From Bradyrhizobium sp. B124 (GTDB taxonomy: Bacteria > Pseudomonadota > Alphaproteobacteria > Rhizobiales > Xanthobacteraceae): a DNA stretch of 64,000 bases. The stretch covers positions 1,426,001-1,490,000 of the forward strand of contig NZ_CP152413.1 in NCBI RefSeq assembly GCF_038967635.1. The letters are read 5' to 3'. The translations under genes and the position numbers were made by a program. Under the pieces are notes generated by a model. It worked only from the letters and a program-made list of their open reading frames with translations, made no database searches and was not told the origin of the DNA. Shown here piece by piece: positions 1 to 64,000 of this stretch (position 1 is its first letter; every line of letters starts with the position of its first letter).

Positions 1-121
1 TGTCCGCCGTGTGGCTGAGATCGGTGCGCAGCACTGCACGCCCAAGCATCGCCTCGACGCGCGGCCAGATTTCATGGACGCGCTGCGGCGGGACGCAGAT
101 CAGATCAGCCAAGGCAGACAT
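1..121 (-). CDS. Phage late protein of unknown function (3' part outside window)
   Basis: Only the first 40 codons are inside the window, from the ATG at 121. The peptide starts MSALADLICVPPQRVHEIWP and has no signal peptide or membrane segment. It overlaps the end of the upstream 102-residue gene by 17 bases, in keeping with the dense packing of this late operon. The LICVPPxRVxEIWP type of start is one I associate with small proteins in phage structural clusters, some of them annotated GNAT-like, but that is too weak to assign a function. The remainder of the gene and the left end of the prophage lie beyond base 1. Confidence 0.6.
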   Translation of the reverse strand, partial: MSALADLICVPPQRVHEIWPRVEAMLGRAVLRTDLSHTAD

Positions 122-413
122 AAAAGAATGTGCGGTCCGTTTGAGCGTTGTTCGCGTGGGTGATCGTGAAAGACTGCTTGCCGGCAGTCCCCACGAACGT
201 TCCCGACAATGCCGCCGCGGCGTTAGCAGTTCGTGGGAAGAGGAAAACCGCGCTCCCGGACGCGCAGTTGATCGCCGAGACCGTCGTTGACGTCGCCCCG
301 CTGGCAAGCGTCACCGAGCCCGTCGCGTTTGACCGCCCGTTCGCCAATTGCTGGAGCGAAATCGCGTATTTCGACAGATCGCGCTCGTTGGTATCCGGGA
401 GAAAAACGCTCAT
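105..413 (-). CDS. Small phage structural-type protein
   Basis: This 102-residue protein is rich in Ser, Thr, Ala and Gly with a beta-type pattern (GSVTLASGATSTTVSAINC), as in phage decoration or fibre domains. The ATG overlaps the stop of the upstream gp10-like gene by ATGA, so the two are probably translationally coupled. The segment ending SFTITHANNAQTDRTFFYVC resembles a small beta-sandwich. No family is recognised; it probably forms part of the tail or head-tail region because of its place after the stabilisation protein. Confidence 0.65.
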   Translation of the reverse strand: MSVFLPDTNERDLSKYAISLQQLANGRSNATGSVTLASGATSTTVSAINCASGSAVFLFPRTANAAAALSGTFVGTAGKQSFTITHANNAQTDRTFFYVCLG

Positions 414-1891
414 CGCTTGCCCTTCGCGGCCAGGTCGACCGGCTCAACCCCATTGATGAACGTCCAAACCGTGCCGGCGGGGATCCGGCAGCGGAAACGG
501 CTGTAACGAGTGTCGACCAGCATGTTGCAAATGCCCGTCACGGCATTGACCAGCCGCTCAACGCCGGCCTGCACGGTCGCTTGCAGGTTTTCGCGGCGCG
601 AGGCCGAGCCGTAGACCGCCGGCGCATCGGAGACCGGCCGGAAGCCGATCTTGAGCTTGACCCGGCGCCCATCGGTCCCCTGTTCGGCGGTCTCAAGCGT
701 CGCCTCGAGGTTCGGACCACGGAAAAACGATGCCTTGTGATCGGTCGAGAACGCCGCCAGCTCCGGAACGATCACCGTCGACAGGCTGTCAAAGGACTGG
801 ACGATTGCATCCAGGTTCGACCCGATCAGCGTATCCACCGCCTCGAGCGTGATGCCAGGCTGCGCCATCTTGAACAGAAACTCACCCGAGATTTGCAGCG
901 GCGTGAATTTGTCCAATACCTGGTCGTAGACCAACGCCTTGTCGAACTGGTTCACCACGCCGTTGACCGACTTGTAAGCCCAGAGGACGCGCGAGCTGCG
1001 CGGATCGGCGAAGCCTTGGAAAAGCTGCGGGTTCGTCGCGTCGAGATCGGTGGAAAACGTGCGGTCGACGCGCTCGCGGCCGATCGGCACCGGCACCCCG
1101 CCGGGGTCGATCCGGTGGAAGCCCTTCAACGAGTAGAAGAAGATGCTCGAGCCAGAGCGCACAAGGCTCCCGGGCCCATACACGCCGAGCCCTTCGGCGA
1201 TCTTCTGGATTTGGAACACGCGGGGATCGCCCGGCAGGTAGATCATGCGCCGGATGATGTTGTCTTGCAGGATGACGCCCGTTTCCCCGCCGGCGATGCC
1301 GCGGCAAAAGCCGCCGTCCGCCAAATCCTGGTAATCCGCCGAGTTGATGCCGGGCGTCCATGAATTCGGGCCGTTCACGTCATTGAGGCCCGACCACTGC
1401 ACGCGGTTCGGATTGGACAGCAGGCCGCCCAGGACCACGAACCGACCCACGATGTCGATGTAGCGCGCCTGCGGCGGATTGCCGGCCACGTTCGCGAAGG
1501 CGGTCGAACTGGAAATGTCGAAATATTGCAGAACGACGTTCGCTTGGGTCGCGATCACCAGGTTGTTGAACTGGACAAACTGCCAATTGTCGTTGGCCGA
1601 GACCGCGGCATATGGGCCGCCGGCAAGCGACACCTTCGAAAATCCATAGGTGGTGTTGTCCATCAGCCAGAGATCGGACGCCGTTGCCGCGAACACGACA
1701 ACAGAACCGTCCGTCTTATAGGCGGCGAACGCGCCGCGGCACTGTGCGCCGAGCGCCTGCGAGAGCGCGGTGAGGCTTGGAAACGGCCCGTAGCCGTCGC
1801 CGCGCGGCACCACGTTGAGCACGTTGCGGCCGGTCTGCGCCTGGTAGTCGCTGAGATCGGGACGGTAGTCGGGAAACGGGATGACCGGCAT
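410..1891 (-). CDS. Putative packaged-DNA stabilisation / tail tube protein (P22 gp10-like)
   Basis: The 493-residue protein begins MPVIPFPDYRPDLSDYQAQTGR and has repeated beta-rich blocks (GSVVVFAATASDLWLMD, FVVLGGLLSNPNRVQWSG, SSRVLWAYKSVNG), a pattern expected of a beta-propeller. P22 gp10 is about 470 residues and seals the portal after DNA packaging. Length, beta-propeller look and the position directly after a head-tail adaptor all fit that role. The start overlaps the adaptor stop (TGATG). The gp10 relationship is inferred from length, pattern and synteny, not from a visible diagnostic motif. Confidence 0.6.
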   Translation of the reverse strand: MPVIPFPDYRPDLSDYQAQTGRNVLNVVPRGDGYGPFPSLTALSQALGAQCRGAFAAYKTDGSVVVFAATASDLWLMDNTTYGFSKVSLAGGPYAAVSANDNWQFVQFNNLVIATQANVVLQYFDISSSTAFANVAGNPPQARYIDIVGRFVVLGGLLSNPNRVQWSGLNDVNGPNSWTPGINSADYQDLADGGFCRGIAGGETGVILQDNIIRRMIYLPGDPRVFQIQKIAEGLGVYGPGSLVRSGSSIFFYSLKGFHRIDPGGVPVPIGRERVDRTFSTDLDATNPQLFQGFADPRSSRVLWAYKSVNGVVNQFDKALVYDQVLDKFTPLQISGEFLFKMAQPGITLEAVDTLIGSNLDAIVQSFDSLSTVIVPELAAFSTDHKASFFRGPNLEATLETAEQGTDGRRVKLKIGFRPVSDAPAVYGSASRRENLQATVQAGVERLVNAVTGICNMLVDTRYSRFRCRIPAGTVWTFINGVEPVDLAAKGKR

Positions 1892-2520
1892 CAGAACTCC
1901 GTTGCCTTGATCTTGCCCGCCGACATGCGCGCCGAGGTCTCATAGTCGAGCTTGCCTTTGTAAGCGGGGATTTGGAGCTGCATGCGCTGCATCCCGTCCG
2001 TGTCCTCGATGACGTTGGTGTAGAGCAGCAATTTCGCGTGGGCGCGGATGAGCTGTTCCGCGTCGTTCGTCCAAGCGTTGCTGTCCGTGTCGGCCGAGAG
2101 CGCCGCCAAGCGATAATGCATGTGCGGACGGATCGTGTAGACGGCGATCGGGATCGGCCAGAGCATGATTTGGCCGTCGATATAGGTGAAAACGTTAGGC
2201 TTGCCCGGCCCCGTGTTGTTGCCCTGCAGCCACTCGAATTCATCCGGCTCGAGGCGATCGAGATCGTAGGTCGACACCGTGTCCCGCAAAAACAGGTGGT
2301 CAATCCGGATGATGTTCGGGATTTGGGAGAGATCGGAGCCAGTATAGGCCGTTCGGCCAATGACGGTCGGAAAGGTCAGCGAGCGCGTGACGTTGAAGTA
2401 GAAGCGATCACTTTCGTAGTTTTTGATCGCGTCGCCGATTGCGTCCTTGATTTGGCTTCCCAGATCGTCGCGCGTCAGGTCGCCCGCGATCCGGTTTTGG
2501 AGGTCCAAATAGCTCGCCAT
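1891..2520 (-). CDS. Phage head-tail adaptor (gp4-like)
   Basis: The protein has 209 residues and starts MASYLDLQNRIAGDLTRDDLGSQIKDAIGDAIKNYES. The helical N-terminus with an IxxAI repeat followed by FYFNVTRSLTFPTVIGRTAY is typical of phage adaptor proteins that sit below the portal ring and connect head to tail. The central WLQGNNTGPGKPNVFTYIDG segment and the C-terminal helices (LIRAHAKLLLYTNVI) also fit. It lies between the capsid genes and the gp10-like gene, the expected place for a podoviral adaptor. Confidence 0.7.
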   Translation of the reverse strand: MASYLDLQNRIAGDLTRDDLGSQIKDAIGDAIKNYESDRFYFNVTRSLTFPTVIGRTAYTGSDLSQIPNIIRIDHLFLRDTVSTYDLDRLEPDEFEWLQGNNTGPGKPNVFTYIDGQIMLWPIPIAVYTIRPHMHYRLAALSADTDSNAWTNDAEQLIRAHAKLLLYTNVIEDTDGMQRMQLQIPAYKGKLDYETSARMSAGKIKATEF

Positions 2521-2620
2521 AGTCCACCGCCGGGCGCTGATAGGTGACAGGAGACGGAAGCGGCGCAGGCTCGTTTAGAACCCGCGCCGCCCCCGCGATA
2601 TGAAGCCAAGCGTCCACGAC

Positions 2621-3040
2621 TTACAGATCGTTGTCCGGAACGTACTTGATGACGATGATTGCCTTGCCGGCGGTCGCCGCGGCGCCGGTCTGGGTGAACT
2701 GCGCGAAAACCTGAGTGTCGGCCGCCAGGGGAACGAGCATCGCGCCGGTCGGCTTGATGTTCTGGGTCAGGCCGGCCGCGGTTTCGGTCACGTCAGCGCC
2801 GGCCACAATGTCCGCGTTCGAGCCGGCCGCCGAACCGACCGTCAGAACGTTCGTGGTCGCGGCGTTGAACGCGGTCACGATGTTGACATCCGTACCGATG
2901 ATGACCGCGCCGGCGGGCAGAACCTGCTTGCCAACGCCGGCGGCAATGCCGGCATCGTTGAAGTTGACCGCGATGCGCAGATAGTGAACGAGCTGGAGAG
3001 CGTTCCTGCGGGCCGTTGTGCCGCGAATACCGGTAGTCAT
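2621..3040 (-). CDS. Phage structural protein, possibly head decoration or fibre
   Basis: I chose the ATG at 3040 (MTTGIRGTTARRNALQLVHY), giving 139 residues; an in-frame TTG at 3088 would add 16 residues but has no better ribosome site. The protein is low in charged residues and rich in Ala, Val and Thr, with alternating beta patterns (VLPAGAVIIGTDVNIVTAFNAAT). It follows the major capsid gene directly, where decoration or stabilising proteins are common. No specific family is recognised. Confidence 0.65.
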   Translation of the reverse strand: MTTGIRGTTARRNALQLVHYLRIAVNFNDAGIAAGVGKQVLPAGAVIIGTDVNIVTAFNAATTNVLTVGSAAGSNADIVAGADVTETAAGLTQNIKPTGAMLVPLAADTQVFAQFTQTGAAATAGKAIIVIKYVPDNDL

Positions 3041-3122
3041 GGGAGATTGCCCTTTCCAAGAGCGTTGAATTGACGGGACGAGATCCAAAGACCGCGCCGG
3101 TTAGGGCGCGGCCGTCAGGTCA

Positions 3123-4196
3123 TTAGGTGCTGTGCTGGACCGCGTAGGTCGGGACAACGATTGTTCCGAAGTCCTGGGCGTTGTAGACGGACTTCTTGAT
3201 GCCCCACACGGTCTGGGCGGAAACGCCAAGCTCGCGCTCGTAATCGAACAGCTCTTCCACCCACTTGAAGTGGGAGCCCTTCGAAAACTCCTTGCCGAAG
3301 CCAACCACGCCAGCCTGCGCGCCGGCGAACACCGCGCGGCGAACGTTGGTCTGCGCCGCGCCGGCATTGGAAATACCGACCGGAACACGGGTCCACTCAT
3401 GCAGGATGACGTCCCGGTACTCGCCGAGCGCATCCGCATAGATGGCGCTGTCCTTGCCCGCACCGCCGGCGAGCGCCGCCTTCTGGATGTCGAGCCACTG
3501 GCCCGCACCGGCATCCGTGCGCAGATCAGTCACCTGATAGCTGTGCAGGAACATCAGGTATTTCTTCTTGCCGTTGACCATGACGGGCCGGATCATCGGC
3601 GACATGGTTTTGGCGCGCTCCACGCAATACTCGATATACTTGAGCTTCATGGTCGCGGTGTTGTCGCCGTTCACCGTCGCATCGTCGGTCGCCGCGTTGG
3701 CGCGGACAAAGTTCGTCGCCGCGCTCACCGCGTTGTTGCCGGTGTATCGGGGATCCACCGCGAGGATGTTGCCGGCCAGGTGGTTAGCCATGCAGGTATC
3801 CAAGCGATCGCCGTACCAGTCGGTCAGACCGTCCTTGCCCTCGCTGCGCATGTTGAAGGGCACGCGCTGTGCGTCGATCGTATTCTTGTTGCGAACACGG
3901 ACGGCGTGAGCCAGCTCGTTGATGCGGAACTTGTCGTTGTAGGTCGAAAGCGCCTCTTCGTTGCCCTGTAGGGTCTGACCCTCGGTGGTGCCGTCGCCCT
4001 TGAGCTGGACGCGCAGGCCAATGGTCAGTTCGTCGCCGGCGCCCTTCTCGAAATCGGTCTTGAGCTGGATCATGCTCGAGGAGCCCTCGCCCATGAACTT
4101 GCCGAAATAGGTTTGCTTGAGCGCTTCGACGTTGAGCTTTTTCGCCCAAAGCTTGTTGGAGAGCGTGTCATTCAGGCCGTAAGATGTCGTAGACAT
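3123..4196 (-). CDS. Major capsid protein, N4-gp56 family
   Basis: The 357-residue protein starts MSTTSYGLNDTLSNKLWAKK and contains YFGKFMGEGSSSMIQ, then FEKGAGDELTIGLRVQLKG, EGQTLQGNEEALSTYNDKFR and a block beginning ELAHAVR. These are features of N4-gp56-type HK97-fold capsid proteins: an N-terminal arm, then the E-loop and P-domain. It forms the icosahedral shell. It follows the scaffold gene by 168 bases, the usual scaffold-capsid pairing. The C-terminal half (ILHEWTRVPVGISNAG, VFAGAQAGVVGFGKE) is also typical of this family. Confidence 0.85.
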   Translation of the reverse strand: MSTTSYGLNDTLSNKLWAKKLNVEALKQTYFGKFMGEGSSSMIQLKTDFEKGAGDELTIGLRVQLKGDGTTEGQTLQGNEEALSTYNDKFRINELAHAVRVRNKNTIDAQRVPFNMRSEGKDGLTDWYGDRLDTCMANHLAGNILAVDPRYTGNNAVSAATNFVRANAATDDATVNGDNTATMKLKYIEYCVERAKTMSPMIRPVMVNGKKKYLMFLHSYQVTDLRTDAGAGQWLDIQKAALAGGAGKDSAIYADALGEYRDVILHEWTRVPVGISNAGAAQTNVRRAVFAGAQAGVVGFGKEFSKGSHFKWVEELFDYERELGVSAQTVWGIKKSVYNAQDFGTIVVPTYAVQHST

Positions 4197-4363
4197 TTCG
4201 ATGCCTCGATAAGGGTTAATCTCGGTGTTGGGGGTTGACCGCGATCCGCCGCGATCGAGCGCAACACCGAGATTTCCCGCCTTCGGTGGAGGCGTGGCGC
4301 GATGACGGGCGCCACTCGAAAACGGATTGAGGCTCCGCGGGCCTTACTCACTCAATAACGGTA

Positions 4364-5335
4364 TCAACCGCCGAACAGTCGCTTCGCCTTGGCCGGGTTT
4401 TTGTTGCACCAGGCCTCGAACTCATCCGCCGGCATCGCGATCAGTGCTTCCGCGGTCATGTCCGCGTCGCCTGCGCTGCCGCCGGCGCTGGACAGGCTTT
4501 TGTTGGCCGCCTGTCCTCGCTCGATTGCGTCGAGCTTTTCCGCGCCCTTGCCCTTGGAGGGATCGGCCGCGGCCTTCGTGTACCCGCGCTGCTTCGCAAG
4601 CGCGTAGATCATTTCCGCCGGGCTCTTTCCTTTGGCGAACGCCATCTCCGCGATGGCGGCCTCGTCCGCGATAAGAGCCTGATGCAGGGCCTCCGGAGTG
4701 TCGAACCCGATCGCCTGCAACTCGCCTGCCCGCGACTGTAGGAGGAAGTCATAAGCGGTTCGATAATCCGGGTTCGACTTCTGAAACGTTTCCGCATCGC
4801 TGCGGTAACGGTTCACGAATTCGGTTTGAGCGGTCGCGGTTTCTTTGGCCTGCTTTTCGGCCGCGGCCTGGTCATCGAGCCGCTTTTGCATCTGGGCGAC
4901 TGTCTCGCCTACATGCTTCACCGCGCCGAAAATATCCTCTTCGGGCGTCGGAGGCGCCGCGGGCTGCTCGGGGCCGGGATCTGCGCCGGCGAGCTTGAGC
5001 CGGTCGATGATCGCGAACTTTCCGCGCAGTTCGGCGAGCTGCTTTTCGGTCTCCTGGTAGCGGGTCGCCAGCTCCTTGCGGGCCTTCTTCTCCTCGAGGA
5101 AGGTTGCGAGCGGGACGTGATCGTTCTTCGGCGCGCCGTCGCCGGGCTTGGCCTCACCACCGGCGGCCTTTCCCTCGCCGCCTTCGCCACCGCCAGCGGC
5201 GCCGCCAGCATCGGACCCGCCGCCATCGCCGGTCGGGATTTCCTTTTCGCCACCGCTTGAGAAAAAAGCCTCTTCGTCCGCCGTCATGGTCGGACCGCCG
5301 CCGCCGGCGCCGCCCTCGATCCCTTCGAAATTCAT
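4364..5335 (-). CDS. Capsid assembly scaffolding protein
   Basis: This 323-residue protein is strongly acidic and Gly-rich at its N-terminus (MNFEGIEGGAGGGGPTMTAD), has a central coiled coil (FLEEKKARKELATRYQETEK, then HVGETVAQMQKRLDDQAAAE) and ends in a helical tail with EFEAWCNKNPAKAKRLFGG. A disordered acidic start, a long coiled coil and a small basic C-terminal tail directly upstream of the capsid gene are the marks of a phage scaffold. One exact copy of the palindrome GAAACGTTTC lies inside the gene at 4783-4792. Confidence 0.75.
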   Translation of the reverse strand: MNFEGIEGGAGGGGPTMTADEEAFFSSGGEKEIPTGDGGGSDAGGAAGGGEGGEGKAAGGEAKPGDGAPKNDHVPLATFLEEKKARKELATRYQETEKQLAELRGKFAIIDRLKLAGADPGPEQPAAPPTPEEDIFGAVKHVGETVAQMQKRLDDQAAAEKQAKETATAQTEFVNRYRSDAETFQKSNPDYRTAYDFLLQSRAGELQAIGFDTPEALHQALIADEAAIAEMAFAKGKSPAEMIYALAKQRGYTKAAADPSKGKGAEKLDAIERGQAANKSLSSAGGSAGDADMTAEALIAMPADEFEAWCNKNPAKAKRLFGG

Positions 5336-5413
5336 TCGGTTTCGCTTTCTGCCGGTGCTGCCGGCGCAGAGAACACGGAAACGCCGTGCGCGCGGATCAA
5401 GCGTTAACCGCGC

Positions 5414-6064
5414 CTAGCAAGCGAGAAGTAACAACGCCTCTTCGTCCCGCCGTTTTTTCTGTGCAGCCGCAGCCGCCATCTGGGCCGCCATGCGCTCGCG
5501 CTCGACCGCGCGCATATCCACCGCCGGCGCCGGCGGCGCGACCAGCGGCCTCCCGATAGGCTGGAAACGAGGCCGCGAACGGCGGTCGATCGGCACGCCG
5601 GGATTGCGCGTGATCCGCGCGAGCTGGCGCGCTCGCTCCATTTCCTCGAGGTAATGGCCGATACCGCCCTGTTGGACCTCATAGTCAAAGCCGGTTCGGA
5701 TCAGCGGTGCATCGTTGCCGGTCCAAACAAACGCGCCAGGGTCTGCGTCCTCGACCACGGGTTCATTCGCGGCATAGCCGGTCAACGTGAATGCGCCAGG
5801 CGCAGCGCTGATTTTCCGATTGAAGGGCGCCGCCTTCAACGAAAGCGCAAAGGCCCCAGACGAAGCTGTTTCGGTGATCTTGCCGCCGGCCGCGACGCCG
5901 GCCAGGACGTACCCGCCAGCCGTTGCGACCTCTAGCAGTTTGAAAGTGACGGCTACACCGGCGAGCGCAAAGCTGCCCGTTGCGGCAGGCAGACTGATGT
6001 TGACCGGGCCGGTCTGCTTGACCTGTCCGAGAGCAAGCCGCCCTATCGCATCAAAGCCGAGCAT
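5414..6064 (-). CDS. Phage protein with beta repeats and a charged C-terminal tail
   Basis: The 216-residue protein has an N-terminal part made of imperfect repeats around G-x-F-A-L-x-G-x-A (TGSFALAGVAVTFKLLEVA, SGAFALSLKAAPFNRKIS, PGAFTLTGYAANEP). The C-terminal part is helical and basic (AVERERMAAQMAAAAAQKKR). The repeats of about 25 residues suggest a beta-stacked fibre or a head-associated protein. Its start overlaps the stop of the C1q-like gene (TGATG). No family is recognised. Confidence 0.65.
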   Translation of the reverse strand: MLGFDAIGRLALGQVKQTGPVNISLPAATGSFALAGVAVTFKLLEVATAGGYVLAGVAAGGKITETASSGAFALSLKAAPFNRKISAAPGAFTLTGYAANEPVVEDADPGAFVWTGNDAPLIRTGFDYEVQQGGIGHYLEEMERARQLARITRNPGVPIDRRSRPRFQPIGRPLVAPPAPAVDMRAVERERMAAQMAAAAAQKKRRDEEALLLLAC

Positions 6065-6873
6065 CAGTCACCGATTCGGAAGCCGTACATGAACGTCCTA
6101 TCGACCAAGCCGAGCAGCGTCGTGAGCCCGGTCGGCATATAGATGAAGCCCTCGATGTAGTCGGTAGTGCCGTTCATCGGGATCGCAGCCACGACCTCGG
6201 TGTTCCAGCCGCCTGCGCTCGATACGTTCAAGTAGTTCGAGACTTTGAGCAGCGAGCCGTTCTTGTAGATGCAGGCTTGGCTGGTCTCTCCATTGGTGCC
6301 GGTGAGTGTGCCGACCGCAAGGCCGATTTGATAGGTACCGGCGATCTGCGGCATGTAGCGAAAGTTGGTGACCCCATCGAACCAGCTGTTCGCATCCTTC
6401 ACCTTGTTGGTGAACTGAATTTTGTTGTAGCTCGCTGCTGTCAAGCCCGTTTGGTTAACGCCGTTACGATCAACGGCGAACACGCCGCTGTCGGCGCCGA
6501 TGTTCTGCCGTGCCTGCTTTTGCTGTGCAGTCGTCAGCGACGGCATGCCCGCATTGAACAAAAGCAAATCCTCCGCGAGCGCGACAATCGCGACTTGCGG
6601 CGCTGCTGAGAAGCTTATTTTTGCCGTGGTACCAGCGGAGTTGAAAAGCACGGTTCCGCGCGTCAGAACGCCGGTCGACGTGCTGTAGGTACCGAAACCC
6701 ACCTCCCATTGCGACAGGTCCGCGCTTTCGGCGCGATAGCTGTAGATCGCGCCATTGACCGCACCCGCTGCCGCCGGCGACTGATAACCGGTGACCGGGG
6801 TCGAATAGGTCCAATCCGTGGTCCCGCCAGCGGTCGGAGTGAAACGACAAACGTCGAGGAAAGAGCTTGCCAT
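6064..6873 (-). CDS. Putative tail fibre / receptor-binding protein with C1q-like C-terminus
   Basis: The protein has 269 residues. The N-terminal 100 residues (MASSFLDVCRFTPTAGGTTD, then WEVGFGTYSTSTGVLTRGTV) match the kind of domain found at the start of phage fibre proteins from alphaproteobacteria. A short linker LTTAQQKQARQNIGA follows. The last 120 residues show the beta-jelly-roll pattern of C1q/TNF-like fibre heads (YMPQIAGTYQIGLAVGTLTG, ending TFMYGFRIGD). It would bind a host surface receptor. Identification rests on the pattern, not on a catalytic motif. Confidence 0.6.
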   Translation of the reverse strand: MASSFLDVCRFTPTAGGTTDWTYSTPVTGYQSPAAAGAVNGAIYSYRAESADLSQWEVGFGTYSTSTGVLTRGTVLFNSAGTTAKISFSAAPQVAIVALAEDLLLFNAGMPSLTTAQQKQARQNIGADSGVFAVDRNGVNQTGLTAASYNKIQFTNKVKDANSWFDGVTNFRYMPQIAGTYQIGLAVGTLTGTNGETSQACIYKNGSLLKVSNYLNVSSAGGWNTEVVAAIPMNGTTDYIEGFIYMPTGLTTLLGLVDRTFMYGFRIGD

Positions 6874-7292
6874 CAGGTGAGCGTGAACACGCCGTTAGTG
6901 GTGTCGAGTTGGACGGCGATGCTGTTGCCGTTGGTCAAGTTGACCTCGGCGCCATAGTCCCACCATCCGATTAGGTTTCCGCTGGCCGGCGTCGAGTTGT
7001 AGAGGACGGCATAGCGGAATTGCGCGATGTTGCCGCCGGTCGCCGTGAAAAGGACCGGCTGCAAGACGAGCTTCCAGACGCCGGCCGCCTGCGTCCAGGA
7101 CGTGAACGAGGCCGCGCCACCGCCGGCCGTGTAGCCATTGCCGGCGGCGATCTCCGTCAAGTTCGCCTTCACGGTGTTGGTCGCCACGGGCGCGACGTCG
7201 GTAAGCAGGATCTTGAGCGCGTCGGCAGTCAGGTTGTGCACCTTGCTACCGAGGTCGCCCATGAAGATGTTGAACTTGTTGAAAGCGGCCAT
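6873..7292 (-). CDS. Phage tail-fibre-type protein
   Basis: A protein of 139 residues beginning MAAFNKFNIFMGDLGSKVHN, followed by LTADALKILLTDVAPVATNT. This start is common among small phage proteins that precede fibre genes; the rest is beta-rich with YAVLYNSTPASGNLIGWWDY. It lies between portal and the C1q-like gene, abutting the portal stop codon and overlapping the next start, so it is co-translated with them. Function is inferred from context only. Confidence 0.65.
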   Translation of the reverse strand: MAAFNKFNIFMGDLGSKVHNLTADALKILLTDVAPVATNTVKANLTEIAAGNGYTAGGGAASFTSWTQAAGVWKLVLQPVLFTATGGNIAQFRYAVLYNSTPASGNLIGWWDYGAEVNLTNGNSIAVQLDTTNGVFTLT

Positions 7293-9491
7293 TTAGTTGG
7301 TCCCTACGGGTGCGATGCCGACGATTTCGCCGGTCTGCGGATCGCGGATCAGCTTTTTGGGCGTGTTGAGCGCGGTCGCGAGCGTGTTCATGTCGCGCCG
7401 CATTTCCTGCATGAAGCCCAGGACGAGCGCGGCGATATCGCCGCCACCGCCCGCGCCAGGCACCGGCGCACCATCCGGCCCGACCGCCGCCGGCGCCGTG
7501 AACGCCTTCAAGAGCGCGTCGTTCTGCGCCTTCTCGCGCTCGAGGGCGATCGAAGCGGCGGTTTCCTCGCGCATGTTCTGGATTTTGGCCTCCGACGCGG
7601 CCTTGTCGTTGGCGATTTTGGCCTGGGCCTTGTCGTTCTCCAGCTTCAAATCTGCGTCGCGCTTCTGTTGCTCCGGGTCCGGCTGCTGCTGGGACTGCTG
7701 GATGCTGTCCGAGATCGCCTTTTGCGCCGACGTCGGCAGCGGCGAATACTTGAGCAGCGCGAGCCAGGTTGCCGGCGGCAGCATCTTGCCAATGACCGGC
7801 AAGAGCTGTTGCAGCATCGCCCAGGTGGCCTCTTTCTGGTTCGCCGACGTCGGGCTTTCGTCAACGATGACGTCATACTGCGAGCTGTTGCCTACCGCCT
7901 GCTGGCGGATCAGCGGCACGTACTGTGCGTTCTCCTCGCCCTCGATCTTGATCAGACGGCCGTCCGACAGATAATGCTCGATCAGGTACAGCATGAGCCG
8001 GCCCTGCTGCTTCCGGTACCGGCGCAGGCTGTCAAACAGCGGTTGCAGGATGGTCAGCGCCGATTGCTTGCGCTGTAGATCAAGGCTCGCCGCCTGCCCG
8101 GCCGCGCTCTGCATGCCCAGGATCTCGACGTTGACGCCCGAAACGTCACGAAGCGACGTAACGGCGTACTGCATCAGTTCGAACGACGATTGCGGGAATT
8201 GAGACGTCGGCTTTTGAACGAATTTCGGGCTCGCGCCGAGTGCGCCGGGCTTGAGAAACGTCACCGTGTCCTGTTTCGCCCAGGACGCCTCGCCGTCCGC
8301 GTCGTTGTCGAAGAACTGGCCGCGCTCGACCGCCACGCCGCCCTTTGCGGTCGTGTTCATGATGTGCATGGTCTGCGACATCCACTTATTCGACCAGCGC
8401 GCCGGGTCTTTCATGGCGCGAACCAGGCCGAAGAAGGTGTTTTTGTTCCGGTCCCGCTTGCCGGTCATGCACTGGAACGAGAAATGACCTTCACAGGGCG
8501 CGTCGCCGATCTCGAGCAGCACGGAGCCAAGATAAGCCTGCCGGTACACCTTCCGCGTCGACTTGGTGAAGCGCAGCGAGCCGCCGGCGAGCTTCGCCTT
8601 GGCGCTCAAGTCCGCGAATTGGTCCTTGTCCAGCGTCAGGATTTTTTCGCCGGTCGGGTCGGTCGGATCCAACACCAGGTAGACCGGCACCCGCTCCCAC
8701 CACTGCGCGCGAACGAGCGTCACGCCATCGTCGCTGTCCTCGCCGTCGCCGGTGCTGTCCTTGTTGTAGAACCGATTGTCGTTTTCGTGCGGCTTGCCCT
8801 CGTCCTTGGCGCCGACGTCATCAATCCATGAGGCGTTGTAATCCGCGTCCTCGAACGGCCGATCGGGATCACCCGGGCAAAGCGCCTTGGCCTCATCCAG
8901 CGGCACGCCGCGGCGGATGTGGAAAACCCGGCGCATGTCGCGCAAGTTTCGCTTGGACGCGCCGCTGTCCCACACCATTTCGAGCGGGTCGCGCCGCTCA
9001 ATCTTGGGATCGCCCTCCGGATTGTCCTCGTAGTCCAGGAGGGTTTCGGTCCAGCCCATGCCGCAAACAATCATGTCGCGGAAGGCGTCGCTTTCCTCGT
9101 CCTCAGCGTCGCACTGTTGCCGGAACCACTTCGCGGCGGCCGTCAGCAGCTCGTTGACCTGAACGTCACCCTCGGTGCGCGGTAGATACTGAACTTCCTG
9201 CCGGTTGCCGACCTCTTGGCCGGCGACGCTATCGACCACGGGCCCGACGCGGTTGAAAATGACGATCGGTCGCTTTGCATCCGCGAGAATGTTCTTGTCG
9301 TCCTCGGTGAGCTGTTCGCCGGCCTCAAAATCGAAGTCCTCGCGGGCGTCACCGCGCCATTTCGTCTGGCCCTTGCTGTTGAAGTCGCGCTTGCACCACT
9401 TCTGGAGCTTGTCGAAAATCTGATCGGCATCGGCCGGCGCGTCGCGCTCGTCCTTGTCGCCCGCACCGTAGCCGCCCGCGTCGTTCAGCAT
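7293..9491 (-). CDS. Portal protein, P22 gp1-like
   Basis: The portal ring is the DNA entry vertex and motor dock. This protein has 732 residues from the ATG at 9491 (a TTG one codon upstream is also open). Recognisable portal blocks are ILADAKRPIVIFNRVGPVVD, SVAGQEVGNRQEVQYLPR, SDAFRDMIVCGMGWTETLLD and RDPLEMVWDSGASKRNLRDM. The C-terminal third is a long charged coiled coil (KLENDKAQAKIANDKAASEA) ending in a Gly/Pro-rich tail, like the barrel and clip extension of P22-type portals. Length and block order match the P22 family. Confidence 0.85.
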   Translation of the reverse strand: MLNDAGGYGAGDKDERDAPADADQIFDKLQKWCKRDFNSKGQTKWRGDAREDFDFEAGEQLTEDDKNILADAKRPIVIFNRVGPVVDSVAGQEVGNRQEVQYLPRTEGDVQVNELLTAAAKWFRQQCDAEDEESDAFRDMIVCGMGWTETLLDYEDNPEGDPKIERRDPLEMVWDSGASKRNLRDMRRVFHIRRGVPLDEAKALCPGDPDRPFEDADYNASWIDDVGAKDEGKPHENDNRFYNKDSTGDGEDSDDGVTLVRAQWWERVPVYLVLDPTDPTGEKILTLDKDQFADLSAKAKLAGGSLRFTKSTRKVYRQAYLGSVLLEIGDAPCEGHFSFQCMTGKRDRNKNTFFGLVRAMKDPARWSNKWMSQTMHIMNTTAKGGVAVERGQFFDNDADGEASWAKQDTVTFLKPGALGASPKFVQKPTSQFPQSSFELMQYAVTSLRDVSGVNVEILGMQSAAGQAASLDLQRKQSALTILQPLFDSLRRYRKQQGRLMLYLIEHYLSDGRLIKIEGEENAQYVPLIRQQAVGNSSQYDVIVDESPTSANQKEATWAMLQQLLPVIGKMLPPATWLALLKYSPLPTSAQKAISDSIQQSQQQPDPEQQKRDADLKLENDKAQAKIANDKAASEAKIQNMREETAASIALEREKAQNDALLKAFTAPAAVGPDGAPVPGAGGGGDIAALVLGFMQEMRRDMNTLATALNTPKKLIRDPQTGEIVGIAPVGTN

Positions 9492-9520
9492 CAAAATTCA
9501 TCCGTTCGGATTGAATTTTG
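9492..9520. repeat. Inverted repeat touching the portal start codon
   Basis: CAAAATTCA-TCCG and CGGAT-TGAATTTTG form an almost perfect 13-base inverted repeat around TT, directly before the portal start codon at 9491. In the portal mRNA it would place the start next to a hairpin. It may be a promoter-proximal operator or a translational control element. I see no good Shine-Dalgarno between it and the ATG. Confidence 0.5.
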
Positions 9521-9911
9521 GTCCTAACATCGGGGTGGAAATGATTTTCCCGACCGCTTGACCGCCCTCCGGCGCTCAGCGAAAAGAGCGCGGATGGGGA
9601 GCTATCGGATTGATCGAGCTATCAATTTTTCGGTGGGGTCTCTACCGACGCAACCCGGCGCCGGCCTGATTTGTGAATCGCGCAGGATTTCGCTCGTCTG
9701 CCCAGACGCTTACCGCTATGCCTTTGCGTCGCGCGGGGCATCAGCGCTCTTTTCTCATGAGCGCTGATGGGCCCCATCCTTCGACATCTTATTGATTCTA
9801 CGTCGGTTCTCACTTTTTTCGTTGAGCCTGATTGCTTGAAGCGCGGATCGAATGTCACCCATTAGGCGGCGTCCACTTGGGCAGCCACATTCTCGCAGAG
9901 GGAGATAGATC
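9521..9911. other. Intergenic stretch without a convincing gene
   Basis: This stretch of about 390 bases separates the portal gene from a plus-strand insert. It is somewhat richer in A+T than the neighbouring phage genes. It probably holds divergent promoters, one for the portal-capsid operon and one for the plus-strand pair at 9912-10963, but I cannot name precise -35/-10 boxes. Confidence 0.4.
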
Positions 9912-10037
9912 GTGAGCGAAACACCGCGCATCGAATTCAAGTTTGTAGGAACATACGTTCATGCCGAAGGCATTGCAGGCATCGTCGGAGCAGTTACGAT
10001 TGCCGCCATTGTGCTGGCTTTCTACTTCGGAAGTTGA
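9912..10037 (+). CDS. Small single-span membrane protein
   Basis: A 41-residue peptide starting at GTG 9912, with GAGGGAG about 10 bases upstream. It begins with SETPRIEFKFVG, followed by a hydrophobic span IAGIVGAVTIAAIVLAFYF. It lies on the plus strand inside the otherwise minus-strand late region, ending 14 bases before the recombinase-like gene, so the two are probably one transcript. Function unknown. Confidence 0.5.
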   Translation: MSETPRIEFKFVGTYVHAEGIAGIVGAVTIAAIVLAFYFGS

Positions 10038-10051
10038 AGCCGGAGACGCGA

Positions 10052-10963
10052 ATGAAGCTCGGAAAGCTGATTGAGGAATACCGAACAGATCCAGACTCCG
10101 ACTTTCGCAAGCTTAAATACGAAGTCCGAGTCAAACATGAGCGATTGTTATCGCGAATTGCTCGCGAACATGGGAGCAGCTCGCTCGAGCGCATTCGAAT
10201 GCGCAACTTTATCTCCTGGTACAACGAATGGCTCGGCGACGACGACAAGGTAGCAATGGCCCATTCGCTTGTGGCGCGGCTTCGCGTCCTGTTTCGATTT
10301 GGGGCAACTATACTTGAAGACAAAGAATGCGCCCGGCTGTTCGATGCATTATCGGGCGCGCGCTTTGAAATGATAGGTCCTCGCTATCAAACCATGACCT
10401 TAGATCAGGCCAACGCAATCCGCTTAGCGGCACACGATTTTGGTTGGCCATCGATAGCACTCGCACAGGCACTCCAGTTTGAGCTTCTGCTGAATCAAAG
10501 AGACGTGATCGGAGAATGGGTACCCCTTACCGAAGAAGGTGTATCCGACGTTGTATGGCGAGAGCAAAAGTGGCTACGGGGCCTGCGCTGGTCGAACATC
10601 AATTCGAACAATGTGTTGCGGCACTCCGTTGGCAAACGACAGCGGCAGATCCAAGTCGATCTTCAGACGGCCCCTATGGTCATGGATGAACTACAGCACG
10701 TGATCCACCGTACAATCAGCGGACCTCTCGTGATCAACGAGATCACCGCCATGCCGTGGGGCGCAGCGGAGTTTAGACGCAAGTGGCGCATTGTCGCTAA
10801 GGAGGCTGGCGTACCTGACGATATCACCAATAGAGATAGTCGACCTGCGGGTATGATTAGAGGAGGCGGTGAGCGAGCGCGCATTGTTCACGGGGTCACG
10901 CTACGAATGCTTCGAGAAAGCATCCGCGCATCGCGCCACAGAAAAGAGCTGTTATCCGAATAG
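10052..10963 (+). CDS. Degenerate tyrosine-recombinase-like protein
   Basis: ATG 10052 is preceded by GGAG at a good distance and gives 303 residues. The layout is that of a phage integrase: an N-terminal core-binding part (MKLGKLIEEYRTDPDSDF, FISWYNEWLGDDDKVAMAHS) and a catalytic-type part. However, box I reads LLLNQRDVIGEW, where relatives that I remember have LRQKDV with the catalytic Arg, and box II reads NRDSRPAGMIRGG. No later His/Trp-Arg-Tyr motif is visible before the end. It is likely inactive as a recombinase. It runs against the late operon, between portal and terminase, like a moron insert. Confidence 0.6.
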   Translation: MKLGKLIEEYRTDPDSDFRKLKYEVRVKHERLLSRIAREHGSSSLERIRMRNFISWYNEWLGDDDKVAMAHSLVARLRVLFRFGATILEDKECARLFDALSGARFEMIGPRYQTMTLDQANAIRLAAHDFGWPSIALAQALQFELLLNQRDVIGEWVPLTEEGVSDVVWREQKWLRGLRWSNINSNNVLRHSVGKRQRQIQVDLQTAPMVMDELQHVIHRTISGPLVINEITAMPWGAAEFRRKWRIVAKEAGVPDDITNRDSRPAGMIRGGGERARIVHGVTLRMLRESIRASRHRKELLSE

Positions 10964-11011
10964 ATGCCGTAGTCTGGTCAGACCAGATAGCGGACGATCT
11001 TAAAGAGCGGC

Positions 11012-12337
11012 CTAGACACTTTGCCACGAGCCTCCACCTGAATTGCGGCCACGATCGCGATAGCGCTCGCGCGGCGACGGTGCACCGGCCGGCTGGTCAT
11101 AATGAATGCACATCAGGCCGAAGGCGTCGGCGCAATGCGAACTCCAGTCGTGATTTGGCCCGAGGCCCACGTTCCGGTCATCATCCGATTTCTTTTCGTG
11201 GTACCAGCCGAGCGCGTCGCGGCCGTCCTCTGTGGTTTCCTCGTTGAAGAATACCCGAGGGAAGTGACGACGAGCCGTCTCAATGCGCGCCGAGGCCGCG
11301 CCCTGCCCCTGGTTCGGGATCACCAGCACGTCAAAGCCAGCTTCCCGGATCGCGCTTTCGTAGGACGTGGCGAATACCTTGTCCCCGTGGGCGCCGTCAT
11401 GCGGCAGGATCACCCAGGCGCTGCCCCACTTCCGATCGCGCATCCATTGCAGATGAACCGATAGCTCCTGCCCCTGCGCCTCGTAGTAGTCCAGGACGTT
11501 GATTTTCTGCCCGACGAACTGAGTAATCCAGATCGCCACCGCGTCGGCGCGCGCGCCAGTGCCGCCGATGTCGAAATAGGCGCGTACCTGCATGAGCGGG
11601 TCGCGCGGGACGAAGGTAATCCGCTTTTGCTCTTTGGCCTCGAGCAGCGCTTTGGAGTAATAGGCGCCGGCGACAAACGTCCGGAAGCCGCCACCCCAAA
11701 CCCACGGATATTCGTCAGGGCGGTTTTTGAGGTCATCGAGCCGCGTCGTGTTGAGGATCTTTGGAAAGAACGGGTTGTCCTGCCAGTTCAGCTCAATGAT
11801 TTTCGCGCCGTCCGGCGGGCTCGCGCGAAACCGGAGATGCGTCGCGCTCTTCTTGCGCTCCGGGTTCCAGGTGACCCAGATTTCCGCGCCTTCCTCGCGC
11901 ACGGTCGGGATTGAGACCGTCCAGGCGGTCGCGCTCACGTTCTCGGCTTCATCCACCCATAGGAGCAGGATCTTCGCCTTGGACTTGATGCTGTCCAGGT
12001 TATGGCGAAGGCCCGCGAAGACGTAGTAAATCCGCCGGCATTTGGTGCGGATGTAGGTTTCGCCGACGTCGAAGAACGCGGCAAGGAACGGCTCCGAGGC
12101 GATAGCCGCCTTCACTTCCGCGAACGAGCTGTCCGCCAGCGAATTCATGAACTCGCGGCCGCACAGAATGATGCCCTCGCGGCCTTCCGTGGCCCACATC
12201 ATCGCGCGCACTGCCGTCATCTTGGCAAACGAGCGCGTCTTAGCCGAGCCGCGGCCACCATAGGCGCCGCGGTACATGGCCTCGCCGGTGAATACCGGGA
12301 CGAGCTTCGGAGGCAGGAGGATTTGAGCCGCGGTCAT
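11012..12337 (-). CDS. Terminase large subunit (PBSX/phage terminase family)
   Basis: The packaging ATPase and nuclease cuts concatemeric DNA and pumps it through the portal. This 441-residue protein has a Walker A motif GGRGSAKT at residues 27-34 and Walker B ILLLWVDE at 123-130. The nuclease half contains RAYFDIGGTGARADAVAIW with the expected first acidic residue and later acidic positions near HDGAHGD and HCADAFGLMCIHY. Length and motifs are complete. It starts 35 bases after the beta-helix-like gene, with three copies of a GAAACG motif between them. Confidence 0.9.
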   Translation of the reverse strand: MTAAQILLPPKLVPVFTGEAMYRGAYGGRGSAKTRSFAKMTAVRAMMWATEGREGIILCGREFMNSLADSSFAEVKAAIASEPFLAAFFDVGETYIRTKCRRIYYVFAGLRHNLDSIKSKAKILLLWVDEAENVSATAWTVSIPTVREEGAEIWVTWNPERKKSATHLRFRASPPDGAKIIELNWQDNPFFPKILNTTRLDDLKNRPDEYPWVWGGGFRTFVAGAYYSKALLEAKEQKRITFVPRDPLMQVRAYFDIGGTGARADAVAIWITQFVGQKINVLDYYEAQGQELSVHLQWMRDRKWGSAWVILPHDGAHGDKVFATSYESAIREAGFDVLVIPNQGQGAASARIETARRHFPRVFFNEETTEDGRDALGWYHEKKSDDDRNVGLGPNHDWSSHCADAFGLMCIHYDQPAGAPSPRERYRDRGRNSGGGSWQSV

Positions 12338-12339
12338 GC

Positions 12340-12371
12340 GAAACGTTATGAAACGCTAGAGGAAACGTTTC
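12340..12371. repeat. Triple GAAACG motif before terL
   Basis: GAAACGTTAT (12340), GAAACGCTAG (12350) and the perfect palindrome GAAACGTTTC (12362) stand in a row between the beta-helix gene and the terL start. The same palindrome occurs at 4783, 15325 and 15346, and two GAAACGTT units at 17566 and 17577. The cluster may be a packaging (pac) site, an operator or part of a replication iteron family. Confidence 0.5.
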
Positions 12372-12372
12372 A

Positions 12373-12708
12373 TCAGAAGTGCCCGCGCCGAATGTCGCCT
12401 GACATCGTTGCGACATTGCCCCCGATCGGCCCGCAGTCGACATCGCCGGACATCGTTTGAACCGATCCGCCGACCGCGCCGGACACGCTGACATCGCCCG
12501 ATTGCGTGCTGACGTTGCCGACATCGCCGGCAACCGAAATGAGGTTGCAGGCGTCCGCCTCGAGGCGATCGACATTGCCGGAAACCTCAATCCGAATGTC
12601 CTTCGCGTCCGGCGTCACATCCTTGCCGTCGACAAAGACGCGATTTCCGTTGATCGTGATCGACCGGCCGGCGGTGATCGTGGCGCCGTTGATCCTGATG
12701 GTAGCCAT
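12373..12708 (-). CDS. Small beta-repeat (SGDV) protein upstream of terL
   Basis: A 111-residue protein starting at ATG 12708 (TGATG overlap with the upstream stop). After MATIRINGATITAGRSITIN it shows short repeats of the form S-x-x-GDV or SGDV: VSGNVDRLEADACNLISVAG, then GDVGNVSTQSGDVSVSGAVG, SVQTMSGDVDCG, NVATMSGDI. This is the spacing of DUF4097/bactofilin-type right-handed beta-helices. No membrane segment. Its place next to terL suggests a virion-associated or packaging-related role, but this is unproven. Confidence 0.65.
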   Translation of the reverse strand: MATIRINGATITAGRSITINGNRVFVDGKDVTPDAKDIRIEVSGNVDRLEADACNLISVAGDVGNVSTQSGDVSVSGAVGGSVQTMSGDVDCGPIGGNVATMSGDIRRGHF

Positions 12709-13304
12709 CACGCGCCCTCCAGAAAGGCCATGCGGCGCTCGCGGATCGCTTCCCGCTCTTCCTCGTTGGCGAACTCCCAAGCCTGCCGCGGCTCGTTGCC
12801 TGACACCGGCGGACAGAAAGCCACACTTCGCCGAACGCCCGTTGGCATGGCCCCGCGGCGAGCTGCGGGCACCTCCACAGCGCCAGGCGCGGGCATAGGC
12901 GACGGCCGAGGCGCCGCGAGAGGCACGGCCGCCGGCGGCGGCTCGCGGCCTTCCATCATGGCGCGAAGCCTCGCCTTGTCTGCGCGCGTGAGAGACCAGC
13001 CGCCGGCGCCCCATTCGGTGTGGACGGTGATACCGACCTTTTCGAGCGCGGCGCGGACCTTCACCATCTGCACGTCGATCAACTTCATTTCCGGCTTGTC
13101 GCACTCAGGCCGAGCGCCAAATAGCACCGTGAACATGGCCTCACGGCCGGCGACAGCGCGTTTGAGCATGAACCCGACCATTTCGCATTGCTGCGGCGTG
13201 GCATCGAGCACCGTCAACAGCCGCGAAACGTCGTCGTTGCCGACGCCTAGCAGCGCCTCAAGCTCTTGTACGCGGTCCTGCAACTGTTGTTCGGTAGAGC
13301 TCAA
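12708..13304 (-). CDS. Phage protein of unknown function
   Basis: I start it at TTG 13304 (SSTEQQLQDRVQELEALLGV follows), because AAGGGGG lies at the right distance; a GTG at 13400 would give a longer form that runs across the preceding small gene. The 198-residue product has an N-terminal coiled coil, a middle part HTEWGAGGWSLTRADKARLR and a Pro/Ala-rich linker, and ends in a charged helix EEREAIRERRMAFLEGA. The middle could be a small DNA-binding helical domain. No family recognised. Confidence 0.6.
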   Translation of the reverse strand: MSSTEQQLQDRVQELEALLGVGNDDVSRLLTVLDATPQQCEMVGFMLKRAVAGREAMFTVLFGARPECDKPEMKLIDVQMVKVRAALEKVGITVHTEWGAGGWSLTRADKARLRAMMEGREPPPAAVPLAAPRPSPMPAPGAVEVPAARRGAMPTGVRRSVAFCPPVSGNEPRQAWEFANEEEREAIRERRMAFLEGA

Positions 13305-13327
13305 ATCATCCCCCTTGGTTTGCGTGA

Positions 13328-13357
13328 ATGTTGCTGGCTTCAATGTTGCTGGCTTCA
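13328..13357. repeat. Perfect tandem 15-bp repeat (x2)
   Basis: ATGTTGCTGGCTTCA occurs twice in a row with no mismatch. The second copy contains the stop codon of the 42-residue gene; the first lies in the short leader of the next gene. It may be a recent slippage duplication. Confidence 0.8.
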
Positions 13358-13483
13358 GGTGCCTTCGATCAGGAACACGATGAAGAGGCACCAACCCCAC
13401 CCATCATGGCCCGAGCAGCCGATCACGGCCGCAGCCGCGACAAGCGCGAGCGAAACCCAATGCCTATTGATCCCGGATGTCAT
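13355..13483 (-). CDS. Small hydrophobic phage peptide, possible lipoprotein
   Basis: Start ATG 13483, preceded by AAGGGAG at six bases and overlapping the upstream stop (ATGA). The 42-residue product reads MTSGINRHWVSLALVAAAAV, followed by IGCSGHDGWGWCLFIVFLIE. A hydrophobic N-terminal segment precedes a Cys in a lipobox-like VIGC context, then a second hydrophobic stretch follows. It could be a small lipoprotein or a two-span membrane peptide. Function unknown. Confidence 0.6.
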   Translation of the reverse strand: MTSGINRHWVSLALVAAAAVIGCSGHDGWGWCLFIVFLIEGT

Positions 13484-13674
13484 GCGATCTCCCTTGTTTT
13501 GCGATCGACGGTGCTGCACTCAGCGTGAAAATGGGCGCTCGCCGCCGACCAGGACGCCCATTGAATTGGCCTCATCTCGCCGTGCACGAACACGGCATAA
13601 AATTCGTTGTCGACGCGCGCCGGCGACGTCGAGATTTTGACCAGAGCAACGCCGTGGAGCGGTTCGCGCTTCAT
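13480..13674 (-). CDS. Small phage protein
   Basis: A 64-residue product starting MKREPLHGVALVKISTSPAR, followed by VDNEFYAVFVHGEMRPIQWA. Its ATG overlaps the stop of the 34-residue membrane peptide and its stop overlaps the next start, both by ATGA. That double coupling is the main support for it being real. No membrane segment and no recognised domain. Confidence 0.6.
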   Translation of the reverse strand: MKREPLHGVALVKISTSPARVDNEFYAVFVHGEMRPIQWASWSAASAHFHAECSTVDRKTREIA

Positions 13675-13775
13675 CCGAAGATCCCGTGAACCAGGAGGAT
13701 TGCCGCCACAGCGGCGCCGATCAGGATCAGGTAAGCCCAAATCAGGCACCCGCCGGCATGAGGCCCAACGTTCAT
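13671..13775 (-). CDS. Small single-span membrane peptide
   Basis: A 34-residue peptide starting at ATG 13775, which shares its A with the terS stop codon (TGATG). MNVGPHAGG is followed by a hydrophobic span CLIWAYLILIGAAVAAILLV. Its stop overlaps the next start. Position between terS and terL and the coupling support a translated gene; a role at the membrane is all that can be said. Confidence 0.6.
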   Translation of the reverse strand: MNVGPHAGGCLIWAYLILIGAAVAAILLVHGIFG

Positions 13776-14239
13776 CAGCCTTCCCCCATGTTCGCGGGGA
13801 ACGGCGCGGCGACCAGCTCAATGCGGCTGACCTCCTGCTTGATCGGGCCGCCATCCGCGCCGGTATGTTCCTGAGTGATCTTGTCGCCGTACTTCCGAGG
13901 CGCCAGGCGAGCCGCCAGCCATTTCCGGCTGTCGACCCGAAGCCGAGAACGAGCGATCACGTCATGATCGGTCATCACGTTCCCGTCGCTGTCCCGGTAG
14001 GTATCGTTTGAGCCATCATCCGAGATCTGGAGGATTTCTTCCGCCAGGAGGTGCGCCCGAGCGTCGGTCGCGCGCGCGTAAAGGTCCGAGAACTCTTTGT
14101 GAGCCGCCAGCCACAGGAACACGGTCGATCGGGCGGGCATATCATCGGCCTTGCAGATGGTGCGCAGGCTTTCGCCTTCCGCCATCCGGTCGCAGATCAG
14201 GGCAGCGAGTTCGAGGGAGTAATCGGACGGACGAGCCAT
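13775..14239 (-). CDS. Terminase small subunit
   Basis: The DNA-recognition subunit of the packaging motor, 154 residues. It starts MARPSDYSLELAALICDRMA, followed by EGESLRTICKADDMPARSTV and FLWLAAHKEFSDLYARA, a helix-turn-helix arrangement typical of the terminase small subunit-like family in proteobacterial phages. SRKWLAARLAPRKYGDKI is a conserved block in that family. The C-terminal tail is acidic and probably contacts the large subunit. Five small genes stand between it and terL. Confidence 0.85.
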   Translation of the reverse strand: MARPSDYSLELAALICDRMAEGESLRTICKADDMPARSTVFLWLAAHKEFSDLYARATDARAHLLAEEILQISDDGSNDTYRDSDGNVMTDHDVIARSRLRVDSRKWLAARLAPRKYGDKITQEHTGADGGPIKQEVSRIELVAAPFPANMGEG

Positions 14240-14247
14240 AGGGGGCC

Positions 14248-14685
14248 TTACTCGCCCCCGTTGGTGAACTGACCGATGTCGGCCAGGAGAGCATCAGCTT
14301 CCGCGCTCACGGTATCGGCGAGTTGGTTATGAGCGGTCGCGGCCTGGTCCATCTTCGCCAGCGACGCGGCCATCTTGGCTTGTCCGTCCTGCATCTTCTG
14401 GCGGATCGCGGCGAGTTGGGTCTTGAGATTGCCGCCGGCAAAGCCAGCGCCGGTAACGCTCATGGTCGCTCCTTGTGAGGTTTCGGGGATGAGCGCGACG
14501 GACGGAAGCCGATGCGCGTTGCGGATTGCGTCCTCAATGTCCTGGTCCGAGGCGAAGGCGCCGACGTTTGCGGACATGGAGCCATCGGCCCACGTCAAAC
14601 GTTGATGTCCGGCCGAGAGCGCAAGCGTGAGCGTTTCGATACCGGGCACATCCGGCAAGCGGGACTTGAGGTCTGCGATGCTCAT
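14248..14685 (-). CDS. Phage protein of unknown function
   Basis: The 145-residue protein begins MSIADLKSRLPDVPGIETLT and has a helical C-terminal half (LKTQLAAIRQKMQDGQAKMA, then SLAKMDQAATAHNQLADTVS) that may form a coiled coil. It ends eight bases before the terS start. It contains no recognised motif. Proximity to terS suggests a head-gene transcription unit. Confidence 0.6.
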   Translation of the reverse strand: MSIADLKSRLPDVPGIETLTLALSAGHQRLTWADGSMSANVGAFASDQDIEDAIRNAHRLPSVALIPETSQGATMSVTGAGFAGGNLKTQLAAIRQKMQDGQAKMAASLAKMDQAATAHNQLADTVSAEADALLADIGQFTNGGE

Positions 14686-14759
14686 GGGTTTTAGAGAGCG
14701 GTTGATTTGGTAAAAGCGCCTAGTGAAAAGCGAACGGTTTTAAGATTTCTCGGGATAAC

Positions 14760-15683
14760 TCACGCAGCAACGACCTCGAGGCGCCGCCCGTCGATCGTCA
14801 ATCCGTGTTTCGCGAGCAACTCAGCCGACGCGCGACAGCCGGTGAGCCCGGGCGCCGGTCCGGCGTGGCGCGACCAGAAGCCATTCCGCGCAAACATCCT
14901 CACGGCATCCTCGATCGCGATTTCGTGCGCGGCCTCGCCGCCGATCGTTTGGAGCGCAAAGACCGCCGCATGATCCGACCAGCGCTGTTGATTGAGCCAG
15001 GTGCAGGCCTGCGGGATGAAGCGCGTCCCGACGTTGCCGCGCGCGCTCTCATCGGCTGCGAGCTTCCTCGCTGCGGCGATCAGCATTGCCGGGTCGAGGC
15101 CGGTTTTCACCAGCGAGTTGAACCGAGTTTCCGCCGGCTTGCGCGGGTTCGGACCATCCCGGCGAGGATAGGCCTGCCAAAACTCATCGAAGCGAGACGG
15201 TTCAGCACCGCGCTTCGCCGCAATCGCTTCCTCGAGGTCGATCTGTTCGGGCTCACTCGCCGATCGGTCGACAGACCGAGAGCTATGTTTCTGTTCTGCT
15301 CTGTTCTGTTCTGGGGGCGTTACGGAAACGTTTCGCTCTTCCGATGAAACGTTTCCTTGCTGTTTCAACTTGTCCCGGTGCTTTTGAACGCGCGCGGTCG
15401 AACTGTCAGACTTGTACTGATGCGCCTCCCAATTGTGCGCGGCATAAACGCCCGGTTCGATCTCATCGAACAGCACAGCGGCGTGCAGATGGCGCAGCGT
15501 CGCAGCGGCATCATCCTCCGATATGCGCAGCGAGAACGCGATGTCAGCGACGGAAGGTAACAGCCCGTCATCCGACGTCAGGCACAACATCGCCGCCCAG
15601 CGCCACCGCATGACCTCCGGTAGCCTCATCACCTTCGGGTCGTTGATCGTTGCCCGATGCATCCGAAACCAAGGATTGCTCAT
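14760..15683 (-). CDS. Phage replication initiation protein (O / DnaT-like)
   Basis: Residues 1-100 form a winged-helix-type domain (MSNPWFRMHRATINDPKVMR; LPSVADIAFSLRISEDDAAA). A polar linker follows at about 103-150. The C-terminal part has FDEFWQAYPRRDGPNPRKPA and a WLNQQRW box, known from phage replisome organisers that load the helicase. The order is that of lambda O. Two perfect GAAACGTTTC palindromes 21 bp apart lie in the linker-coding region, the place where lambda carries its origin iterons. 307 residues; start overlaps the previous stop (ATGA). Confidence 0.75.
   Translation of the reverse strand: MSNPWFRMHRATINDPKVMRLPEVMRWRWAAMLCLTSDDGLLPSVADIAFSLRISEDDAAATLRHLHAAVLFDEIEPGVYAAHNWEAHQYKSDSSTARVQKHRDKLKQQGNVSSEERNVSVTPPEQNRAEQKHSSRSVDRSASEPEQIDLEEAIAAKRGAEPSRFDEFWQAYPRRDGPNPRKPAETRFNSLVKTGLDPAMLIAAARKLAADESARGNVGTRFIPQACTWLNQQRWSDHAAVFALQTIGGEAAHEIAIEDAVRMFARNGFWSRHAGPAPGLTGCRASAELLAKHGLTIDGRRLEVVAA
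15325..15355. repeat. Paired palindromes GAAACGTTTC: candidate replication origin iterons
   Basis: Two exact copies at 15325-15334 and 15346-15355, start-to-start spacing 21 bp (two helical turns), encoding the GNVSSEERNVSV linker of the replication protein. A further GTTTC follows at 15362. Origin function is an inference from lambda-type phages. Confidence 0.5.
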
Positions 15684-15853
15684 CGGCGCCCCGCGTCGCG
15701 CAGTTCGGCCAGGCGATTTGCAACGAAATACTCAGGCAAGCGCAGACACCGCGAAATCGCCTCAGTATCCAGTTTGTTGCCCCACAGCCGCAAAACGGCC
15801 TCGTCCGTCGTCTCGGCGCGATCGGCCGCGGCCACGTCCCCCACAACGCTCAT
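15680..15853 (-). CDS. Small phage protein next to the replication gene
   Basis: A 57-residue product starting MSVVGDVAAADRAETTDEAV, then LRLWGNKLDTEAISRCLRLP and EYFVANRLAELRDAGRR. The middle LDTEAISRCLRLPEYFVANRL fits a short helix-turn-helix. Its start overlaps the preceding stop and its stop overlaps the replication gene start (ATGA). Probably an early regulatory or replication accessory protein. Confidence 0.6.
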   Translation of the reverse strand: MSVVGDVAAADRAETTDEAVLRLWGNKLDTEAISRCLRLPEYFVANRLAELRDAGRR

Positions 15854-16146
15854 TCATCGACCCTTTCGCGCAGTTCAAAGAAGCCCTTGGCTTCCGGATG
15901 GATTTGGAGGAACCAGCGCGCCAGCGGCGCGGTCCAATGATCGTTGCAGCGGAAAGCGCGGTTGCCGCGCTCAATCCGCTCATGCCAGCGGATGCGATGC
16001 AGGATCGCGTCCGCCGAATATCGCTCGTAGCCAACGTTGCGGACCTCGAGCGCCAGGCGCTCGAACTGCCGGCAGACATCCGGCGGCACGCCATCTGGAT
16101 AGGATGGCGGCGCGGTGATCAGCTCGAGCAGCGGCGCGTCCGCCAT
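15850..16146 (-). CDS. Small phage early protein
   Basis: The 98-residue protein starts MADAPLLELITAPPSYPDGV and contains RIRWHERIERGNRAFRCNDH followed by WTAPLARWFLQIHPEAKGFF. It is related in pattern to short proteins in replication modules of Rhizobiales phages. The product is charged, without membrane spans or known catalytic motif. Start and stop overlap the neighbouring genes. Confidence 0.6.
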   Translation of the reverse strand: MADAPLLELITAPPSYPDGVPPDVCRQFERLALEVRNVGYERYSADAILHRIRWHERIERGNRAFRCNDHWTAPLARWFLQIHPEAKGFFELRERVDE

Positions 16147-16373
16147 CAGGCGCCCGGTCCTTTCGTCAGCCGCACGCGCCCGCGCCCCTTGCCGGCGGGG
16201 TTGTAGAACTCGACCAGGCCGACAGCGGCGAGCGCGTTCCAGGTCGACCGCATGAAGGGTGCCAGCTCGCCGGCGGCAAGCAGCACGCCGTTCCGGTCAA
16301 AGCAGCCATCGCCGTTGTGTTCGGAGAGCCAGCGGAGCGCTTCGCGTTGCGCATGGGTAAGCTGCGGCCTCAA
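16146..16373 (-). CDS. Small winged-helix-like phage protein
   Basis: I place the start at TTG 16373, which overlaps the stop of the DnaA-like gene (TTGA); upstream extension would run inside that gene. The 75-residue product starts LRPQLTHAQREALRWLSEHN and continues GDGCFDRNGVLLAAGELAPF, ending in a basic tail. The helix-helix-strand pattern with ALAAVGLVEFYNPAGKGRGR fits a small winged helix. Role unknown. Confidence 0.55.
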   Translation of the reverse strand: MRPQLTHAQREALRWLSEHNGDGCFDRNGVLLAAGELAPFMRSTWNALAAVGLVEFYNPAGKGRGRVRLTKGPGA

Positions 16374-16948
16374 TCGCAATACTCCAGCTCTTCGCGCAGC
16401 GACTTCACCAGATCGGCGGTTTCGACCTTGAAACACTCGGGGGGTGACGGATCGTCGCCGCACTCGCGTTTGATTTTCTTGATCGCGTGCAAGATCGTGG
16501 TGTGATCTTTGCCGCCGAACCGGCGACCGATTTCCGGCGTGCTACGACCGGTCAACACCTTGGCGAGATACATCGCGACTTGCCGCGCGTGCACCAATGG
16601 AGCGTTGCGGCGCTCGCCGAGGAATTCGGCCAAGGTCATCCCGACGCGATCACAGACCGCAATCTGAATGTCCCGAATGGTCAACGGCTTGACGAGCGTC
16701 GCGCCCTCGATCGAAAACCAGGGCTCTTTCATCGGCGGGAAGTTCAGCAGCACATCTGCGGCGATCGGCGCAGCGTGGATCGGCGCCGGCTTTACCGTTG
16801 CAGGCGTCGGGCGCGTCGCTTCGATTGCGGCCCGCAGCTTGGATGCTGCCAGTTCAGCGGCCTTTGTCTCAATAGAGGCCCGAAACGCAGCGCGCCGACG
16901 GTGCGCCTTCAATTCCGTTTCGGTTGGTTGGTGCAACGCGGGGGTCAT
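16370..16948 (-). CDS. Phage protein with DnaA domain IV (DnaA-box-binding fold)
   Basis: The 192-residue protein has an Ala-rich basic N-terminal half and, from about residue 88, a full DnaA C-terminal domain: LTIRDIQIAVCDRVGMTLAE, then RRNAPLVHARQVAMYLAKVL and the signature GGKDHTTILHA at 145-155. The AAA+ domain is absent. In host DnaA this domain binds DnaA boxes; a stand-alone copy could recruit or compete with host initiation at the phage origin. It sits two genes upstream of the O-like gene within one operon. Confidence 0.85.
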   Translation of the reverse strand: MTPALHQPTETELKAHRRRAAFRASIETKAAELAASKLRAAIEATRPTPATVKPAPIHAAPIAADVLLNFPPMKEPWFSIEGATLVKPLTIRDIQIAVCDRVGMTLAEFLGERRNAPLVHARQVAMYLAKVLTGRSTPEIGRRFGGKDHTTILHAIKKIKRECGDDPSPPECFKVETADLVKSLREELEYCD

Positions 16949-17287
16949 CTACCCCCCGTTCTGGCGAACCAAAGCCTTAGCCTGCACCACAGGATCCGAT
17001 GCAGCGCCGCACGCCGCTTCGGTGATCGCAATTTCATGCTTGAGCATCCTCAATTGACGTTGGCACTCGGCCTGGTAGGCCGCCTTGAGGCGCATGTACG
17101 CGGTGACGCCGATGTCCTTGAGCTGAGATCGCCGATAGCGAAGCCGCCACAGAACCCCGTATTCCACCCCGTACTCACGCTCTATCGAACGCATCGCGCG
17201 CTCGGTGTCTCCAGGACCTCGAACCCGCATTTTCGTAAGGTCTTTTGACCACTTGACCGCTTCATCCAGATACGCAGACCGCGGCAT
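16949..17287 (-). CDS. Phage early protein of unknown function
   Basis: ATG 17287 (MPRSAYLDEAVKWSKDLTKM) is chosen because the longer form would begin in a stretch with no ribosome site; GGAGGCGAAAGCA precedes this ATG. The 112-residue product is basic and helical (RAMRSIEREYGVEYGVLWRL, then RYRRSQLKDIGVTAYMRLKA) and may bind nucleic acid. Its stop abuts the DnaA-like start codon. Confidence 0.6.
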   Translation of the reverse strand: MPRSAYLDEAVKWSKDLTKMRVRGPGDTERAMRSIEREYGVEYGVLWRLRYRRSQLKDIGVTAYMRLKAAYQAECQRQLRMLKHEIAITEAACGAASDPVVQAKALVRQNGG

Positions 17288-17416
17288 TTGCTTTCGCCTC
17301 CAAAACAATTTGCACACTTGCAAAAGGCGTCATGTTGCACTTCCGGCATGACGATCCCGGACAACGAGAACGAACCCTTCCCCTTCCAGCCGCTCGCGGC
17401 ATTCGCCGCGCGCGTG

Positions 17417-17590
17417 CTAGCTCCCCAGAACCAAAAACAGAGCGATGATGTTGAGCGCGAGCGAAGCGAGCCACGTGCCGACGAAAAGCAGGCCGAACAG
17501 CACCGCGCCCACGTCGATCAGGGCTTGCGCCAGATAGCTGCGTTTGAACGGCGCGCCCGCGGGCTGAAACGTTGGTGAAACGTTGCGCAT
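17417..17590 (-). CDS. Small membrane protein
   Basis: A 57-residue product beginning MRNVSPTFQPAGAPFKRSYL, followed by two adjacent hydrophobic stretches (ALIDVGAVLFGLLFVGTWLA and SLALNIIALFLVLG), predicted as two membrane spans. The ATG shares a base with the stop of the Cro-position gene (TGATG). Two GAAACGTT units lie inside its first ten codons. Function unknown. Confidence 0.6.
   Translation of the reverse strand: MRNVSPTFQPAGAPFKRSYLAQALIDVGAVLFGLLFVGTWLASLALNIIALFLVLGS
17566..17584. repeat. Two direct GAAACGTTG units
   Basis: GAAACGTTGG at 17566 and GAAACGTTGC at 17577, 11 bp apart, one helical turn. They share the left half of the palindrome found at 4783, 12362, 15325 and 15346. 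They lie just after the Cro-position gene. Confidence 0.4.
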
Positions 17591-17865
17591 CAGGCGGCAT
17601 CCCGCGTTACGGGAACGGCAGGCCGCTCAACCAAATCGGGCCAAGCAACGCCAGGCGCCCAATTTCGCGAGAACCAGTGCAAGATTTCGTCGTACTTGCG
17701 GACGGTAAAGCTGCGACCGCTATCGTGCATCTGCGAGAAGAACCGGCTGTCATTGACGACAATCCGGCCCAGGGTCGTAAGCTTGATATTTCGCTGCCTC
17801 GCGTATGCATCGGCACACGCCAACAGCTTTTTTTTGCAAACTTGTTCGAATGATTGCTGCATCAC
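17590..17865 (-). CDS. Cro-position small DNA-binding-type protein
   Basis: The 91-residue protein starts MMQQSFEQVCKKKLLACADA and contains LTTLGRIVVNDSRFFSQMHD followed by SFTVRKYDEILHWFSRNW. The middle has the spacing of a short helix-turn-helix. It is transcribed divergently from the CI-like repressor across the shared operator region, as cro is in lambdoid phages, and it starts the replication-late operon. The Cro assignment is inferred from position; the HTH is only suggestive. Confidence 0.55.
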   Translation of the reverse strand: MMQQSFEQVCKKKLLACADAYARQRNIKLTTLGRIVVNDSRFFSQMHDSGRSFTVRKYDEILHWFSRNWAPGVAWPDLVERPAVPVTRDAA

Positions 17866-17876
17866 CCAAACAGAAT

Positions 17877-17958
17877 AGTGGAATAAATCCTACTTCACAA
17901 GGGGATTTAGTGGGATTGTTTCCATTTGGAAAATCCCACCCTAAGTGGGATAATTTCC
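17877..17958. promoter_or_regulatory. Repressor operator region between cro-like and CI-like genes
   Basis: Three sites share the form AGTGGGAT-NNN-TTCC: AGTGGAATAAATCC at 17877-17890, AGTGGGATTGTTTCC at 17909-17923 and AGTGGGATAATTTCC at 17944-17958. The last is the right arm of a larger inverted repeat whose left arm is GGAAAATCCCAC at 17928-17939. They cover the probable promoters of both divergent genes. The third ends two bases before the CI start, leaving no room for a Shine-Dalgarno, so CI may control its own translation start or be leaderless. Confidence 0.65.
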
Positions 17959-17960
17959 AC

Positions 17961-18668
17961 ATGAAGGACAATGACTTAAAACCCGATATGCGTGCGCGGA
18001 TGGCTGCCAGGCTCGCCGAGCTGGACCGCTCGCCTATCACGGCCGCAGCAAATGTCGGGCTCGAACGCACCTACATTCGCGACTTCATCAACGGGAAGAA
18101 GGCATCCATTCGCTCGGATAAGCACGAGCAAGTTGCCCGCGCCCTTGATTGGACGGTCGCGGACCTTTTGGGCGCGGGAGCTTCGCGGATCAAGGTCGCG
18201 CCAGGGTTTACGGCCGCCCTCGCCGAGCCGCCCCCGACTACCTTTGTCCCCGGCAATCAGCTAGTTGGGGTCCGCGATTTCCCGATCTACGCCGCCGCAC
18301 AAGGCGGCGAAGGCTTCATGATCGTGCACACTGACGTAATGGAGTGGGTCAAGCGGCCGGTCATCCTAGAAGGCGTGCCGGACAGCTATGGCGTCCTGGT
18401 TGTTGGGGAATCGATGGTCCCAGCCTATCGTCCGGGCGATATGGCACTTGTCCACCCTCGCCGGCCACCCGAACGCGGCACCGACGTAATCCTGTACGAT
18501 CATGACCCGCGCACTGGCGACGCCAAGTCGATGATTAAACACCTCTTGGGCTTCAACGACCGATCGTTCAAACTGGAGCAATACAATCCAGCGAAGACGT
18601 TCACTGAGCACCGGGCCGACTGGCCTATCTGTCACCAAGTCGTCGGGCTCTACAAAGGCCGCCGTTGA
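17961..18668 (+). CDS. CI-like prophage repressor (HTH + S24 peptidase)
   Basis: The lysogeny repressor, 235 residues. The N-terminal HTH spans about residues 10-70 (ARLAELDRSPITAAANVGLE, then RTYIRDFINGKKASI). The C-terminal LexA/CI-type S24 domain has the catalytic Ser in VVGESMVPAYRPGD (Ser151) and a Lys near 189-193 (AKSMIKHLLGF). A classical Ala-Gly cleavage site is not evident; AAAQGGEG near residue 111-118 is the likely linker. I chose ATG 17961 because the operators end directly before it. It faces the cro-like gene. Confidence 0.85.
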   Translation: MKDNDLKPDMRARMAARLAELDRSPITAAANVGLERTYIRDFINGKKASIRSDKHEQVARALDWTVADLLGAGASRIKVAPGFTAALAEPPPTTFVPGNQLVGVRDFPIYAAAQGGEGFMIVHTDVMEWVKRPVILEGVPDSYGVLVVGESMVPAYRPGDMALVHPRRPPERGTDVILYDHDPRTGDAKSMIKHLLGFNDRSFKLEQYNPAKTFTEHRADWPICHQVVGLYKGRR

Positions 18669-18696
18669 AGCCGGCGACCCTTGTTCGTTGTAGGAC

Positions 18697-18933
18697 TTAA
18701 CCGAAATCGTCGGGGATCTGCCCGAAGGTTTTCAACACAACTGCATCTTCAAAGTCGCCAGTGGACAGATCGCCTGTCCTACTGAATGCGACCGCGCCTC
18801 CCTTTCTCGCCAAGTTCTCGGCTCTTCGGATGGCCGCTGATGCGGTCTGCGCCTGTTGCGGCGTGCCTGCTACCAAATGCCCCGCTTTGGTCAATTCAAA
18901 CGGCTGTGCGACATAATAGGTCGCTGTACTCAT
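18697..18933 (-). CDS. Small conserved-type hypothetical protein
   Basis: The 78-residue product starts MSTATYYVAQPFELTKAGHL and continues VAGTPQQAQTASAAIRRAEN and LARKGGAVAFSRTGDLSTGD. The pattern (mixed alpha/beta, Ala-rich helix, then GGAVAFSRTGD) is one I have seen in small Rhizobiales proteins that occur in prophages and chromosomes. It is a lone minus-strand gene convergent with the repressor. It may be a lysogenic conversion (moron) gene. Confidence 0.6.
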   Translation of the reverse strand: MSTATYYVAQPFELTKAGHLVAGTPQQAQTASAAIRRAENLARKGGAVAFSRTGDLSTGDFEDAVVLKTFGQIPDDFG

Positions 18934-19006
18934 GACGACTGCACTCCCATTTTTGGTTGTGGGAGATCGTGCCTTTTGAGAAAGAACAAATCAAGAACTT
19001 TAAGTT

Positions 19007-19051
19007 CGGGGGATTTTTCCCACTTTCCTATTGAATAGTGGGATTTCTTCC
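19007..19051. promoter_or_regulatory. Second repressor operator upstream of the plus-strand early operon
   Basis: GGGGGATTTTTCCCAC and, after a short spacer, AGTGGGATTTCTTCC (19037-19051) repeat the motif seen between cro and CI, with a further CCACTA. It lies 35 bases before the first gene of the early recombination operon, so the same repressor probably shuts this promoter in the lysogen. Confidence 0.6.
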
Positions 19052-19085
19052 ACTATGTGTTTCCCATCAGCACGGGGAAACGCCG

Positions 19086-19439
19086 ATGTCCTACTACTCA
19101 CCGAACCCGCACTTTGCACCCGACGATTTCAGCGCCGATCGCGAAAAGCTCGAGCGCGTCGAGGCCGAAGCCGGTTGGTATTTCAATTCCGCGACCAAGC
19201 AGCAGCAGGCCCGTTTTACGGACCGCATGTCCGCTGCATTCGCCTACAGAGGCTCGCCGCGCTGGGAGCGCGAGCGCGAAGCCGCCCAGAAGGAATTCAC
19301 CGAAACCACCGCCGCCGCGTCCGCACTGTGCGCTGAAACCGCGCGCGAGCTGATGGAGACCGGCGAGGTTTCGGAAGCCCTCTCCTATCGCTGGGACGAG
19401 CTGGCCGTGGCCGACGCAATGGCACAGGCCGCGGAGTAA
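19086..19439 (+). CDS. First protein of the early operon, unknown function
   Basis: ATG 19086 has GGGGAAA nine bases upstream. The 117-residue product begins MSYYSPNPHFAPDDFSADRE and is Ala/Glu-rich and helical, with WYFNSATKQQQARFTDRMSA. No known motif. It heads the operon that leads to the ERF and exonuclease genes and directly follows the operator. Confidence 0.6.
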   Translation: MSYYSPNPHFAPDDFSADREKLERVEAEAGWYFNSATKQQQARFTDRMSAAFAYRGSPRWEREREAAQKEFTETTAAASALCAETARELMETGEVSEALSYRWDELAVADAMAQAAE

Positions 19440-19444
19440 CCCCC

Positions 19445-19786
19445 ATGAAGCATTTCCGTTTTGACGTCCGCTGCATCGACGGCCGGCTTTTCCAGCACAT
19501 CCCGCAGCACGATGACCCCGAGTTTGAGCGCGACGTTGGCCGTTGCGAGGAATGCGAGGGCGCCGGTTGCGATCGGCTGCACCGCCAGGAAGCCGAGAAG
19601 AAGGTAGGCGACAAGATCGTGACGACCAACGTTTTCCCGCCGATCCCGGACCGCCGTTACGATTGGTGCGCCACGCGCGACAGCGACGAGCCCGACGACA
19701 ACGGGCACATGTTCCAGGGTTTCGGCCGCACCGAGCAGGATGCAATTGACGACCTTGTGGCCGTCATCGAGGACGCGCGGGGCTGA
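19445..19786 (+). CDS. Early phage protein with Cys pairs
   Basis: The 113-residue protein starts MKHFRFDVRCIDGRLFQHIP. It has RCEECEGAGCDRLH, a CxxC plus further Cys/His, which could hold a metal, and ends in an acidic helix TEQDAIDDLVAVIEDARG. Unknown function. It ends one base before the next ATG. Confidence 0.6.
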   Translation: MKHFRFDVRCIDGRLFQHIPQHDDPEFERDVGRCEECEGAGCDRLHRQEAEKKVGDKIVTTNVFPPIPDRRYDWCATRDSDEPDDNGHMFQGFGRTEQDAIDDLVAVIEDARG

Positions 19787-19787
19787 C

Positions 19788-19904
19788 ATGATCAAGTTCA
19801 TGAGGCGCCACGGCTGCGACAGCACCGATATCCGCGACTTTTTCATCATCACGGCTTTCATCGGAGCGCTCGCGATTTGGGCAGCGATCGGGGCCGGCGC
19901 ATGA
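19788..19904 (+). CDS. Small membrane peptide
   Basis: A 38-residue peptide: MIKFMRRHGCDSTDIRD, then a hydrophobic span FFIITAFIGALAIWAAIGAG. The stop overlaps the next start (ATGA) and the start lies one base after the previous stop, so it sits tightly in the operon. A positive-inside N-terminus suggests N-in orientation. Function unknown. Confidence 0.6.
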   Translation: MIKFMRRHGCDSTDIRDFFIITAFIGALAIWAAIGAGA

Positions 19905-20212
19905 GCAACACCAACGCCGCGTCCCGCGTCGCCTACGAAAAGCGGACCATGGCCTACTTCGACCGCTTGCCGCGCTCCGTCCGGCACGCCGTCGCAAATG
20001 CCCGGTTCGACTGGACGCTAAACAAGCTGCTCCGCGCGTACGAGCGCGGGCACGCCAGCGCCCCCGAGTTGGTCGCCGCCGTCGAGCGCATGGACAAGGA
20101 AGAGACCGCGAAAACGCGGTTTCGCGCATGGGGCGGCGAGTATCCGATTTTCGCGGGCGAACTGACCCACATCCCGCTTGCCCGCAAGCCGAAGAGGAAG
20201 AACCGCCGATGA
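19901..20212 (+). CDS. Early phage protein, basic
   Basis: The 103-residue protein starts MSNTNAASRVAYEKRTMAYF and includes LPRSVRHAVANARFDWTLNK and LLRAYERGHASAPELVAAVE, ending in a very basic tail (RKPKRKNRR). The helical, basic nature suggests nucleic acid contact. ATG overlaps the previous stop and its stop overlaps the next start. Not a recognised family. Confidence 0.6.
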   Translation: MSNTNAASRVAYEKRTMAYFDRLPRSVRHAVANARFDWTLNKLLRAYERGHASAPELVAAVERMDKEETAKTRFRAWGGEYPIFAGELTHIPLARKPKRKNRR

Positions 20213-20460
20213 CCGACCAGCAGCAGCAGCACGCCGGCGAGGCGGAGGCCGCCCGGAACAAGCGGGTTGAAGGCTACGCTTCTTGGCTCGCCGACGACGT
20301 GGACGGGCTGATTTTCAACGTGGCACCGCGCGAAGGCGCGCCCTGCCGGTACTCGACCGCAATTCTCGCCGAGGCCCGCGCGGTTGTTGCGCTCGCCTTG
20401 TCGAAGATCGACCTCGCGATTGCGAGGGACAAAGAAGCCCACAGCCAGGAGGCCGCATAA
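20209..20460 (+). CDS. Small early phage protein
   Basis: The 83-residue product starts MTDQQQQHAGEAEAARNKRV and continues EGYASWLADDVDGLIFNVAP. It is acidic, largely helical and without recognised domain. It directly abuts the ERF gene (no spacer), and its start overlaps the previous stop, so it is part of the same translational chain. Confidence 0.6.
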   Translation: MTDQQQQHAGEAEAARNKRVEGYASWLADDVDGLIFNVAPREGAPCRYSTAILAEARAVVALALSKIDLAIARDKEAHSQEAA

Positions 20461-21258
20461 ATGTCCGCCGAACCGCTCCCCAACGAGAATATCAAGCCGC
20501 TCACCGTCCGGCGCCCGCGCGCCGTTGCGCCCGCCGCCGCGCCCACAAGCCCGATGGACATTGTTCGCGCCGCGCTCGCGACCGGTGACGTAGAGCTCTA
20601 CCGCGAGGCCGTCGTGCTCGCGAAGGAAATGGACGCCCTCGCCGCCCGCAAGGCGTTTGACGTCGCGATGGCCGACGCGAAGGCCGAAATCCCGGTCATC
20701 AAGAAGAACCGCCGGGTTGGCTTCGATCACAAGAGCGGCGGCGACCGCACCGAGTACAGCCATGAGGATATGGCCGAGATCGCGCGCACCGTCGACCCGA
20801 TCTTGAGCCGGTACGGCCTTTCCTATCGGTTCCGGGTTTCGTCGGAGATCAACGCGCCGGTCCGCGTCACTTGCGTTGTGTCGCACCGTGACGGGCATTT
20901 TGAGGAAACCACCCTCACCGGCGGACGCGACGACAGCGGCAAGAAGAACGCTATCCAGCAGGTGGGATCAACCATCACCTATTTGCAGCGGTACACGCTC
21001 AAAGCCGCCCTTGGCCTCGCAGCGTCCGCTGACGACGACGGCCGCGCCAGCGAGCAGCCCGCCGAGGAAGCCACTTACACGCCGCCGCCCGGCTCAATCA
21101 GCGCCGACCAGGTCGCATTCATCCGGGACGAGCTGGAAGCCAAGGGCGCCAGCGAAACCGCATTCCTTGGCTGGGCCAAGCAGAAGCGGATTGAGGACAT
21201 CCCCGCAACCCACTTCGGCGCCTGCGTCAATGCGCTCGCCAAATTCCGGAAGGCCTGA
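20461..21258 (+). CDS. ERF-family single-strand annealing protein
   Basis: ERF proteins bind single-stranded DNA and promote annealing, which circularises phage genomes. This 265-residue protein has the family core: FDVAMADAKAEIPVIKKNRR, RTEYSHEDMAEIARTVDPIL, LSYRFRVSSE and the diagnostic GSTITYLQRYTLKAALGLAA. The C-terminal domain (ISADQVAFIRDELEAKGASE) is a helical module common in phage ERF proteins. It precedes a coiled-coil protein and a YqaJ exonuclease, the usual partner for two-component recombination. Confidence 0.85.
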   Translation: MSAEPLPNENIKPLTVRRPRAVAPAAAPTSPMDIVRAALATGDVELYREAVVLAKEMDALAARKAFDVAMADAKAEIPVIKKNRRVGFDHKSGGDRTEYSHEDMAEIARTVDPILSRYGLSYRFRVSSEINAPVRVTCVVSHRDGHFEETTLTGGRDDSGKKNAIQQVGSTITYLQRYTLKAALGLAASADDDGRASEQPAEEATYTPPPGSISADQVAFIRDELEAKGASETAFLGWAKQKRIEDIPATHFGACVNALAKFRKA

Positions 21259-21261
21259 TCC

Positions 21262-22320
21262 ATGAACTCGATTGTAACCCTCGACAGCATTCTTGAGCCG
21301 GCCGTTGTCCCGGCGATCACTGCCGCCGAGCTGTTCGGCACCGGTCGAGTTGACGCGATCCTGACCGCGATCGAGACGCAGGTTCGCGGCGAGATTATCG
21401 ACATTTCGACGGAAGCCGGCCGCAAAGCGGCAAAGTCGCTCGCCTACAAGGTGGCCCGTTCCAAGACGATCCTCGATGAGATCGGCAAGGAGCACGTCGC
21501 CGACATCAAGGCGAAATCCGCCGCGATCGACAAGGAGCGCAAGACGCTGCGCGACCGGCTCGACCTCCTCAACGAGGAAGTCCGCAAGCCCGTCACCGAT
21601 TGGGAGGAAGCCGAGGCGAACCGCGTCAGCGCGCACGAAGGCGCGATTGTCGCCGTGATCGAGGCCGCCCGACAGGCCGCAGGCAAGCCGGCGAGCCTGA
21701 TCCGCGAGCTAGTCGACATCGTTGCAGGGTACGGGCGCCGCGACTGGCAGGAATTCGGAGAGCGCGGCACCGCCGCCGTTGTGGAGGCGCTGAAAACCCT
21801 CAGCGAAGCACTCACCACCGCCGAGACGATCGAGCGCGAGCGCGCCGAACTGGAAGCGCTCCGCGCCGAGGCCGAGGCCCTGCGCGCAGAGAAGGCCGCC
21901 CGCGAGGAAGCCGAGGCGCAAGCCAAGCGCGACCGCGAAGCCGCCGAGCGAGCCAAGCGCGACCGCATCGAGGCCGAGGCACGCGAGAAGGCCCGCGCCG
22001 AGCAGGCGAAGCGCGACCAGGAGGCCGCCGTTGCTCGCGTGCGCGAGGAAGAACAGAAGCGCGCCGCCGAGGCGATCGAGCGCGCCCGCAAGGCCGAGCG
22101 CGAGCGCATCGAACAGGAAGCCCGCGACGCCGCGGCGAAGAAGGCCGCCGAGGAAGCCGCCGAGCAGAAGCGCCAGGCGAACAAGCGCCACCGACAGAAG
22201 GTGCAGGCCGAAATCTGCAACGCAATCACGATGGAGTGCGGCCTTACCGAAGAACAATTGAGCTTCCTGTGGAAGGCGCTCGACGCCGGCCGCATCCCCC
22301 ACGTTTCCGTCAACTACTGA
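21262..22320 (+). CDS. Coiled-coil protein between annealase and exonuclease
   Basis: A 352-residue protein. The first 110 residues are globular-helical (TQVRGEIIDISTEAGRKAAK, then SLAYKVARSKTILDEIGKEH). Residues about 185-315 form a long, highly charged single-helix or coiled coil of E/R/A/K repeats (REEAEAQAKRDREAAERAKR). A small C-terminal domain (CNAITMECGLTEEQLSFLWK) follows. Similar proteins sit upstream of exonucleases in other temperate phages; their role is unknown to me. It may tether annealase and exonuclease. Confidence 0.7.
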   Translation: MNSIVTLDSILEPAVVPAITAAELFGTGRVDAILTAIETQVRGEIIDISTEAGRKAAKSLAYKVARSKTILDEIGKEHVADIKAKSAAIDKERKTLRDRLDLLNEEVRKPVTDWEEAEANRVSAHEGAIVAVIEAARQAAGKPASLIRELVDIVAGYGRRDWQEFGERGTAAVVEALKTLSEALTTAETIERERAELEALRAEAEALRAEKAAREEAEAQAKRDREAAERAKRDRIEAEAREKARAEQAKRDQEAAVARVREEEQKRAAEAIERARKAERERIEQEARDAAAKKAAEEAAEQKRQANKRHRQKVQAEICNAITMECGLTEEQLSFLWKALDAGRIPHVSVNY

Positions 22321-22329
22321 GGCCAGCCA

Positions 22330-22938
22330 GTGCAGATTATCAACGTCGAACAGAATTCCCCCGAGTGGTTCGCGGCGCGCCGCGGCATCCCGACCGCCTC
22401 GCAATTCAAGGCAATCTTGGCAAAGGGCGAAGGCAAGACCCGCCGCGCCTACATGCTGAAACTCGCCGGAGAGATCATCAGCGGCGAGAAGATGGAGAGC
22501 TTTTCCAACGACTACACCGAGCGCGGGCACGAATTCGAGCCGATCCTGCGCGACCTCTATTGTTTCGAGACCGGCGCGCAACTCGAGCGCGTCGGCTTCA
22601 TCCGAAACGGCCGCGTCGGTTGCTCGCCGGATAGCCTGATCGGCACCGATGGCGGCTTGGAAATCAAGAGCCAGTCCCCGCACCTGTTGATTGAAACGAT
22701 CCTCAAGGACGAATTCCCGCCCGAGCACAAGGCCCAGGTGCAGGGAACGCTTTGGGTCACCGGCCGGCAATGGTGGGACATCGCCGTAGGCTACAAGGGC
22801 ATGCCGCTGTTCCGGAAGCGCACGCACCGGGACGAGAAGTACATCCAGAGCCTCGCGACCGAAGTCGACCGGTTCAACGCCGAGCTTGACGCCGTTGTGG
22901 CGCAGATCCGCCGGCATGGCGAGGCGGTGGCGGCATGA
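22330..22938 (+). CDS. YqaJ/lambda-type phage exonuclease
   Basis: A PD-(D/E)XK nuclease that would resect DNA ends for the ERF annealase. GTG start at 22330; 202 residues. The N-terminus QNSPEWFAARRGIPTASQFK is the conserved YqaJ opening. The active site is visible: Glu in YTERGHEFEPILRDLY, Asp in VGCSPDSLIG, then LEIKSQSP (ExK). EHKAQVQGTLWVTGRQWWD supplies the conserved Gln-helix. Length fits this family. Confidence 0.9.
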   Translation: MQIINVEQNSPEWFAARRGIPTASQFKAILAKGEGKTRRAYMLKLAGEIISGEKMESFSNDYTERGHEFEPILRDLYCFETGAQLERVGFIRNGRVGCSPDSLIGTDGGLEIKSQSPHLLIETILKDEFPPEHKAQVQGTLWVTGRQWWDIAVGYKGMPLFRKRTHRDEKYIQSLATEVDRFNAELDAVVAQIRRHGEAVAA

Positions 22939-23129
22939 GCGTTGCCAGCATTCCCGACAGCGAGCTTTTACGCCGCGCCGTGATCCAAAGCCGCGCCCGC
23001 GACTGCCGGAAGGGGCAGCAGCACGCCAGGTGGGAAGCCGTCATGGACAATTTTCTACTCGGCTCGAGCTATGCCGTCGAGCTTTGCCGGCGGTTCGATC
23101 TCGACCCCGACGAATTGGTGAAGCGATGA
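22935..23129 (+). CDS. Small early phage protein
   Basis: A 64-residue product beginning MSVASIPDSELLRRAVIQSR and then ARDCRKGQQHARWEAVMDNF. The C-terminal part SSYAVELCRRFDLDPDELVK looks like a short helical module as in HTH proteins. ATG overlaps the exonuclease stop and its stop overlaps the NinB start. Related short proteins are common in Rhizobiales phage early regions. Confidence 0.65.
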   Translation: MSVASIPDSELLRRAVIQSRARDCRKGQQHARWEAVMDNFLLGSSYAVELCRRFDLDPDELVKR

Positions 23130-23530
23130 CAGGCCGCGCCCTCCTCGTCCTCTCGTCCCGCGCGATCCGGGAGAAGGCCATTGACTGGATAATGCGCCTT
23201 CCCCCGGGAACGCGCGTCGAGTTCAAGGAGCCGCAGCGCACGCTTGAGCAGAACGACCGCATGTGGGCGATGCTGACCGACATCGCCCGCCAATGCACCC
23301 TCAACGGGCGTCGCTGGTCGACCGATCAGTGGAAGGTGATCTTCCTGCATGAGCTGGGCCGCGAAGCGCAATTCATCCCATCGCTAACGGGCAGCTTCAT
23401 TCCCTACGGGCAATCCAGCTCTGACCTTGGCGTCAAGGAAATGTCCGACCTCATCGAAAGCATGTTCGCATATGGCGCCGAGAACGGCGTTCGCTGGAGC
23501 GATCCGAAGTTGCAGGAGAACGCCGCTTGA
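23126..23530 (+). CDS. ninB: NinB-like recombination protein
   Basis: NinB (Orf) of lambda supports phage recombination and binds single-stranded DNA. The 134-residue product contains the family pattern VEFKEPQRTLEQNDRMWAML, TDIARQCTLNGRRWSTDQWK and VIFLHELGREAQFIPSLTGS, with SSSDLGVKEMSDLIESMFAY near the end. Start ATG 23126 overlaps the previous stop; longer in-frame upstream extension would overlap two genes. The place after the exonuclease matches its expected role. Confidence 0.85.
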   Translation: MTGRALLVLSSRAIREKAIDWIMRLPPGTRVEFKEPQRTLEQNDRMWAMLTDIARQCTLNGRRWSTDQWKVIFLHELGREAQFIPSLTGSFIPYGQSSSDLGVKEMSDLIESMFAYGAENGVRWSDPKLQENAA

Positions 23531-23799
23531 CCGACACCGGGCAACTGACGTTCACGACGCTGGGCGGCGAGACCGTCACCGTGAAGAAGCGTGGCAAGCA
23601 CTACATCCAGCCGCGCGGCTATTTCCAGCCGCCGGGCACCGGCCCGGGCGGCGAGACGTGCGGGAGCTGCGAGCACATCACCCGCAGCCGCCATTTTGCC
23701 AAATGCGAACTGTCCCGCGGTCGATGGACCCGGAGCCGCGGCACCGACATTCTGGTGAAGGCGCCGGCGTGCCGCCGCTGGGAGGCCGCCAGCGAATGA
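23527..23799 (+). CDS. Small Cys-rich (zinc-ribbon-like) phage protein
   Basis: Starts at TTG 23527 overlapping the NinB stop (TTGA); 90 residues. The C-terminal half has CGSCEHITRSRHFAKCELSR followed by a Cys in VKAPACRRW, four Cys that could bind one zinc ion. Such proteins accompany NinB and HNH genes in many proteobacterial phages. Function unknown; nucleic acid binding is plausible. Confidence 0.65.
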   Translation: MTDTGQLTFTTLGGETVTVKKRGKHYIQPRGYFQPPGTGPGGETCGSCEHITRSRHFAKCELSRGRWTRSRGTDILVKAPACRRWEAASE

Positions 23800-24188
23800 G
23801 CCGCACCGTCGCCGAGTGGATCGGGAAAACCGACGACAGCCGGCCGCCGCCGCATGTCCGCCTGCGCATTTTCGAGAGCTTCGGCGGCATCTGCCATTTT
23901 TCCGGCATCAAGATCCGGCCCGGCGACCATTGGGACGTCGACCACGTTAAGGCGCTCATCAACGGCGGCGAGAACCGCGAAAGCAATATGGCGCCGATCC
24001 TGCGCGGGAAACCGCACAAGGAGAAAACGGCCCAGGACGTCGCCGAGAAATCCCGGAACTACCGAAAGCGGGCAAAGCACGTCGGCGCACTCCCGCCGTC
24101 GCGTCAGAAGATCCAGAGCCGCAGTTTCGCAAAGGCGCCGGCCAGGCGCACCGCATCATCACCGATCGAAAAATGGAGGGGATATTGA
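23796..24188 (+). CDS. HNH endonuclease
   Basis: A 130-residue protein starting MSRTVAEWIGKTDDSRPPPH. The HNH core is visible: CHFSGIKIRPGDHWDVDHVK (DH as the first metal and base pair), then LINGGENRESNMAPILRGKP with the Asn, and HKEKTAQD with the last His. A basic C-terminal tail follows. ATG overlaps the previous stop. It may cut DNA for packaging or recombination; it is far from the terminase genes, so a recombination-linked role is more natural. Confidence 0.8.
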   Translation: MSRTVAEWIGKTDDSRPPPHVRLRIFESFGGICHFSGIKIRPGDHWDVDHVKALINGGENRESNMAPILRGKPHKEKTAQDVAEKSRNYRKRAKHVGALPPSRQKIQSRSFAKAPARRTASSPIEKWRGY

Positions 24189-24430
24189 AGCGCGGCCTAT
24201 CGAAGCAGGAAGCGGCCCATTACTGCGGCTGCGAGACCCTCGCTGCCTTCGATCAGTGGCGCGCCAAGGGCATTGTGCCAGGCCCTATCCCCGGGACCAC
24301 CCGATGGGACCGGAAGGCACTGGACGCCGCCCTAGACCGCGCCAGCGGCCTTGTGACAGCATCCGAGCCGGAACTGTCCCCCTATCAGCGGTGGAAGGCC
24401 GAGAATGCGCGTAAGACAGAAGCCGCTTAG
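24185..24430 (+). CDS. Excisionase-like small HTH protein
   Basis: I place the start at TTG 24185, which overlaps the HNH stop (TTGA) and has GGAGG five bases upstream; an ATG at 24173 inside that Shine-Dalgarno is the alternative. The 81-residue product reads KRGLSKQEAAHYCGCETLAA, then FDQWRAKGIVPGPIPGTTRW DRKALDAAL. This is a MerR/AlpA-type winged helix as in recombination directionality factors. It directly precedes and overlaps the integrase gene, which supports an Xis role. Confidence 0.7.
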   Translation: MKRGLSKQEAAHYCGCETLAAFDQWRAKGIVPGPIPGTTRWDRKALDAALDRASGLVTASEPELSPYQRWKAENARKTEAA

Positions 24431-25472
24431 GCTAAAGGGCATCAAGCGCACCAAAAAGCGCATGGCTGACGGTTCGATCAAGGTCTTTCTGTACCACCGC
24501 GCCACCGGCCTGCCCCTCGACCCTGACCGCCTCGTTGAAACCTACGCCGAGGCCGAGAGGAAAGCCCGGCGCGCCGGCGAAAAGACGCTGACGGATCTGA
24601 TCCGCTTTTTCGATACGTCAGAGACGTTCAACACCCTCAGCGAGGAGACCCGGAAACAGTATCCATGGAAGCTCAAAAGGATTGAGACCAAATGGGGCAC
24701 CGTTCCCGAAGACACGTTCAACAACCAGGATGACGCCGACGCCTTCGCCGCCGACGCGCTCGCGTGGCATCAGGAGATTGGCAAGGCTTCGCGCCGATCA
24801 GCCGACAACCTCATGTCGGCACTGTGCCGCGTGCTCAGCTTCGCGAAGGAAAAACGGCGGATCAAATATCATCCGATCCCCTCGTTTGAGCGGCTGTACA
24901 AGAGCAACCGTTCCGAACAGACGTGGGCGGAGGAGTTGCAGCAGAATTTTATCCGGACGGCCCGGCCGGCGATGCAAACCGCCATGATCCTGGTCCGCAA
25001 CACGGCAATGCGGGCGATCGACATCCGGAAATTCCCATGGACGCGCTACGACGGCCAGCGCGTGCAAATCCGCTCCCAGAAAACCGGCAAACTGCTCTGG
25101 ATCCCCGCCACACGCGAGCTGCGCGCCCATCTGGACTGCCTGACCCGCACCGGCGCCCTGGTGATGCTCACACCCACAGGGAAGGCCTATACACGGCGCT
25201 ATTTCAATGAGCACTGGCGCGAGGACGCGGACGCGGTTGGTGCAGGTGAGCTCAATTTCCATGACAACCGAGGCACCGCCGCTACGCTGCTGGCGGAGGC
25301 CGGCGCGACAGCGCCCGAGATCGCCGAGGCGCTTTGCTGGACGGTCGACAAGGCGCAGCGCGTGATTGACATGTACCTTGCTCGTCGCGGCGTGCTTGCG
25401 GCCAATGCAATCCAGAAGCTGGAGGACTACCGAGACAAGGCGAGCCGGGATGGAAAAGAGGCCGCCAACTGA
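24405..25472 (+). CDS. int: Phage tyrosine integrase
   Basis: Catalyses site-specific integration. The 355-residue protein has an N-terminal arm, a core-binding domain (residues about 70-160) and a catalytic domain. Visible catalytic residues: Arg203 (NTAMRAIDIRKF), His286 and Arg289 (FHDNRGTA), and Tyr324 (VIDMYLARR). A Trp (CWTV, 312) may occupy the second His position. It overlaps the excisionase-like gene. The gene runs towards tRNA-Pro at 26849, the likely attachment site. Confidence 0.9.
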   Translation: MRVRQKPLRLKGIKRTKKRMADGSIKVFLYHRATGLPLDPDRLVETYAEAERKARRAGEKTLTDLIRFFDTSETFNTLSEETRKQYPWKLKRIETKWGTVPEDTFNNQDDADAFAADALAWHQEIGKASRRSADNLMSALCRVLSFAKEKRRIKYHPIPSFERLYKSNRSEQTWAEELQQNFIRTARPAMQTAMILVRNTAMRAIDIRKFPWTRYDGQRVQIRSQKTGKLLWIPATRELRAHLDCLTRTGALVMLTPTGKAYTRRYFNEHWREDADAVGAGELNFHDNRGTAATLLAEAGATAPEIAEALCWTVDKAQRVIDMYLARRGVLAANAIQKLEDYRDKASRDGKEAAN

Positions 25473-25481
25473 GGCGGCCTC
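25458..25481. terminator. Palindrome at the end of int, probable bidirectional terminator
   Basis: GAGGCCGCC and GGCGGCCTC form a perfect 9-bp stem around AACTGA, which includes the int stop codon. There is no T-run. It separates int from the convergent small genes at 25578-26087. Related sequences recur at 25757 and 25962. Confidence 0.45.
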
Positions 25482-25492
25482 TGATTGAGCGA

Positions 25493-25540
25493 CCCCAGCA
25501 ACCATTGGGGGCCTATGTGAAGGAAGGCTAGTTGCTGGGG
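25493..25540. repeat. Inverted repeat CCCCAGCAAC / GTTGCTGGGG
   Basis: Two perfect 10-base arms at 25493-25502 and 25531-25540 with a 28-base loop, directly after int. It could be a hairpin in a transcript end or an integrase/excisionase arm site. Nothing else marks it. Confidence 0.45.
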
Positions 25541-25577
25541 CCATCTACCCGGCTCGATGCGCCGAGCGAGGTTGCGT

Positions 25578-25661
25578 TTAGCCGAAAAGCAGAGCGGCGG
25601 CCGCCAGTGCAACAGGGCAAAGTCCGAGAGCGATGGCAAACACCTTGTAGATGTCAGTCAT
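25578..25661 (-). CDS. Tiny membrane peptide
   Basis: A 27-residue peptide MTDIYKVFAIALGLCPVALA plus AAALLFG: nearly all one hydrophobic helix. Its ATG overlaps the stop of the next upstream tiny gene (ATGA). Only coupling and composition support it. A toxin-like, holin-like or superinfection-exclusion peptide would look like this, but none is proven. Confidence 0.4.
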   Translation of the reverse strand: MTDIYKVFAIALGLCPVALAAAALLFG

Positions 25662-25741
25662 GACGCAACCCCAGCGCGTTTGGCAAATAGCCTACGCCGA
25701 TAGAGCAGTTGCGCCAGTGCAATTAGTGCCCAGCCGTACAT
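25658..25741 (-). CDS. Tiny membrane peptide with basic tail
   Basis: A 27-residue peptide MYGWALIALAQLLYRRRLFA, then KRAGVAS: a short hydrophobic helix followed by a basic segment. It overlaps the next gene by ATGA. No clear Shine-Dalgarno is visible. Support is modest. Confidence 0.35.
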   Translation of the reverse strand: MYGWALIALAQLLYRRRLFAKRAGVAS

Positions 25742-25795
25742 GGGCGAGAACGACACAAGAGGCCACCAACTAAGGCGGTCTTACTACATTTTATC

Positions 25796-25951
25796 TCATC
25801 GCTTCCGCTTCGGGGGTGGATCGGACTCCTCCAGACGTTCTTTCAAAACCGTCTCAATAAAATTGGTCAGCGTTCGGTTCTCTAGCTCTGCCTGCTCATG
25901 CGCTCGCGCCAGCAATTCAGCTTCCACGCGGATCGTCATCACTTGCTTCAT
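25796..25951 (-). CDS. Ribbon-helix-helix (Arc/CopG-type) DNA-binding protein
   Basis: A 51-residue protein, too short for routine gene finding: MKQVMTIRVEAELLARAHEQ, then AELENRTLTNFIETVLKERL and a basic tail ending PPPKRKR. A beta strand with alternating T-I-R-V, followed by two helices joined by a short turn (ENRTLTNFIETVL), is the classic RHH fold. It probably represses its own promoter. It lies among tiny membrane peptides between int and tRNA-Pro. Confidence 0.7.
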   Translation of the reverse strand: MKQVMTIRVEAELLARAHEQAELENRTLTNFIETVLKERLEESDPPPKRKR

Positions 25952-25985
25952 GCCGGTTTCCAAGGGGACCACAACTGAGGCGGCC

Positions 25986-26087
25986 TCAACGGACCATCAG
26001 CATGGTAACGCTGGCGAAGAGAATGCAGGTACTCAGCGCAACTGCTAGAAGCGATTGCGCTTTTAGCCGATCAAGTTTGCGTTCCAT
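25986..26087 (-). CDS. Tiny membrane peptide
   Basis: A 33-residue peptide: MERKLDRLKAQ followed by the hydrophobic span SLLAVALSTCILFASVTMLM and VR. GGCGGG lies about 6 bases before the ATG. It is upstream of the RHH gene on the same strand, with 34 bases between them. Unknown function. Confidence 0.45.
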   Translation of the reverse strand: MERKLDRLKAQSLLAVALSTCILFASVTMLMVR

Positions 26088-26188
26088 GATTTTTCCCGCC
26101 TCGTTACCAACCTGCCTTAAGTTACAAAGTGAACACTTGTTCCTAGGGCGCGCAGTAATCCTCACATGGAACGATTTTCGGTGAGACG

Positions 26189-26398
26189 TCAGACGGGCGC
26201 GTGCAGCTCCCCGCGAAGCCAGCGGTTTGTCTTTAGGGATTTCATGGGGTCAACCAGATCGGCGACAATCTGGTGGATGTCCTCGCACACCTGGCACTCA
26301 TAGGTGCGGATTTGAAGGCCCCGCGGCCGTCGGGTGATGCGCACCAGCGGCATTGCCGTTAGACATGCCGGGCATAAGTCGTCTGAATGGTAGGCCAT
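26189..26398 (-). CDS. Small zinc-ribbon-like protein
   Basis: ATG 26398 (MAYHSDDLCPACLTAMPLVR) is chosen; an earlier start would add a low-quality stretch. The 69-residue product has two CxxC motifs (CPAC and CQVC) separated by 25 residues (RGLQIRTYECQVCEDIHQIV), consistent with a one-zinc ribbon. Similar short proteins are frequent in Bradyrhizobium. It could already be host chromosome or a prophage cargo gene. Confidence 0.65.
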   Translation of the reverse strand: MAYHSDDLCPACLTAMPLVRITRRPRGLQIRTYECQVCEDIHQIVADLVDPMKSLKTNRWLRGELHAPV

Positions 26399-26790
26399 GT
26401 TTTCGCGCCTTAACTCAGGCGGGAGCACGATACTCTCAGTCACCAATTGTTGCCGTTGATGGTTCGGTGATGGGGCAATGCTCGCATGTCCGGTAGCCGT
26501 CTTACTGGTCAATTGAGAACACATTGGCAAAAAGTTAACGAGGCGCTGCCAGCCACCAGAACAGAAGGCGCCCTATGGAATTTGATGGGGGCAGAACATC
26601 CAATTGGGTTCTCTGTGTCCTACTGAGAACATCGCCCAAGCTCCGGTTTCCGCTCGGTTAGTTCAAAACAGGCCACTCCCAAATTCAACTTAGGCCACTA
26701 GGGGATAAAACCGGCCAGCACCCTTCGTTCCCATGAGAACGGACTCGAAAATCAGAACGCTGCGCGAACGAAATTGACAACCAAATGGCA
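26399..26790. other. Intergenic stretch at the prophage edge
   Basis: About 390 bases with no convincing gene in either strand, between the zinc-ribbon gene and the tRNA. It contains several stop codons in all frames and no tandem repeat. The prophage right boundary may be here or at the tRNA itself. Confidence 0.4.
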
Positions 26791-26817
26791 ACGGGCGGTG
26801 CGTTGGCAACCGCCCGT
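26791..26817 (-). terminator. Hairpin downstream of tRNA-Pro
   Basis: ACGGGCGGT and ACCGCCCGT form a perfect 9-bp stem around TGCGTTGGC. On the minus strand it follows the tRNA 3' end by 31 bases and is followed by TTGCCATTT, a moderate T-rich tail. Probable tRNA transcription terminator. Confidence 0.55.
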
Positions 26818-26848
26818 CCCGATCCGCCATTGAATGCATTAAGGAAAA

Positions 26849-26926
26849 TGGTCGGAGCGAGAGGATTTGAACCTCCGACCCCTAGTCTCCCAGACTAGTG
26901 CGCTAACCGGGCTGCGCCACGCTCCG
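26849..26926 (-). tRNA. tRNA-Pro (anticodon GGG), probable prophage attachment site
   Basis: A complete cloverleaf: acceptor arms CGGAGCG/CGCTCCG, D-loop AGCCCGGTTAGCGC, anticodon arm CTAGT-CTGGGAG-ACTAG with GGG in the centre, T-arm GGAGG-TTCAAAT-CCTCT, discriminator A and an encoded CCA. Its 3' end points towards int (1.38 kb away). Phage integrases often use tRNA 3' halves, restoring the gene after insertion, so this is the best candidate att site. Confidence 0.93.
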
Positions 26927-27024
26927 ATGCCGTTCCATTAGCTGCGATCCTGCGTTCGCGCAAGGCGGAGCAGGCCCTTTAAGGGCTGCAATCCGGCCCC
27001 GGTTCCCATGGCAGCTTCCTTGGC

Positions 27025-27618
27025 TCAGCCGTCCTTCATCGCCGCGTCGATCAGTTGCCGGCAGGCGACCAGCTCCTGCAGCGCGCGTTCGAGCCGCTCC
27101 CGATCGACTGGCGGAACGGTCGGGCGCACCGGCGGCGTAGCCGACGCCTTGCCCGGGTGGGCGTGCGCCTTGTAGGTCGACAGGATCGGATCCACATCGG
27201 GATCGACGAATCGGTAGTCGATTCCCCCCTCGTCGCCGTCGCCCTCCTCGCCGTCGAAATCGAGGCCGTCATTGCTCTCGAGATCGTCGGGCTCGGCCAT
27301 GCTGTTGCCGACCGCCTCCTCGACCGCGCCGAACGAGACGGCGGCGGTCTGGTCGGCGATGCCCTGCACAGACTTGATGCCGTGCTCTTTCAGGATCCGC
27401 TGCACGCCGCGGATGGTGTAGCCCTCGCCGTAGAGCAGCCGGCGGATGCCCTTGAGCAGGTCGACGTCGTCGGGGCGATAATAGCGGCGTCCGCCGCTGC
27501 GCTTCATCGGCTTGATCTGCGCGAAGCGCGTTTCCCAGAATCTCAGCACATGCTGGGGAATATCGAGCTCATCTGCGACTTCGCTGATGGTACGGAACGC
27601 ATCCGGCGCCTTGTCCAA
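27025..27618 (-). CDS. MerR-family transcriptional regulator
   Basis: The 197-residue protein starts at TTG 27618 with GAGGAG upstream. The MerR winged helix occupies residues 8-80: [60 protein letters not shown]. The C-terminal half is acidic and Pro-rich and lacks the metal-binding Cys of heavy-metal MerR proteins. In alphaproteobacteria this gene regularly follows ihfA, as here, but its targets are unknown to me. Confidence 0.85.
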
Positions 27619-27690
27619 ATGCCCGCTCCTCTGGCTTCAATGCCTGGAGCCCTTTCCGTTCCGATCGAAACGGGGCTCCGGATTCTGGTT

Positions 27691-27743
27691 TTGGCGCGTC
27701 TTCTTCACGCGAACCGGGTATCCACTTCGCTTGAAAACGCGCT
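27691..27743. repeat. Dispersed Bradyrhizobium repeat, copy 1
   Basis: The stretch reading CTTCTTCACGCGAACCGGG then TATCCACTTCGCTTGAAAAC GC occurs again, inverted, at 52881-52926 with few differences. It lies downstream of ihfA and overlaps its stop. I know such 40-50 bp elements as highly repeated in Bradyrhizobium intergenic DNA. Confidence 0.7.
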
Positions 27744-28077
27744 AGTCGGCCTTGCTGCCGTCGCCATTGGTGACGGCATGGCCATTGATCCGCTGCTTCA
27801 GGATCGCCGACGGCTTGAACACCATCACCCGCCGCGGCGAGATCGGCACCTCGGTGCCGGTCTTTGGATTGCGCCCGATACGCTGGCCCTTCTTGCGCAC
27901 CATGAAGGAGCCGAATGAGGACAGCTTCACCGTCTCGCCCTTTTCCAGGCAATCGGTGATCTCCTTCAGCACCAACTCGACAAACGCCGACGATTCCGTG
28001 CGCGACAGACCTACCTTTTGGTAGACCGCCTCACACAAATCGACGCGCGTCACTGTTTTTCCGGTTCCCGTGGTCAT
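27742..28077 (-). CDS. ihfA: Integration host factor subunit alpha
   Basis: A DNA-bending nucleoid protein that acts as a heterodimer with IHF beta. ATG 28077 ([20 protein letters not shown]) is chosen over an upstream start because it matches the family N-terminus; 111 residues. The DNA-binding arm signature is intact: [20 protein letters not shown], then [20 protein letters not shown]. It may also serve the neighbouring prophage integrase, since many phage integrases need IHF. Confidence 0.93.
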
Positions 28078-28207
28078 CGCCTGCCCCGCACTCTCGGCGA
28101 ACAATTTCTTGACTGAAATTAAAAGCTTAGCGCGCAATGGTCAACAGCGACCAGCATCCGGGCGCTGGAAAGATGCCGGCAACCTGCCGATACTCTTTGC
28201 CGATGCG

Positions 28208-29185
28208 CTACCAGCGCACGAGCGCCGAACCCCAGGTGAAGCCGCCGCCCATCGCCTCGAACAGCACCAGATCGCCCTTCTTGACGCGTCCGTCCCTCAC
28301 GGCAACCGATAGCGCGAGCGGGATCGAGGCCGCCGAGGTGTTGCCGTGCTTGTCGACTGTCAAGACCACCTTCTGCGGCGCAATATGCAGCTTGTGGGCC
28401 GAGGCATCGATGATTCGCTTGTTGGCCTGGTGCGGAATGAACCAGTTGATGTCGTCGGCGGTAAAGCCGGTGGCATTGAACGCATCGACGATCACATCGG
28501 TGATCATGCCGACGGCGTGCTTGAATACCTCGCGGCCCTCCATCCGAAGATGGCCTACTGTCCTGGTCGAGCCGGGACCGCCATCGACGAACAACTTCGA
28601 CTTGTGACGTCCGTCCGAGCGCAGATGCGTCGTCAGCACGCCGGGATCGTCCGTCGTGCCGGAATGCTGCTGCGCTTCCAGCACCACCGCGCCGGCGCCA
28701 TCGCCGAACAGCACGCAGGTACCGCGGTCGTTCCAGTCGAGGATACGCGAGAAGGTTTCGGCGCCGATCACTAGGGCCCGCTTGTGGGCCCCGGCGCGCA
28801 GGAAATTGTCCGCGGTGGTCAGCGCAAAGACGAAGCCGGAGCACACCGCCTGCAGATCAAACGCGACGCCGTGGTTGATGCCGAGCGCGTGCTGGACCGC
28901 GACCGCGGTCGCCGGAAACGTGTTGTCGGGCGTCGAGGTCGCCAGCACGATCAGGTCGATCGACTGGGCGTCGATCTTGGCATCGGCGAGCGCGGCGCGC
29001 GCCGCGTTGATCGCGAGATGCGAGGTGAACTCGTCATCGGCGGCGATGTGCCGCTCGCTGATGCCGGTGCGCTGCACGATCCAGTCATCGGACGTGTCGA
29101 TTCGGCTCGCCAGTTCGGCATTGGTCAAAACCCGCTCCGGCAGATATGAGCCGCAGCCGAGCACTACCGAACGTATCGCAGTCAC
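28208..29185 (-). CDS. fabH: Beta-ketoacyl-ACP synthase III
   Basis: Condenses acetyl-CoA with malonyl-ACP to start fatty acid synthesis. GTG start at 29185, 325 residues. The thiolase-type triad is visible: Cys in [12 protein letters not shown], His in [14 protein letters not shown] and Asn in [26 protein letters not shown] is the conserved Gly-rich block. Its start overlaps the plsX stop by four bases, linking phospholipid and fatty acid initiation in one operon. Confidence 0.95.
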
Positions 29186-30243
29186 GAGACAGCCTCCTGC
29201 GCGGTCTGCGCCTTTACCAGGGCGCCGCCATCGCGGTTGAGCATCTGATTGATCTTGGTGAGGAGATCGTAGTGGGCCATCTCATAGCCAACATCCACCG
29301 CATAGGCAAAGCCTTCCGCGTTGATACCGCCATGGCTCTTGACCACCACGCCGTTCAGGCCGAGCAGCAGGCCGCCATTCGACTTGTTGGGATCGAGCTT
29401 GTCGCGCAGCTTCTGGAACGCGCCGCGGGCAAACAGATAGCCGATCCGCGCCAGCCAGCTCGACGACATCGCCTCGCGCAATAGCGTGAACATCTGGCGC
29501 GCGGTTCCCTCGGCGGCCTTGAGCGCGATATTGCCGCTGAAGCCTTCCGACACGATCACGTCGGCGAGCCCCTTGCCGATCGCATCGCCCTCGACAAAGC
29601 CGATATAGTTGAACTGGGGCGCGTTCATCGCGCGCAGCATCTCGGCGGCCTCGCGGATTTCCCCGTGACCCTTGATCTCCTCGGACCCGATATTGAGCAG
29701 GCCGACGGTCGGCCGTTCGAGGTTGAACAGCACGCTCGCCATCGCGCTGCCCATCACCGCGAGCGTCGCCAGATGGCGGGCGTCGCCGCCGATCGAGGCT
29801 CCGAGATCGAGCACCACCGAATCGCCGCGCAGCGTCGGCCACGCCGCAGCGAGCGCCGGGCGGTCGACGCCCGGCAACGTCCGCAGATTGATGCTGCCCA
29901 TCGCCATCAGCGCGCCTGAGTTGCCGGCGGAGACCGCGACATCGGCCTCGCCGTGCTTCACCGCATCGATCGCCAGCCACATCGACGACGCCCTGCGGGT
30001 CCGCCGCAGCGCCTGGCTCGGCTTCTCGTCATTCTTCACCGCGACGTCGGTATGGATCACCTTCGATACCGCCTTCAGCGCAGGATGTTTCGCAAGCTCC
30101 GGCTCGATCAGGGCCCGGTCTCCGACCAGCAGAAATTCGCTGTCGGGATGACGGCTCAACGAGATCGCGGCGCCGGGAATGACCACCGATGCGCCGACAT
30201 CGCCCCCCATGGCGTCAAGCGCGATTCGAACCTTATGAGGCAT
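29182..30243 (-). CDS. plsX: Phosphate acyltransferase PlsX
   Basis: Converts acyl-ACP to acyl-phosphate for glycerophospholipid synthesis. I use ATG 30243 ([20 protein letters not shown]), the family N-terminus; a GTG at 30270 is also open. 353 residues. Conserved blocks: [35 protein letters not shown] and [20 protein letters not shown], ending in the [12 protein letters not shown] region. Directly upstream of fabH with a four-base overlap. Confidence 0.95.
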
Positions 30244-30578
30244 GAACGTCCCGGAAGCCTGCTCTCCCACAGCCCTTCAGATGAAGACCGCGAGCTTGAA
30301 GTCACCGCCGTCACCGGCGCGCGGCGAAACGCCGGGCCGCGACAATAGCGTGTCCGCGGTCCGACACAACCTCTTGACCACAAACAAGCAAGGCGCAGAA
30401 CCGTCACGCAACACATCAAGAATTACCAGAAATACATGACATTTCAAACCATTATGACGCATACTTGAAGTAACTGGAAATCCCCCTCGCGCAGGCCTGC
30501 AGGCAAGCCATCCCCTCAAATGTTGGAGCTGGCTGCCCTCAAGTTCCGTCTGCTTCCCTCAACTCCCCCCAACTTCGC
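30244..30578. other. Intergenic region before plsX with low-complexity repeats
   Basis: Holds the probable plsX promoter. The part 30535-30595 contains degenerate CCCTCAA-CTTCC repeats (CCCTCAAGTTCC, CCCTCAACTCCC, GCTCAACTTCCC) running into the end of the DUF177 gene. No gene is visible in either strand. Confidence 0.5.
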
Positions 30579-31166
30579 TCAACTTCCCTTGGGCTTCTTG
30601 CCGTCAGCCTTTTCCTTCAGCGCCTTGAGCGCGGCGAAGGGATGATTTTCCGGATCAGGCGCTTCAACCTCTTGTTCAAAGACCGCATCCGCCTTGCGCG
30701 GATAGGGGTCTACGCCGAGAAACAGCGCATCGGTGGCGAGCCGCCCGATGTCGATGAAGCCGCCGACGATCGGCTCCGGCGGATCCGGCGTCTCCTCATC
30801 GCCCTGCTCGGCGTCGTCGACGAGGTCGGCCATCTCGGGGATCTGCTCGGGCGGCGCGAACAACACGTCGATCGGCTCGTCGATCTCGTTCTCGATCGGA
30901 TCGAGCGTCACCACGCAGGTCTGCCCGACCCTGGCCCAAACCCGGCCGGTGACGTGGCAGCTGCCGTCGCGCTTGGGCTGCAGATCGAACGCCGCCCGCG
31001 CGGAGACGACCTCGCGCAACTCGCCGACCTCGGCGATCGCCTTGCGCGTGGCCTCGTCGGCCACGATCTCGCGATGCAGCCCGGTATCCGGGATCTGCGC
31101 GACGCTGACGAGAACGCGCCAAGGGTCCCGCGCGGCATTGGGCCGCCCTGTGCTGCCGCCGCTCAT
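30579..31166 (-). CDS. DUF177/YceD-family protein
   Basis: The 195-residue protein (ATG 31166, MSGGSTGRPNAARDPWRVLV) has the YceD pattern: VVSARAAFDLQPKRDGSCHV TGRVWA, followed by QTCVVTLDPIENEIDEPIDV LFAP and an acidic tract. In several bacteria YceD homologues are tied to 23S rRNA accumulation and lie beside rpmF and plsX; here rpmF is absent, as in other alphaproteobacteria. Start overlaps the chaperone stop by four bases. Confidence 0.85.
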   Translation of the reverse strand: MSGGSTGRPNAARDPWRVLVSVAQIPDTGLHREIVADEATRKAIAEVGELREVVSARAAFDLQPKRDGSCHVTGRVWARVGQTCVVTLDPIENEIDEPIDVLFAPPEQIPEMADLVDDAEQGDEETPDPPEPIVGGFIDIGRLATDALFLGVDPYPRKADAVFEQEVEAPDPENHPFAALKALKEKADGKKPKGS

Positions 31167-31714
31167 GCCGTGGTCCTCGCAGCCTGCGGCGCCGGGAAGC
31201 GCCATGCCCCCTTGGTCAGGGCCGCGAGGTCCGCGCGCGCCAGCACTGCCATCGCTTCTCTGGCATAGACGACCAGTTCGCGGGCCTTGTCGATGTTCTG
31301 ACCATTGAAGATGTTCTTGCATAGCGACTGGGCCAAGGCCTCGTCGCTGTCGGTCAGCGCCAGATCATAGGCCGCGGTGCGGCCGTAGAAGGCCTCGCCG
31401 AACGCCTGCATCCGCTTCGGCACCGTGAGGTCGCCGACGCCCATTTCCCTGAGATTGTCGTCCATGTCGATGCAGAAATGATCGAACAGGGCCTGCGACA
31501 GCCCGACGCCGCCTTCCGCGGATTTCAATCGCCGCAGTACCAGCCACAGATGCATCAGAAGCAGGTCAAAACGGCCATTAACCGTGTCCGGAACGCCCAA
31601 GTCACGGTAAAACAACGGTTCTCGCGCCTGCGTCACGATCATGCCATAGATGATCTCAATGGTGCTGCGCGCGGGCACCCGGGGTCTTCTGAAGTGATTG
31701 AACGGCCAAAGCAT
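31163..31714 (-). CDS. Ubiquinol-cytochrome c chaperone (CBP3 family)
   Basis: Assists assembly of the cytochrome bc1 complex. ATG 31714 (MLWPFNHFRRPRVPARSTIE) gives 183 residues. The family core is clear: IYGMIVTQAREPLFYRDLGV, TVNGRFDLLLMHLWLVLRRL, LSQALFDHFCIDMDDNLREM and GVGDLTVPKRMQAFGEAFYG. The upstream in-frame extension reaches the divergent bamE promoter and is unlikely to be translated. Overlap with DUF177 (ATGA) suggests co-translation. Confidence 0.9.
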   Translation of the reverse strand: MLWPFNHFRRPRVPARSTIEIIYGMIVTQAREPLFYRDLGVPDTVNGRFDLLLMHLWLVLRRLKSAEGGVGLSQALFDHFCIDMDDNLREMGVGDLTVPKRMQAFGEAFYGRTAAYDLALTDSDEALAQSLCKNIFNGQNIDKARELVVYAREAMAVLARADLAALTKGAWRFPAPQAARTTA

Positions 31715-31851
31715 AGCGGGTTCCGGCTGCCGGCCCCCCAAAGGACGCCTGTTGAGGGTTCGCCCATTGGAGCTCGGCATGATTGCAATCCATTGAGCTG
31801 CCCGGTACGTCAATGCTCCGGCCGATGCAAGGGGACGGATCAGTTCCGCCG

Positions 31852-32331
31852 ATGAACCACACTCTTCCAAGACAGTCTCGCACGGCTTCCGCGCGCGGGT
31901 TCTTCACGCGCTTCCGCGCCTTCGCGGTCGTTGGTCTGTTCTGCGCTGCCGCGCTCGGCGGCTGCGCCGGCGAGCAATTCCAGAAGGGCTACATCCTGCC
32001 CGACGGAGCGCTCGAGCAGATTCCGATCGGCGCGAGCCAGGATCAGGTGCTGATCGTGCTCGGCACGCCCTCGACGGTCGCAACCCTCGACGGCGAGGTG
32101 TTTTACTACATCTCGCAGCGGACCTCGCGCCCGGTCGCCTTCATGAACCAGCGCGTGGTCGACCAGCGCGTCATCGCGGTCTATTTCGACAAGAACCGCC
32201 AGGTGCGCCGGCTCGCCAATTACGGCCTGAAGGACGGCAAGATCTTCGACTTCGTCAGCCGGACCACGCCGACGTCGGGCCAGGAAATGTCCTACCTGAC
32301 ACCGCTCTTCAAGCTGCTGAGCTTCAACTAG
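31852..32331 (+). CDS. bamE: Outer membrane assembly lipoprotein BamE/OmlA
   Basis: A subunit of the BAM complex that inserts beta-barrel proteins. 159 residues from ATG 31852. A signal peptide with lipobox (AVVGLFCAAALGGCAGEQFQ) precedes the mature domain. The SmpA/OmlA core shows IPIGASQDQVLIVLGTPSTV, then VFYYISQRTSRPVAFMNQRV and VIAVYFDKNRQVRRLANYGL. It is divergent from the chaperone-DUF177 pair, the normal alphaproteobacterial order. Confidence 0.92.
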   Translation: MNHTLPRQSRTASARGFFTRFRAFAVVGLFCAAALGGCAGEQFQKGYILPDGALEQIPIGASQDQVLIVLGTPSTVATLDGEVFYYISQRTSRPVAFMNQRVVDQRVIAVYFDKNRQVRRLANYGLKDGKIFDFVSRTTPTSGQEMSYLTPLFKLLSFN

Positions 32332-32433
32332 AGCGCAAGCTAGACTGCGCCAAGTTGCCGCGCTTGCCCGACGGGCAAGCGGTCCCCTAGGCTTGCTCAA
32401 AATCAAGAGAGTTTGAGCAGGGGGTAAGCGCGC

Positions 32434-33441
32434 GTGAGAGCCAAGAGATTTTCCCGTCGTACGGTATTGTCGGGTGCGGCCGCATTGTCGGCGGCGGCGA
32501 TCCTGCCGCGTGCCAGTCTCGGTGCCGGCGACTGGCGGCCGTCCGAGACGGTCCGGATCATCGTGCCTGCGGCGGCCGGCGGCTCGACCGACGTGATGGG
32601 GCGGCTGCTGGCGGCGCATTTGCAGCCGCTCTGGGGCCAGTCGGTCGTCGTCGAGAATCGCTCAGGCGCCGGCGGCACCATCGGCACCGCGGAGGTCGCG
32701 CGCAGCAAGGGCGACGGCCACACCATCCTGATCGGCAATCCCGGCCCCAATGCGATCGCCTTCAGCATCTTCCGGAACCTGACCTACAAGGCCGACCAGC
32801 TACAGGCGGTCTCCAACATGATCCGGATCCCGAACATCGTCTCGGCGCATCCATCGACCGGCATCAAATCGATCCCCGAATTGATCGCGTACCTCAAGAA
32901 GAACCCCGACAAGCTAACCTACGGCTCGTCCGGCACCGGGCAGAGCCCTCACCTCACCGGCGCCTGGTTCCTGCAACTCACCGGGCTGAAGATGACGCAT
33001 GTGCCGTTCCGCGGCGCCGGCCCAGCGCTGCAGGCCGGGCTCGCCGGCGACATCCAGATCCTGTTCGACAATCTCTATCCGTCGCTGCCGCAGGTGCAGG
33101 ACGGCAAGCTCAACGGGCTCTGCGTCACCACGGCCGAGCGCAGCGAGTCCGCGCCCAATCTGCCTGTGATGCGCGAGGGTGCGCCGGAGCTTGCCAAGTT
33201 CGACGTCGCCTCCTGGTTCGGCGTGTTCCTGCCGAAGACGGCGCCGGCGCCCGCGGTCGACGAGCTGAACCGTCAGATCAAGGCGATGCTGGAGCGCGAC
33301 GACGTCAAGAAGAACATTGCCGGCATGGGCGCGCGCGCCGACTACGGCACGCCGCAGCAATTCTCCGATTTCGTCAGCGCGGAGACCACGAAGTTCGCCG
33401 GCATCATCGAGAAGGAAGGCTTGCAGATGGAGGTCAAGTAA
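32434..33441 (+). CDS. TctC/Bug-family periplasmic solute-binding protein
   Basis: Member of the tripartite tricarboxylate receptor family; 335 residues, GTG start. The N-terminus has a twin-arginine signal (KRFSRRTVLSGAAALSAAAI). Mature part: RIIVPAAAGGSTDVMGRLLA, VVENRSGAGGTIGTAEVARS and DGHTILIGNPGPNAIA, the hallmarks of Bug proteins; later YGSSGTGQSPHLTGAWF and HVPFRGAGPALQAGLAGDIQ. No TctA/TctB membrane partners are next to it, so it is an orphan receptor with unknown ligand. Confidence 0.9.
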   Translation: MRAKRFSRRTVLSGAAALSAAAILPRASLGAGDWRPSETVRIIVPAAAGGSTDVMGRLLAAHLQPLWGQSVVVENRSGAGGTIGTAEVARSKGDGHTILIGNPGPNAIAFSIFRNLTYKADQLQAVSNMIRIPNIVSAHPSTGIKSIPELIAYLKKNPDKLTYGSSGTGQSPHLTGAWFLQLTGLKMTHVPFRGAGPALQAGLAGDIQILFDNLYPSLPQVQDGKLNGLCVTTAERSESAPNLPVMREGAPELAKFDVASWFGVFLPKTAPAPAVDELNRQIKAMLERDDVKKNIAGMGARADYGTPQQFSDFVSAETTKFAGIIEKEGLQMEVK

Positions 33442-33460
33442 CCGCCGCTGTCACAGCGCC

Positions 33461-33575
33461 GTAGGGCGGATTAGCCGACCACGTCCGCCGTGGCTCAACG
33501 AGCGAAGGCGGAAGGCGTAATCCGCCGCAGCGGTTAGACCTTATTGGTGGATTACGCTTCGCTAATCCACCCTAC
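33461..33575. repeat. Palindromic intergenic repeat (GTAGGGCGGATTAG ... TAATCCACCCTAC)
   Basis: The ends GTAGGGCGGATTAGC and GCTAATCCACCCTAC are imperfect inverted repeats; inside, GGCGGAAGGCGTAATCCGCC and GGTGGATTACGCTTCGCTAA repeat the theme. This is a widespread Bradyrhizobium-type mobile palindromic unit. Confidence 0.75.
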
Positions 33576-33609
33576 AATTCTGTCACTCCGGAGCACGGTG
33601 CGGCTAGTG

Positions 33610-33765
33610 TTACGATGACTTGTTGATCTTCTTGATCTTGGCGTCGGTTGCTTCCATCGACATCGCCAGTTCCAGGATCGCCTGCGACAACAGCTCGATG
33701 GCCTCCTTCTGATCCTGCGACTTGGAGGCGCGGAGCGCATAGTTCCGTGCGGATGAGAGCGACAT
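33610..33765 (-). CDS. Small conserved-type helical protein
   Basis: A 51-residue protein: MSLSSARNYALRASKSQDQK, then EAIELLSQAILELAMSMEAT and DAKIKKINKSS. Two helices with a heptad-like pattern. It lies downstream of hppA on the same strand beyond a terminator. I have seen near-identical short proteins in Bradyrhizobium; no function is known to me. Confidence 0.7.
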   Translation of the reverse strand: MSLSSARNYALRASKSQDQKEAIELLSQAILELAMSMEATDAKIKKINKSS

Positions 33766-33860
33766 CGATTGATCTCCGTTTTGTTCGCGTCTGGTTCTCG
33801 GCGGATCTCGTTGGCGGAAAGCCGATCAATTCGGCAGTACACCGAACCAAGTCCATGCAA

Positions 33861-33894
33861 AACAAAAACCCCGCGGCTTGCACCGCGGGGTTTT
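33861..33894 (-). terminator. Rho-independent terminator after hppA
   Basis: CCCCGCGG and CCGCGGGG form a perfect stem; on the minus strand the stem is followed by TTTTTGTTTT. It lies 38 bases after the hppA stop codon. Confidence 0.85.
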
Positions 33895-33932
33895 GCATTC
33901 GTTCGTTTCGCGCCGCTCAGTGCGCCAGGAAC

Positions 33933-36053
<2,121 letters not shown>

Positions 36054-36276
36054 TGAATTTTGCCTCAGATCCTTGATGTAACCCCCGCGCCTTCTTTGTG
36101 CCGCTAGGGGGCGACAGGCGCTTATTTTGCGAGGACAATCCTCCCCAAAAACGGATTGCCTCAAATCGGGCGCGACCTTGCCAAAATCGTTACCGCTGTG
36201 CAACGCCACCTACGGCCGAAAACGCCGATATCGGCAGCAATTTAGAAGGAAAGTCGGCGCGTTTCGGCCGGACGTT

Positions 36277-37278
36277 CTAGAAATGGCTGTAGGACAGCCG
36301 CTTCAGCGCCAGTTCCCTGCCCTGTCCGTCGAGAAAGCTTGGCGGTGACTGGCCTGCAATGAGGCCACCGATGGCGGTGACAGCGACCTTGGCCAGCCGT
36401 GCCTCGCGCACAAAGGCGTCCGCGCGATCGCCCGGCACCGCGCACAAGAGCTCATAGTCATCGCCGCCGGCGACCAGGGTCTCGATACCGATCGCCTTGC
36501 GCGCGAGCAGCCCCGCTGCCGCAGGCGACAATGGGATGCTCGGCACGTTGATCACGGCCGTCACGCCGCTGGCTGCGCAAAGCTTGGCCAGATCGCCGGC
36601 GAGACCGTCGGACACGTCCATCGCCGCGCTGGCGTAGCTGCGGACGGCCTTGGCAAGGGCGTTGCGCGGCTGCGGAACACGGTAGCGGGCGGCAAGAAAA
36701 TCCCGGCCGGCGGCATCGTCGGCCAGTGCCGCCGCGACGGGACCGCCCCGGAGCACATCGAGGCCGAGCGCGGCATCCCCGATCGCGCCGGTCACAAACA
36801 CGCGGTCGCCGGCCTTTGCCCCCGCGCGGTGCACCATCTTGCCCTGAGGTAGCCGGCCGAACGCGGTGATCGAGATCATCAGCGGCCCTGGTGTCGAGAC
36901 CGTGTCGCCGCCGAGCAGCGGGCAGCCGAAATGGGCGGCGTCCTCGCCGAGCGCCCGGGCAAACGGCTTGAGCCAGGCCTCCTCGGCGTGGCGCAGCGCC
37001 AGCGTCAGCACGAAGCCGGCCGGCACCGCGCCCTTGGCCGCGATGTCGGACAGGTTCACCCGCAGCGCCTTGCGCGCCAGCGTGTCGGGCGGATCATCGG
37101 CAAGGAAATGCACGCCCTCGACGATGGCATCCGTGGTGACCACGATGTCCTCGCCGGCCGCCCGCAGCGCGGCCGCGTCGTCGTCGAGCCCGAACGCACC
37201 GGGGTCGGTCGCAAGCGGCCTGAAATAGCGCGCGATCAGGGAGTCTTCGCCGGAAATCGGTTTGCTTGCTTCGGTCAT
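36277..37278 (-). CDS. thiL: Thiamine-monophosphate kinase
   Basis: Phosphorylates thiamine monophosphate to the active diphosphate. ATG 37278 (MTEASKPISGEDSLIARYFR), 333 residues. Conserved features: DDAAAL near the start, VVTTDAIVEGVHFLADDPPD, NLSDIAAKGAVPAGFVLTLA, CPLLGGDTVSTPGPLMISIT and AAMDVSDGLAGDLAKLC, then GGDDYELLCAVP. It follows nusB on the same strand across a palindromic repeat element. Confidence 0.95.
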   Translation of the reverse strand: MTEASKPISGEDSLIARYFRPLATDPGAFGLDDDAAALRAAGEDIVVTTDAIVEGVHFLADDPPDTLARKALRVNLSDIAAKGAVPAGFVLTLALRHAEEAWLKPFARALGEDAAHFGCPLLGGDTVSTPGPLMISITAFGRLPQGKMVHRAGAKAGDRVFVTGAIGDAALGLDVLRGGPVAAALADDAAGRDFLAARYRVPQPRNALAKAVRSYASAAMDVSDGLAGDLAKLCAASGVTAVINVPSIPLSPAAAGLLARKAIGIETLVAGGDDYELLCAVPGDRADAFVREARLAKVAVTAIGGLIAGQSPPSFLDGQGRELALKRLSYSHF

Positions 37279-37282
37279 CAAC

Positions 37283-37400
37283 CCGTCATCCTGAGGTGCG
37301 AGCGGAGCGAGCCTCGAAGGATGCACGGCCCGGCTCCGCCACCGAGCTACGCCGCCACCCTTCGAGGCCTCCGCTTCGCTACGGCACCTCAGGATGACGG
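37283..37400. repeat. Palindromic repeat CCGTCATCCTGAGGTGC ... GCACCTCAGGATGACGG
   Basis: Perfect 17-base inverted arms flank an inner pair (GCGAGCCTCGAAGGATG / CACCCTTCGAGGCCTCCGC). The element lies between nusB and thiL and is a known type of dispersed repeat in Bradyrhizobium and relatives. Confidence 0.8.
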
Positions 37401-37426
37401 CTACGGCAAGAGCCGTCGTCTAGAGC

Positions 37427-37921
37427 TTAACCCCGCACAAACTCGTCGCCGCGGAACTGGCGTGCGATCTGGTCGAGCACGGCGTTGACCATGCCGGTCT
37501 CGTCCTTCTCGACAAAGGCGTGCGCGACGTCGACATATTCGGAAACCACCACGCGGCCCGGCACATCCCGGCGATGCTCGAGCTCGTAGGACCCTGCCCG
37601 TAGCACCGCGCGCAAAATTGCATCGATCCGCTTCAGCGGCCAGCCCTTCGACAGCGCCTCGTCGATCAGCGGATCGAGCTTGGCCTGGTCGCGCACCACG
37701 CCGGAGACGACATCGCGGAAGAACGCCGCTTCCGCCGGCAGGTATTTCTCGCCCTCGACCTCGTTGCCGAGCCAGTGGCTCTCGAACTCGGCGAAGATGT
37801 CGTTGATACCCGCGCCGCCAATGTCCATCTGGTACAGCGCCTGCACGGCCGCGAGCCGTGCCGCGCCGCGCCGGTTGGCTTTCCTGTCGGGGGCTTTCGC
37901 GGGCTTCTTGTTGTCAGCCAT
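37427..37921 (-). CDS. nusB: Transcription antitermination factor NusB
   Basis: Binds boxA RNA with NusE to prevent termination in rRNA operons. ATG 37921 (MADNKKPAKAPDRKANRRGA), 164 residues. The NusB fold is seen in ARLAAVQALYQMDIGGAGIN, FFRDVVSGVVRDQAKLDPLI, LKRIDAILRAVLRAGSYELE and VVVSEYVDVAHAFVEKDETG, ending in NAVLDQIARQFR. It begins two bases after the ribH stop, a common pairing. Confidence 0.94.
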   Translation of the reverse strand: MADNKKPAKAPDRKANRRGAARLAAVQALYQMDIGGAGINDIFAEFESHWLGNEVEGEKYLPAEAAFFRDVVSGVVRDQAKLDPLIDEALSKGWPLKRIDAILRAVLRAGSYELEHRRDVPGRVVVSEYVDVAHAFVEKDETGMVNAVLDQIARQFRGDEFVRG

Positions 37922-37923
37922 GG

Positions 37924-38415
37924 TCAGGCCTTTGCCAGACGGCGTTTGATCCGCAGCATCGCGATCGCCGCGCGCGCGGCGTCGCCGCCCTTGTTCAACT
38001 CGCTGGCACGCGCACGCGCCCAAGCCTGCGCCTCGGTGTTGACGGTGAGGATGCCGTTGCCGAGCGGGAATTTCCGGCTCACGGCCAGATCCATCAATCC
38101 GCGCGAGGACTCCTGCGAGACGATCTCGAAATGGATGGTGTCGCCGCGCACCACGCAGCCGAGCGCGATCGCCGCGTCATAGGGCTTGCCGTTCGCCGCC
38201 GCCGCATCGATCGCAATCGCGATCGCGGCCGGAATCTCCAGCGCGCCCGGCACGGTGATCACGTCATGGCTGGCGCCGACCGTCTTCAGCTCGGCGAGCG
38301 CGCCTTCCAGCAGCGCATCCTGGATGTCGTCATAAAACCGGGCCTCGACGATCAGCACGCGTGCGCCTGTGATGTCGGTCTGGTCCTTCAGGGGTGCGCG
38401 CCGCGCGTCAGCCAT
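37924..38415 (-). CDS. ribH: 6,7-dimethyl-8-ribityllumazine synthase
   Basis: Penultimate step of riboflavin synthesis. 163 residues. Diagnostic segments: [40 protein letters not shown], then [20 protein letters not shown] and [20 protein letters not shown] with the catalytic His in TIHFE. The order ribD-ribE-repeat-ribH-nusB-thiL is a vitamin block transcribed leftwards. I see no FMN riboswitch upstream. Confidence 0.95.
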
Positions 38416-38525
38416 TTAGATATCCATTCATTTTGTTGACATTTTCCGAAAACGTTGGATGTCAACGTGTTGCGAGTTTGTAGTCGCCGCAACGACTGAA
38501 GCCAAGCAGGGAATGCTTCAAACAC

Positions 38526-38609
38526 GGTCATTCCGGGATGGTCCGTAGGACCAGACCCGGAATCTCGATATTCCGGGTTCGATGCTGGCGCATCACCCCG
38601 GAATGACGG
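38526..38609. repeat. Palindromic repeat GGTCATTCCGGG ... CCCGGAATGACGG
   Basis: Arms CATTCCGGG and CCCGGAATG flank AGACCCGGAATCTCGATATT. It separates ribE and ribH, which may reduce read-through between them. Typical intergenic repeat of Rhizobiales. Confidence 0.75.
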
Positions 38610-38617
38610 CTACGCCG

Positions 38618-39226
38618 TCATTTCATCTCCGACAGCCGCGCCGCATAGCGGGCCATCAGATCGACCTCGATATTGACCTCGCTGCCGGCCTTCCAGCCGC
38701 TCAGGGTCGTGACGGACAGCGTGTGCGGGATGATCAGCACCGAAAAGGTGACATCGTCGACCGTATTCACGGTCAGCGAGACGCCGTCCAGCGTGATCGA
38801 TCCCTTGGCGGCGATGAAACGCGCCAGCTCGCGGGTGGTTCGCAGCTCGAACCGCGCCATGTCGGGTAGATCGTCGCGCTTGACGATGGTGGCGATCCCG
38901 TCGGCATGCCCGGCCACGATGTGACCGCCGAGCTCGTCGCCGATCTTGAGTGCGCGCTCGAGGTTGAGCCGGCCACCCTGTGCCCAGTGCCTGGCGGTGG
39001 TCATGCCGAGCGTCTCGGCCGCGGCATCGACATCGAACCAGGTCTTACCGTCAGCGGTGCCGGAGGCGACCACGGTGAGGCAGACGCCGTTGCAGGCGAT
39101 CGAGGCGCCGTCCGCGATCGTGGTCTGGTCGTAGTCGCAGGCAATCCGCATCCGGTGCAGCTGCCCCTGCGCCACGGGCTTCAGGCTGGTGATCTCACCG
39201 ATATCGGTGACAATTCCGGTAAACAT
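38618..39226 (-). CDS. ribE: Riboflavin synthase alpha chain
   Basis: Dismutates two lumazines to riboflavin. 202 residues with the expected internal duplication: first barrel [20 protein letters not shown] with ASIACNGVCLTVVASG, second barrel GGHIVAGHADGIATIVKRDD with KGSITLDGVSLTVNTVDDVT. Its start overlaps the ribD stop. Confidence 0.94.
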   Translation of the reverse strand: MFTGIVTDIGEITSLKPVAQGQLHRMRIACDYDQTTIADGASIACNGVCLTVVASGTADGKTWFDVDAAAETLGMTTARHWAQGGRLNLERALKIGDELGGHIVAGHADGIATIVKRDDLPDMARFELRTTRELARFIAAKGSITLDGVSLTVNTVDDVTFSVLIIPHTLSVTTLSGWKAGSEVNIEVDLMARYAARLSEMK

Positions 39227-40386
39227 TACGCACGCTCGTAGATCATGAGACTGTCGTTATCGAGGGTTTCGCTAGCACGAAGGCGGAAGGCGGGCGACTG
39301 CGTGATTGCGGCGAGCGGCATTGCGTCCAGCGCGGGAACGCCATCGGCACCGATCGGTTCAGGTCCGCGTAACAGCCAGATTTCATCGACCAGGCCGGCT
39401 GCCACGAAAGAATTTGCCACGCGCGCGCCGCCCTCGACCATCAGCCGTGTGACGCCCTTCTCCGCCAGCGCATGCAACACCGCCGGCAGATCGAGCCCCG
39501 GCTGCGCGCCTGAGGCAACGCGGATCACCTCTGCCCCGGCAGCGCCGAGCTTCATCGCAGCCGGCGCCTCGGCAAGATCCGACGTCATCACCCAGAGCGG
39601 GGTCTCGCGCGCCGAATGCACCAGGCGGCTGTCGCCGGAAATCCGCAGTGCGCGATCGAGCACCACCCGCACCGGCGAACGCGCCGCCATGCCGGGCAAC
39701 CGGCAGGTCAGGAGCGGATCGTCGGCCTTCACTGTGCCGATGCCGACCAGGATCGCATCGCTCTGCGCGCGCAACAGATGCACGCGCCTCTGCGCAGCCT
39801 CGCCGGTAATCGCTACCGGCGTGTGGCCACCCGCTGCGATCTTGTCGTCGGAGGACACTGCGAGCTTGAGGATCACGTGCGGGCGCTGGTCCGTGATCCG
39901 GCGGAAATGCCCGGCATGGTCGCGCGCAGCCTCGGCCGCGCACAGCCCGACATCGACTGCGATCCCCGCAGCGCGCAGCTTGGCGTGCCCCTTGCCACCG
40001 ACATCCGGATTGGGGTCCTCGATCGCCGAGACCACGCGGGCAAGCCCGGCCGCGACGACGGCATCCGCACAGGGCGGCGAGCGGCCGAAATGCGAGCAGG
40101 GTTCGAGCGTGACATAGAGCGTGGCGCCGCGCGCCGCCTCACCCGCGCGCCTCAGCGCCTCGACCTCGGCATGCGGGCGGCCGCCGGGCTGGGTCCAGCC
40201 GCGGCCGACAATCACGCCATCCTTGATGATGACGGCGCCGACCGCCGGATTGGGCCAGGTGCGCCCGAGCCCGCGGCGGCCGAGCGCAAGCGCGAGCTGC
40301 ATGAAGCGCAGATCGGCGGCCTTTGCAGTTTCCTTCGCCTCTTTGGCTTTCTGCCCGAGCTGCTCTTCCAGAATGCGGAAGATCAT
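39226..40386 (-). CDS. ribD: Bifunctional riboflavin deaminase/reductase RibD
   Basis: 386 residues. N-terminal deaminase: [20 protein letters not shown], zinc ligands in [16 protein letters not shown] and [18 protein letters not shown]-terminal reductase: [40 protein letters not shown] and [17 protein letters not shown]. The start overlaps the nrdR stop. The first 25 residues before [20 protein letters not shown] are an extra charged extension. Confidence 0.94.
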
Positions 40387-40865
40387 TTTCGCAACGTCGC
40401 GATCCGCGGGTCCTCTTCGCCGGTCAGCTCGTCGAGCACGGCCTCAAAGTCCTTGGCCTCGCGGAAATTGCGGTAGACCGAGGCGAAGCGCACATAGGCG
40501 ACGTCGTCGAGCTGGCGCAGATGCTCCATCACGATCTCGCCGATCGCCTCCGAGGAGACCTCCGCCTCGCCGCCGCTTTCGAGCTCGCGGACGATGGTGG
40601 ACACCATCTTCTCCACCCGCTCCGACTCCACCGGGCGCTTGCGCAATGAGATCTGCAGCGAGCGGACCAGCTTGTCGCGGTCGAATGGCACGCGGCGGCC
40701 GTTGCGCTTGATCACGGTCAGTTCGCGCAGCTGCACCCGCTCGAAGGTCGTGAAGCGGAAGTTGCAGGCCATGCAGACGCGCCGCCTGCGGATAACCGCG
40801 GAGTCCTCGGTCGGACGCGAGTCCTTGACCTGCGTATCAAGTGAATTGCAGCTCGGGCAGCGCAT
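40383..40865 (-). CDS. nrdR: Ribonucleotide reductase repressor NrdR
   Basis: Zinc-ribbon plus ATP-cone regulator of nrd genes. 160 residues. Zinc ligands are MRCPSCN and VCMACNFRF; the ATP cone follows in [30 protein letters not shown] and [27 protein letters not shown]. It lies between glyA and ribD in a leftward block, the conserved alphaproteobacterial order. Confidence 0.95.
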
Positions 40866-40891
40866 CCGACGGGACCTTTACGAACGAACGG

Positions 40892-42193
<1,302 letters not shown>

Positions 42194-42815
42194 CGGCGAA
42201 ATATCTCCACCGCCGCAAGCCTTTAGGTGGGATGCGGACGGTCACGAGTGGCGGTCGAAGCTGGTGTCAGAGGGTTATCACATCACCCCAAAATGGCCAA
42301 GCCGTTGCGGTCCCCGGCGGTCAATTATGCCAGATATGGTGGGGATGCCGGGGATTGCCAGCCGGCGGGGCCGCCCCGCCCGCTGCCCGGTTCCGGTCCC
42401 CGCAGGCCGTGGCTGACGGGGCCCGCGGGGGCGGACGGGACGCCCCCTTCCCGATCGCGCGACCAGCCGAGGCTGACGCCTCAAGGCGGGCCGCGCCCTC
42501 GAGCTTCACCAGAGCGCCCCACCCAATCACGCGACGTCCGTTTCTCTCGATCATCACGTGCACGATCATGATGCATCGAGTCACGAGATGATTTTGAAGC
42601 GTTCGATTTTTGAATCGTTCGATCTTTGAATCATTCAACACTGGATCGATTCAAGCCTCTCACGCGATGCGTGCAATTGTACGTCGCACTCCGTTGTCTC
42701 CCAGTCACACACACGAGCTTTGCGTACAGCTTCGATAGCTTCTAACCGCGCGCGGGCTGTTCGCGAAAATCACCGTGATAACGACGCCGAAGACAATTCT
42801 CTTTGGGGGCGTTGA
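42194..42815. other. Long divergent intergenic region between glyA and the TonB receptor
   Basis: About 620 bases without a convincing gene. It holds the glyA promoter on the left and, at 42580-42660, AT-richer DNA with tandem repeats just upstream of the receptor. A GGGGCGGCC-rich stretch at 42365-42500 is not coding in any frame that I trust. Confidence 0.5.
42602..42633. promoter_or_regulatory. Tandem 16-bp units upstream of the TonB receptor
   Basis: TTCGATTTTTGAATCG and TTCGATCTTTGAATCA stand head to tail, preceded by TTGAAGCG and followed by TTCAACACTGGATCGATTCAA. Each unit is itself nearly palindromic (TTCGAT/GAATC). Likely operator for a regulator of the receptor; the regulator is unknown. 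Confidence 0.5.
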
Positions 42816-45095
42816 ATGACGGACGGATGGATTCGGCCGCAGCGGTTTGCTGCTTCGGCTCTGGTGGTGCTTTCGGTTGCTGGTGCGGACGAGGTGTTCG
42901 CGCAGACGCAATTGCCGTCCGTGACGGTCGATGCGCCGCAGCACCGGCAAGCGGCGCGATCGCAGCAGCCTTCGCAGCGGACCACGCGCACACGAAGCGC
43001 CGTGCGCCGCGCAACAGTTGCACCAGCGGGAGCGCAGCCACAGGCGGCACAGCAGGCCGCAGGCTCAGGCGGCGGGCACGAGCGCGCCAACGGCCCGGTC
43101 ACCGGCTATTTGGCGCGGCAGAGCGCCAGCGGCACCAAGACCAGCACGCCGATCATCCAAACACCGCAATCGGTGACGGTCATCAGCGCCGAGCAGATCC
43201 GCGACCAGAAGATCGTCAGCAAGTTCGACGAGGTGCTGCGCTACACGCCGGGCGTCGTCGGCGGCACCTATGGCGCCGACTTCCGCAACGACTGGTTCAT
43301 GATCCGGGGCTTCCCCGCGCAGAACGAGTCGCTGTTCCTCGACGGCCTGCAGCTGTTCTACACCTCCTATGCAAGCTGGAAGCTGCAGCCGTTCAATCTC
43401 GAGCGCGTCGAGGTGCTGCGCGGTCCCTCCGGCATCCTGTATGGCGGCTCGGCGCCGGGCGGCCTCGTCAATGCGGTGAGCAAGCTGCCGCAGGCGGAGC
43501 CCATTCGCTACATCGAGGCCGGCGTCAATAATTTCGGCAACACCTATACCCAGTTCGACATCGGCGGCGCGACGGCGCAGCCCGGCGGCGGCCAGGTGCA
43601 GTATCGCCTGGTCGGCCAGGCCCAGGGCGGCGGCACTCAGACCGACTATGTCTACGACAACAATTTCTTCTTCGCCCCGTCGGTGACCTGGCGGCCCGAT
43701 GCCGACACCAGCCTCACGGTGTTCGGCATGGCCTCGCACAGCAACACCCGTGCGCTGAACTTCCTCCCCTATGTCGGCACCGTCACCAACGCGCCGTTCG
43801 GCCGCATTCCGACCAGCCTGTTCGTCGGCGACCCCAGCGTCGACCAGTTCCGCCGCGACCAGGAGATAGTCGGCTACCAGTTCCAGAAGAGCGTGACTGA
43901 CAGCGTCGACTTCCGCCAGAACGCGCGCATGGCGCATGTCGACGTCTATTACGCCGGGCTCTACGGGCTCGGCTACGCCACGACGCCGGCGGCGGCCGAC
44001 ATCACCCGCGGCAATTTCTACACCCGCGGCATCGCCACGCAGCTCAACCTCGACAATGAGCTCGAATATCGCTTCTCAACCGGCGCGCTGCAACACACCG
44101 CGCTGGTCGGCGTCGACCTGAAATATTACGGCATCGACGATCGCCAGGGTTTCGGCATGGGCACGACTCTCAACGTGTTCAATCCGGTCTACGGCAACAA
44201 CCTGCCGTATAGCGGCTCGCTGTATCAGAACGCCTATCTCACCCAGGGCATGGCCGGGCTCTACCTGCAGGACCAGGTCAAGCTGGATCGCCTGACGGTC
44301 GTGCTGTCGGGACGGCAGGACTGGGTCGACCTCACCAACAACAACCGGATCGGCGCCGATCAGAGCCGCGACGACAGCAAGTTCTCCGGCCGGGTCGGTG
44401 CGATCTACAATTTCGACAGCGGCGTTGCGCCCTACGTCTCCTACATGACCGGCTACAATCCGGTCATCGGCACCAACGCCGCCGGCCAGTTGCTGCTGCC
44501 GGAGACCTCAGAGCAGACCGAGGTCGGCGTCAAATACGAGCCGGTCGGCCTCAACGCGCGGTTCGGCGCCGCGCTGTTCGATCTCAAGCGGAAGAACGCG
44601 CTGACCACAGATCCGAACAACACGCTGTTCCAGACCCAGAATGGCGAGGTCACCTCGCGCGGCGTCGAGCTCGAGGCTGTCGCGAACATCACGCGGGATT
44701 TCAAGCTGGTGGCGAGCTACACCAATTACGAGCTGTTCGTCAGCAAGGACCTCAATCCCGCGCTGATCGGTACCGTGCCGACCAACACCCCGCGGCAGCT
44801 CGCCTCGGTCTGGACCGACTACACCTTCCGCGACGGCCCGCTGAACGGCTTCGGCTTCGGCGGCGGCGTCCGCTATGTCGGCTCGTCCTTTGCCGACACC
44901 GCGAACACCGCGCGCGTCCCCGGCGTCGTGCTCGGCGACCTCGCCTTGCACTACGAATGGGACAACAACTGGCGCGCGGCGCTCAATGTCGTGAACGTCA
45001 CCGACAATATCTACGTCGCGAGCTGCGCAACGATCAGCTCCTGTTACTACGGCGATCGCCGGCGCATCACAGCAAGCCTCACCTACAAATGGTGA
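42816..45095 (+). CDS. TonB-dependent siderophore receptor
   Basis: Outer membrane transporter of the FhuA/ferrichrome type, 759 residues. Signal peptide ending near VFAQ, then a TonB-box-like LPSVTVDAP, a low-complexity Gln/Arg/Ala linker, and the plug domain: TSTPIIQTPQSVTVISAEQI, DEVLRYTPGVVGGTYGADFR, WFMIRGFPAQNESLFLDGLQ and NLERVEVLRGPSGILYGGSA. The barrel ends in DRRRITASLTYKW with terminal Trp. No regulator or ABC genes are adjacent. A terminator follows. Confidence 0.93.
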   Translation: MTDGWIRPQRFAASALVVLSVAGADEVFAQTQLPSVTVDAPQHRQAARSQQPSQRTTRTRSAVRRATVAPAGAQPQAAQQAAGSGGGHERANGPVTGYLARQSASGTKTSTPIIQTPQSVTVISAEQIRDQKIVSKFDEVLRYTPGVVGGTYGADFRNDWFMIRGFPAQNESLFLDGLQLFYTSYASWKLQPFNLERVEVLRGPSGILYGGSAPGGLVNAVSKLPQAEPIRYIEAGVNNFGNTYTQFDIGGATAQPGGGQVQYRLVGQAQGGGTQTDYVYDNNFFFAPSVTWRPDADTSLTVFGMASHSNTRALNFLPYVGTVTNAPFGRIPTSLFVGDPSVDQFRRDQEIVGYQFQKSVTDSVDFRQNARMAHVDVYYAGLYGLGYATTPAAADITRGNFYTRGIATQLNLDNELEYRFSTGALQHTALVGVDLKYYGIDDRQGFGMGTTLNVFNPVYGNNLPYSGSLYQNAYLTQGMAGLYLQDQVKLDRLTVVLSGRQDWVDLTNNNRIGADQSRDDSKFSGRVGAIYNFDSGVAPYVSYMTGYNPVIGTNAAGQLLLPETSEQTEVGVKYEPVGLNARFGAALFDLKRKNALTTDPNNTLFQTQNGEVTSRGVELEAVANITRDFKLVASYTNYELFVSKDLNPALIGTVPTNTPRQLASVWTDYTFRDGPLNGFGFGGGVRYVGSSFADTANTARVPGVVLGDLALHYEWDNNWRAALNVVNVTDNIYVASCATISSCYYGDRRRITASLTYKW

Positions 45096-45138
45096 GCGCG
45101 CCGCGAAACATTCCGTTCACAAATCCATCAATGAGACT

Positions 45139-45168
45139 GAGAGGCGGCATTCAGCCGCCTCTCCATTT
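45139..45168 (+). terminator. Terminator of the TonB receptor gene
   Basis: GAGAGGCGG and CCGCCTCTC form a 9-bp stem with a short loop, followed by CATTTTCTT. It lies 44 bases after the receptor stop codon. Confidence 0.8.
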
Positions 45169-45242
45169 TCTTGACGCCGTCAGGGCGGTGTCAGCATGTC
45201 GCGCTAGGTTCGAACAGCGGCTACACTTGCCGCGCCCAGACT

Positions 45243-45280
45243 GGCCCGCTCCGAATTGCGAGCCCCGGAGCGGGCCTTTT
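45243..45280 (+). terminator. Second terminator hairpin without an obvious gene before it
   Basis: GGCCCGCTCCG and CGGAGCGGGCC make a perfect 11-bp stem with a 12-base loop, followed by TTTT. The receptor already has its own terminator 75 bases earlier. A short unannotated transcript may end here. Confidence 0.65.
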
Positions 45281-45351
45281 ACATGGCGAACGTTTCCCAC
45301 GACAACCCAAGGGCATCCGAGCCCGTCGCACGGGCCGCGCGCGGGCCAACG

Positions 45352-45633
45352 TCAGAATGCACTCCTGAACTGCGCGACATAGTCGGAGCTGCCATAGACC
45401 CACATGGGCTCGTCGCATTGTCGTGGGCCCGTGTCGTTCGTGCAGGCGGAACTCCACGGCGGAGCCGCGATCTGACGACCGACGATCCCGTATCCCTGCA
45501 GTCCGTTGCCGATTGTCGGTCCCGTGCCGACATGCGCTCGATCGCTGCCTTTGCCGGTTCGTGCATGAGCGAAGGCCTCGGTCGCAGGAGATGGCGCCAG
45601 CATGAGCGCCGCCAGAAGGTAGATCATCTTCAT
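45352..45633 (-). CDS. Small secreted protein
   Basis: The 93-residue protein starts MKMIYLLAALMLAPSPATEA with a signal peptide probably cut after FAHA. The mature part (TGKGSDRAHVGTGPTIGNGL, then QGYGIVGRQIAAPPWSSACT) contains two Cys (SSAC, PRQCDEPMW) likely to form a disulphide. No family recognised. Convergent with the TonB receptor. Confidence 0.65.
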   Translation of the reverse strand: MKMIYLLAALMLAPSPATEAFAHARTGKGSDRAHVGTGPTIGNGLQGYGIVGRQIAAPPWSSACTNDTGPRQCDEPMWVYGSSDYVAQFRSAF

Positions 45634-46101
45634 CGTTCAGCCGCCCTGATTGCGCCTCGCGCGGGCGAGGCATGTGTACGTTGCTGAAATGAAGACCGAG
45701 ATCGGAGCCCGGATATTTCCCAATCACACAAATGTTGGCGGTGTTGCTACAGGGCTCGACGAGACGGGCATCGCGCCGCAGATCCAGGGCACTATCGCCG
45801 CAGGTCGGATTCTCGCACGCTGGCTCCCGCCGCCACAGGCGCTACGCTGGCGACCAGGACGCCCGACAACACGACATTGAGGACAAGCGCATAGGCCGCA
45901 ATGAATGCGGCCAGCCGACCTACCTGTCACCTGAAAACAAATCGGCTCATCAGACTGATCCCCCCTCAGGCCGTACCGCAGCGCGTATGCGCGCCGTTGC
46001 CGACGCACAACACGCTCCATTAAATCGTCAACCTTCCTCCCTCCATTGTCACTTGGCTCGACGGCAGCCCTCCCTTGCGATAGATTGTCGCGGGTGGACC
46101 G
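45634..46101. other. Non-coding stretch with a possible broken DUF2946-like gene
   Basis: No intact gene. On the minus strand around 45860-45950 one frame reads RLAAFIAAYALVLNVVLSGV LVASVAPVAAGASVR without a start codon and soon meets a stop. This resembles the N-terminal membrane segment of DUF2946-type proteins and may be a decayed paralogue of the intact gene at 46102. Evidence is weak. Confidence 0.3.
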
Positions 46102-46476
46102 ATGCGCCGACAGCTGAAGAGATTTCTACCCCTAGTTCTGGTTGCCCTGCTGGTGCAGATCTTTGCACCGATCGGCGCTTGCTGGGCGGCGAGTCTTGCG
46201 GCCTCGGATCCGCTTACAGGCGCGGTCATGTGCCACGGCGGCGCGGTACAAGCGACCGGCCAGGACGATCAGACCGGTCACCGCGCGCACGAAGGCTGCT
46301 GCGCCGCCTGCAGCGTGCTGCAGACCGGCGCACCGATCACTTCGCCGCAGACATCAGCCGCGATCGCGATCGATCGCGTGACGAGCCAGGTCACCTGGCT
46401 GGATTTCGCGCCGCGCCTCTCCGGTCCAAGAGCCGCTTCCGAGGCCCAGGCGCGCGCTCCGCCGTTTCTGTCGTAA
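46102..46476 (+). CDS. DUF2946-type small periplasmic/membrane protein
   Basis: The 124-residue protein has an N-terminal signal/membrane segment (LKRFLPLVLVALLVQIFAPI GACWAA) and then a His/Cys-rich stretch: VMCHGGAVQATGQDDQTGHR, AHEGCCAACSVLQTGAP. This pattern is typical of DUF2946 proteins found beside copper and TonB genes. CHGG, HEGCCAAC could bind Cu. It stands 57 bases upstream of the outer membrane-like gene, in the run leading to copC-copD. Confidence 0.7.
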   Translation: MRRQLKRFLPLVLVALLVQIFAPIGACWAASLAASDPLTGAVMCHGGAVQATGQDDQTGHRAHEGCCAACSVLQTGAPITSPQTSAAIAIDRVTSQVTWLDFAPRLSGPRAASEAQARAPPFLS

Positions 46477-46533
46477 AGCCGCGCGGCCACCGGCCGCTGA
46501 GACCTTTACACATCAACGCCCGCGGAGATTCCC

Positions 46534-47538
46534 ATGTTCATCCGTCATGCGCGCGCAGCCCTATCTGGCCTTGCCGTCGCGCTTGTTCCACTTTCTTCCA
46601 GCAACGCGCACGAAATCGTCGGCAACCGCTTCTTTCCGGCCACGCTCGGCATCGACGATCCCGGCGTGAACGACGAACTCTCACTGCCCACCGTATCCAG
46701 CTTCCACACCGGCGATGATCTGTCGTTCCGGCAGCGCGACTTCTCCGGCGAGTTTTCCAAGCGGATCACCGAGGCTTTCGCGATCTCCATTGGGTCGACG
46801 TACAGCTTCCTCCATCCACCTGGAGGACCGACCGGAACCGGCGCCCATGGCTTCCAGAACGTCGACACCACCTTCAAGTATCGTGTCTTCAAGGACGCCG
46901 AGCATGAATTCGTTATGTCGGTAGGGCTGAGCGTCGAATGGGGCGGCACCGGCGCCGGCAGCGTCGGAGCTGATCCGTTCAACACCTACACGCCGACCCT
47001 CTATTTCGGCAAAGGCTTCGGCGACCTGCCCGACACGTTGTCATGGCTGCGCCCCGTCGCGGTCACCGGACAGGTTGGCTACGCCATTCCCGGTAGGTCA
47101 TCCACCACGACCTTCGGGGTCGATCCCGATACTGGTGATTTGACCTCCGATACTGAGTTTCATCCAAGGGTGCTGAACTGGGGCGCCACGATCCAGTACA
47201 GCCTGCCCTATCTGAAATCCGCGGTCGTCGATCTCGGTCTGCCGGATTTTATCAATCGCATGATCCCGCTTGTTGAGGCGACGTTGCAGACCCCGGTCGG
47301 AAACACGTTGACGTCGGGCACGATGACGACTGGGACCATCAACCCCGGCGTTCTCTGGGTCGGGAACACCTATCAACTCGGGGTCGAGGCGCTGATCCCG
47401 ATCAATCGTCAAAGCGGAACCCGGGTCGGCATGATTGCGCAGCTCCATCTTTATCTCGACGATATCGATCCCCGGGGCATCGGCAGGCCGATCTTTGGCG
47501 GTCCGGTGCAGCCCGCCAGCCCGTTTGCGAGGAATTGA
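46534..47538 (+). CDS. Putative outer-membrane beta-barrel protein of a copper cluster
   Basis: The 334-residue protein begins with a signal peptide (MFIRHARAALSGLAVALVPL, cut near SNA) followed by HEIVGNRFFPATLGIDDPGV. Strongly alternating beta pattern (AFAISIGSTYSFLHPPGGPT, FVMSVGLSVEWGGTGAGSVG, YQLGVEALIPINRQSGTRVG). It is a porin-like or MetA-pathway-type channel by look. The copC start follows in the next codons, so it is co-transcribed with copC and copD. Confidence 0.65.
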   Translation: MFIRHARAALSGLAVALVPLSSSNAHEIVGNRFFPATLGIDDPGVNDELSLPTVSSFHTGDDLSFRQRDFSGEFSKRITEAFAISIGSTYSFLHPPGGPTGTGAHGFQNVDTTFKYRVFKDAEHEFVMSVGLSVEWGGTGAGSVGADPFNTYTPTLYFGKGFGDLPDTLSWLRPVAVTGQVGYAIPGRSSTTTFGVDPDTGDLTSDTEFHPRVLNWGATIQYSLPYLKSAVVDLGLPDFINRMIPLVEATLQTPVGNTLTSGTMTTGTINPGVLWVGNTYQLGVEALIPINRQSGTRVGMIAQLHLYLDDIDPRGIGRPIFGGPVQPASPFARN

Positions 47539-47540
47539 TC

Positions 47541-47891
47541 ATGCGACGCTCATCCCTGATCATCGCGCTCTTGCTGTCGCTTGCGGCCGGCAAGGCAGAC
47601 GCCCACGCCTTTCTCGATCATGCCGAGCCGCGCGTCGGCAACAAGGTGGCGAGCCCGCCGCGCGAGGTGACGCTCACCTTCACCCAGAAGCTGGAGGCAG
47701 CATTCAGTTCGGTAACAGTCACCGGTCCATCCGGGCAGCGGGTCGATGCCGGAAAGGCGCGCGTGAACGGCAACCAGATGTCGGTCTCGCTGAAGGGCGG
47801 CGGTGTTGGGACCTATCACGTCAATTGGCACGTGCTTTCCGTAGACACTCACACGACCGAGGGGAACTTCACCTTCCAGGTTGGCCAGTAG
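47541..47891 (+). CDS. copC: CopC-domain periplasmic protein
   Basis: CopC proteins bind copper in the periplasm. ATG 47541, 116 residues. Signal peptide ends with ADA; the mature protein starts directly with His (HAFLDHAEPRVGNKVASPPR), the N-terminal His that ligates Cu(II). The C-terminal NWHVLSVDTHTTEGNFTFQV block supplies the second His cluster (D-x-H). Followed after 12 bases by copD. Confidence 0.88.
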   Translation: MRRSSLIIALLLSLAAGKADAHAFLDHAEPRVGNKVASPPREVTLTFTQKLEAAFSSVTVTGPSGQRVDAGKARVNGNQMSVSLKGGGVGTYHVNWHVLSVDTHTTEGNFTFQVGQ

Positions 47892-47903
47892 AGCTTAGTC
47901 GCA

Positions 47904-48878
47904 ATGGATTGGTCCGCAGCAGGAGCGCCGTTGATCGCGACGCGCGCCGTGCACTTCGCGGCAACGGCGATAGCGGTCGGAAGCGTTGTTTTCGGCCGCC
48001 TGATCGCCATGCCGGTCTTGCACAACCGCACCGCGGCGATGCCTGCGTTTCGGAGCCGGACGCGGCGGCATATCTGGGCCTGTCTTGCCCTCGCGGTGAT
48101 CTCGGGCGCGATTTGGCTTCTGCTGCAGGCGGCGTCGATGAGCGGAATGCCGCTCATCGACGCTTTGACCGCCGACATCCTATCAACCGTCATCAACGAA
48201 ACCCAGTTCGGTGAGATGACAATCATCCGCGCAGGTCTTGCGATCTGCCTGGCGGCCTGCCTCATCTCAGACCGCGCGGTGGTCGCACAATGGCTGGGGC
48301 TGGCTGCAGCGATCGGGCTTGCCGGCAGTCTTGCCTGGACCGGCCACGCCGCCTCAACCATTGGTCCGACCGGCTATCTGCATCTTGCAGCGGATGCGTT
48401 GCATACCGTTGCTGCTGCAGCCTGGATCGGTGGTCTGGTGTCACTGATCACCTTCTTGGCCACTCCCAAGGTCCGTGAGAGCATGTCGCTGGTCCGCGAT
48501 GCCACCGAACGGTTTTCGATACTCGGCATCGTCAGCGTGGCCACCATCCTGCTCAGCGGCGTTGTCAACGCCGCCATTCTGGTCGGCTCGCTACATGGGC
48601 TCGTCGCCACCGAATATGGGCGGCTGCTGATGCTCAAGATAGCGATCTTCGCCGCGATGCTCGTGTTCGCGGCGATCAACCGCTTTCGCTTGACGCCGCA
48701 GTTCGCCGCCATCGAAAGCGAACAATCGTCTGTCGCCCTTCGTCAACTGATCCGTAACAGTGCGATCGAGACAACACTCGGACTGGGAATCATCGTCATT
48801 GTTGGGCTGCTCGGAACCCTGCATCCCGCCATTCACCTGCAAGACGTTTCCGACCTCTTGCTGACCAGGCAGCATTGA
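47904..48878 (+). CDS. copD: CopD-family copper resistance/uptake membrane protein
   Basis: 324 residues with about eight membrane spans: TRAVHFAATAIAVGSVVFGR, WACLALAVISGAIWLLLQAA, LGLAAAIGLAGSLAWTGHAA, LAADALHTVAAAAWIGGLVS. CopD works with CopC to move copper across the inner membrane. Conserved His residues lie in AVHF, GHA and LHTVAAAAWIGGL. The neighbouring genes (DUF2946, barrel protein, copC) form one rightward cluster. Confidence 0.88.
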   Translation: MDWSAAGAPLIATRAVHFAATAIAVGSVVFGRLIAMPVLHNRTAAMPAFRSRTRRHIWACLALAVISGAIWLLLQAASMSGMPLIDALTADILSTVINETQFGEMTIIRAGLAICLAACLISDRAVVAQWLGLAAAIGLAGSLAWTGHAASTIGPTGYLHLAADALHTVAAAAWIGGLVSLITFLATPKVRESMSLVRDATERFSILGIVSVATILLSGVVNAAILVGSLHGLVATEYGRLLMLKIAIFAAMLVFAAINRFRLTPQFAAIESEQSSVALRQLIRNSAIETTLGLGIIVIVGLLGTLHPAIHLQDVSDLLLTRQH

Positions 48879-49067
48879 CGCAACTTGCCTAGTCCTCATT
48901 CGCCCTGAACCGCCCGAGTCCCAAGCCGTGCTGCATATCGCCGCACCTCGACATTGGTTTTCGCTTGCCTTGACTCGAGTCAGGAGTCAGCGGGCTCAGC
49001 TCTAGGAACCATTGCTAGTTCTTCCCGTTCCACCTGCGCCGATAGATACGGCATTGGAGGAGAGAAC

Positions 49068-49301
49068 ATGAACGTTAAATCGATTGTCGCGGCAGCGTTG
49101 CTTGCCGCTTTTGTCACGCCGGCATTTGCATCGGACGAATTCTACGTCGTGCAGGACGTGAAGACGAAGAAGTGCACGATCGTCGATCAGAAGCCGGCCG
49201 ACACGACGACCACCGTCGTCAGCCCGTCGGGCACCATCTACAAGACACGCTCCGAAGCCGAGACCGGCATGAAGAGCGTCAAGATCTGCACGTCCGACTG
49301 A
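49068..49301 (+). CDS. Small secreted protein
   Basis: A 77-residue protein with GGAGGAGA ahead of ATG 49068. Signal peptide MNVKSIVAAALLAAFVTPAF (cut after ASA/FAS), mature part DEFYVVQDVKTKKCTIVDQK and GTIYKTRSEAETGMKSVKIC. Two Cys probably pair. The DEFYVVQD-KxCTIV pattern is common to small periplasmic proteins of Bradyrhizobium; function unknown. Confidence 0.75.
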   Translation: MNVKSIVAAALLAAFVTPAFASDEFYVVQDVKTKKCTIVDQKPADTTTTVVSPSGTIYKTRSEAETGMKSVKICTSD

Positions 49302-49412
49302 CAGGCGCTGAGCACGCCAGTCACCATACTTTGGGCCGAGCCGGCAGTCGTCATCCTGGGCGGTGGCGTCTGCCTGGTCGGTCATCTCCACTGAAGGCGA
49401 GGAGTTTCTCTT

Positions 49413-49802
49413 ATGAAAAAGTTTGTTATCGGCTGCATCTCGGCTGCGGCGTTCGCTACCGCCGCGCATGCGGCGACCACGATGCCCGCCGCCCCGACGG
49501 ACAGCTGGACCATCACCAACTACTACAAGCAGAACGTCTATGATCCGAAGGAATCCAAGATCGGGACGATCGACGACGTGCTCGTCGACAAGGCGGGCAA
49601 GGTGACCGGCCTCGTCATCGGCGTCGGCGGCTTTCTCGGCGCCGGCGAGAAGGACGTGATCGTGCCGTACACGGCCGTCAAATCGCAAAAGAAGGACGAC
49701 AAGTGGTGGCTCACGCTCGACGAGACCAAGGACAGCCTGAAGGCTGCACCGGGCTTCAAGTACGATCGGGCCAGCACAACCTGGATGCCTGAGAACAAGT
49801 AA
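49413..49802 (+). CDS. Secreted PRC-barrel protein
   Basis: The 129-residue protein has a signal peptide (MKKFVIGCISAAAFATAAHA) and one PRC-barrel domain: NVYDPKESKIGTIDDVLVDK, AGKVTGLVIGVGGFLGAGEK, DVIVPYTAVKSQKKDDKWWL. PRC-barrel proteins in Bradyrhizobium periplasm are often stress-related; no partner is adjacent. A hairpin terminator lies 70 bases downstream. Confidence 0.88.
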   Translation: MKKFVIGCISAAAFATAAHAATTMPAAPTDSWTITNYYKQNVYDPKESKIGTIDDVLVDKAGKVTGLVIGVGGFLGAGEKDVIVPYTAVKSQKKDDKWWLTLDETKDSLKAAPGFKYDRASTTWMPENK

Positions 49803-49871
49803 CACCGAAAGTCCCGTCTGCTCGGCGGTGCATTGCCGATCAGGCAGCTTGACGAGCAAAGCGGAAACACT

Positions 49872-49903
49872 AGCCCCGGCGCATTCGCGCGCCGGGGCTT
49901 TTG
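49872..49903 (+). terminator. Terminator after the PRC-barrel gene
   Basis: AGCCCCGGCGC and GCGCCGGGGCT form an 11-bp stem with a short loop and are followed by TTTTGCTT. Confidence 0.85.
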
Positions 49904-49904
49904 C

Positions 49905-50215
49905 TTGCGCCTCGAACTTCGCCGCAGCCGGGTGAACAAGACGCAGTGAAGCCGGATTCCCGCGTTGATGACGATACCGCTGGCGACCAACCCTTGGGCG
50001 TGTTTCGGTTTCAAGACTGCTTGCTTGATCCGCAAACCAACGATCCCCGGGCGCCGGAGGTTTCACAGCGCCGGGGATCGCTACTCCCGGAGGGCTTGGG
50101 GGCAAAGGCCGGGAGCTGCGAGTCTACTCTGTCGATTTTCGTTGGTTCCTCGACAGAACAAGGGCCACGGACCGTCAGAGATCAGCGGCTCTGCTGGGTG
50201 TCGATCCGTTTGGAT
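49905..50215. other. Non-coding stretch with one hairpin
   Basis: Contains GATCCCCGGGCG and CGCCGGGGATC (50040-50081), an inverted repeat with an 15-base loop. A frame stays open from 49901 into the next gene but lacks a good start and its composition is not coding-like. Confidence 0.4.
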
Positions 50216-50512
50216 ATGTGTCCCTCGCTGCTGCTCGGGCCGCATGTGAGCGATCTCACCAAAGATCCGCTGGTCAACTACGCCGCCAGGGAGCCAACGG
50301 CGAAGCCTGATCCGGAGAACTCGCGGCCCCAATACCTGCTCGGTGAAAGAATCGTCACGACTTCGACGAGCAGGGACAAGCGAACCCTGCAGTGCAGCGG
50401 CGGGATTTCGGTATCCGTCGGCGACGTCAAGGCGTCGAAAGAGGTGGAATTCACCGCGCAAAAATCAGCCGACGGAAAATTGTCCGTTTCGGTCGCTCCA
50501 TTTCAGTTTTGA
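50216..50512 (+). CDS. Hypothetical protein, possibly 5'-truncated
   Basis: The convincing part is the C-terminus: ERIVTTSTSRDKRTLQCSGG, then ISVSVGDVKASKEVEFTAQK and SADGKLSVSVAPFQF, a beta-rich domain that I recall from small Bradyrhizobium lipoproteins. The first ATG that fits is 50216 (98 residues), without a clear Shine-Dalgarno or signal peptide, so the normal 5' end may be lost. Confidence 0.45.
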   Translation: MCPSLLLGPHVSDLTKDPLVNYAAREPTAKPDPENSRPQYLLGERIVTTSTSRDKRTLQCSGGISVSVGDVKASKEVEFTAQKSADGKLSVSVAPFQF

Positions 50513-50542
50513 CTTCGTAGCGGCGGCGTGAAGTCCGCCAAT

Positions 50543-50973
50543 ATGACGGCGGATCGCATCGATCGTCGCTTTGCCTGGAACCGGAACGGCAAGCTCAGAG
50601 TTGTGGTCATAGTCCGGGAGCGCGGAGAAACTTCCGTCCCGGCAATTTTCAATTCGGAAAGCCAGGTCGCTTCATTCATTCGCGCTCGCATCGCGAAGGG
50701 ACGGTCGTGCATGCCGACGAAGCGGCATCATGGGATAACTGACATGAGCGTTTCGAGATCAAGGGAATCAACCATCAGGCGACATACAGCCTCGATGGCG
50801 CGTGTACTGACATGGCTGAAGAATACCTGCCCCGCCTGCGACGTGCCGGGACCAGAGCTCGCCACATCGCCGGTGCGCGTCTCCACCGATACGCGCCGGA
50901 GTACCCCTGGCTTCAGGGCTGCCGCCCGATCTCGAACCGGGATCAGGTGAGCCGGATTGCCGGTGAGCGCTGA
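50543..50973 (+). pseudogene. Remnant of an ISXO2-like (IS1595 family) transposase
   Basis: One frame reads DRRFAWNRNGKLRVVVIVRE RGETSVPAIFNSESQVASFI RARIAKG; at about 50700 the match moves to another frame with VHADEAASWDN, an in-frame TGA, then HERFEIKGINHQATYSLDGA and ISNRDQVSRIAGER. These are the C-terminal half blocks of ISXO2-like transposases, including the HADE segment. Frameshift, stop codon and missing N-terminus mean it is dead. Confidence 0.8.
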
Positions 50974-51104
50974 CGCGCGGCAACGCTCTTGCCGCGCGCA
51001 TTGGAGCAAGGGAATTGGTTGCTGAAGAAGCTTTGAGCTTGGAACCTTACGGTGTCCCGACAATTGGGCTCTTGTTCCGGGCAGGAACCGATAAAGGGAA
51101 ATGC

Positions 51105-51308
51105 ATGGGACAAATCCGCCGCCGCGTGAAGCAAGCCGATACGCTCGAAATCCGGCTCACGCAGGGAGCGAAAGAACTTCGCGACCGTGCCGGGCAACTT
51201 CCCGCTGGTCGAGACCGTGACGCGCTGCTCCAGCGAGCGCAGCATAATGAAGCCGCCGCGCACATGTCGGAATGGCTGATGTCCCCAAGTCAACGGACGC
51301 CCATCTAG
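51105..51308 (+). CDS. Small helical protein
   Basis: ATG 51105 gives 67 residues: MGQIRRRVKQADTLEIRLTQ, GAKELRDRAGQLPAGRDRDA, LLQRAQHNEAAAHMSEWLMS PSQRTPI. The L-x-R-A-x-x-x-E-x-AAHMSEWL pattern is one I know from many short Bradyrhizobium proteins of unknown role. It ends ten bases before the next small gene. Confidence 0.7.
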   Translation: MGQIRRRVKQADTLEIRLTQGAKELRDRAGQLPAGRDRDALLQRAQHNEAAAHMSEWLMSPSQRTPI

Positions 51309-51318
51309 GAGGGCGACG

Positions 51319-51441
51319 ATGCAGGCGAACCATCACCGCAACCATCATCATTTCGACGGCGTGGAGCTTGCCTTTGTCGGCGCTGCGGTGGTGTCGCTGA
51401 TGGCCCTGCTCGCCAGCGTGGCGTGGCTCCTGCTGCGGTGA
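51319..51441 (+). CDS. Tiny membrane protein with His-rich N-terminus
   Basis: GGAGGG precedes ATG 51319. The 40-residue peptide reads MQANHHRNHHHFDGVELAFV, GAAVVSLMALLASVAWLLLR: a His-rich head followed by one membrane span. The His cluster may bind metal. A terminator follows 12 bases after the stop, so it ends the transcript that starts with the 67-residue gene. Confidence 0.65.
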   Translation: MQANHHRNHHHFDGVELAFVGAAVVSLMALLASVAWLLLR

Positions 51442-51453
51442 GCAATCGAATCG

Positions 51454-51483
51454 AAAAGGACCGTCACACGGGCGGTCCTTTTC
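51454..51483 (+). terminator. Terminator after the tiny membrane protein
   Basis: AAAAGGACCG and CGGTCCTTTT form a 10-bp stem, followed by CTGCC. The A-tract/T-tract symmetry makes it bidirectional. Confidence 0.8.
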
Positions 51484-51794
51484 TGCCGGTTGGAATGGAT
51501 CTGTAAAAACTCAAAAGTTAAAAAGTGCTCTGTAAACAAAAGTAGTGCCGGCAGAGTTGTACTACGGCCATCCTGGCTTGCGATGAAATCCGGATCAGTA
51601 CGGTGTTCCGGCGACGGAACCAGGCCGGCGGCGTTTCCGGACACACAGAGAGCCGCAGAAACCAGGCCGCGTGCTTGACTTGCGCGGCCCCCCTCCCCGC
51701 GACGTGCGGCAAAACAACCCGACGGGCAACTCAGCAAAAACCTGTCAACCGCCTTGCGCAAAAATATTTCGCTTTATCCGAAATACAACTCAGT
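51484..51794. other. AT-richer non-coding stretch
   Basis: No gene seen. The start (51500-51545) is unusually A-rich for this genome. CTGCCGG (51484) and CCGGCAG (51548) bracket it. It ends where the long repeat element begins. Confidence 0.4.
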
Positions 51795-52345
51795 GTATGG
51801 TCTGCCCGTCTCACCCGATCGAGGGGCGCTGCGCATCGTCACGGGTGTTGCGGTGAGATGCGGTGGACGCCGAGCGTGCGACTGACGAAGGCACGCGAAG
51901 CGGACGGTGAAGTCGTGTGGTCCTGACGCCCTAGCGGTAGGTGTCTTTTCGCATTGCGCGATGCGCGTTGTGAAGACGGTGACAAACAAGCCCAGTCTCG
52001 CCGGGGAGAGCACGAAGTAAGCCGTAAGCCATCGCGCAGGGAAAGCCGGATTGCTCCGGTTACACCTGTGGTCCTACCCCCGAGCTTCCTACCCATTGCT
52101 CGGGGCCCATGGGTGCGATCGGCACCCGGCTTTCCCTGCGCCCTCTGCGAGAGAGAGGGCGGAACGAGTTGCAAAACTTCGGACAGATGATGTCGCGAGA
52201 ATGCGAAGCTGCGTCCTCATTCTCACCTCATTCTCAGCTGTCATCGCCCGGCTTGACCGGGCGATCCAGTACGCCGCGGCCTCTCGGCTCAAACACTAGC
52301 GTCTCTGGAATACTGGATCACCCGCATGCGCGGGTGATGACACCG
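51795..52345. repeat. Long dispersed Bradyrhizobium repeat element
   Basis: The segment contains the sub-blocks GGTGAGATGCGGTGGACGCC, GTCGTGTGGTCCTGACGCCC, GAGAGCACGAAGTAAGCCGT, CGCAGGGAAAGCCGG with its inverse CCGGCTTTCCCTGCG, and CGCCCGGCTTGACCGGGCGA TCC, ending with ACTGGATCACCCGCATGCGC GGGTGATGAC. I recognise this as a non-coding element repeated many times in Bradyrhizobium genomes. Small open frames inside it are not genes. Confidence 0.7.
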
Positions 52346-52388
52346 AATAAGCTGTTTGACAGGTGAATCAGGCTACGATGCCAGACCG

Positions 52389-52610
52389 CTACAGCCCGGT
52401 AAACCCGGCCTTCACATGGTCGGTGCTGCCGTCGAGCTGGCGCAGATAGGTCAGACCGCACACGGTCAACCGATGCGTATCGCGCTCGCCCGCCTCGAAC
52501 AGCGTCTGCACGTACTCTCTCACCTTCGCCCGTGCTTCGTCGCTTGCAGCGGACGTGCGGTTGAGCAGCAGATCATACGTCTGCATGATCCGATCGATCG
52601 CGGCTTCCAT
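52389..52610 (-). CDS. Small hypothetical protein
   Basis: The 73-residue protein starts MEAAIDRIMQTYDLLLNRTS and continues AASDEARAKVREYVQTLFEA, GERDTHRLTVCGLTYLRQLD. Mostly helical, no membrane span. It directly follows a second small gene on the same strand with 20 bases between them. No recognised family. Confidence 0.65.
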   Translation of the reverse strand: MEAAIDRIMQTYDLLLNRTSAASDEARAKVREYVQTLFEAGERDTHRLTVCGLTYLRQLDGSTDHVKAGFTGL

Positions 52611-52630
52611 TGATGTCTCCGGGTTGACGC

Positions 52631-52861
52631 TCAGGCGACCACCAGCGTCTCGGCCTCGAACTTCGCGATCGCCTTGTTGGCGAGGCGGAGTCGGTTCAGC
52701 TCACCGCGCTGGAACAGCTTCACGACGATGCCGAGCAGGCGCTCATTGGTGGCGAATGTGTCGGGAATGACGCCGGATTTGCGCAGGTAATTCGACGCGA
52801 TCGCGTAGGCGTCACCGACGACCTCGACGTTCAGCACCTCAATCCCGCGTTCGACCAGCAT
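52631..52861 (-). CDS. Small hypothetical protein
   Basis: The 76-residue product reads MLVERGIEVLNVEVVGDAYA, IASNYLRKSGVIPDTFATNE, RLLGIVVKLFQRGELNRLRL ANKAIAKFEAE. Pattern suggests a compact alpha/beta fold. It is the first gene of a two-gene unit with the 73-residue protein. Similar pairs occur in Bradyrhizobium; function unknown. Confidence 0.65.
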   Translation of the reverse strand: MLVERGIEVLNVEVVGDAYAIASNYLRKSGVIPDTFATNERLLGIVVKLFQRGELNRLRLANKAIAKFEAETLVVA

Positions 52862-52880
52862 ATCCCTGCCTCTCCATCAG

Positions 52881-52926
52881 CGTTTTCAAGCGAAGTGGAC
52901 ACCGGTTCGCGTGAAGAGAACGCGCC
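52881..52926. repeat. Dispersed Bradyrhizobium repeat, copy 2
   Basis: GCGTTTTCAAGCGAAGTGGA CACCGGTTCGCGTGAAGAGA ACGCG is the inverse of the element at 27691-27743 with few differences. It lies upstream of the two-gene unit. Confidence 0.7.
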
Positions 52927-53147
52927 CAATTAAAGGATTGCAGCGTCATGAGGTCCAATTGGTCCTCATGATGCCCGGGCTAACGGATAAGCCGCAGGGA
53001 ACGCCTTGGTTCCTCGCCGGGACCTATTTATTTTCGCAGGTGCAGCACGAAAAACGCATCGGCCGGGCATGACCGATGCGTTGACTGGAGGGAGGCTGCC
53101 GGTCTTGTGGGGGGGCCGGCTTGGCCATCAGGCGAAACGAGGAAGGC

Positions 53148-53666
53148 TCAGAGGCGATACAGGATCTGGTCGGTCCAGAAGCGCTCGAGGCGGTGCAGCG
53201 ACTTGTTGAGACTCGCGAATTCCTCGTTCGAGATGCCGCCGACCTGCTCGACCGTCTTGACGTGCTTCTGATAGAGCGCATCGACGATCTTGCGGACTTC
53301 CTGGCCCTGCGGGGTCAGACGGATGCGGACCGAGCGGCGATCGACGCGCGAGCGCTGGTGATCGAGGAAGCCGAGCTCGACGAGCTTCTTCAGATTGTAG
53401 GAGACGTTGGAGCCGAGATAGTAGCCGCGGGTGCGCAGCTCGCCGGCGGTCAGTTCCTTGTCGCCGATATTGTAGAGGAGCAGCGCCTGCACCGAGTTGA
53501 TGTCGGCGCGGCCACGACGATCGAATTCGTCCTTGATGACGTCGAGGAGCCGGCGATGCAGCCGCTCCACCAAAGTCAGGGCTTCGAGATAGAGCGGCTG
53601 CACCGGAGCTTGACCGGTAGCGCGATCAGCGGCATCCGCCGCCGTTGTCGCAACGGCTTTCATCAT
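53148..53666 (-). CDS. ldtR: MarR-family regulator LdtR
   Basis: ATG 53666 with GGGGAAG upstream gives 172 residues. The winged helix is complete: DINSVQALLLYNIGDKELTA, GELRTRGYYLGSNVSYNLKK, LVELGFLDHQRSRVDRRSVR. Long N- and C-terminal helices make the MarR dimer. The GELRTRGYYLGSNVSYNLKK segment is characteristic of LdtR, which in Rhizobiales controls an L,D-transpeptidase and stress tolerance. Its conserved neighbours here are DUF6163 and hemB. Confidence 0.88.
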   Translation of the reverse strand: MMKAVATTAADAADRATGQAPVQPLYLEALTLVERLHRRLLDVIKDEFDRRGRADINSVQALLLYNIGDKELTAGELRTRGYYLGSNVSYNLKKLVELGFLDHQRSRVDRRSVRIRLTPQGQEVRKIVDALYQKHVKTVEQVGGISNEEFASLNKSLHRLERFWTDQILYRL

Positions 53667-54331
53667 GACACTTCCCCTGTTTGTCGTTTTTATCGACTTT
53701 ATTTCGACGAAACTTGTGTCCCGCCTGATAGGTCCAACGTAAGGGGGGCCGTTTGAATATCCGCTTAAATAAGAGAATAAAGAGATCATGAATTTAAGAC
53801 AGTGAATCGTGGATTAAGCCCATGGATCAAGGACTTTTCGCAACTGTTCATTGACGGTGGCGGGCCCTTGTTCACGCTTCGTGTGCCTCACCTGTCACAT
53901 TCGGAAACAGCAGCGTCTGAATTCGAAACGGTGGCGTAACGGGTATGAGGGAACCCTTTACGGTGACCGATCGGTTACCGGAAAATTCTTCGAAAATTTT
54001 ATGGGAGTGCCTCGGGGCGGGACGCGTGGGATGCGCGCAAGCGGCCCCCGTTCGTCGCCGCGGCAGATCGGTTCCGCCGTCGGCCCGCGCAAAGCCGGCC
54101 GGCACACGCGCCGAGATCCGGTGAAATGGGTCCCGACGGCAGGTCCCGCAAAGGCGCTGCCGCGATGGGACGCCTTAAATGGGGATGCGATCTGTGGCAT
54201 CCACCTAGCAGAACCAGCGACGCTGTCTTCTCGTTGCGCGCACGACTGGCAAATATTGGCTGTCACCGTCAGCTCTTCGCCGCGCTGTCGCAGCCAGGCA
54301 ACAGTGCTCAAGCCATCGCGGTGCGCAAGGC
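53667..54331. other. Long non-coding stretch between ldtR and the DUF6163 gene
   Basis: About 660 bases. It holds the ldtR promoter near 53700-53800, which is rich in A+T and contains TTTTTATCGACTTTATTTCG and TTAAATAAGAGAATAAAGAG. A small inverted repeat CGGTGACCGATCGGTTACCG lies at 53960-53979. Several open frames in 53850-54420 lack coding-like features. Confidence 0.45.
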
Positions 54332-54793
54332 CTATGGCGGGCGTTCGCGCGCCGACATCCAGGCCAGCGCCAGATAAGCCGCGAGCATCACGGCCTCGAG
54401 CCCGACCACGGTGAGGCTGCCGCCATAGATGCCCGGAAACATCAGCTCGATGACGGCCATCGACACCACGGTGGTCAACCAGACCACGGCGCCCCACGGC
54501 GTCGCAAGCCAGAGCCCGACGGCGGCGACGAGCTCGATGACGGCGAAATAGATCGTGGCGGTCTGCCAGGCCATCGACTGGTTCTCGAAGGCCTCCTCCT
54601 CGCCGCCGACGAAGCCCGTCACCTGGGCCCAGTGATAAAGGCCCTTGGCGACCGAGACGACGGCCATGATGCGCAGGAAGATGACAAGGCGCCGCGTCCA
54701 CGCATTGTCGTCCGGCTCGATCCGGTCGGACGAGATCGCGCTCACCGAGATGGCGTTGTCCCGCGCCTGATCGCGTGCAGAGGTGTCAGACAT
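54332..54793 (-). CDS. DUF6163-type membrane protein
   Basis: The 153-residue protein has a charged 35-residue N-terminus and four membrane spans: VIFLRIMAVVSVAKGLYHWA, TATIYFAVIELVAAVGLWLA, VVWLTTVVSMAVIELMFPGI and VGLEAVMLAAYLALAWMSA. The fold resembles DoxX-like four-helix proteins. Between ldtR and hemB this is the usual content in Bradyrhizobium. Function unknown. Confidence 0.75.
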   Translation of the reverse strand: MSDTSARDQARDNAISVSAISSDRIEPDDNAWTRRLVIFLRIMAVVSVAKGLYHWAQVTGFVGGEEEAFENQSMAWQTATIYFAVIELVAAVGLWLATPWGAVVWLTTVVSMAVIELMFPGIYGGSLTVVGLEAVMLAAYLALAWMSARERPP

Positions 54794-54960
54794 CCGAATC
54801 GCCGCATGGCGGCCGCAAAATGGGGTTCATGGCGCAGTCTTGGCCCGCCGGGGGCCCAAAATCAATCGCCGTTGCGGCAGATCAAGGGCGTCAAGGGTGC
54901 AACAAGGGTGCAACAGGGCTGCAATAGCGGCGCAATGACGGCGCCCCTGACAGGTGCTAG

Positions 54961-56076
<1,116 letters not shown>

Positions 56077-56081
56077 CGGCG

Positions 56082-56721
56082 CTATGCGGGTCCGGCCGGC
56101 GCGGCTGGACGTGGACCGCAGAGCGGGCGCAGCGCCTCGCGCTCGTCCTGCGACAGCACCCTCAGCGGGTAGATCGGTTCATTTGTCTCGCGCTTGAAGA
56201 ACGGATGCGGCCAGGCCTTGCCGCGCAGGCGCCAGCCCAACACCTTGCCGATCGCGCGCAGGATCAGCGGCAGGTTGAAGCCGGTCGATCCCTTCGGAGC
56301 TTCGCCGATCGCATATTTGCCGAGGATTGCGCCGGTTGGCCTGCCGAACACCTCGTCCACGCGCACCGCGCCGCCGTCGAAGGCCTGCGCCACGATTCCG
56401 ACGAACGGGACGGCAGGTGTCAGCGAGTTGCCCACCGGCGAATTGCAGCAGGTGGTGTGCCATCGGTACAGCCCTTTGGGGCGTCAGGCGCAGCCCGGCG
56501 ATCCTGTCATGCCCCTGCACGAAACTGAGCGACGCCGGGGCGACCTGGACGATGTCGGTACCGCCGTGGACATCGAGCAGATCGGCCCGGCCGATCCGGT
56601 GCATGAACGCCTGGCAGTCGTCGCAGTAGCAGACGACGCGGTTGGCGGCCGTCGGCGCGGCGTTCGTGACCACACCCCGAACCTCGCCACAGCGGCAGCG
56701 CAACCCGATCTGTGTGCCCAT
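56082..56721 (-). pseudogene. GFA-like (DUF6151) protein interrupted by a frameshift
   Basis: The first part, from ATG 56721, reads MGTQIGLRCRCGEVRGVVTN AAP and VVCYCDDCQAFMHRIGRADL, with the CxCG and CYCDDC zinc ligands of the glutathione-dependent formaldehyde-activating fold. After AGLRLTP the reading frame must shift to continue KGLYRWHTTCCNSPVGNSLT PAVPFVGIVAQAFDGG, which contains the last ligands. An extra base in the GGGG run at 56478-56481 would explain it. Either a real decay or a sequencing error. Confidence 0.8.
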
Positions 56722-56878
56722 CTGTCCCCCGCCGTCACGCAACCGCCAGCCTACACCGAGGCGGGCGGTTTCGGCCGCCGAATCGCCGGAATATTTCGGC
56801 TAGTTAATGTTCGCGCGGACTTGGCAGGCGAGCCTCGTGCTCCCATGTCCTGCGCGGGAGTTTCATCGGAGGTTGGTC

Positions 56879-57421
56879 ATGTCTTACGGCAATGACAGCG
56901 GCACCTGGCGCAACGACGGCGGCGTTCCGCCGCACGCGTTCGATCCGTTGATGCAGCCGGAACTGTTCCGCGGCGTGCTGACGCGGCGTATCTTTGCGTT
57001 CCTGATCGACCTCTTCGTGCTGTCGGTGCCGGTGATCCTGGCGGTGATCTTCATCGCGATCTTCGGCGTCGTCACGCTCGGCCTCGGCTGGGCGCTGTTC
57101 TGGCTGGTGTCGCCCGCTTCGATCGTCTGGGCCATCGTCTATTACGGCGCCTCGATCGGCGGGCAGCACTCGGCCACGGTTGGCATGCGCATGATGGATC
57201 TGGAACTGCGCACCTGGTACGGCGCGCGCGGCTATTTCGTGCTCGGCGCCACCCACGCGGTGCTGTTCTGGGTGACGATCTCGTTCCTGTCGCCGCTGGT
57301 GCTGCTGGTCGGACTCCTCAACGGCCGCCGCCGGCTGCTGCACGACATCATCCTCGGAACCGTCATGATCAACAGCTCGGTCCGGACCCAGGTCACCCCG
57401 GCCGCGCGGGCCTCTTATTAG
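56879..57421 (+). CDS. RDD-family membrane protein
   Basis: GGAGG lies ten bases before ATG 56879; 180 residues. The RDD motif appears as LTRRIFAFLIDLFVLSVPVI, with R, D, D positions in the first span. Further spans: LAVIFIAIFGVVTLGLGWAL FWL and LGATHAVLFWVTISFLSPLV LLVG; between them GGQHSATVGMRMMDLELRTW and at the end RRRLLHDIILGTVMI, the family closing block. Transport role unknown. Confidence 0.88.
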   Translation: MSYGNDSGTWRNDGGVPPHAFDPLMQPELFRGVLTRRIFAFLIDLFVLSVPVILAVIFIAIFGVVTLGLGWALFWLVSPASIVWAIVYYGASIGGQHSATVGMRMMDLELRTWYGARGYFVLGATHAVLFWVTISFLSPLVLLVGLLNGRRRLLHDIILGTVMINSSVRTQVTPAARASY

Positions 57422-57507
57422 GCCCGCCTAAACCAATTGACCGTTAGCCTCCGGGGGGCGATGCTAACTCGGCTGCCTGTATTGTATGTGGAGCCCGACG
57501 ATCAGAC

Positions 57508-58284
57508 GTGACCCAGCACTCGCGTGATACCCCCCAGTTCTATCTGACGGCGCCCTCACCCTGCCCCTATCTGCCGGGCCGGCATGAGCGGAAGGTTTTC
57601 ACGCACCTGGTTGGCGACAAAGCGGGCGATCTCAACGACTTGCTGACCCATGGCGGCTTCCGCCGGAGCCAGTCGATCGCCTACCGCCCGGCCTGCGACG
57701 CCTGCCGGGCCTGCGTCTCGGTCCGGGTCGTCGCCAACGAATTCCGTCCCTCCCGCAACTTCCGCAAGGTGCTGGCCCGCAACGCCGACATCATCGGCGA
57801 GCAGCGCACGGCGGTCCCGACCTCGGAGCAATATTCGGTCTTCCGTGCCTATCTCGACCGCCGCCACCGCAACGGCGGCATGGCCGACATGACCGTGCTG
57901 GACTACGCGATGATGGTCGAGGACAGCCATGTCGAGACCCGGATCATCGAGTACCGCAAGCGCAATGCCGACAGCGCCATCACCGGCCGCGGCGACGAGC
58001 TGATGGCGGTGGCGCTGACCGACGTGCTCAGCGACGGGCTGTCGATGGTCTATTCGTTCTTCGAGCCGGGGCTTGAGGCCCGCTCGCTCGGCACCTTCAT
58101 GATCCTCGACCACATCGCCCGCGCCCGCCGGCAGGGCCTGCCCTACGTCTATCTCGGCTACTGGATCGAGGGCTCCAAGAAGATGGACTACAAGGGCCGC
58201 TTCCTGCCCCAGCAGCGGCTCGCGCCGTCGGGCTGGCTGCGCGTCGACGCGTCAGGCGAGGCGCTGGCCGAGCCGCAGGACTAG
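57508..58284 (+). CDS. bpt: Aspartate/glutamate leucyltransferase
   Basis: Adds Leu to N-terminal Asp/Glu of proteins, marking them for ClpAP decay. GTG start, 258 residues. Family blocks: [44 protein letters not shown] with the Cys pair, [11 protein letters not shown], then [20 protein letters not shown] and [21 protein letters not shown]. Bacterial Bpt length is matched. Confidence 0.93.
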
Positions 58285-58304
58285 CGCCTCTTCAGTCAGG
58301 CGCT

Positions 58305-59678
58305 CTAGGTGCCGAAGATCGTATCGATCAGCAGCTTCACGTTCAGGATCACGATCAGGCCGGCGACGATCCATGCTGCCACCGCAACGGGGCGCGAAAT
58401 CGCGAACGCGCCCATCTTGCGCTTGTCGGACACGAAGCGCACCAGCGGGATCACCGCGAACGGCAGCTGCATCGACAGCACGACCTGGCTGAACACCAAA
58501 AGCTGCGCGGTGCCGCTCTCGCCATAGAGCGCCGCCACCACGATGACCGGCACGATCGCGATGCCGCGGGTCACCAGCCGCTGCAGCCAGTCGGGCAGCT
58601 TGAGGTCGAGAAAGCCCTGCATCACGATCTGGCCGGCGAGCGTTGCAGTCACCGTCGAGTTCAGGCCAGAGGCGAGCAGCGCCACGGCAAACAGCGTCGA
58701 GGCGATGCCGAGGCCGAGCAGCGGCGACAGCAGCTCGAAAGCCTGGTCGATCTCGGCGACATCAGAGTGGCCGCTCTTGTGGAAGGTCGCGGCCGCCAGC
58801 ACCAGGATCGCGGCGTTGACGAACAGTGCCAGCATCAGCGCGATGGTGGAGTCGGTGGTCGCCCATTTGATCGCGTCGCGCCGGCCCTCCTCGGTGCGCG
58901 GATAGGCCCGGGTCTGCACGATCGAGGAGTGCAGATAGAGGTTATGCGGCATCACGGTGGCGCCGATGATGCCGATCGCGATGTAGAGCATCTCCGGATT
59001 GGTGACGATCTCGCGCGACGGCATGAAGCCGCCGATCACGCCGGCAATCGGCGGCGCGGCAGCGGCGATCTGGACCACGAAGCAGACCGCGATGACGATC
59101 AGGAGCGCGATCACGAAGGCCTCGAGGAAACGGAAGCCGCGGTTCATCAGGAGCAGCAGCAGGAACGCATCGAGCGCCGCAAGCAGCGCGCCGCCGATCA
59201 GGGGAATGCCGAACAGCAGCTTGAGTGCGATCGCAGTGCCGATCACCTCGGCGAGGTCGCAGGCGATGATCGCGGCTTCGCAGGCGAGCCACAGCAGCAA
59301 ATTCACCGGCCGCGAATAGGTCGCGCGGCAGGCCTGTGCCAGGTCGCGGTCGGTCGCGATGCCGAGCCGGGCCGAAAGCGCCTGCAGCAGGATCGCCATC
59401 AGGTTGGAGAGCAAGATGACCGACAGCAGCGTGTAGCCAAACTTCGATCCGCCCGCGAGGTCGGTCGCCCAATTGCCGGGGTCCATATAGCCGACCGAGA
59501 CCAGGTAGCCCGGCCCGGCGAAAGCCAACAGCCGCCGCCACCACACGCCCGTGCTCGGCACCGCAACGGTCGCGTTCACCTCGGGCAGGCTGCGCGCATG
59601 GCCGGCATCGCCCCGCCAGCCATCTGGCACGGCGTCAGGAGCAGAAACGGAAGACATTTCAGGAGTCCGAGCGTCCAT
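58305..59678 (-). CDS. mntH: Nramp manganese transporter MntH
   Basis: Proton-coupled Mn(II) importer. 457 residues, 11 spans. The metal-binding DPGN motif stands in [20 protein letters not shown] and the M-P-H motif in [40 protein letters not shown] is a conserved span. The first 45 residues are a non-conserved polar extension. A Mur-like box lies directly upstream. In Bradyrhizobium MntH is the main manganese importer. Confidence 0.94.
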
Positions 59679-59707
59679 TCGAGAAGCATGACCGATCCCT
59701 CCCGTTA

Positions 59708-59730
59708 TTGCAACTCATTTGCAACTGCAT
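59708..59730 (-). promoter_or_regulatory. Mur/Fur-type box upstream of mntH
   Basis: On the minus strand ATGCAGTTGCAAATGAGTTG CAA contains two TTGCAA units spaced as in known rhizobial Mur boxes (TGCAA repeats). It starts 30 bases upstream of the mntH start codon. Mn-dependent repression by Mur is the expected effect. Confidence 0.6.
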
Positions 59731-59765
59731 CTAGGCTCACGAAAATGATACCGACTGCCTGTCTT

Positions 59766-59790
59766 GTAAAGTACTCAGGAAGTGCTTTAC
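59766..59790. promoter_or_regulatory. 25-bp palindrome upstream of the PspA fusion gene
   Basis: GTAAAGTACT (59766-59775) and AGTGCTTTAC (59781-59790) are inverted with nine of ten matches around CAGGA. It ends nine bases before the ATG at 59800, where a repressor would block initiation. No -10 box is clear between them. Confidence 0.6.
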
Positions 59791-59799
59791 GTTAGACGC

Positions 59800-60930
59800 A
59801 TGATCAAGCTATCCGTCGAGACGCCAACCGCAACGCTGCGTTACGCCCTCGCCCCCTACCCGTCGGGCATCGAGGCGATCGAGGCGACCTTTGCGGCCTA
59901 CGACCGGATGATGGCGATCCTCGCCGAGGTCGCCCCCGTCGGCGCCAACCTCGTCTCGCTGCACGCCCAGGCCTACGAGAAGATCCGCAAGGAAACCGGC
60001 CTGCCCGCACGGCTGGTGACGCTCGGCCTGCGCGACCGCGCCAACTACATCGCAGGCGCCGCCGTCCGCCGGATACCGCTCGACGACAAGTTGTTTGCGA
60101 TCAAGGGGCCAACTTCACTGACCATTAGCACTGTCAGCGGACGCGTCTTGGTGCCGTTCGACGTGCCGGGATATGTCTCGGGCTGGGAAAGCCCCTTCCC
60201 GGCGCATTTGATCTCGGATGGACGCGGCTACGAAATCCACATCGCCGTCAAATCGAAATCAGCACAACCGGAGGAGAAGACCATGCTTCACGAAGGCATC
60301 CTTGCGCGCATGGGCCGGCTTCTTGCCGCCATCGCCAGCCAGACCATCGACAACGTCGAGAGCAACAACAAGGTCGCGCTGGTCAAGCAGGCGATCCGCG
60401 AGATCGACGCGGGCGCCGACGAAGCGCGCTATGCGCTCGGCAAGTCGCGCGCCGAGGAATTCCGTTTGAAGAGGCGCCGCGAAGAACTGGATACCGAGAC
60501 GACTGCTCTGAACGAGAAGATCCGTCTCGCACTTGCGGAAAGTCGCGAGGATCTCGCGCGCGCCGGCGTCGCACGGCAAATTGACCTGGAGTCGCAGGTG
60601 ATCGCGCTGGAACGCGCGATGGATTTCATCGAACTCGAGATCGACGAGCAGACCAAGGCGCTGCAAGCCATGCTCGGCGCGCGCCGCGAGGCAGAGGCGC
60701 GATTGGCCGATCTCGAACAAAGTCTGATCCGCGAGGCCAAGGACGAAACCAGCCGGAGCCCATCGACGACCAATACATTGAGTGCCGAACGCGCCATGGC
60801 GGCGATCGCCCGGGTTACCGGTGTCCCCGCTGCAAGCGTGCTCGGCGACAAGGAGCTCGACGAACTCGATCGCCTGCACCGCGAAAAGGAAATCGCGGCG
60901 CGGCTTGAAAGGATCAAGTCAGAAAAATGA
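59800..60930 (+). CDS. TnpB N-terminal-like domain fused to a PspA/IM30 protein
   Basis: 376 residues from ATG 59800. Residues 1-155 match the N-terminal part of IS605 OrfB/TnpB: LVSLHAQAYEKIRKETGLPA, RLVTLGLRDRANYIAG, RIPLDDKLFAIKGPTSLTIS TVSGRVLVPF, DGRGYEIHIAV. No DED nuclease or zinc finger follows. Residues 162-376 are a full PspA/IM30: MLHEGILARMGRLLAAIASQ, SNNKVALVKQAIREIDAGAD, then long charged helices. ATG 60283 (Met162) has its own strong site GGAGGAGAAG, so a PspA-only product is likely too. The gene overlaps yqiJ (ATGA). Confidence 0.75.
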   Translation: MIKLSVETPTATLRYALAPYPSGIEAIEATFAAYDRMMAILAEVAPVGANLVSLHAQAYEKIRKETGLPARLVTLGLRDRANYIAGAAVRRIPLDDKLFAIKGPTSLTISTVSGRVLVPFDVPGYVSGWESPFPAHLISDGRGYEIHIAVKSKSAQPEEKTMLHEGILARMGRLLAAIASQTIDNVESNNKVALVKQAIREIDAGADEARYALGKSRAEEFRLKRRREELDTETTALNEKIRLALAESREDLARAGVARQIDLESQVIALERAMDFIELEIDEQTKALQAMLGARREAEARLADLEQSLIREAKDETSRSPSTTNTLSAERAMAAIARVTGVPAASVLGDKELDELDRLHREKEIAARLERIKSEK

Positions 60931-61589
60931 GTGCAGTTGGCGACATTCTGCTCGCCCCGGACGTGCGGCCCTTCGCGGTCGCGGCTGCGATCATGGTGGC
61001 ACTTGGCGGTATCGAGCTGCTGACCACCATGGTCGGACTTTCGATCAGCGAACTCGTCGGTAAGGATTTCGCGGTCGAGGCCGAGAGCCACAATGCTCTC
61101 AGTGGCCTGTTTCTCTGGATCAACGCCGGGCGGCTTCCCCTCCTGATCCTGATCATCCTGATACTTGGCATATTCTCGATCGGAGGCTTCCTGCTTCAGG
61201 GACTGGCGCATGCCGCAGGCACCGCCATTCCGGTCTCGATTGCCGCGGTGATTGCTGCCGCAGGCAGCATCCCCGTGATCAGAAATACGAGCCGCGGCCT
61301 CGCCCGCATCATTCCGCGCGACGAGAGCTATGCGGTCAACGACAGCGACTTTGTCGGCAAGGTCGCAACCGTGTCGGTCGGCCCGCTCGATCAGGGCCTG
61401 CCCGGCAGGGTCCGTCTCAAGGATGTCTTCGGCAACTGGCACACCGTGTCGGCGCGGGCCAGCGCGGAGTCCGAGGCATTGCCGGTCGGCGCCAGCGTGT
61501 TGCTGGTCGACCGCGATACCAAAGGATTCATTGCGATCGCCGCTCCTTCCGACCTCATTGAACAACAACGATCTTCCAACAGGGCATAA
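60927..61589 (+). CDS. yqiJ: YqiJ-like (NfeD-type) membrane protein
   Basis: 220 residues. Two long membrane regions (FAVAAAIMVALGGIELLTTM and RLPLLILIILILGIFSIGGF, also IPVSIAAVIAAAGSIPVI) are followed by a soluble OB-fold: DFVGKVATVSVGPLDQGLPG RVRLKDVFGNWHTVSARA and ASVLLVDRDTKGFIAIAAP. YqiJ-type NfeD proteins regularly pair with flotillins. The gene overlaps the PspA fusion by ATGA and lies 3 bases upstream of the flotillin gene. Confidence 0.88.
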   Translation: MSAVGDILLAPDVRPFAVAAAIMVALGGIELLTTMVGLSISELVGKDFAVEAESHNALSGLFLWINAGRLPLLILIILILGIFSIGGFLLQGLAHAAGTAIPVSIAAVIAAAGSIPVIRNTSRGLARIIPRDESYAVNDSDFVGKVATVSVGPLDQGLPGRVRLKDVFGNWHTVSARASAESEALPVGASVLLVDRDTKGFIAIAAPSDLIEQQRSSNRA

Positions 61590-61592
61590 CAT

Positions 61593-63344
61593 ATGTGGGA
61601 ACTTGCTGTACCCGTCGCCATTGGCGTCCTCGCGATCCTCGTCATTGGCCTGCTTTTCGCAAAACTCTACAAGCGCTCGACACGCGATGAGGCCTATGTG
61701 CGCACCGGCCTCGGCGGCCAGAAGGTCGTGCTCGACGGCGGCTCGCTCGTGCTGCCGATCTTCCACTCCACCGCCGCGGTGAACCTGAAGACCCTGCGGC
61801 TCGAGGTCGCGCGCGGCGGCCCGGATTCATTGATCACCAAGGACCGCATGCGCGTCGATATCGGCGCCGAGTTCTATCTGCGCGTCAAACCCGACTCTTC
61901 GTCGATCGCGCTGGCCGCGCAGACGCTCGGCAACCGCACCAATGACGCGGCCGAGCTCCGCGAACTGGTCGAAGCCAAGTTCGTCGACGGCCTGCGCTCG
62001 GTCGCCGCGACCATGAACCTTGAGGAATTGCAGGAGCAGCGCGCGACCTTCGTCAAGGCGGTGCAGGACGCGGTCGGCGCCGACATCCAGAACAACGGCC
62101 TCGAGCTTGAATCGGTGTCGCTGACCCGGCTCGACCAGAGCGACATCAAGCACTTCAATCCGAGCAATTTCTTCGACGCACACGGCCTCACCACCCTGAC
62201 CAAGATCACCAAGGAGCGCGAACAGGAGCGCAACCAGATCGTCCGCACCACCGAGGTCAATATCGCCCAGCAGGATCTGGTGGCGCGGCAGACCACGCTG
62301 ACGATCGAGAGCACCAAGCGCGAGGCCGAGCTCGCCCAGCAGCGCGACATCGCCAACAAGACCGCCGCGATGCGCGCCCAGACCGCGCAGGTCGAGCAGA
62401 CCGCGTTGCAGAACGAAGCCGAGTACCGCATTCAGCAGGAGCTTGCGGTCGCCAACAAGCAGACCGAGGCCAACCAGGCCCGCGACACCCGCAAGATCGA
62501 GGCCGATCTCGCCGTCAAGCGCCGCACCACCGAAACCGACCGCGAGCTCCAGATCGTGGCGCAGGAGGCTGCGATCGCGGTCGCCACCAAGAGCAAGGAG
62601 CAATCGGAAGCCCAGACCATCGCCGAGACCGCACGCGCACTCGCGATCGCAGCCGAGGAAAAGGTCACCACCGCCCGCGCCACCGAGGTCGCCGAGCGCG
62701 ACAAGATCATCAACGTGATCGCCGCGCGCAAGGTCGCCGAGACCAATGCGATGCCGATCACGGTGATGGCGGAGGCCGAAAAGCAGGCTGCAGCCAACAA
62801 GGCCGAGGCCACCAACGTGCTGGCGAAAGCCGACGCCAACGCAGCCACCACCCGCGCCGCCGGCGTCAAGGCGCTCGGCCAGGCTGAAGCGGAAGTCGCG
62901 ACGTTGAAGGCCGAGGCGCGCAACAAGCTGAGCGCCGACATGATTGCCTACGATCTCAACCTCGCGCGGATCAACGTGATCCCGAGCGCGCTCGCCGAGG
63001 CGGTGAAGCCGATCGAGAAGATCTCCGACATCCGGATCTTCGACACCGGCAGCATGCTGGGCCGCGGCGGCACCAACGGCCATGCCAACGGCAATGGCGG
63101 TCTCGGGCTCGGCGACGGCCTCGCCGCGCAGTTGCTGTCGGTCTCGGCGTTCAAGCCGATGATCGACAAGATCCTCTCGGAGGCAGGCTTCCCGGCCGGC
63201 CCCGATGCGCTCACCAGCCTGACCAGCGCGCTGGCGCAGCGCAAGACGGAGGTTACTCCGGCGCCTGCGGTCAGCGACGACAGCCGGCCCGCGACGTTGG
63301 TCGGCACCATCACCGGTCAGCTCGCTCCGGGGCCCACACCGTGA
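61593..63344 (+). CDS. yqiK: Flotillin-like protein (YqiK type)
   Basis: 583 residues. An N-terminal membrane span (LAVPVAIGVLAILVIGLLFA) precedes the SPFH domain (AYVRTGLGGQKVVLDGGSLV LPIFHSTAAVNLKTLRLEVA), a long Glu/Ala-rich coiled coil (residues about 200-460) and a C-terminal Gly/Asn-rich tail. Flotillins organise ordered membrane microdomains. With PspA and YqiJ this makes a membrane-protection operon. A terminator follows. Confidence 0.92.
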   Translation: MWELAVPVAIGVLAILVIGLLFAKLYKRSTRDEAYVRTGLGGQKVVLDGGSLVLPIFHSTAAVNLKTLRLEVARGGPDSLITKDRMRVDIGAEFYLRVKPDSSSIALAAQTLGNRTNDAAELRELVEAKFVDGLRSVAATMNLEELQEQRATFVKAVQDAVGADIQNNGLELESVSLTRLDQSDIKHFNPSNFFDAHGLTTLTKITKEREQERNQIVRTTEVNIAQQDLVARQTTLTIESTKREAELAQQRDIANKTAAMRAQTAQVEQTALQNEAEYRIQQELAVANKQTEANQARDTRKIEADLAVKRRTTETDRELQIVAQEAAIAVATKSKEQSEAQTIAETARALAIAAEEKVTTARATEVAERDKIINVIAARKVAETNAMPITVMAEAEKQAAANKAEATNVLAKADANAATTRAAGVKALGQAEAEVATLKAEARNKLSADMIAYDLNLARINVIPSALAEAVKPIEKISDIRIFDTGSMLGRGGTNGHANGNGGLGLGDGLAAQLLSVSAFKPMIDKILSEAGFPAGPDALTSLTSALAQRKTEVTPAPAVSDDSRPATLVGTITGQLAPGPTP

Positions 63345-63371
63345 TGGTGTGACCGCGCTCTGCTATCAGTG

Positions 63372-63406
63372 ACAAGGCCCGCCTCTCACGGCGGGCCTTG
63401 TTTTTG
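63372..63406 (+). terminator. Terminator of the pspA-yqiJ-yqiK operon
   Basis: AAGGCCCGCC and GGCGGGCCTT form a 10-bp stem around TCTCAC; GTTTTT follows. It lies 30 bases after the flotillin stop codon. Confidence 0.9.
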
Positions 63407-63486
63407 GCGTTGTCGGGAAACGGGTGGGATCGGGCGTCTTCCAATCACACACTATGGCCAGATCGAATTTCCCTGAGGATTCTGCC

Positions 63487-64000
63487 ATGTCCGCCGATAC
63501 GCCGCGCCTGCCCGCCACCTTCAATCGCCTGGCCTGGTCCAACCTCGCCGCGCAATCGGCCGAGCAGATTGCGCTTGCCGCCGCCCCCATCGTCGCCGTG
63601 CTGGTGCTCGGCGTCGGCGAAGGCCAGACCGGCCTGTTGCAGACCGCACTGACGCTGCCGTTCATCCTGTTTGCAATTCCCGCCGGCCTGCTGGCCGACC
63701 GCGTGTCGCGGCGCTGGGTGATGGCGGGCTCCGAGGCACTACGCGCCGCCGCACTTGCCGCGATCCTGCTGTTGCTGTGGTTCGGCGCGATGACCTTGCC
63801 GATGCTCGCCTTGCTCGGCTTCATCGCGGTCTGCGGCACGGTTGCATACAGCGTCGCAGCTCCTGCGCTGGTCCCGTCGCTCGTGACCTCGCAGCAGTTG
63901 CCGGCCGCGAATGCCCGTATCGAACTTGCGCGCACCGTCGCATTTGCCAGCGGACCCGCGCTCGGCGGCGTGCTGGTCGGCTGGGTCGGCGCTGCGCCCG
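63487..64000 (+). CDS. MFS transporter, 3' part outside window
   Basis: The first 171 residues are present: MSADTPRLPATFNRLAWSNL, then AAQSAEQIALAAAPIVAVLV LGVGEGQTGLLQTAL and FILFAIPAGLLADRVSRRWV MAGSEALRA, the MFS loop-2 motif G-x-L-A-D-R-x-x-R-R. At least four spans are visible. The type resembles DHA3/enterobactin-exporter-like carriers. Substrate unknown. Confidence 0.88.
   Translation, partial: MSADTPRLPATFNRLAWSNLAAQSAEQIALAAAPIVAVLVLGVGEGQTGLLQTALTLPFILFAIPAGLLADRVSRRWVMAGSEALRAAALAAILLLLWFGAMTLPMLALLGFIAVCGTVAYSVAAPALVPSLVTSQQLPAANARIELARTVAFASGPALGGVLVGWVGAAP

Follow-up and report, generated by a model that had tools for sequence, protein, structure and literature searches.

Computational comparison shows that the first protein of a PspA-YqiJ-flotillin operon owes its residues 1-155 to the WED/REC (REC) lobe of a TnpB; the RuvC/TNB lobe is gone, and a PspA follows in the same frame. 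The operon lies within the window, meaning the whole 64,000-nucleotide stretch of DNA that was analysed, and its features are collected in Table 1. The order PspA-YqiJ-flotillin had been claimed in a first-pass annotation of this DNA, and both downstream genes are recognised as such by Pfam.

Table 1. Features of the fusion operon and its upstream region, in window coordinates
Feature	Coordinates	Strand	Description
25-bp palindrome, proposed operator	59766..59790	.	core AAAGTAC-N7-GTGCTTT at 59768-59788
Possible promoter over palindrome, weak in window species	59764..59793	+	TTGTAA, 17-18 nt, TTACGT/TACGTT, read from sequence
Fusion gene	59800..60930	+	ATG 59800 to stop 60930, 376 aa; TnpB WED/REC lobe + PspA
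TnpB-type WED/REC lobe, residues 1-155	59800..60264	+	fold, profile-profile comparison, HMM search
Helix 70-82 (ARLVTLGLRDRAN)	60007..60045	+	counterpart of TAM-reading REC helix; hand alignment to ISDra2, accurate to about 1 residue
Internal Shine-Dalgarno GGAGGAGAAG	60270..60279	+	SD in 94/94 loci
PspA part, likely a separate product from internal ATG 60283	60283..60930	+	Pfam PF04012, E 1.1e-10
YqiJ/NfeD-like membrane protein	60927..61589	+	PF21001, PF07290; overlaps fusion stop (ATGA)
Flotillin	61593..63344	+	PF15975, PF01145

Within the fusion, the PspA_IM30 match covers residues 166-299 (Pfam, E about 1.1e-10 to 2.2e-10, 40.9 bits against a cut-off of 33.9), and the structure model has long helices at residues 188-246 and 250-315. 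RuvC and the TNB zinc finger are absent; Pfam finds no RuvC family in the fusion and has PspA_IM30 there instead. A GTG lies in frame 18 nt 5' of ATG 59800, and the ATG is preferred as the long start because its distance from the palindrome is constant. The window genome also carries a second, more typical PspA at 6.81 Mb (L163, G000:C1:6810314-6810991; 84.0 bits, compared with 39.3 for the fusion), near which a TetR-like ORF, recognised by eye, lies on the opposite strand.

Three lines of evidence bear on the ancestry of the lobe. In structure comparison residues 1-155 adopt the WED/REC lobe fold. In profile-profile comparison, to which a shuffle control was applied, the alignment of lobe and TnpB runs end to end, up to the start of RuvC; this alignment and its shuffle test are not fully independent since the closest TnpB used, L096, itself came from a similarity search. 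Finally, an HMM search with the lobe matched a complete TnpB, L173, a proteobacterial protein of 374 aa that, across the genomes searched, is the TnpB nearest to the fused lobe, and this match is independent of the similarity search that gave L096. The genome of L173 also carries a PF12323-type TnpB (L107). The profile and structure check that the first-pass annotation had proposed for residues 1-155 has therefore found both the WED/REC fold and sequence homology. Its more specific attribution, to the N-terminal domain of IS605 OrfB/TnpB, holds for TnpB by fold, profile-profile alignment and HMM but not for the canonical IS605 TnpBs, which did not align significantly: twelve PF12323 proteins tried as kin gave a probability of 2.5 and a score of 20.9, against shuffles of up to 23.5. 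The similarity of the lobe is to another TnpB group, represented by Allomeiothermus and haloarchaeal TnpBs and by a single one from a proteobacterium.

Convergence on the same fold, or a resemblance to TnpB by chance, would suit a window domain that belongs to no Pfam family, and a lobe HMM that brings only 36 of the 155 TnpB-like proteins to E 0.01. Such a reading is very unlikely indeed, given that reversed sequences reach this level in 0/155 cases and given the shuffle control, the L173 match and the fold comparison. In the N-terminal 161 residues of the window protein Pfam and NCBIfam have no family above cut-off, and PF12323 matched 2 of 34 lobe members (best E 0.23). Searching the PDB by sequence gave a chance match alone for the single sequence and none for the profile, while the best Foldseek match has E 1.4e-3, with none under E 0.001. 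Among plasmids and phages, searched with the lobe at E up to 10, there are 11 plasmid fusions followed by weak matches, one of them an annotated TnpB (Allomeiothermus, E 3); matches in Thermobacillus, Chloroflexota and a Vibrio phage were judged from their neighbourhoods to be chance. From the HMM search that gave L173, the matches L174-L179 (E 0.001-0.1) were not taken as relatives. Elsewhere in the window genome no TnpB is matched by PF01385, PF12323 or the A4 profile, and the fusion is not carried as part of an IS element, the same operon and palindrome recurring across genera. With a net charge of -6 to +5 in 22 sequences the lobe is close to neutral, compared with +11 to +24 in 12 PF12323-type TnpB lobes, so that an affinity for DNA is not obvious from charge.

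The fusion occurs in rhizobia and some of their relatives. Scanning genome contigs yielded 75 loci, 73 of them complete and intact, and in every one of these 73 lobe and PspA share a single open frame; the in-frame PspA claimed at the outset is thus real, and the survey of homologues proposed with it finds the upstream part conserved. The window, these 73 loci, 17 from a further genome search and three from plasmids make up the 94 loci considered below, which do not include L035, truncated at the end of its contig, or the decayed L076. A few of the 94 duplicate one another, the genome being present in two collections, and the set contains 47 distinct 26-nt palindrome sequences. Because they are kept over the 94 loci, chance is excluded for the fusion, the starts and the palindrome. 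In the decayed fusion L076, from Bradyrhizobium ivorense CI-1B, residues 89-125 and 314-376 alone are recognisable, close together. Conservation is similar in lobe and PspA (63% and 51%, respectively, to L036; 57% and 53% to L045), and third codon positions are the most variable in 9/9 comparisons. The distribution is patchy: profile searches of even draws found the fusion in 4/289 genomes of the class and 15/297 of the order, and some genomes of the same genus are without it. A sixteenth match in the order, L095 (E 8e-4), was set aside, being by eye a helicase-like ORF and not a fusion. Within 240 genomes of the class all relatives of the PspA half above 40% identity are fusions (3/3, including the window), and free PspAs begin at 36% identity to the PspA half of the window.

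Computation shows two starts to be conserved, a long start tied to the palindrome and lacking an SD, and a PspA start led by one. The internal start had been claimed in the first-pass annotation and is both real and kept, with a 4-mer SD before the PspA ATG in 94/94 loci and a 5-mer in 87/94; among 296 further in-frame ATGs in these genes, a set whose members are not mutually independent, 21 have a 4-mer and 6 a 5-mer. The SD had been placed five bases before ATG 60283; it is present, but the gap is 3 nt, with the GGAGG core 8 nt before the ATG. It is kept despite differing linker residues (PEEK, LKEK, KKEA, QTRE), and in the 24 nt preceding it the glutamate codons GAG and GAA stand at 142 : 35, compared with 1315 : 1529 elsewhere. 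The long ATG lies 10-13 nt 3' of the palindrome in 93/94 loci and has a 4-mer SD in 2/93. Sequestration of an SD by the palindrome was considered and rejected, as there is no SD between the palindrome and the long ATG.

The palindrome reported just before the long start proved genuine. In the window it reads GTAAAGTACT-CAGGA-AGTGCTTTAC, with 9/10 arm positions pairing, and the dyad AAAGYAC-N7-GTRCTTT or a symmetric variant is present at 94/94 loci, with all seven arm pairs in 72, six in 21 and five in L090. With at most one mismatch the pattern has a single match in the 9.17-Mb window genome, and the same pattern backwards has three. Across 28 further genomes all exact matches (7/7) are at the fusion. 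When one mismatch is allowed, 12 of the 17 genomes with a fusion have their match at it, the remaining five having symmetric variants or two mismatches, and 3/11 genomes lacking the fusion have a match, as does the backward control. The palindrome also accompanies the operon on plasmids (L100, L101, L137, L199-L201). It can thus be shown computationally that the palindrome, the proposed operator, belongs to the fusion operon and is specific to it. Its spacer is purine-rich and conserved (A at 46/47 and G at 41/47 distinct sequences), which exceeds the needs of a plain dimer operator.

A promoter scan of the window gave no match at the palindrome. Two other loci have sigma-70-like promoters at the same place, TTGAAA-17-TATGTT in L045 (9/12) and TTGAAA-17-TATATT in L100 (10/12), both overlapping the palindrome, with 17-nt spacing, and ending 6 nt before the long ATG. 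On the strength of these two promoters, transcription would start at or beside ATG 59800 and the fusion would be made from a leaderless message. The palindrome could instead be an RNA hairpin in a 5' leader, bound by the lobe to control translation of its own message. Its near-constant distance from the ATG in 93/94 loci, its conserved purine loop and the excess of changes compatible with U-G pairing (T-G in 11 distinct sequences, at pairs 5 and 7, against three C-A) would fit, as would the contact of the WED domain of TnpB with omega RNA described in PMC10097598. Eight other arm mismatches (C-A 3, A-C 2, A-G 2, G-A 1), however, break RNA pairing, and the 17-nt-spaced hexamers of L045 and L100 flank the palindrome and place the transcription start at the ATG, implying that the palindrome is not transcribed; the hairpin is accordingly quite unlikely.

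The palindrome and helix 70-82 vary together, R71 and T74 tracking the palindrome, a co-variation shown by computation and seen in few lineages. Loci with AAAG[CT]A (n=90) have T74 in 90/90 and R71 in 89/90, and lineages with R71 accept C or T at the base concerned. The three loci with AAAGGA (L078, L079, L088) carry Q71 and V74. Column 74 is the only one of 148 lobe columns with a residue common to these three and absent from the other 91 loci; column 71 is second-best, Q71 occurring also in L080 with an AAAGTA site. L094, with the palindrome AAAACAC, is the sole locus with T55. Three further loci agree with the pattern. In a tree of the PspA half, L078 and L079 cluster with L080 (100/99) and L088 is placed elsewhere (93/74), and the GGA state needs two changes in 200/200 bootstrap trees (5 labelled rows only); lineages are few, L080, L088 and L094 are long branches, and the two changes could consist of a gain plus a loss. 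By a hand alignment accurate to about one residue, lobe positions 70, 71 and 74 fall at or beside K76, F77 and Q80 of ISDra2 TnpB and position 55 near Y52/S56; that protein reads the TAM duplex, in its WED/REC cleft, through Y52, S56, K76, F77, Q80, T123 and N124 (PMC10097598).

Relatives that lack the lobe are organised differently upstream of pspA. Free PspAs 31-36% identical to the PspA half over the best stretch are preceded by a gene with an RHH-like N-terminus in 7/10 genomes, compared with 0/18 fusion genomes, from which the fusion appears to take the place of a regulator gene. This gene was called RHH-like by eye and is unrecognised in Pfam, NCBIfam and PDB searches; in other alphaproteobacteria (L183-L187, G001, G210) it lies directly 5' of free pspA-yqiJ-flotillin operons, in which YqiJ and band-7 proteins follow by Pfam in L184 and by eye in the others. 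An inverted repeat precedes 4/5 RHH-like operons (none in L185), and those of L183, L186 and L187 are of a similar TGTATACA/TGCATACA type, unlike the fusion palindrome.

The use of a separate gene in the same slot by these relatives, and the loss from the lobe of most of the net positive charge of TnpB, would favour a regulator encoded elsewhere that binds the palindrome, leaving the lobe to contact proteins, position the fusion at nucleoid or membrane, or block PspA assembly. This is rather doubtful, since the palindrome is operon-specific, moves to plasmids with the operon and varies with helix 70-82. Moreover, among the 22 largest neighbour clusters at 77 loci (6-kb flanks, longest non-overlapping ORFs), only those of the fusion, yqiJ, flotillin and an antisense shadow ORF are shared between Bradyrhizobium and loci outside it, indicating that the operator travels with the operon, plasmids included. 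These cluster counts are lower bounds, the fusion having been masked at some loci by antisense shadow ORFs.

The reading favoured here, with moderate confidence, is that the fusion is a guide-free autorepressor, an autoregulatory membrane-stress protein that switches its own operon. In TnpB this lobe grips the TAM duplex; here it would bind the palindrome between -35 and -10 without a guide RNA, either dimeric or carried on a PspA oligomer, and would repress the operon. Free PspA would be made from the internal SD start. Membrane damage would pull the PspA part, with YqiJ and flotillin, to the membrane, the lobe would leave the DNA and the operon would turn on, so that one protein could be sensor, effector and switch. 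The fusion would also replace the separate RHH-like regulator gene of the related free-pspA operons. By a slightly narrower balance of probability, it would represent a new class of transcription factor, in which a TAM-reading lobe, having shed guide RNA and nuclease, recognises a palindrome directly; joined to an ESCRT-III-like membrane protein, it would combine the roles of stress sensor, repair protein and repressor in a single polypeptide that has two start sites. PutA-type trigger proteins similarly move, as one protein, between promoter DNA as repressor and the membrane as effector; PutA joins an RHH domain to an enzyme, whereas the fusion joins a TnpB lobe to an ESCRT-III-like protein. 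TnpB is known as an RNA-guided nuclease, at the root of Cas12 and Fanzor, and in the form of RNA-guided repressors. If the proposal is true, a remnant consisting of WED/REC alone would mean that the TAM-reading module can live alone as a protein-only DNA reader, residues 55, 71 and 74 and the palindrome bases would form a natural specificity code, and the membrane-stress effector of a PSP system would itself carry the DNA switch, without a PspF-like partner.

The fusion shares with TnpB, the RNA-guided nuclease of IS200/IS605/IS607 (ISDra2, 8h1j/8exa), a WED barrel with a helical REC inserted after strand 1, but it has PspA in place of the RuvC and zinc-finger lobe, is neutral instead of basic, and lies outside any transposon in a conserved chromosomal or megaplasmid operon. 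It resembles TldR as a domesticated TnpB derivative proposed to repress promoters; TldR has retained an inactive RuvC as well as a guide RNA (PMC13418256), whereas the fusion is without the nuclease lobe and would read the palindrome directly. A lobe that continues to act with a small guide RNA, in the manner of the promoter-repressing TldRs of PMC13418256, is very improbable: RuvC and TNB are wholly absent, the omega RNA of ISDra2 is held by WED plus RuvC (PMC10097598), and Rfam has no family above gathering score in 59500-63500, where it gives two sub-threshold matches. PspA with YqiJ/YuaF and band-7/flotillin proteins is also found in the operons with a CesT/Tir partner described in PMC11237479. 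The slot before PspA holds a CesT/Tir-like gene in those operons, an RHH-like gene in the alphaproteobacteria examined and the fused TnpB lobe in the window group. PSP surveys describe CesT/Tir, PspAA and other partners, with no TnpB domain in the available text of PMC11237479 and PMC9239133. In the open-licence literature, at the level of titles and abstract beginnings, there is no description of a TnpB-PspA fusion, nor any item pairing phage shock protein with TnpB or PspA with Rhizobium and flotillin.

Two minor features flank the operon. The sub-threshold Rfam matches (Trp_leader, mir-459) lie at 63292-63417, 3' of flotillin, and are probably a terminator-like hairpin or chance. On the other side, 5' of the divergent mntH, TTGCAACTCATTTGCAACTGCAT repeats at 59679-59765 are kept in most Bradyrhizobium loci inspected and are reminiscent of a Mn-responsive Mur site.
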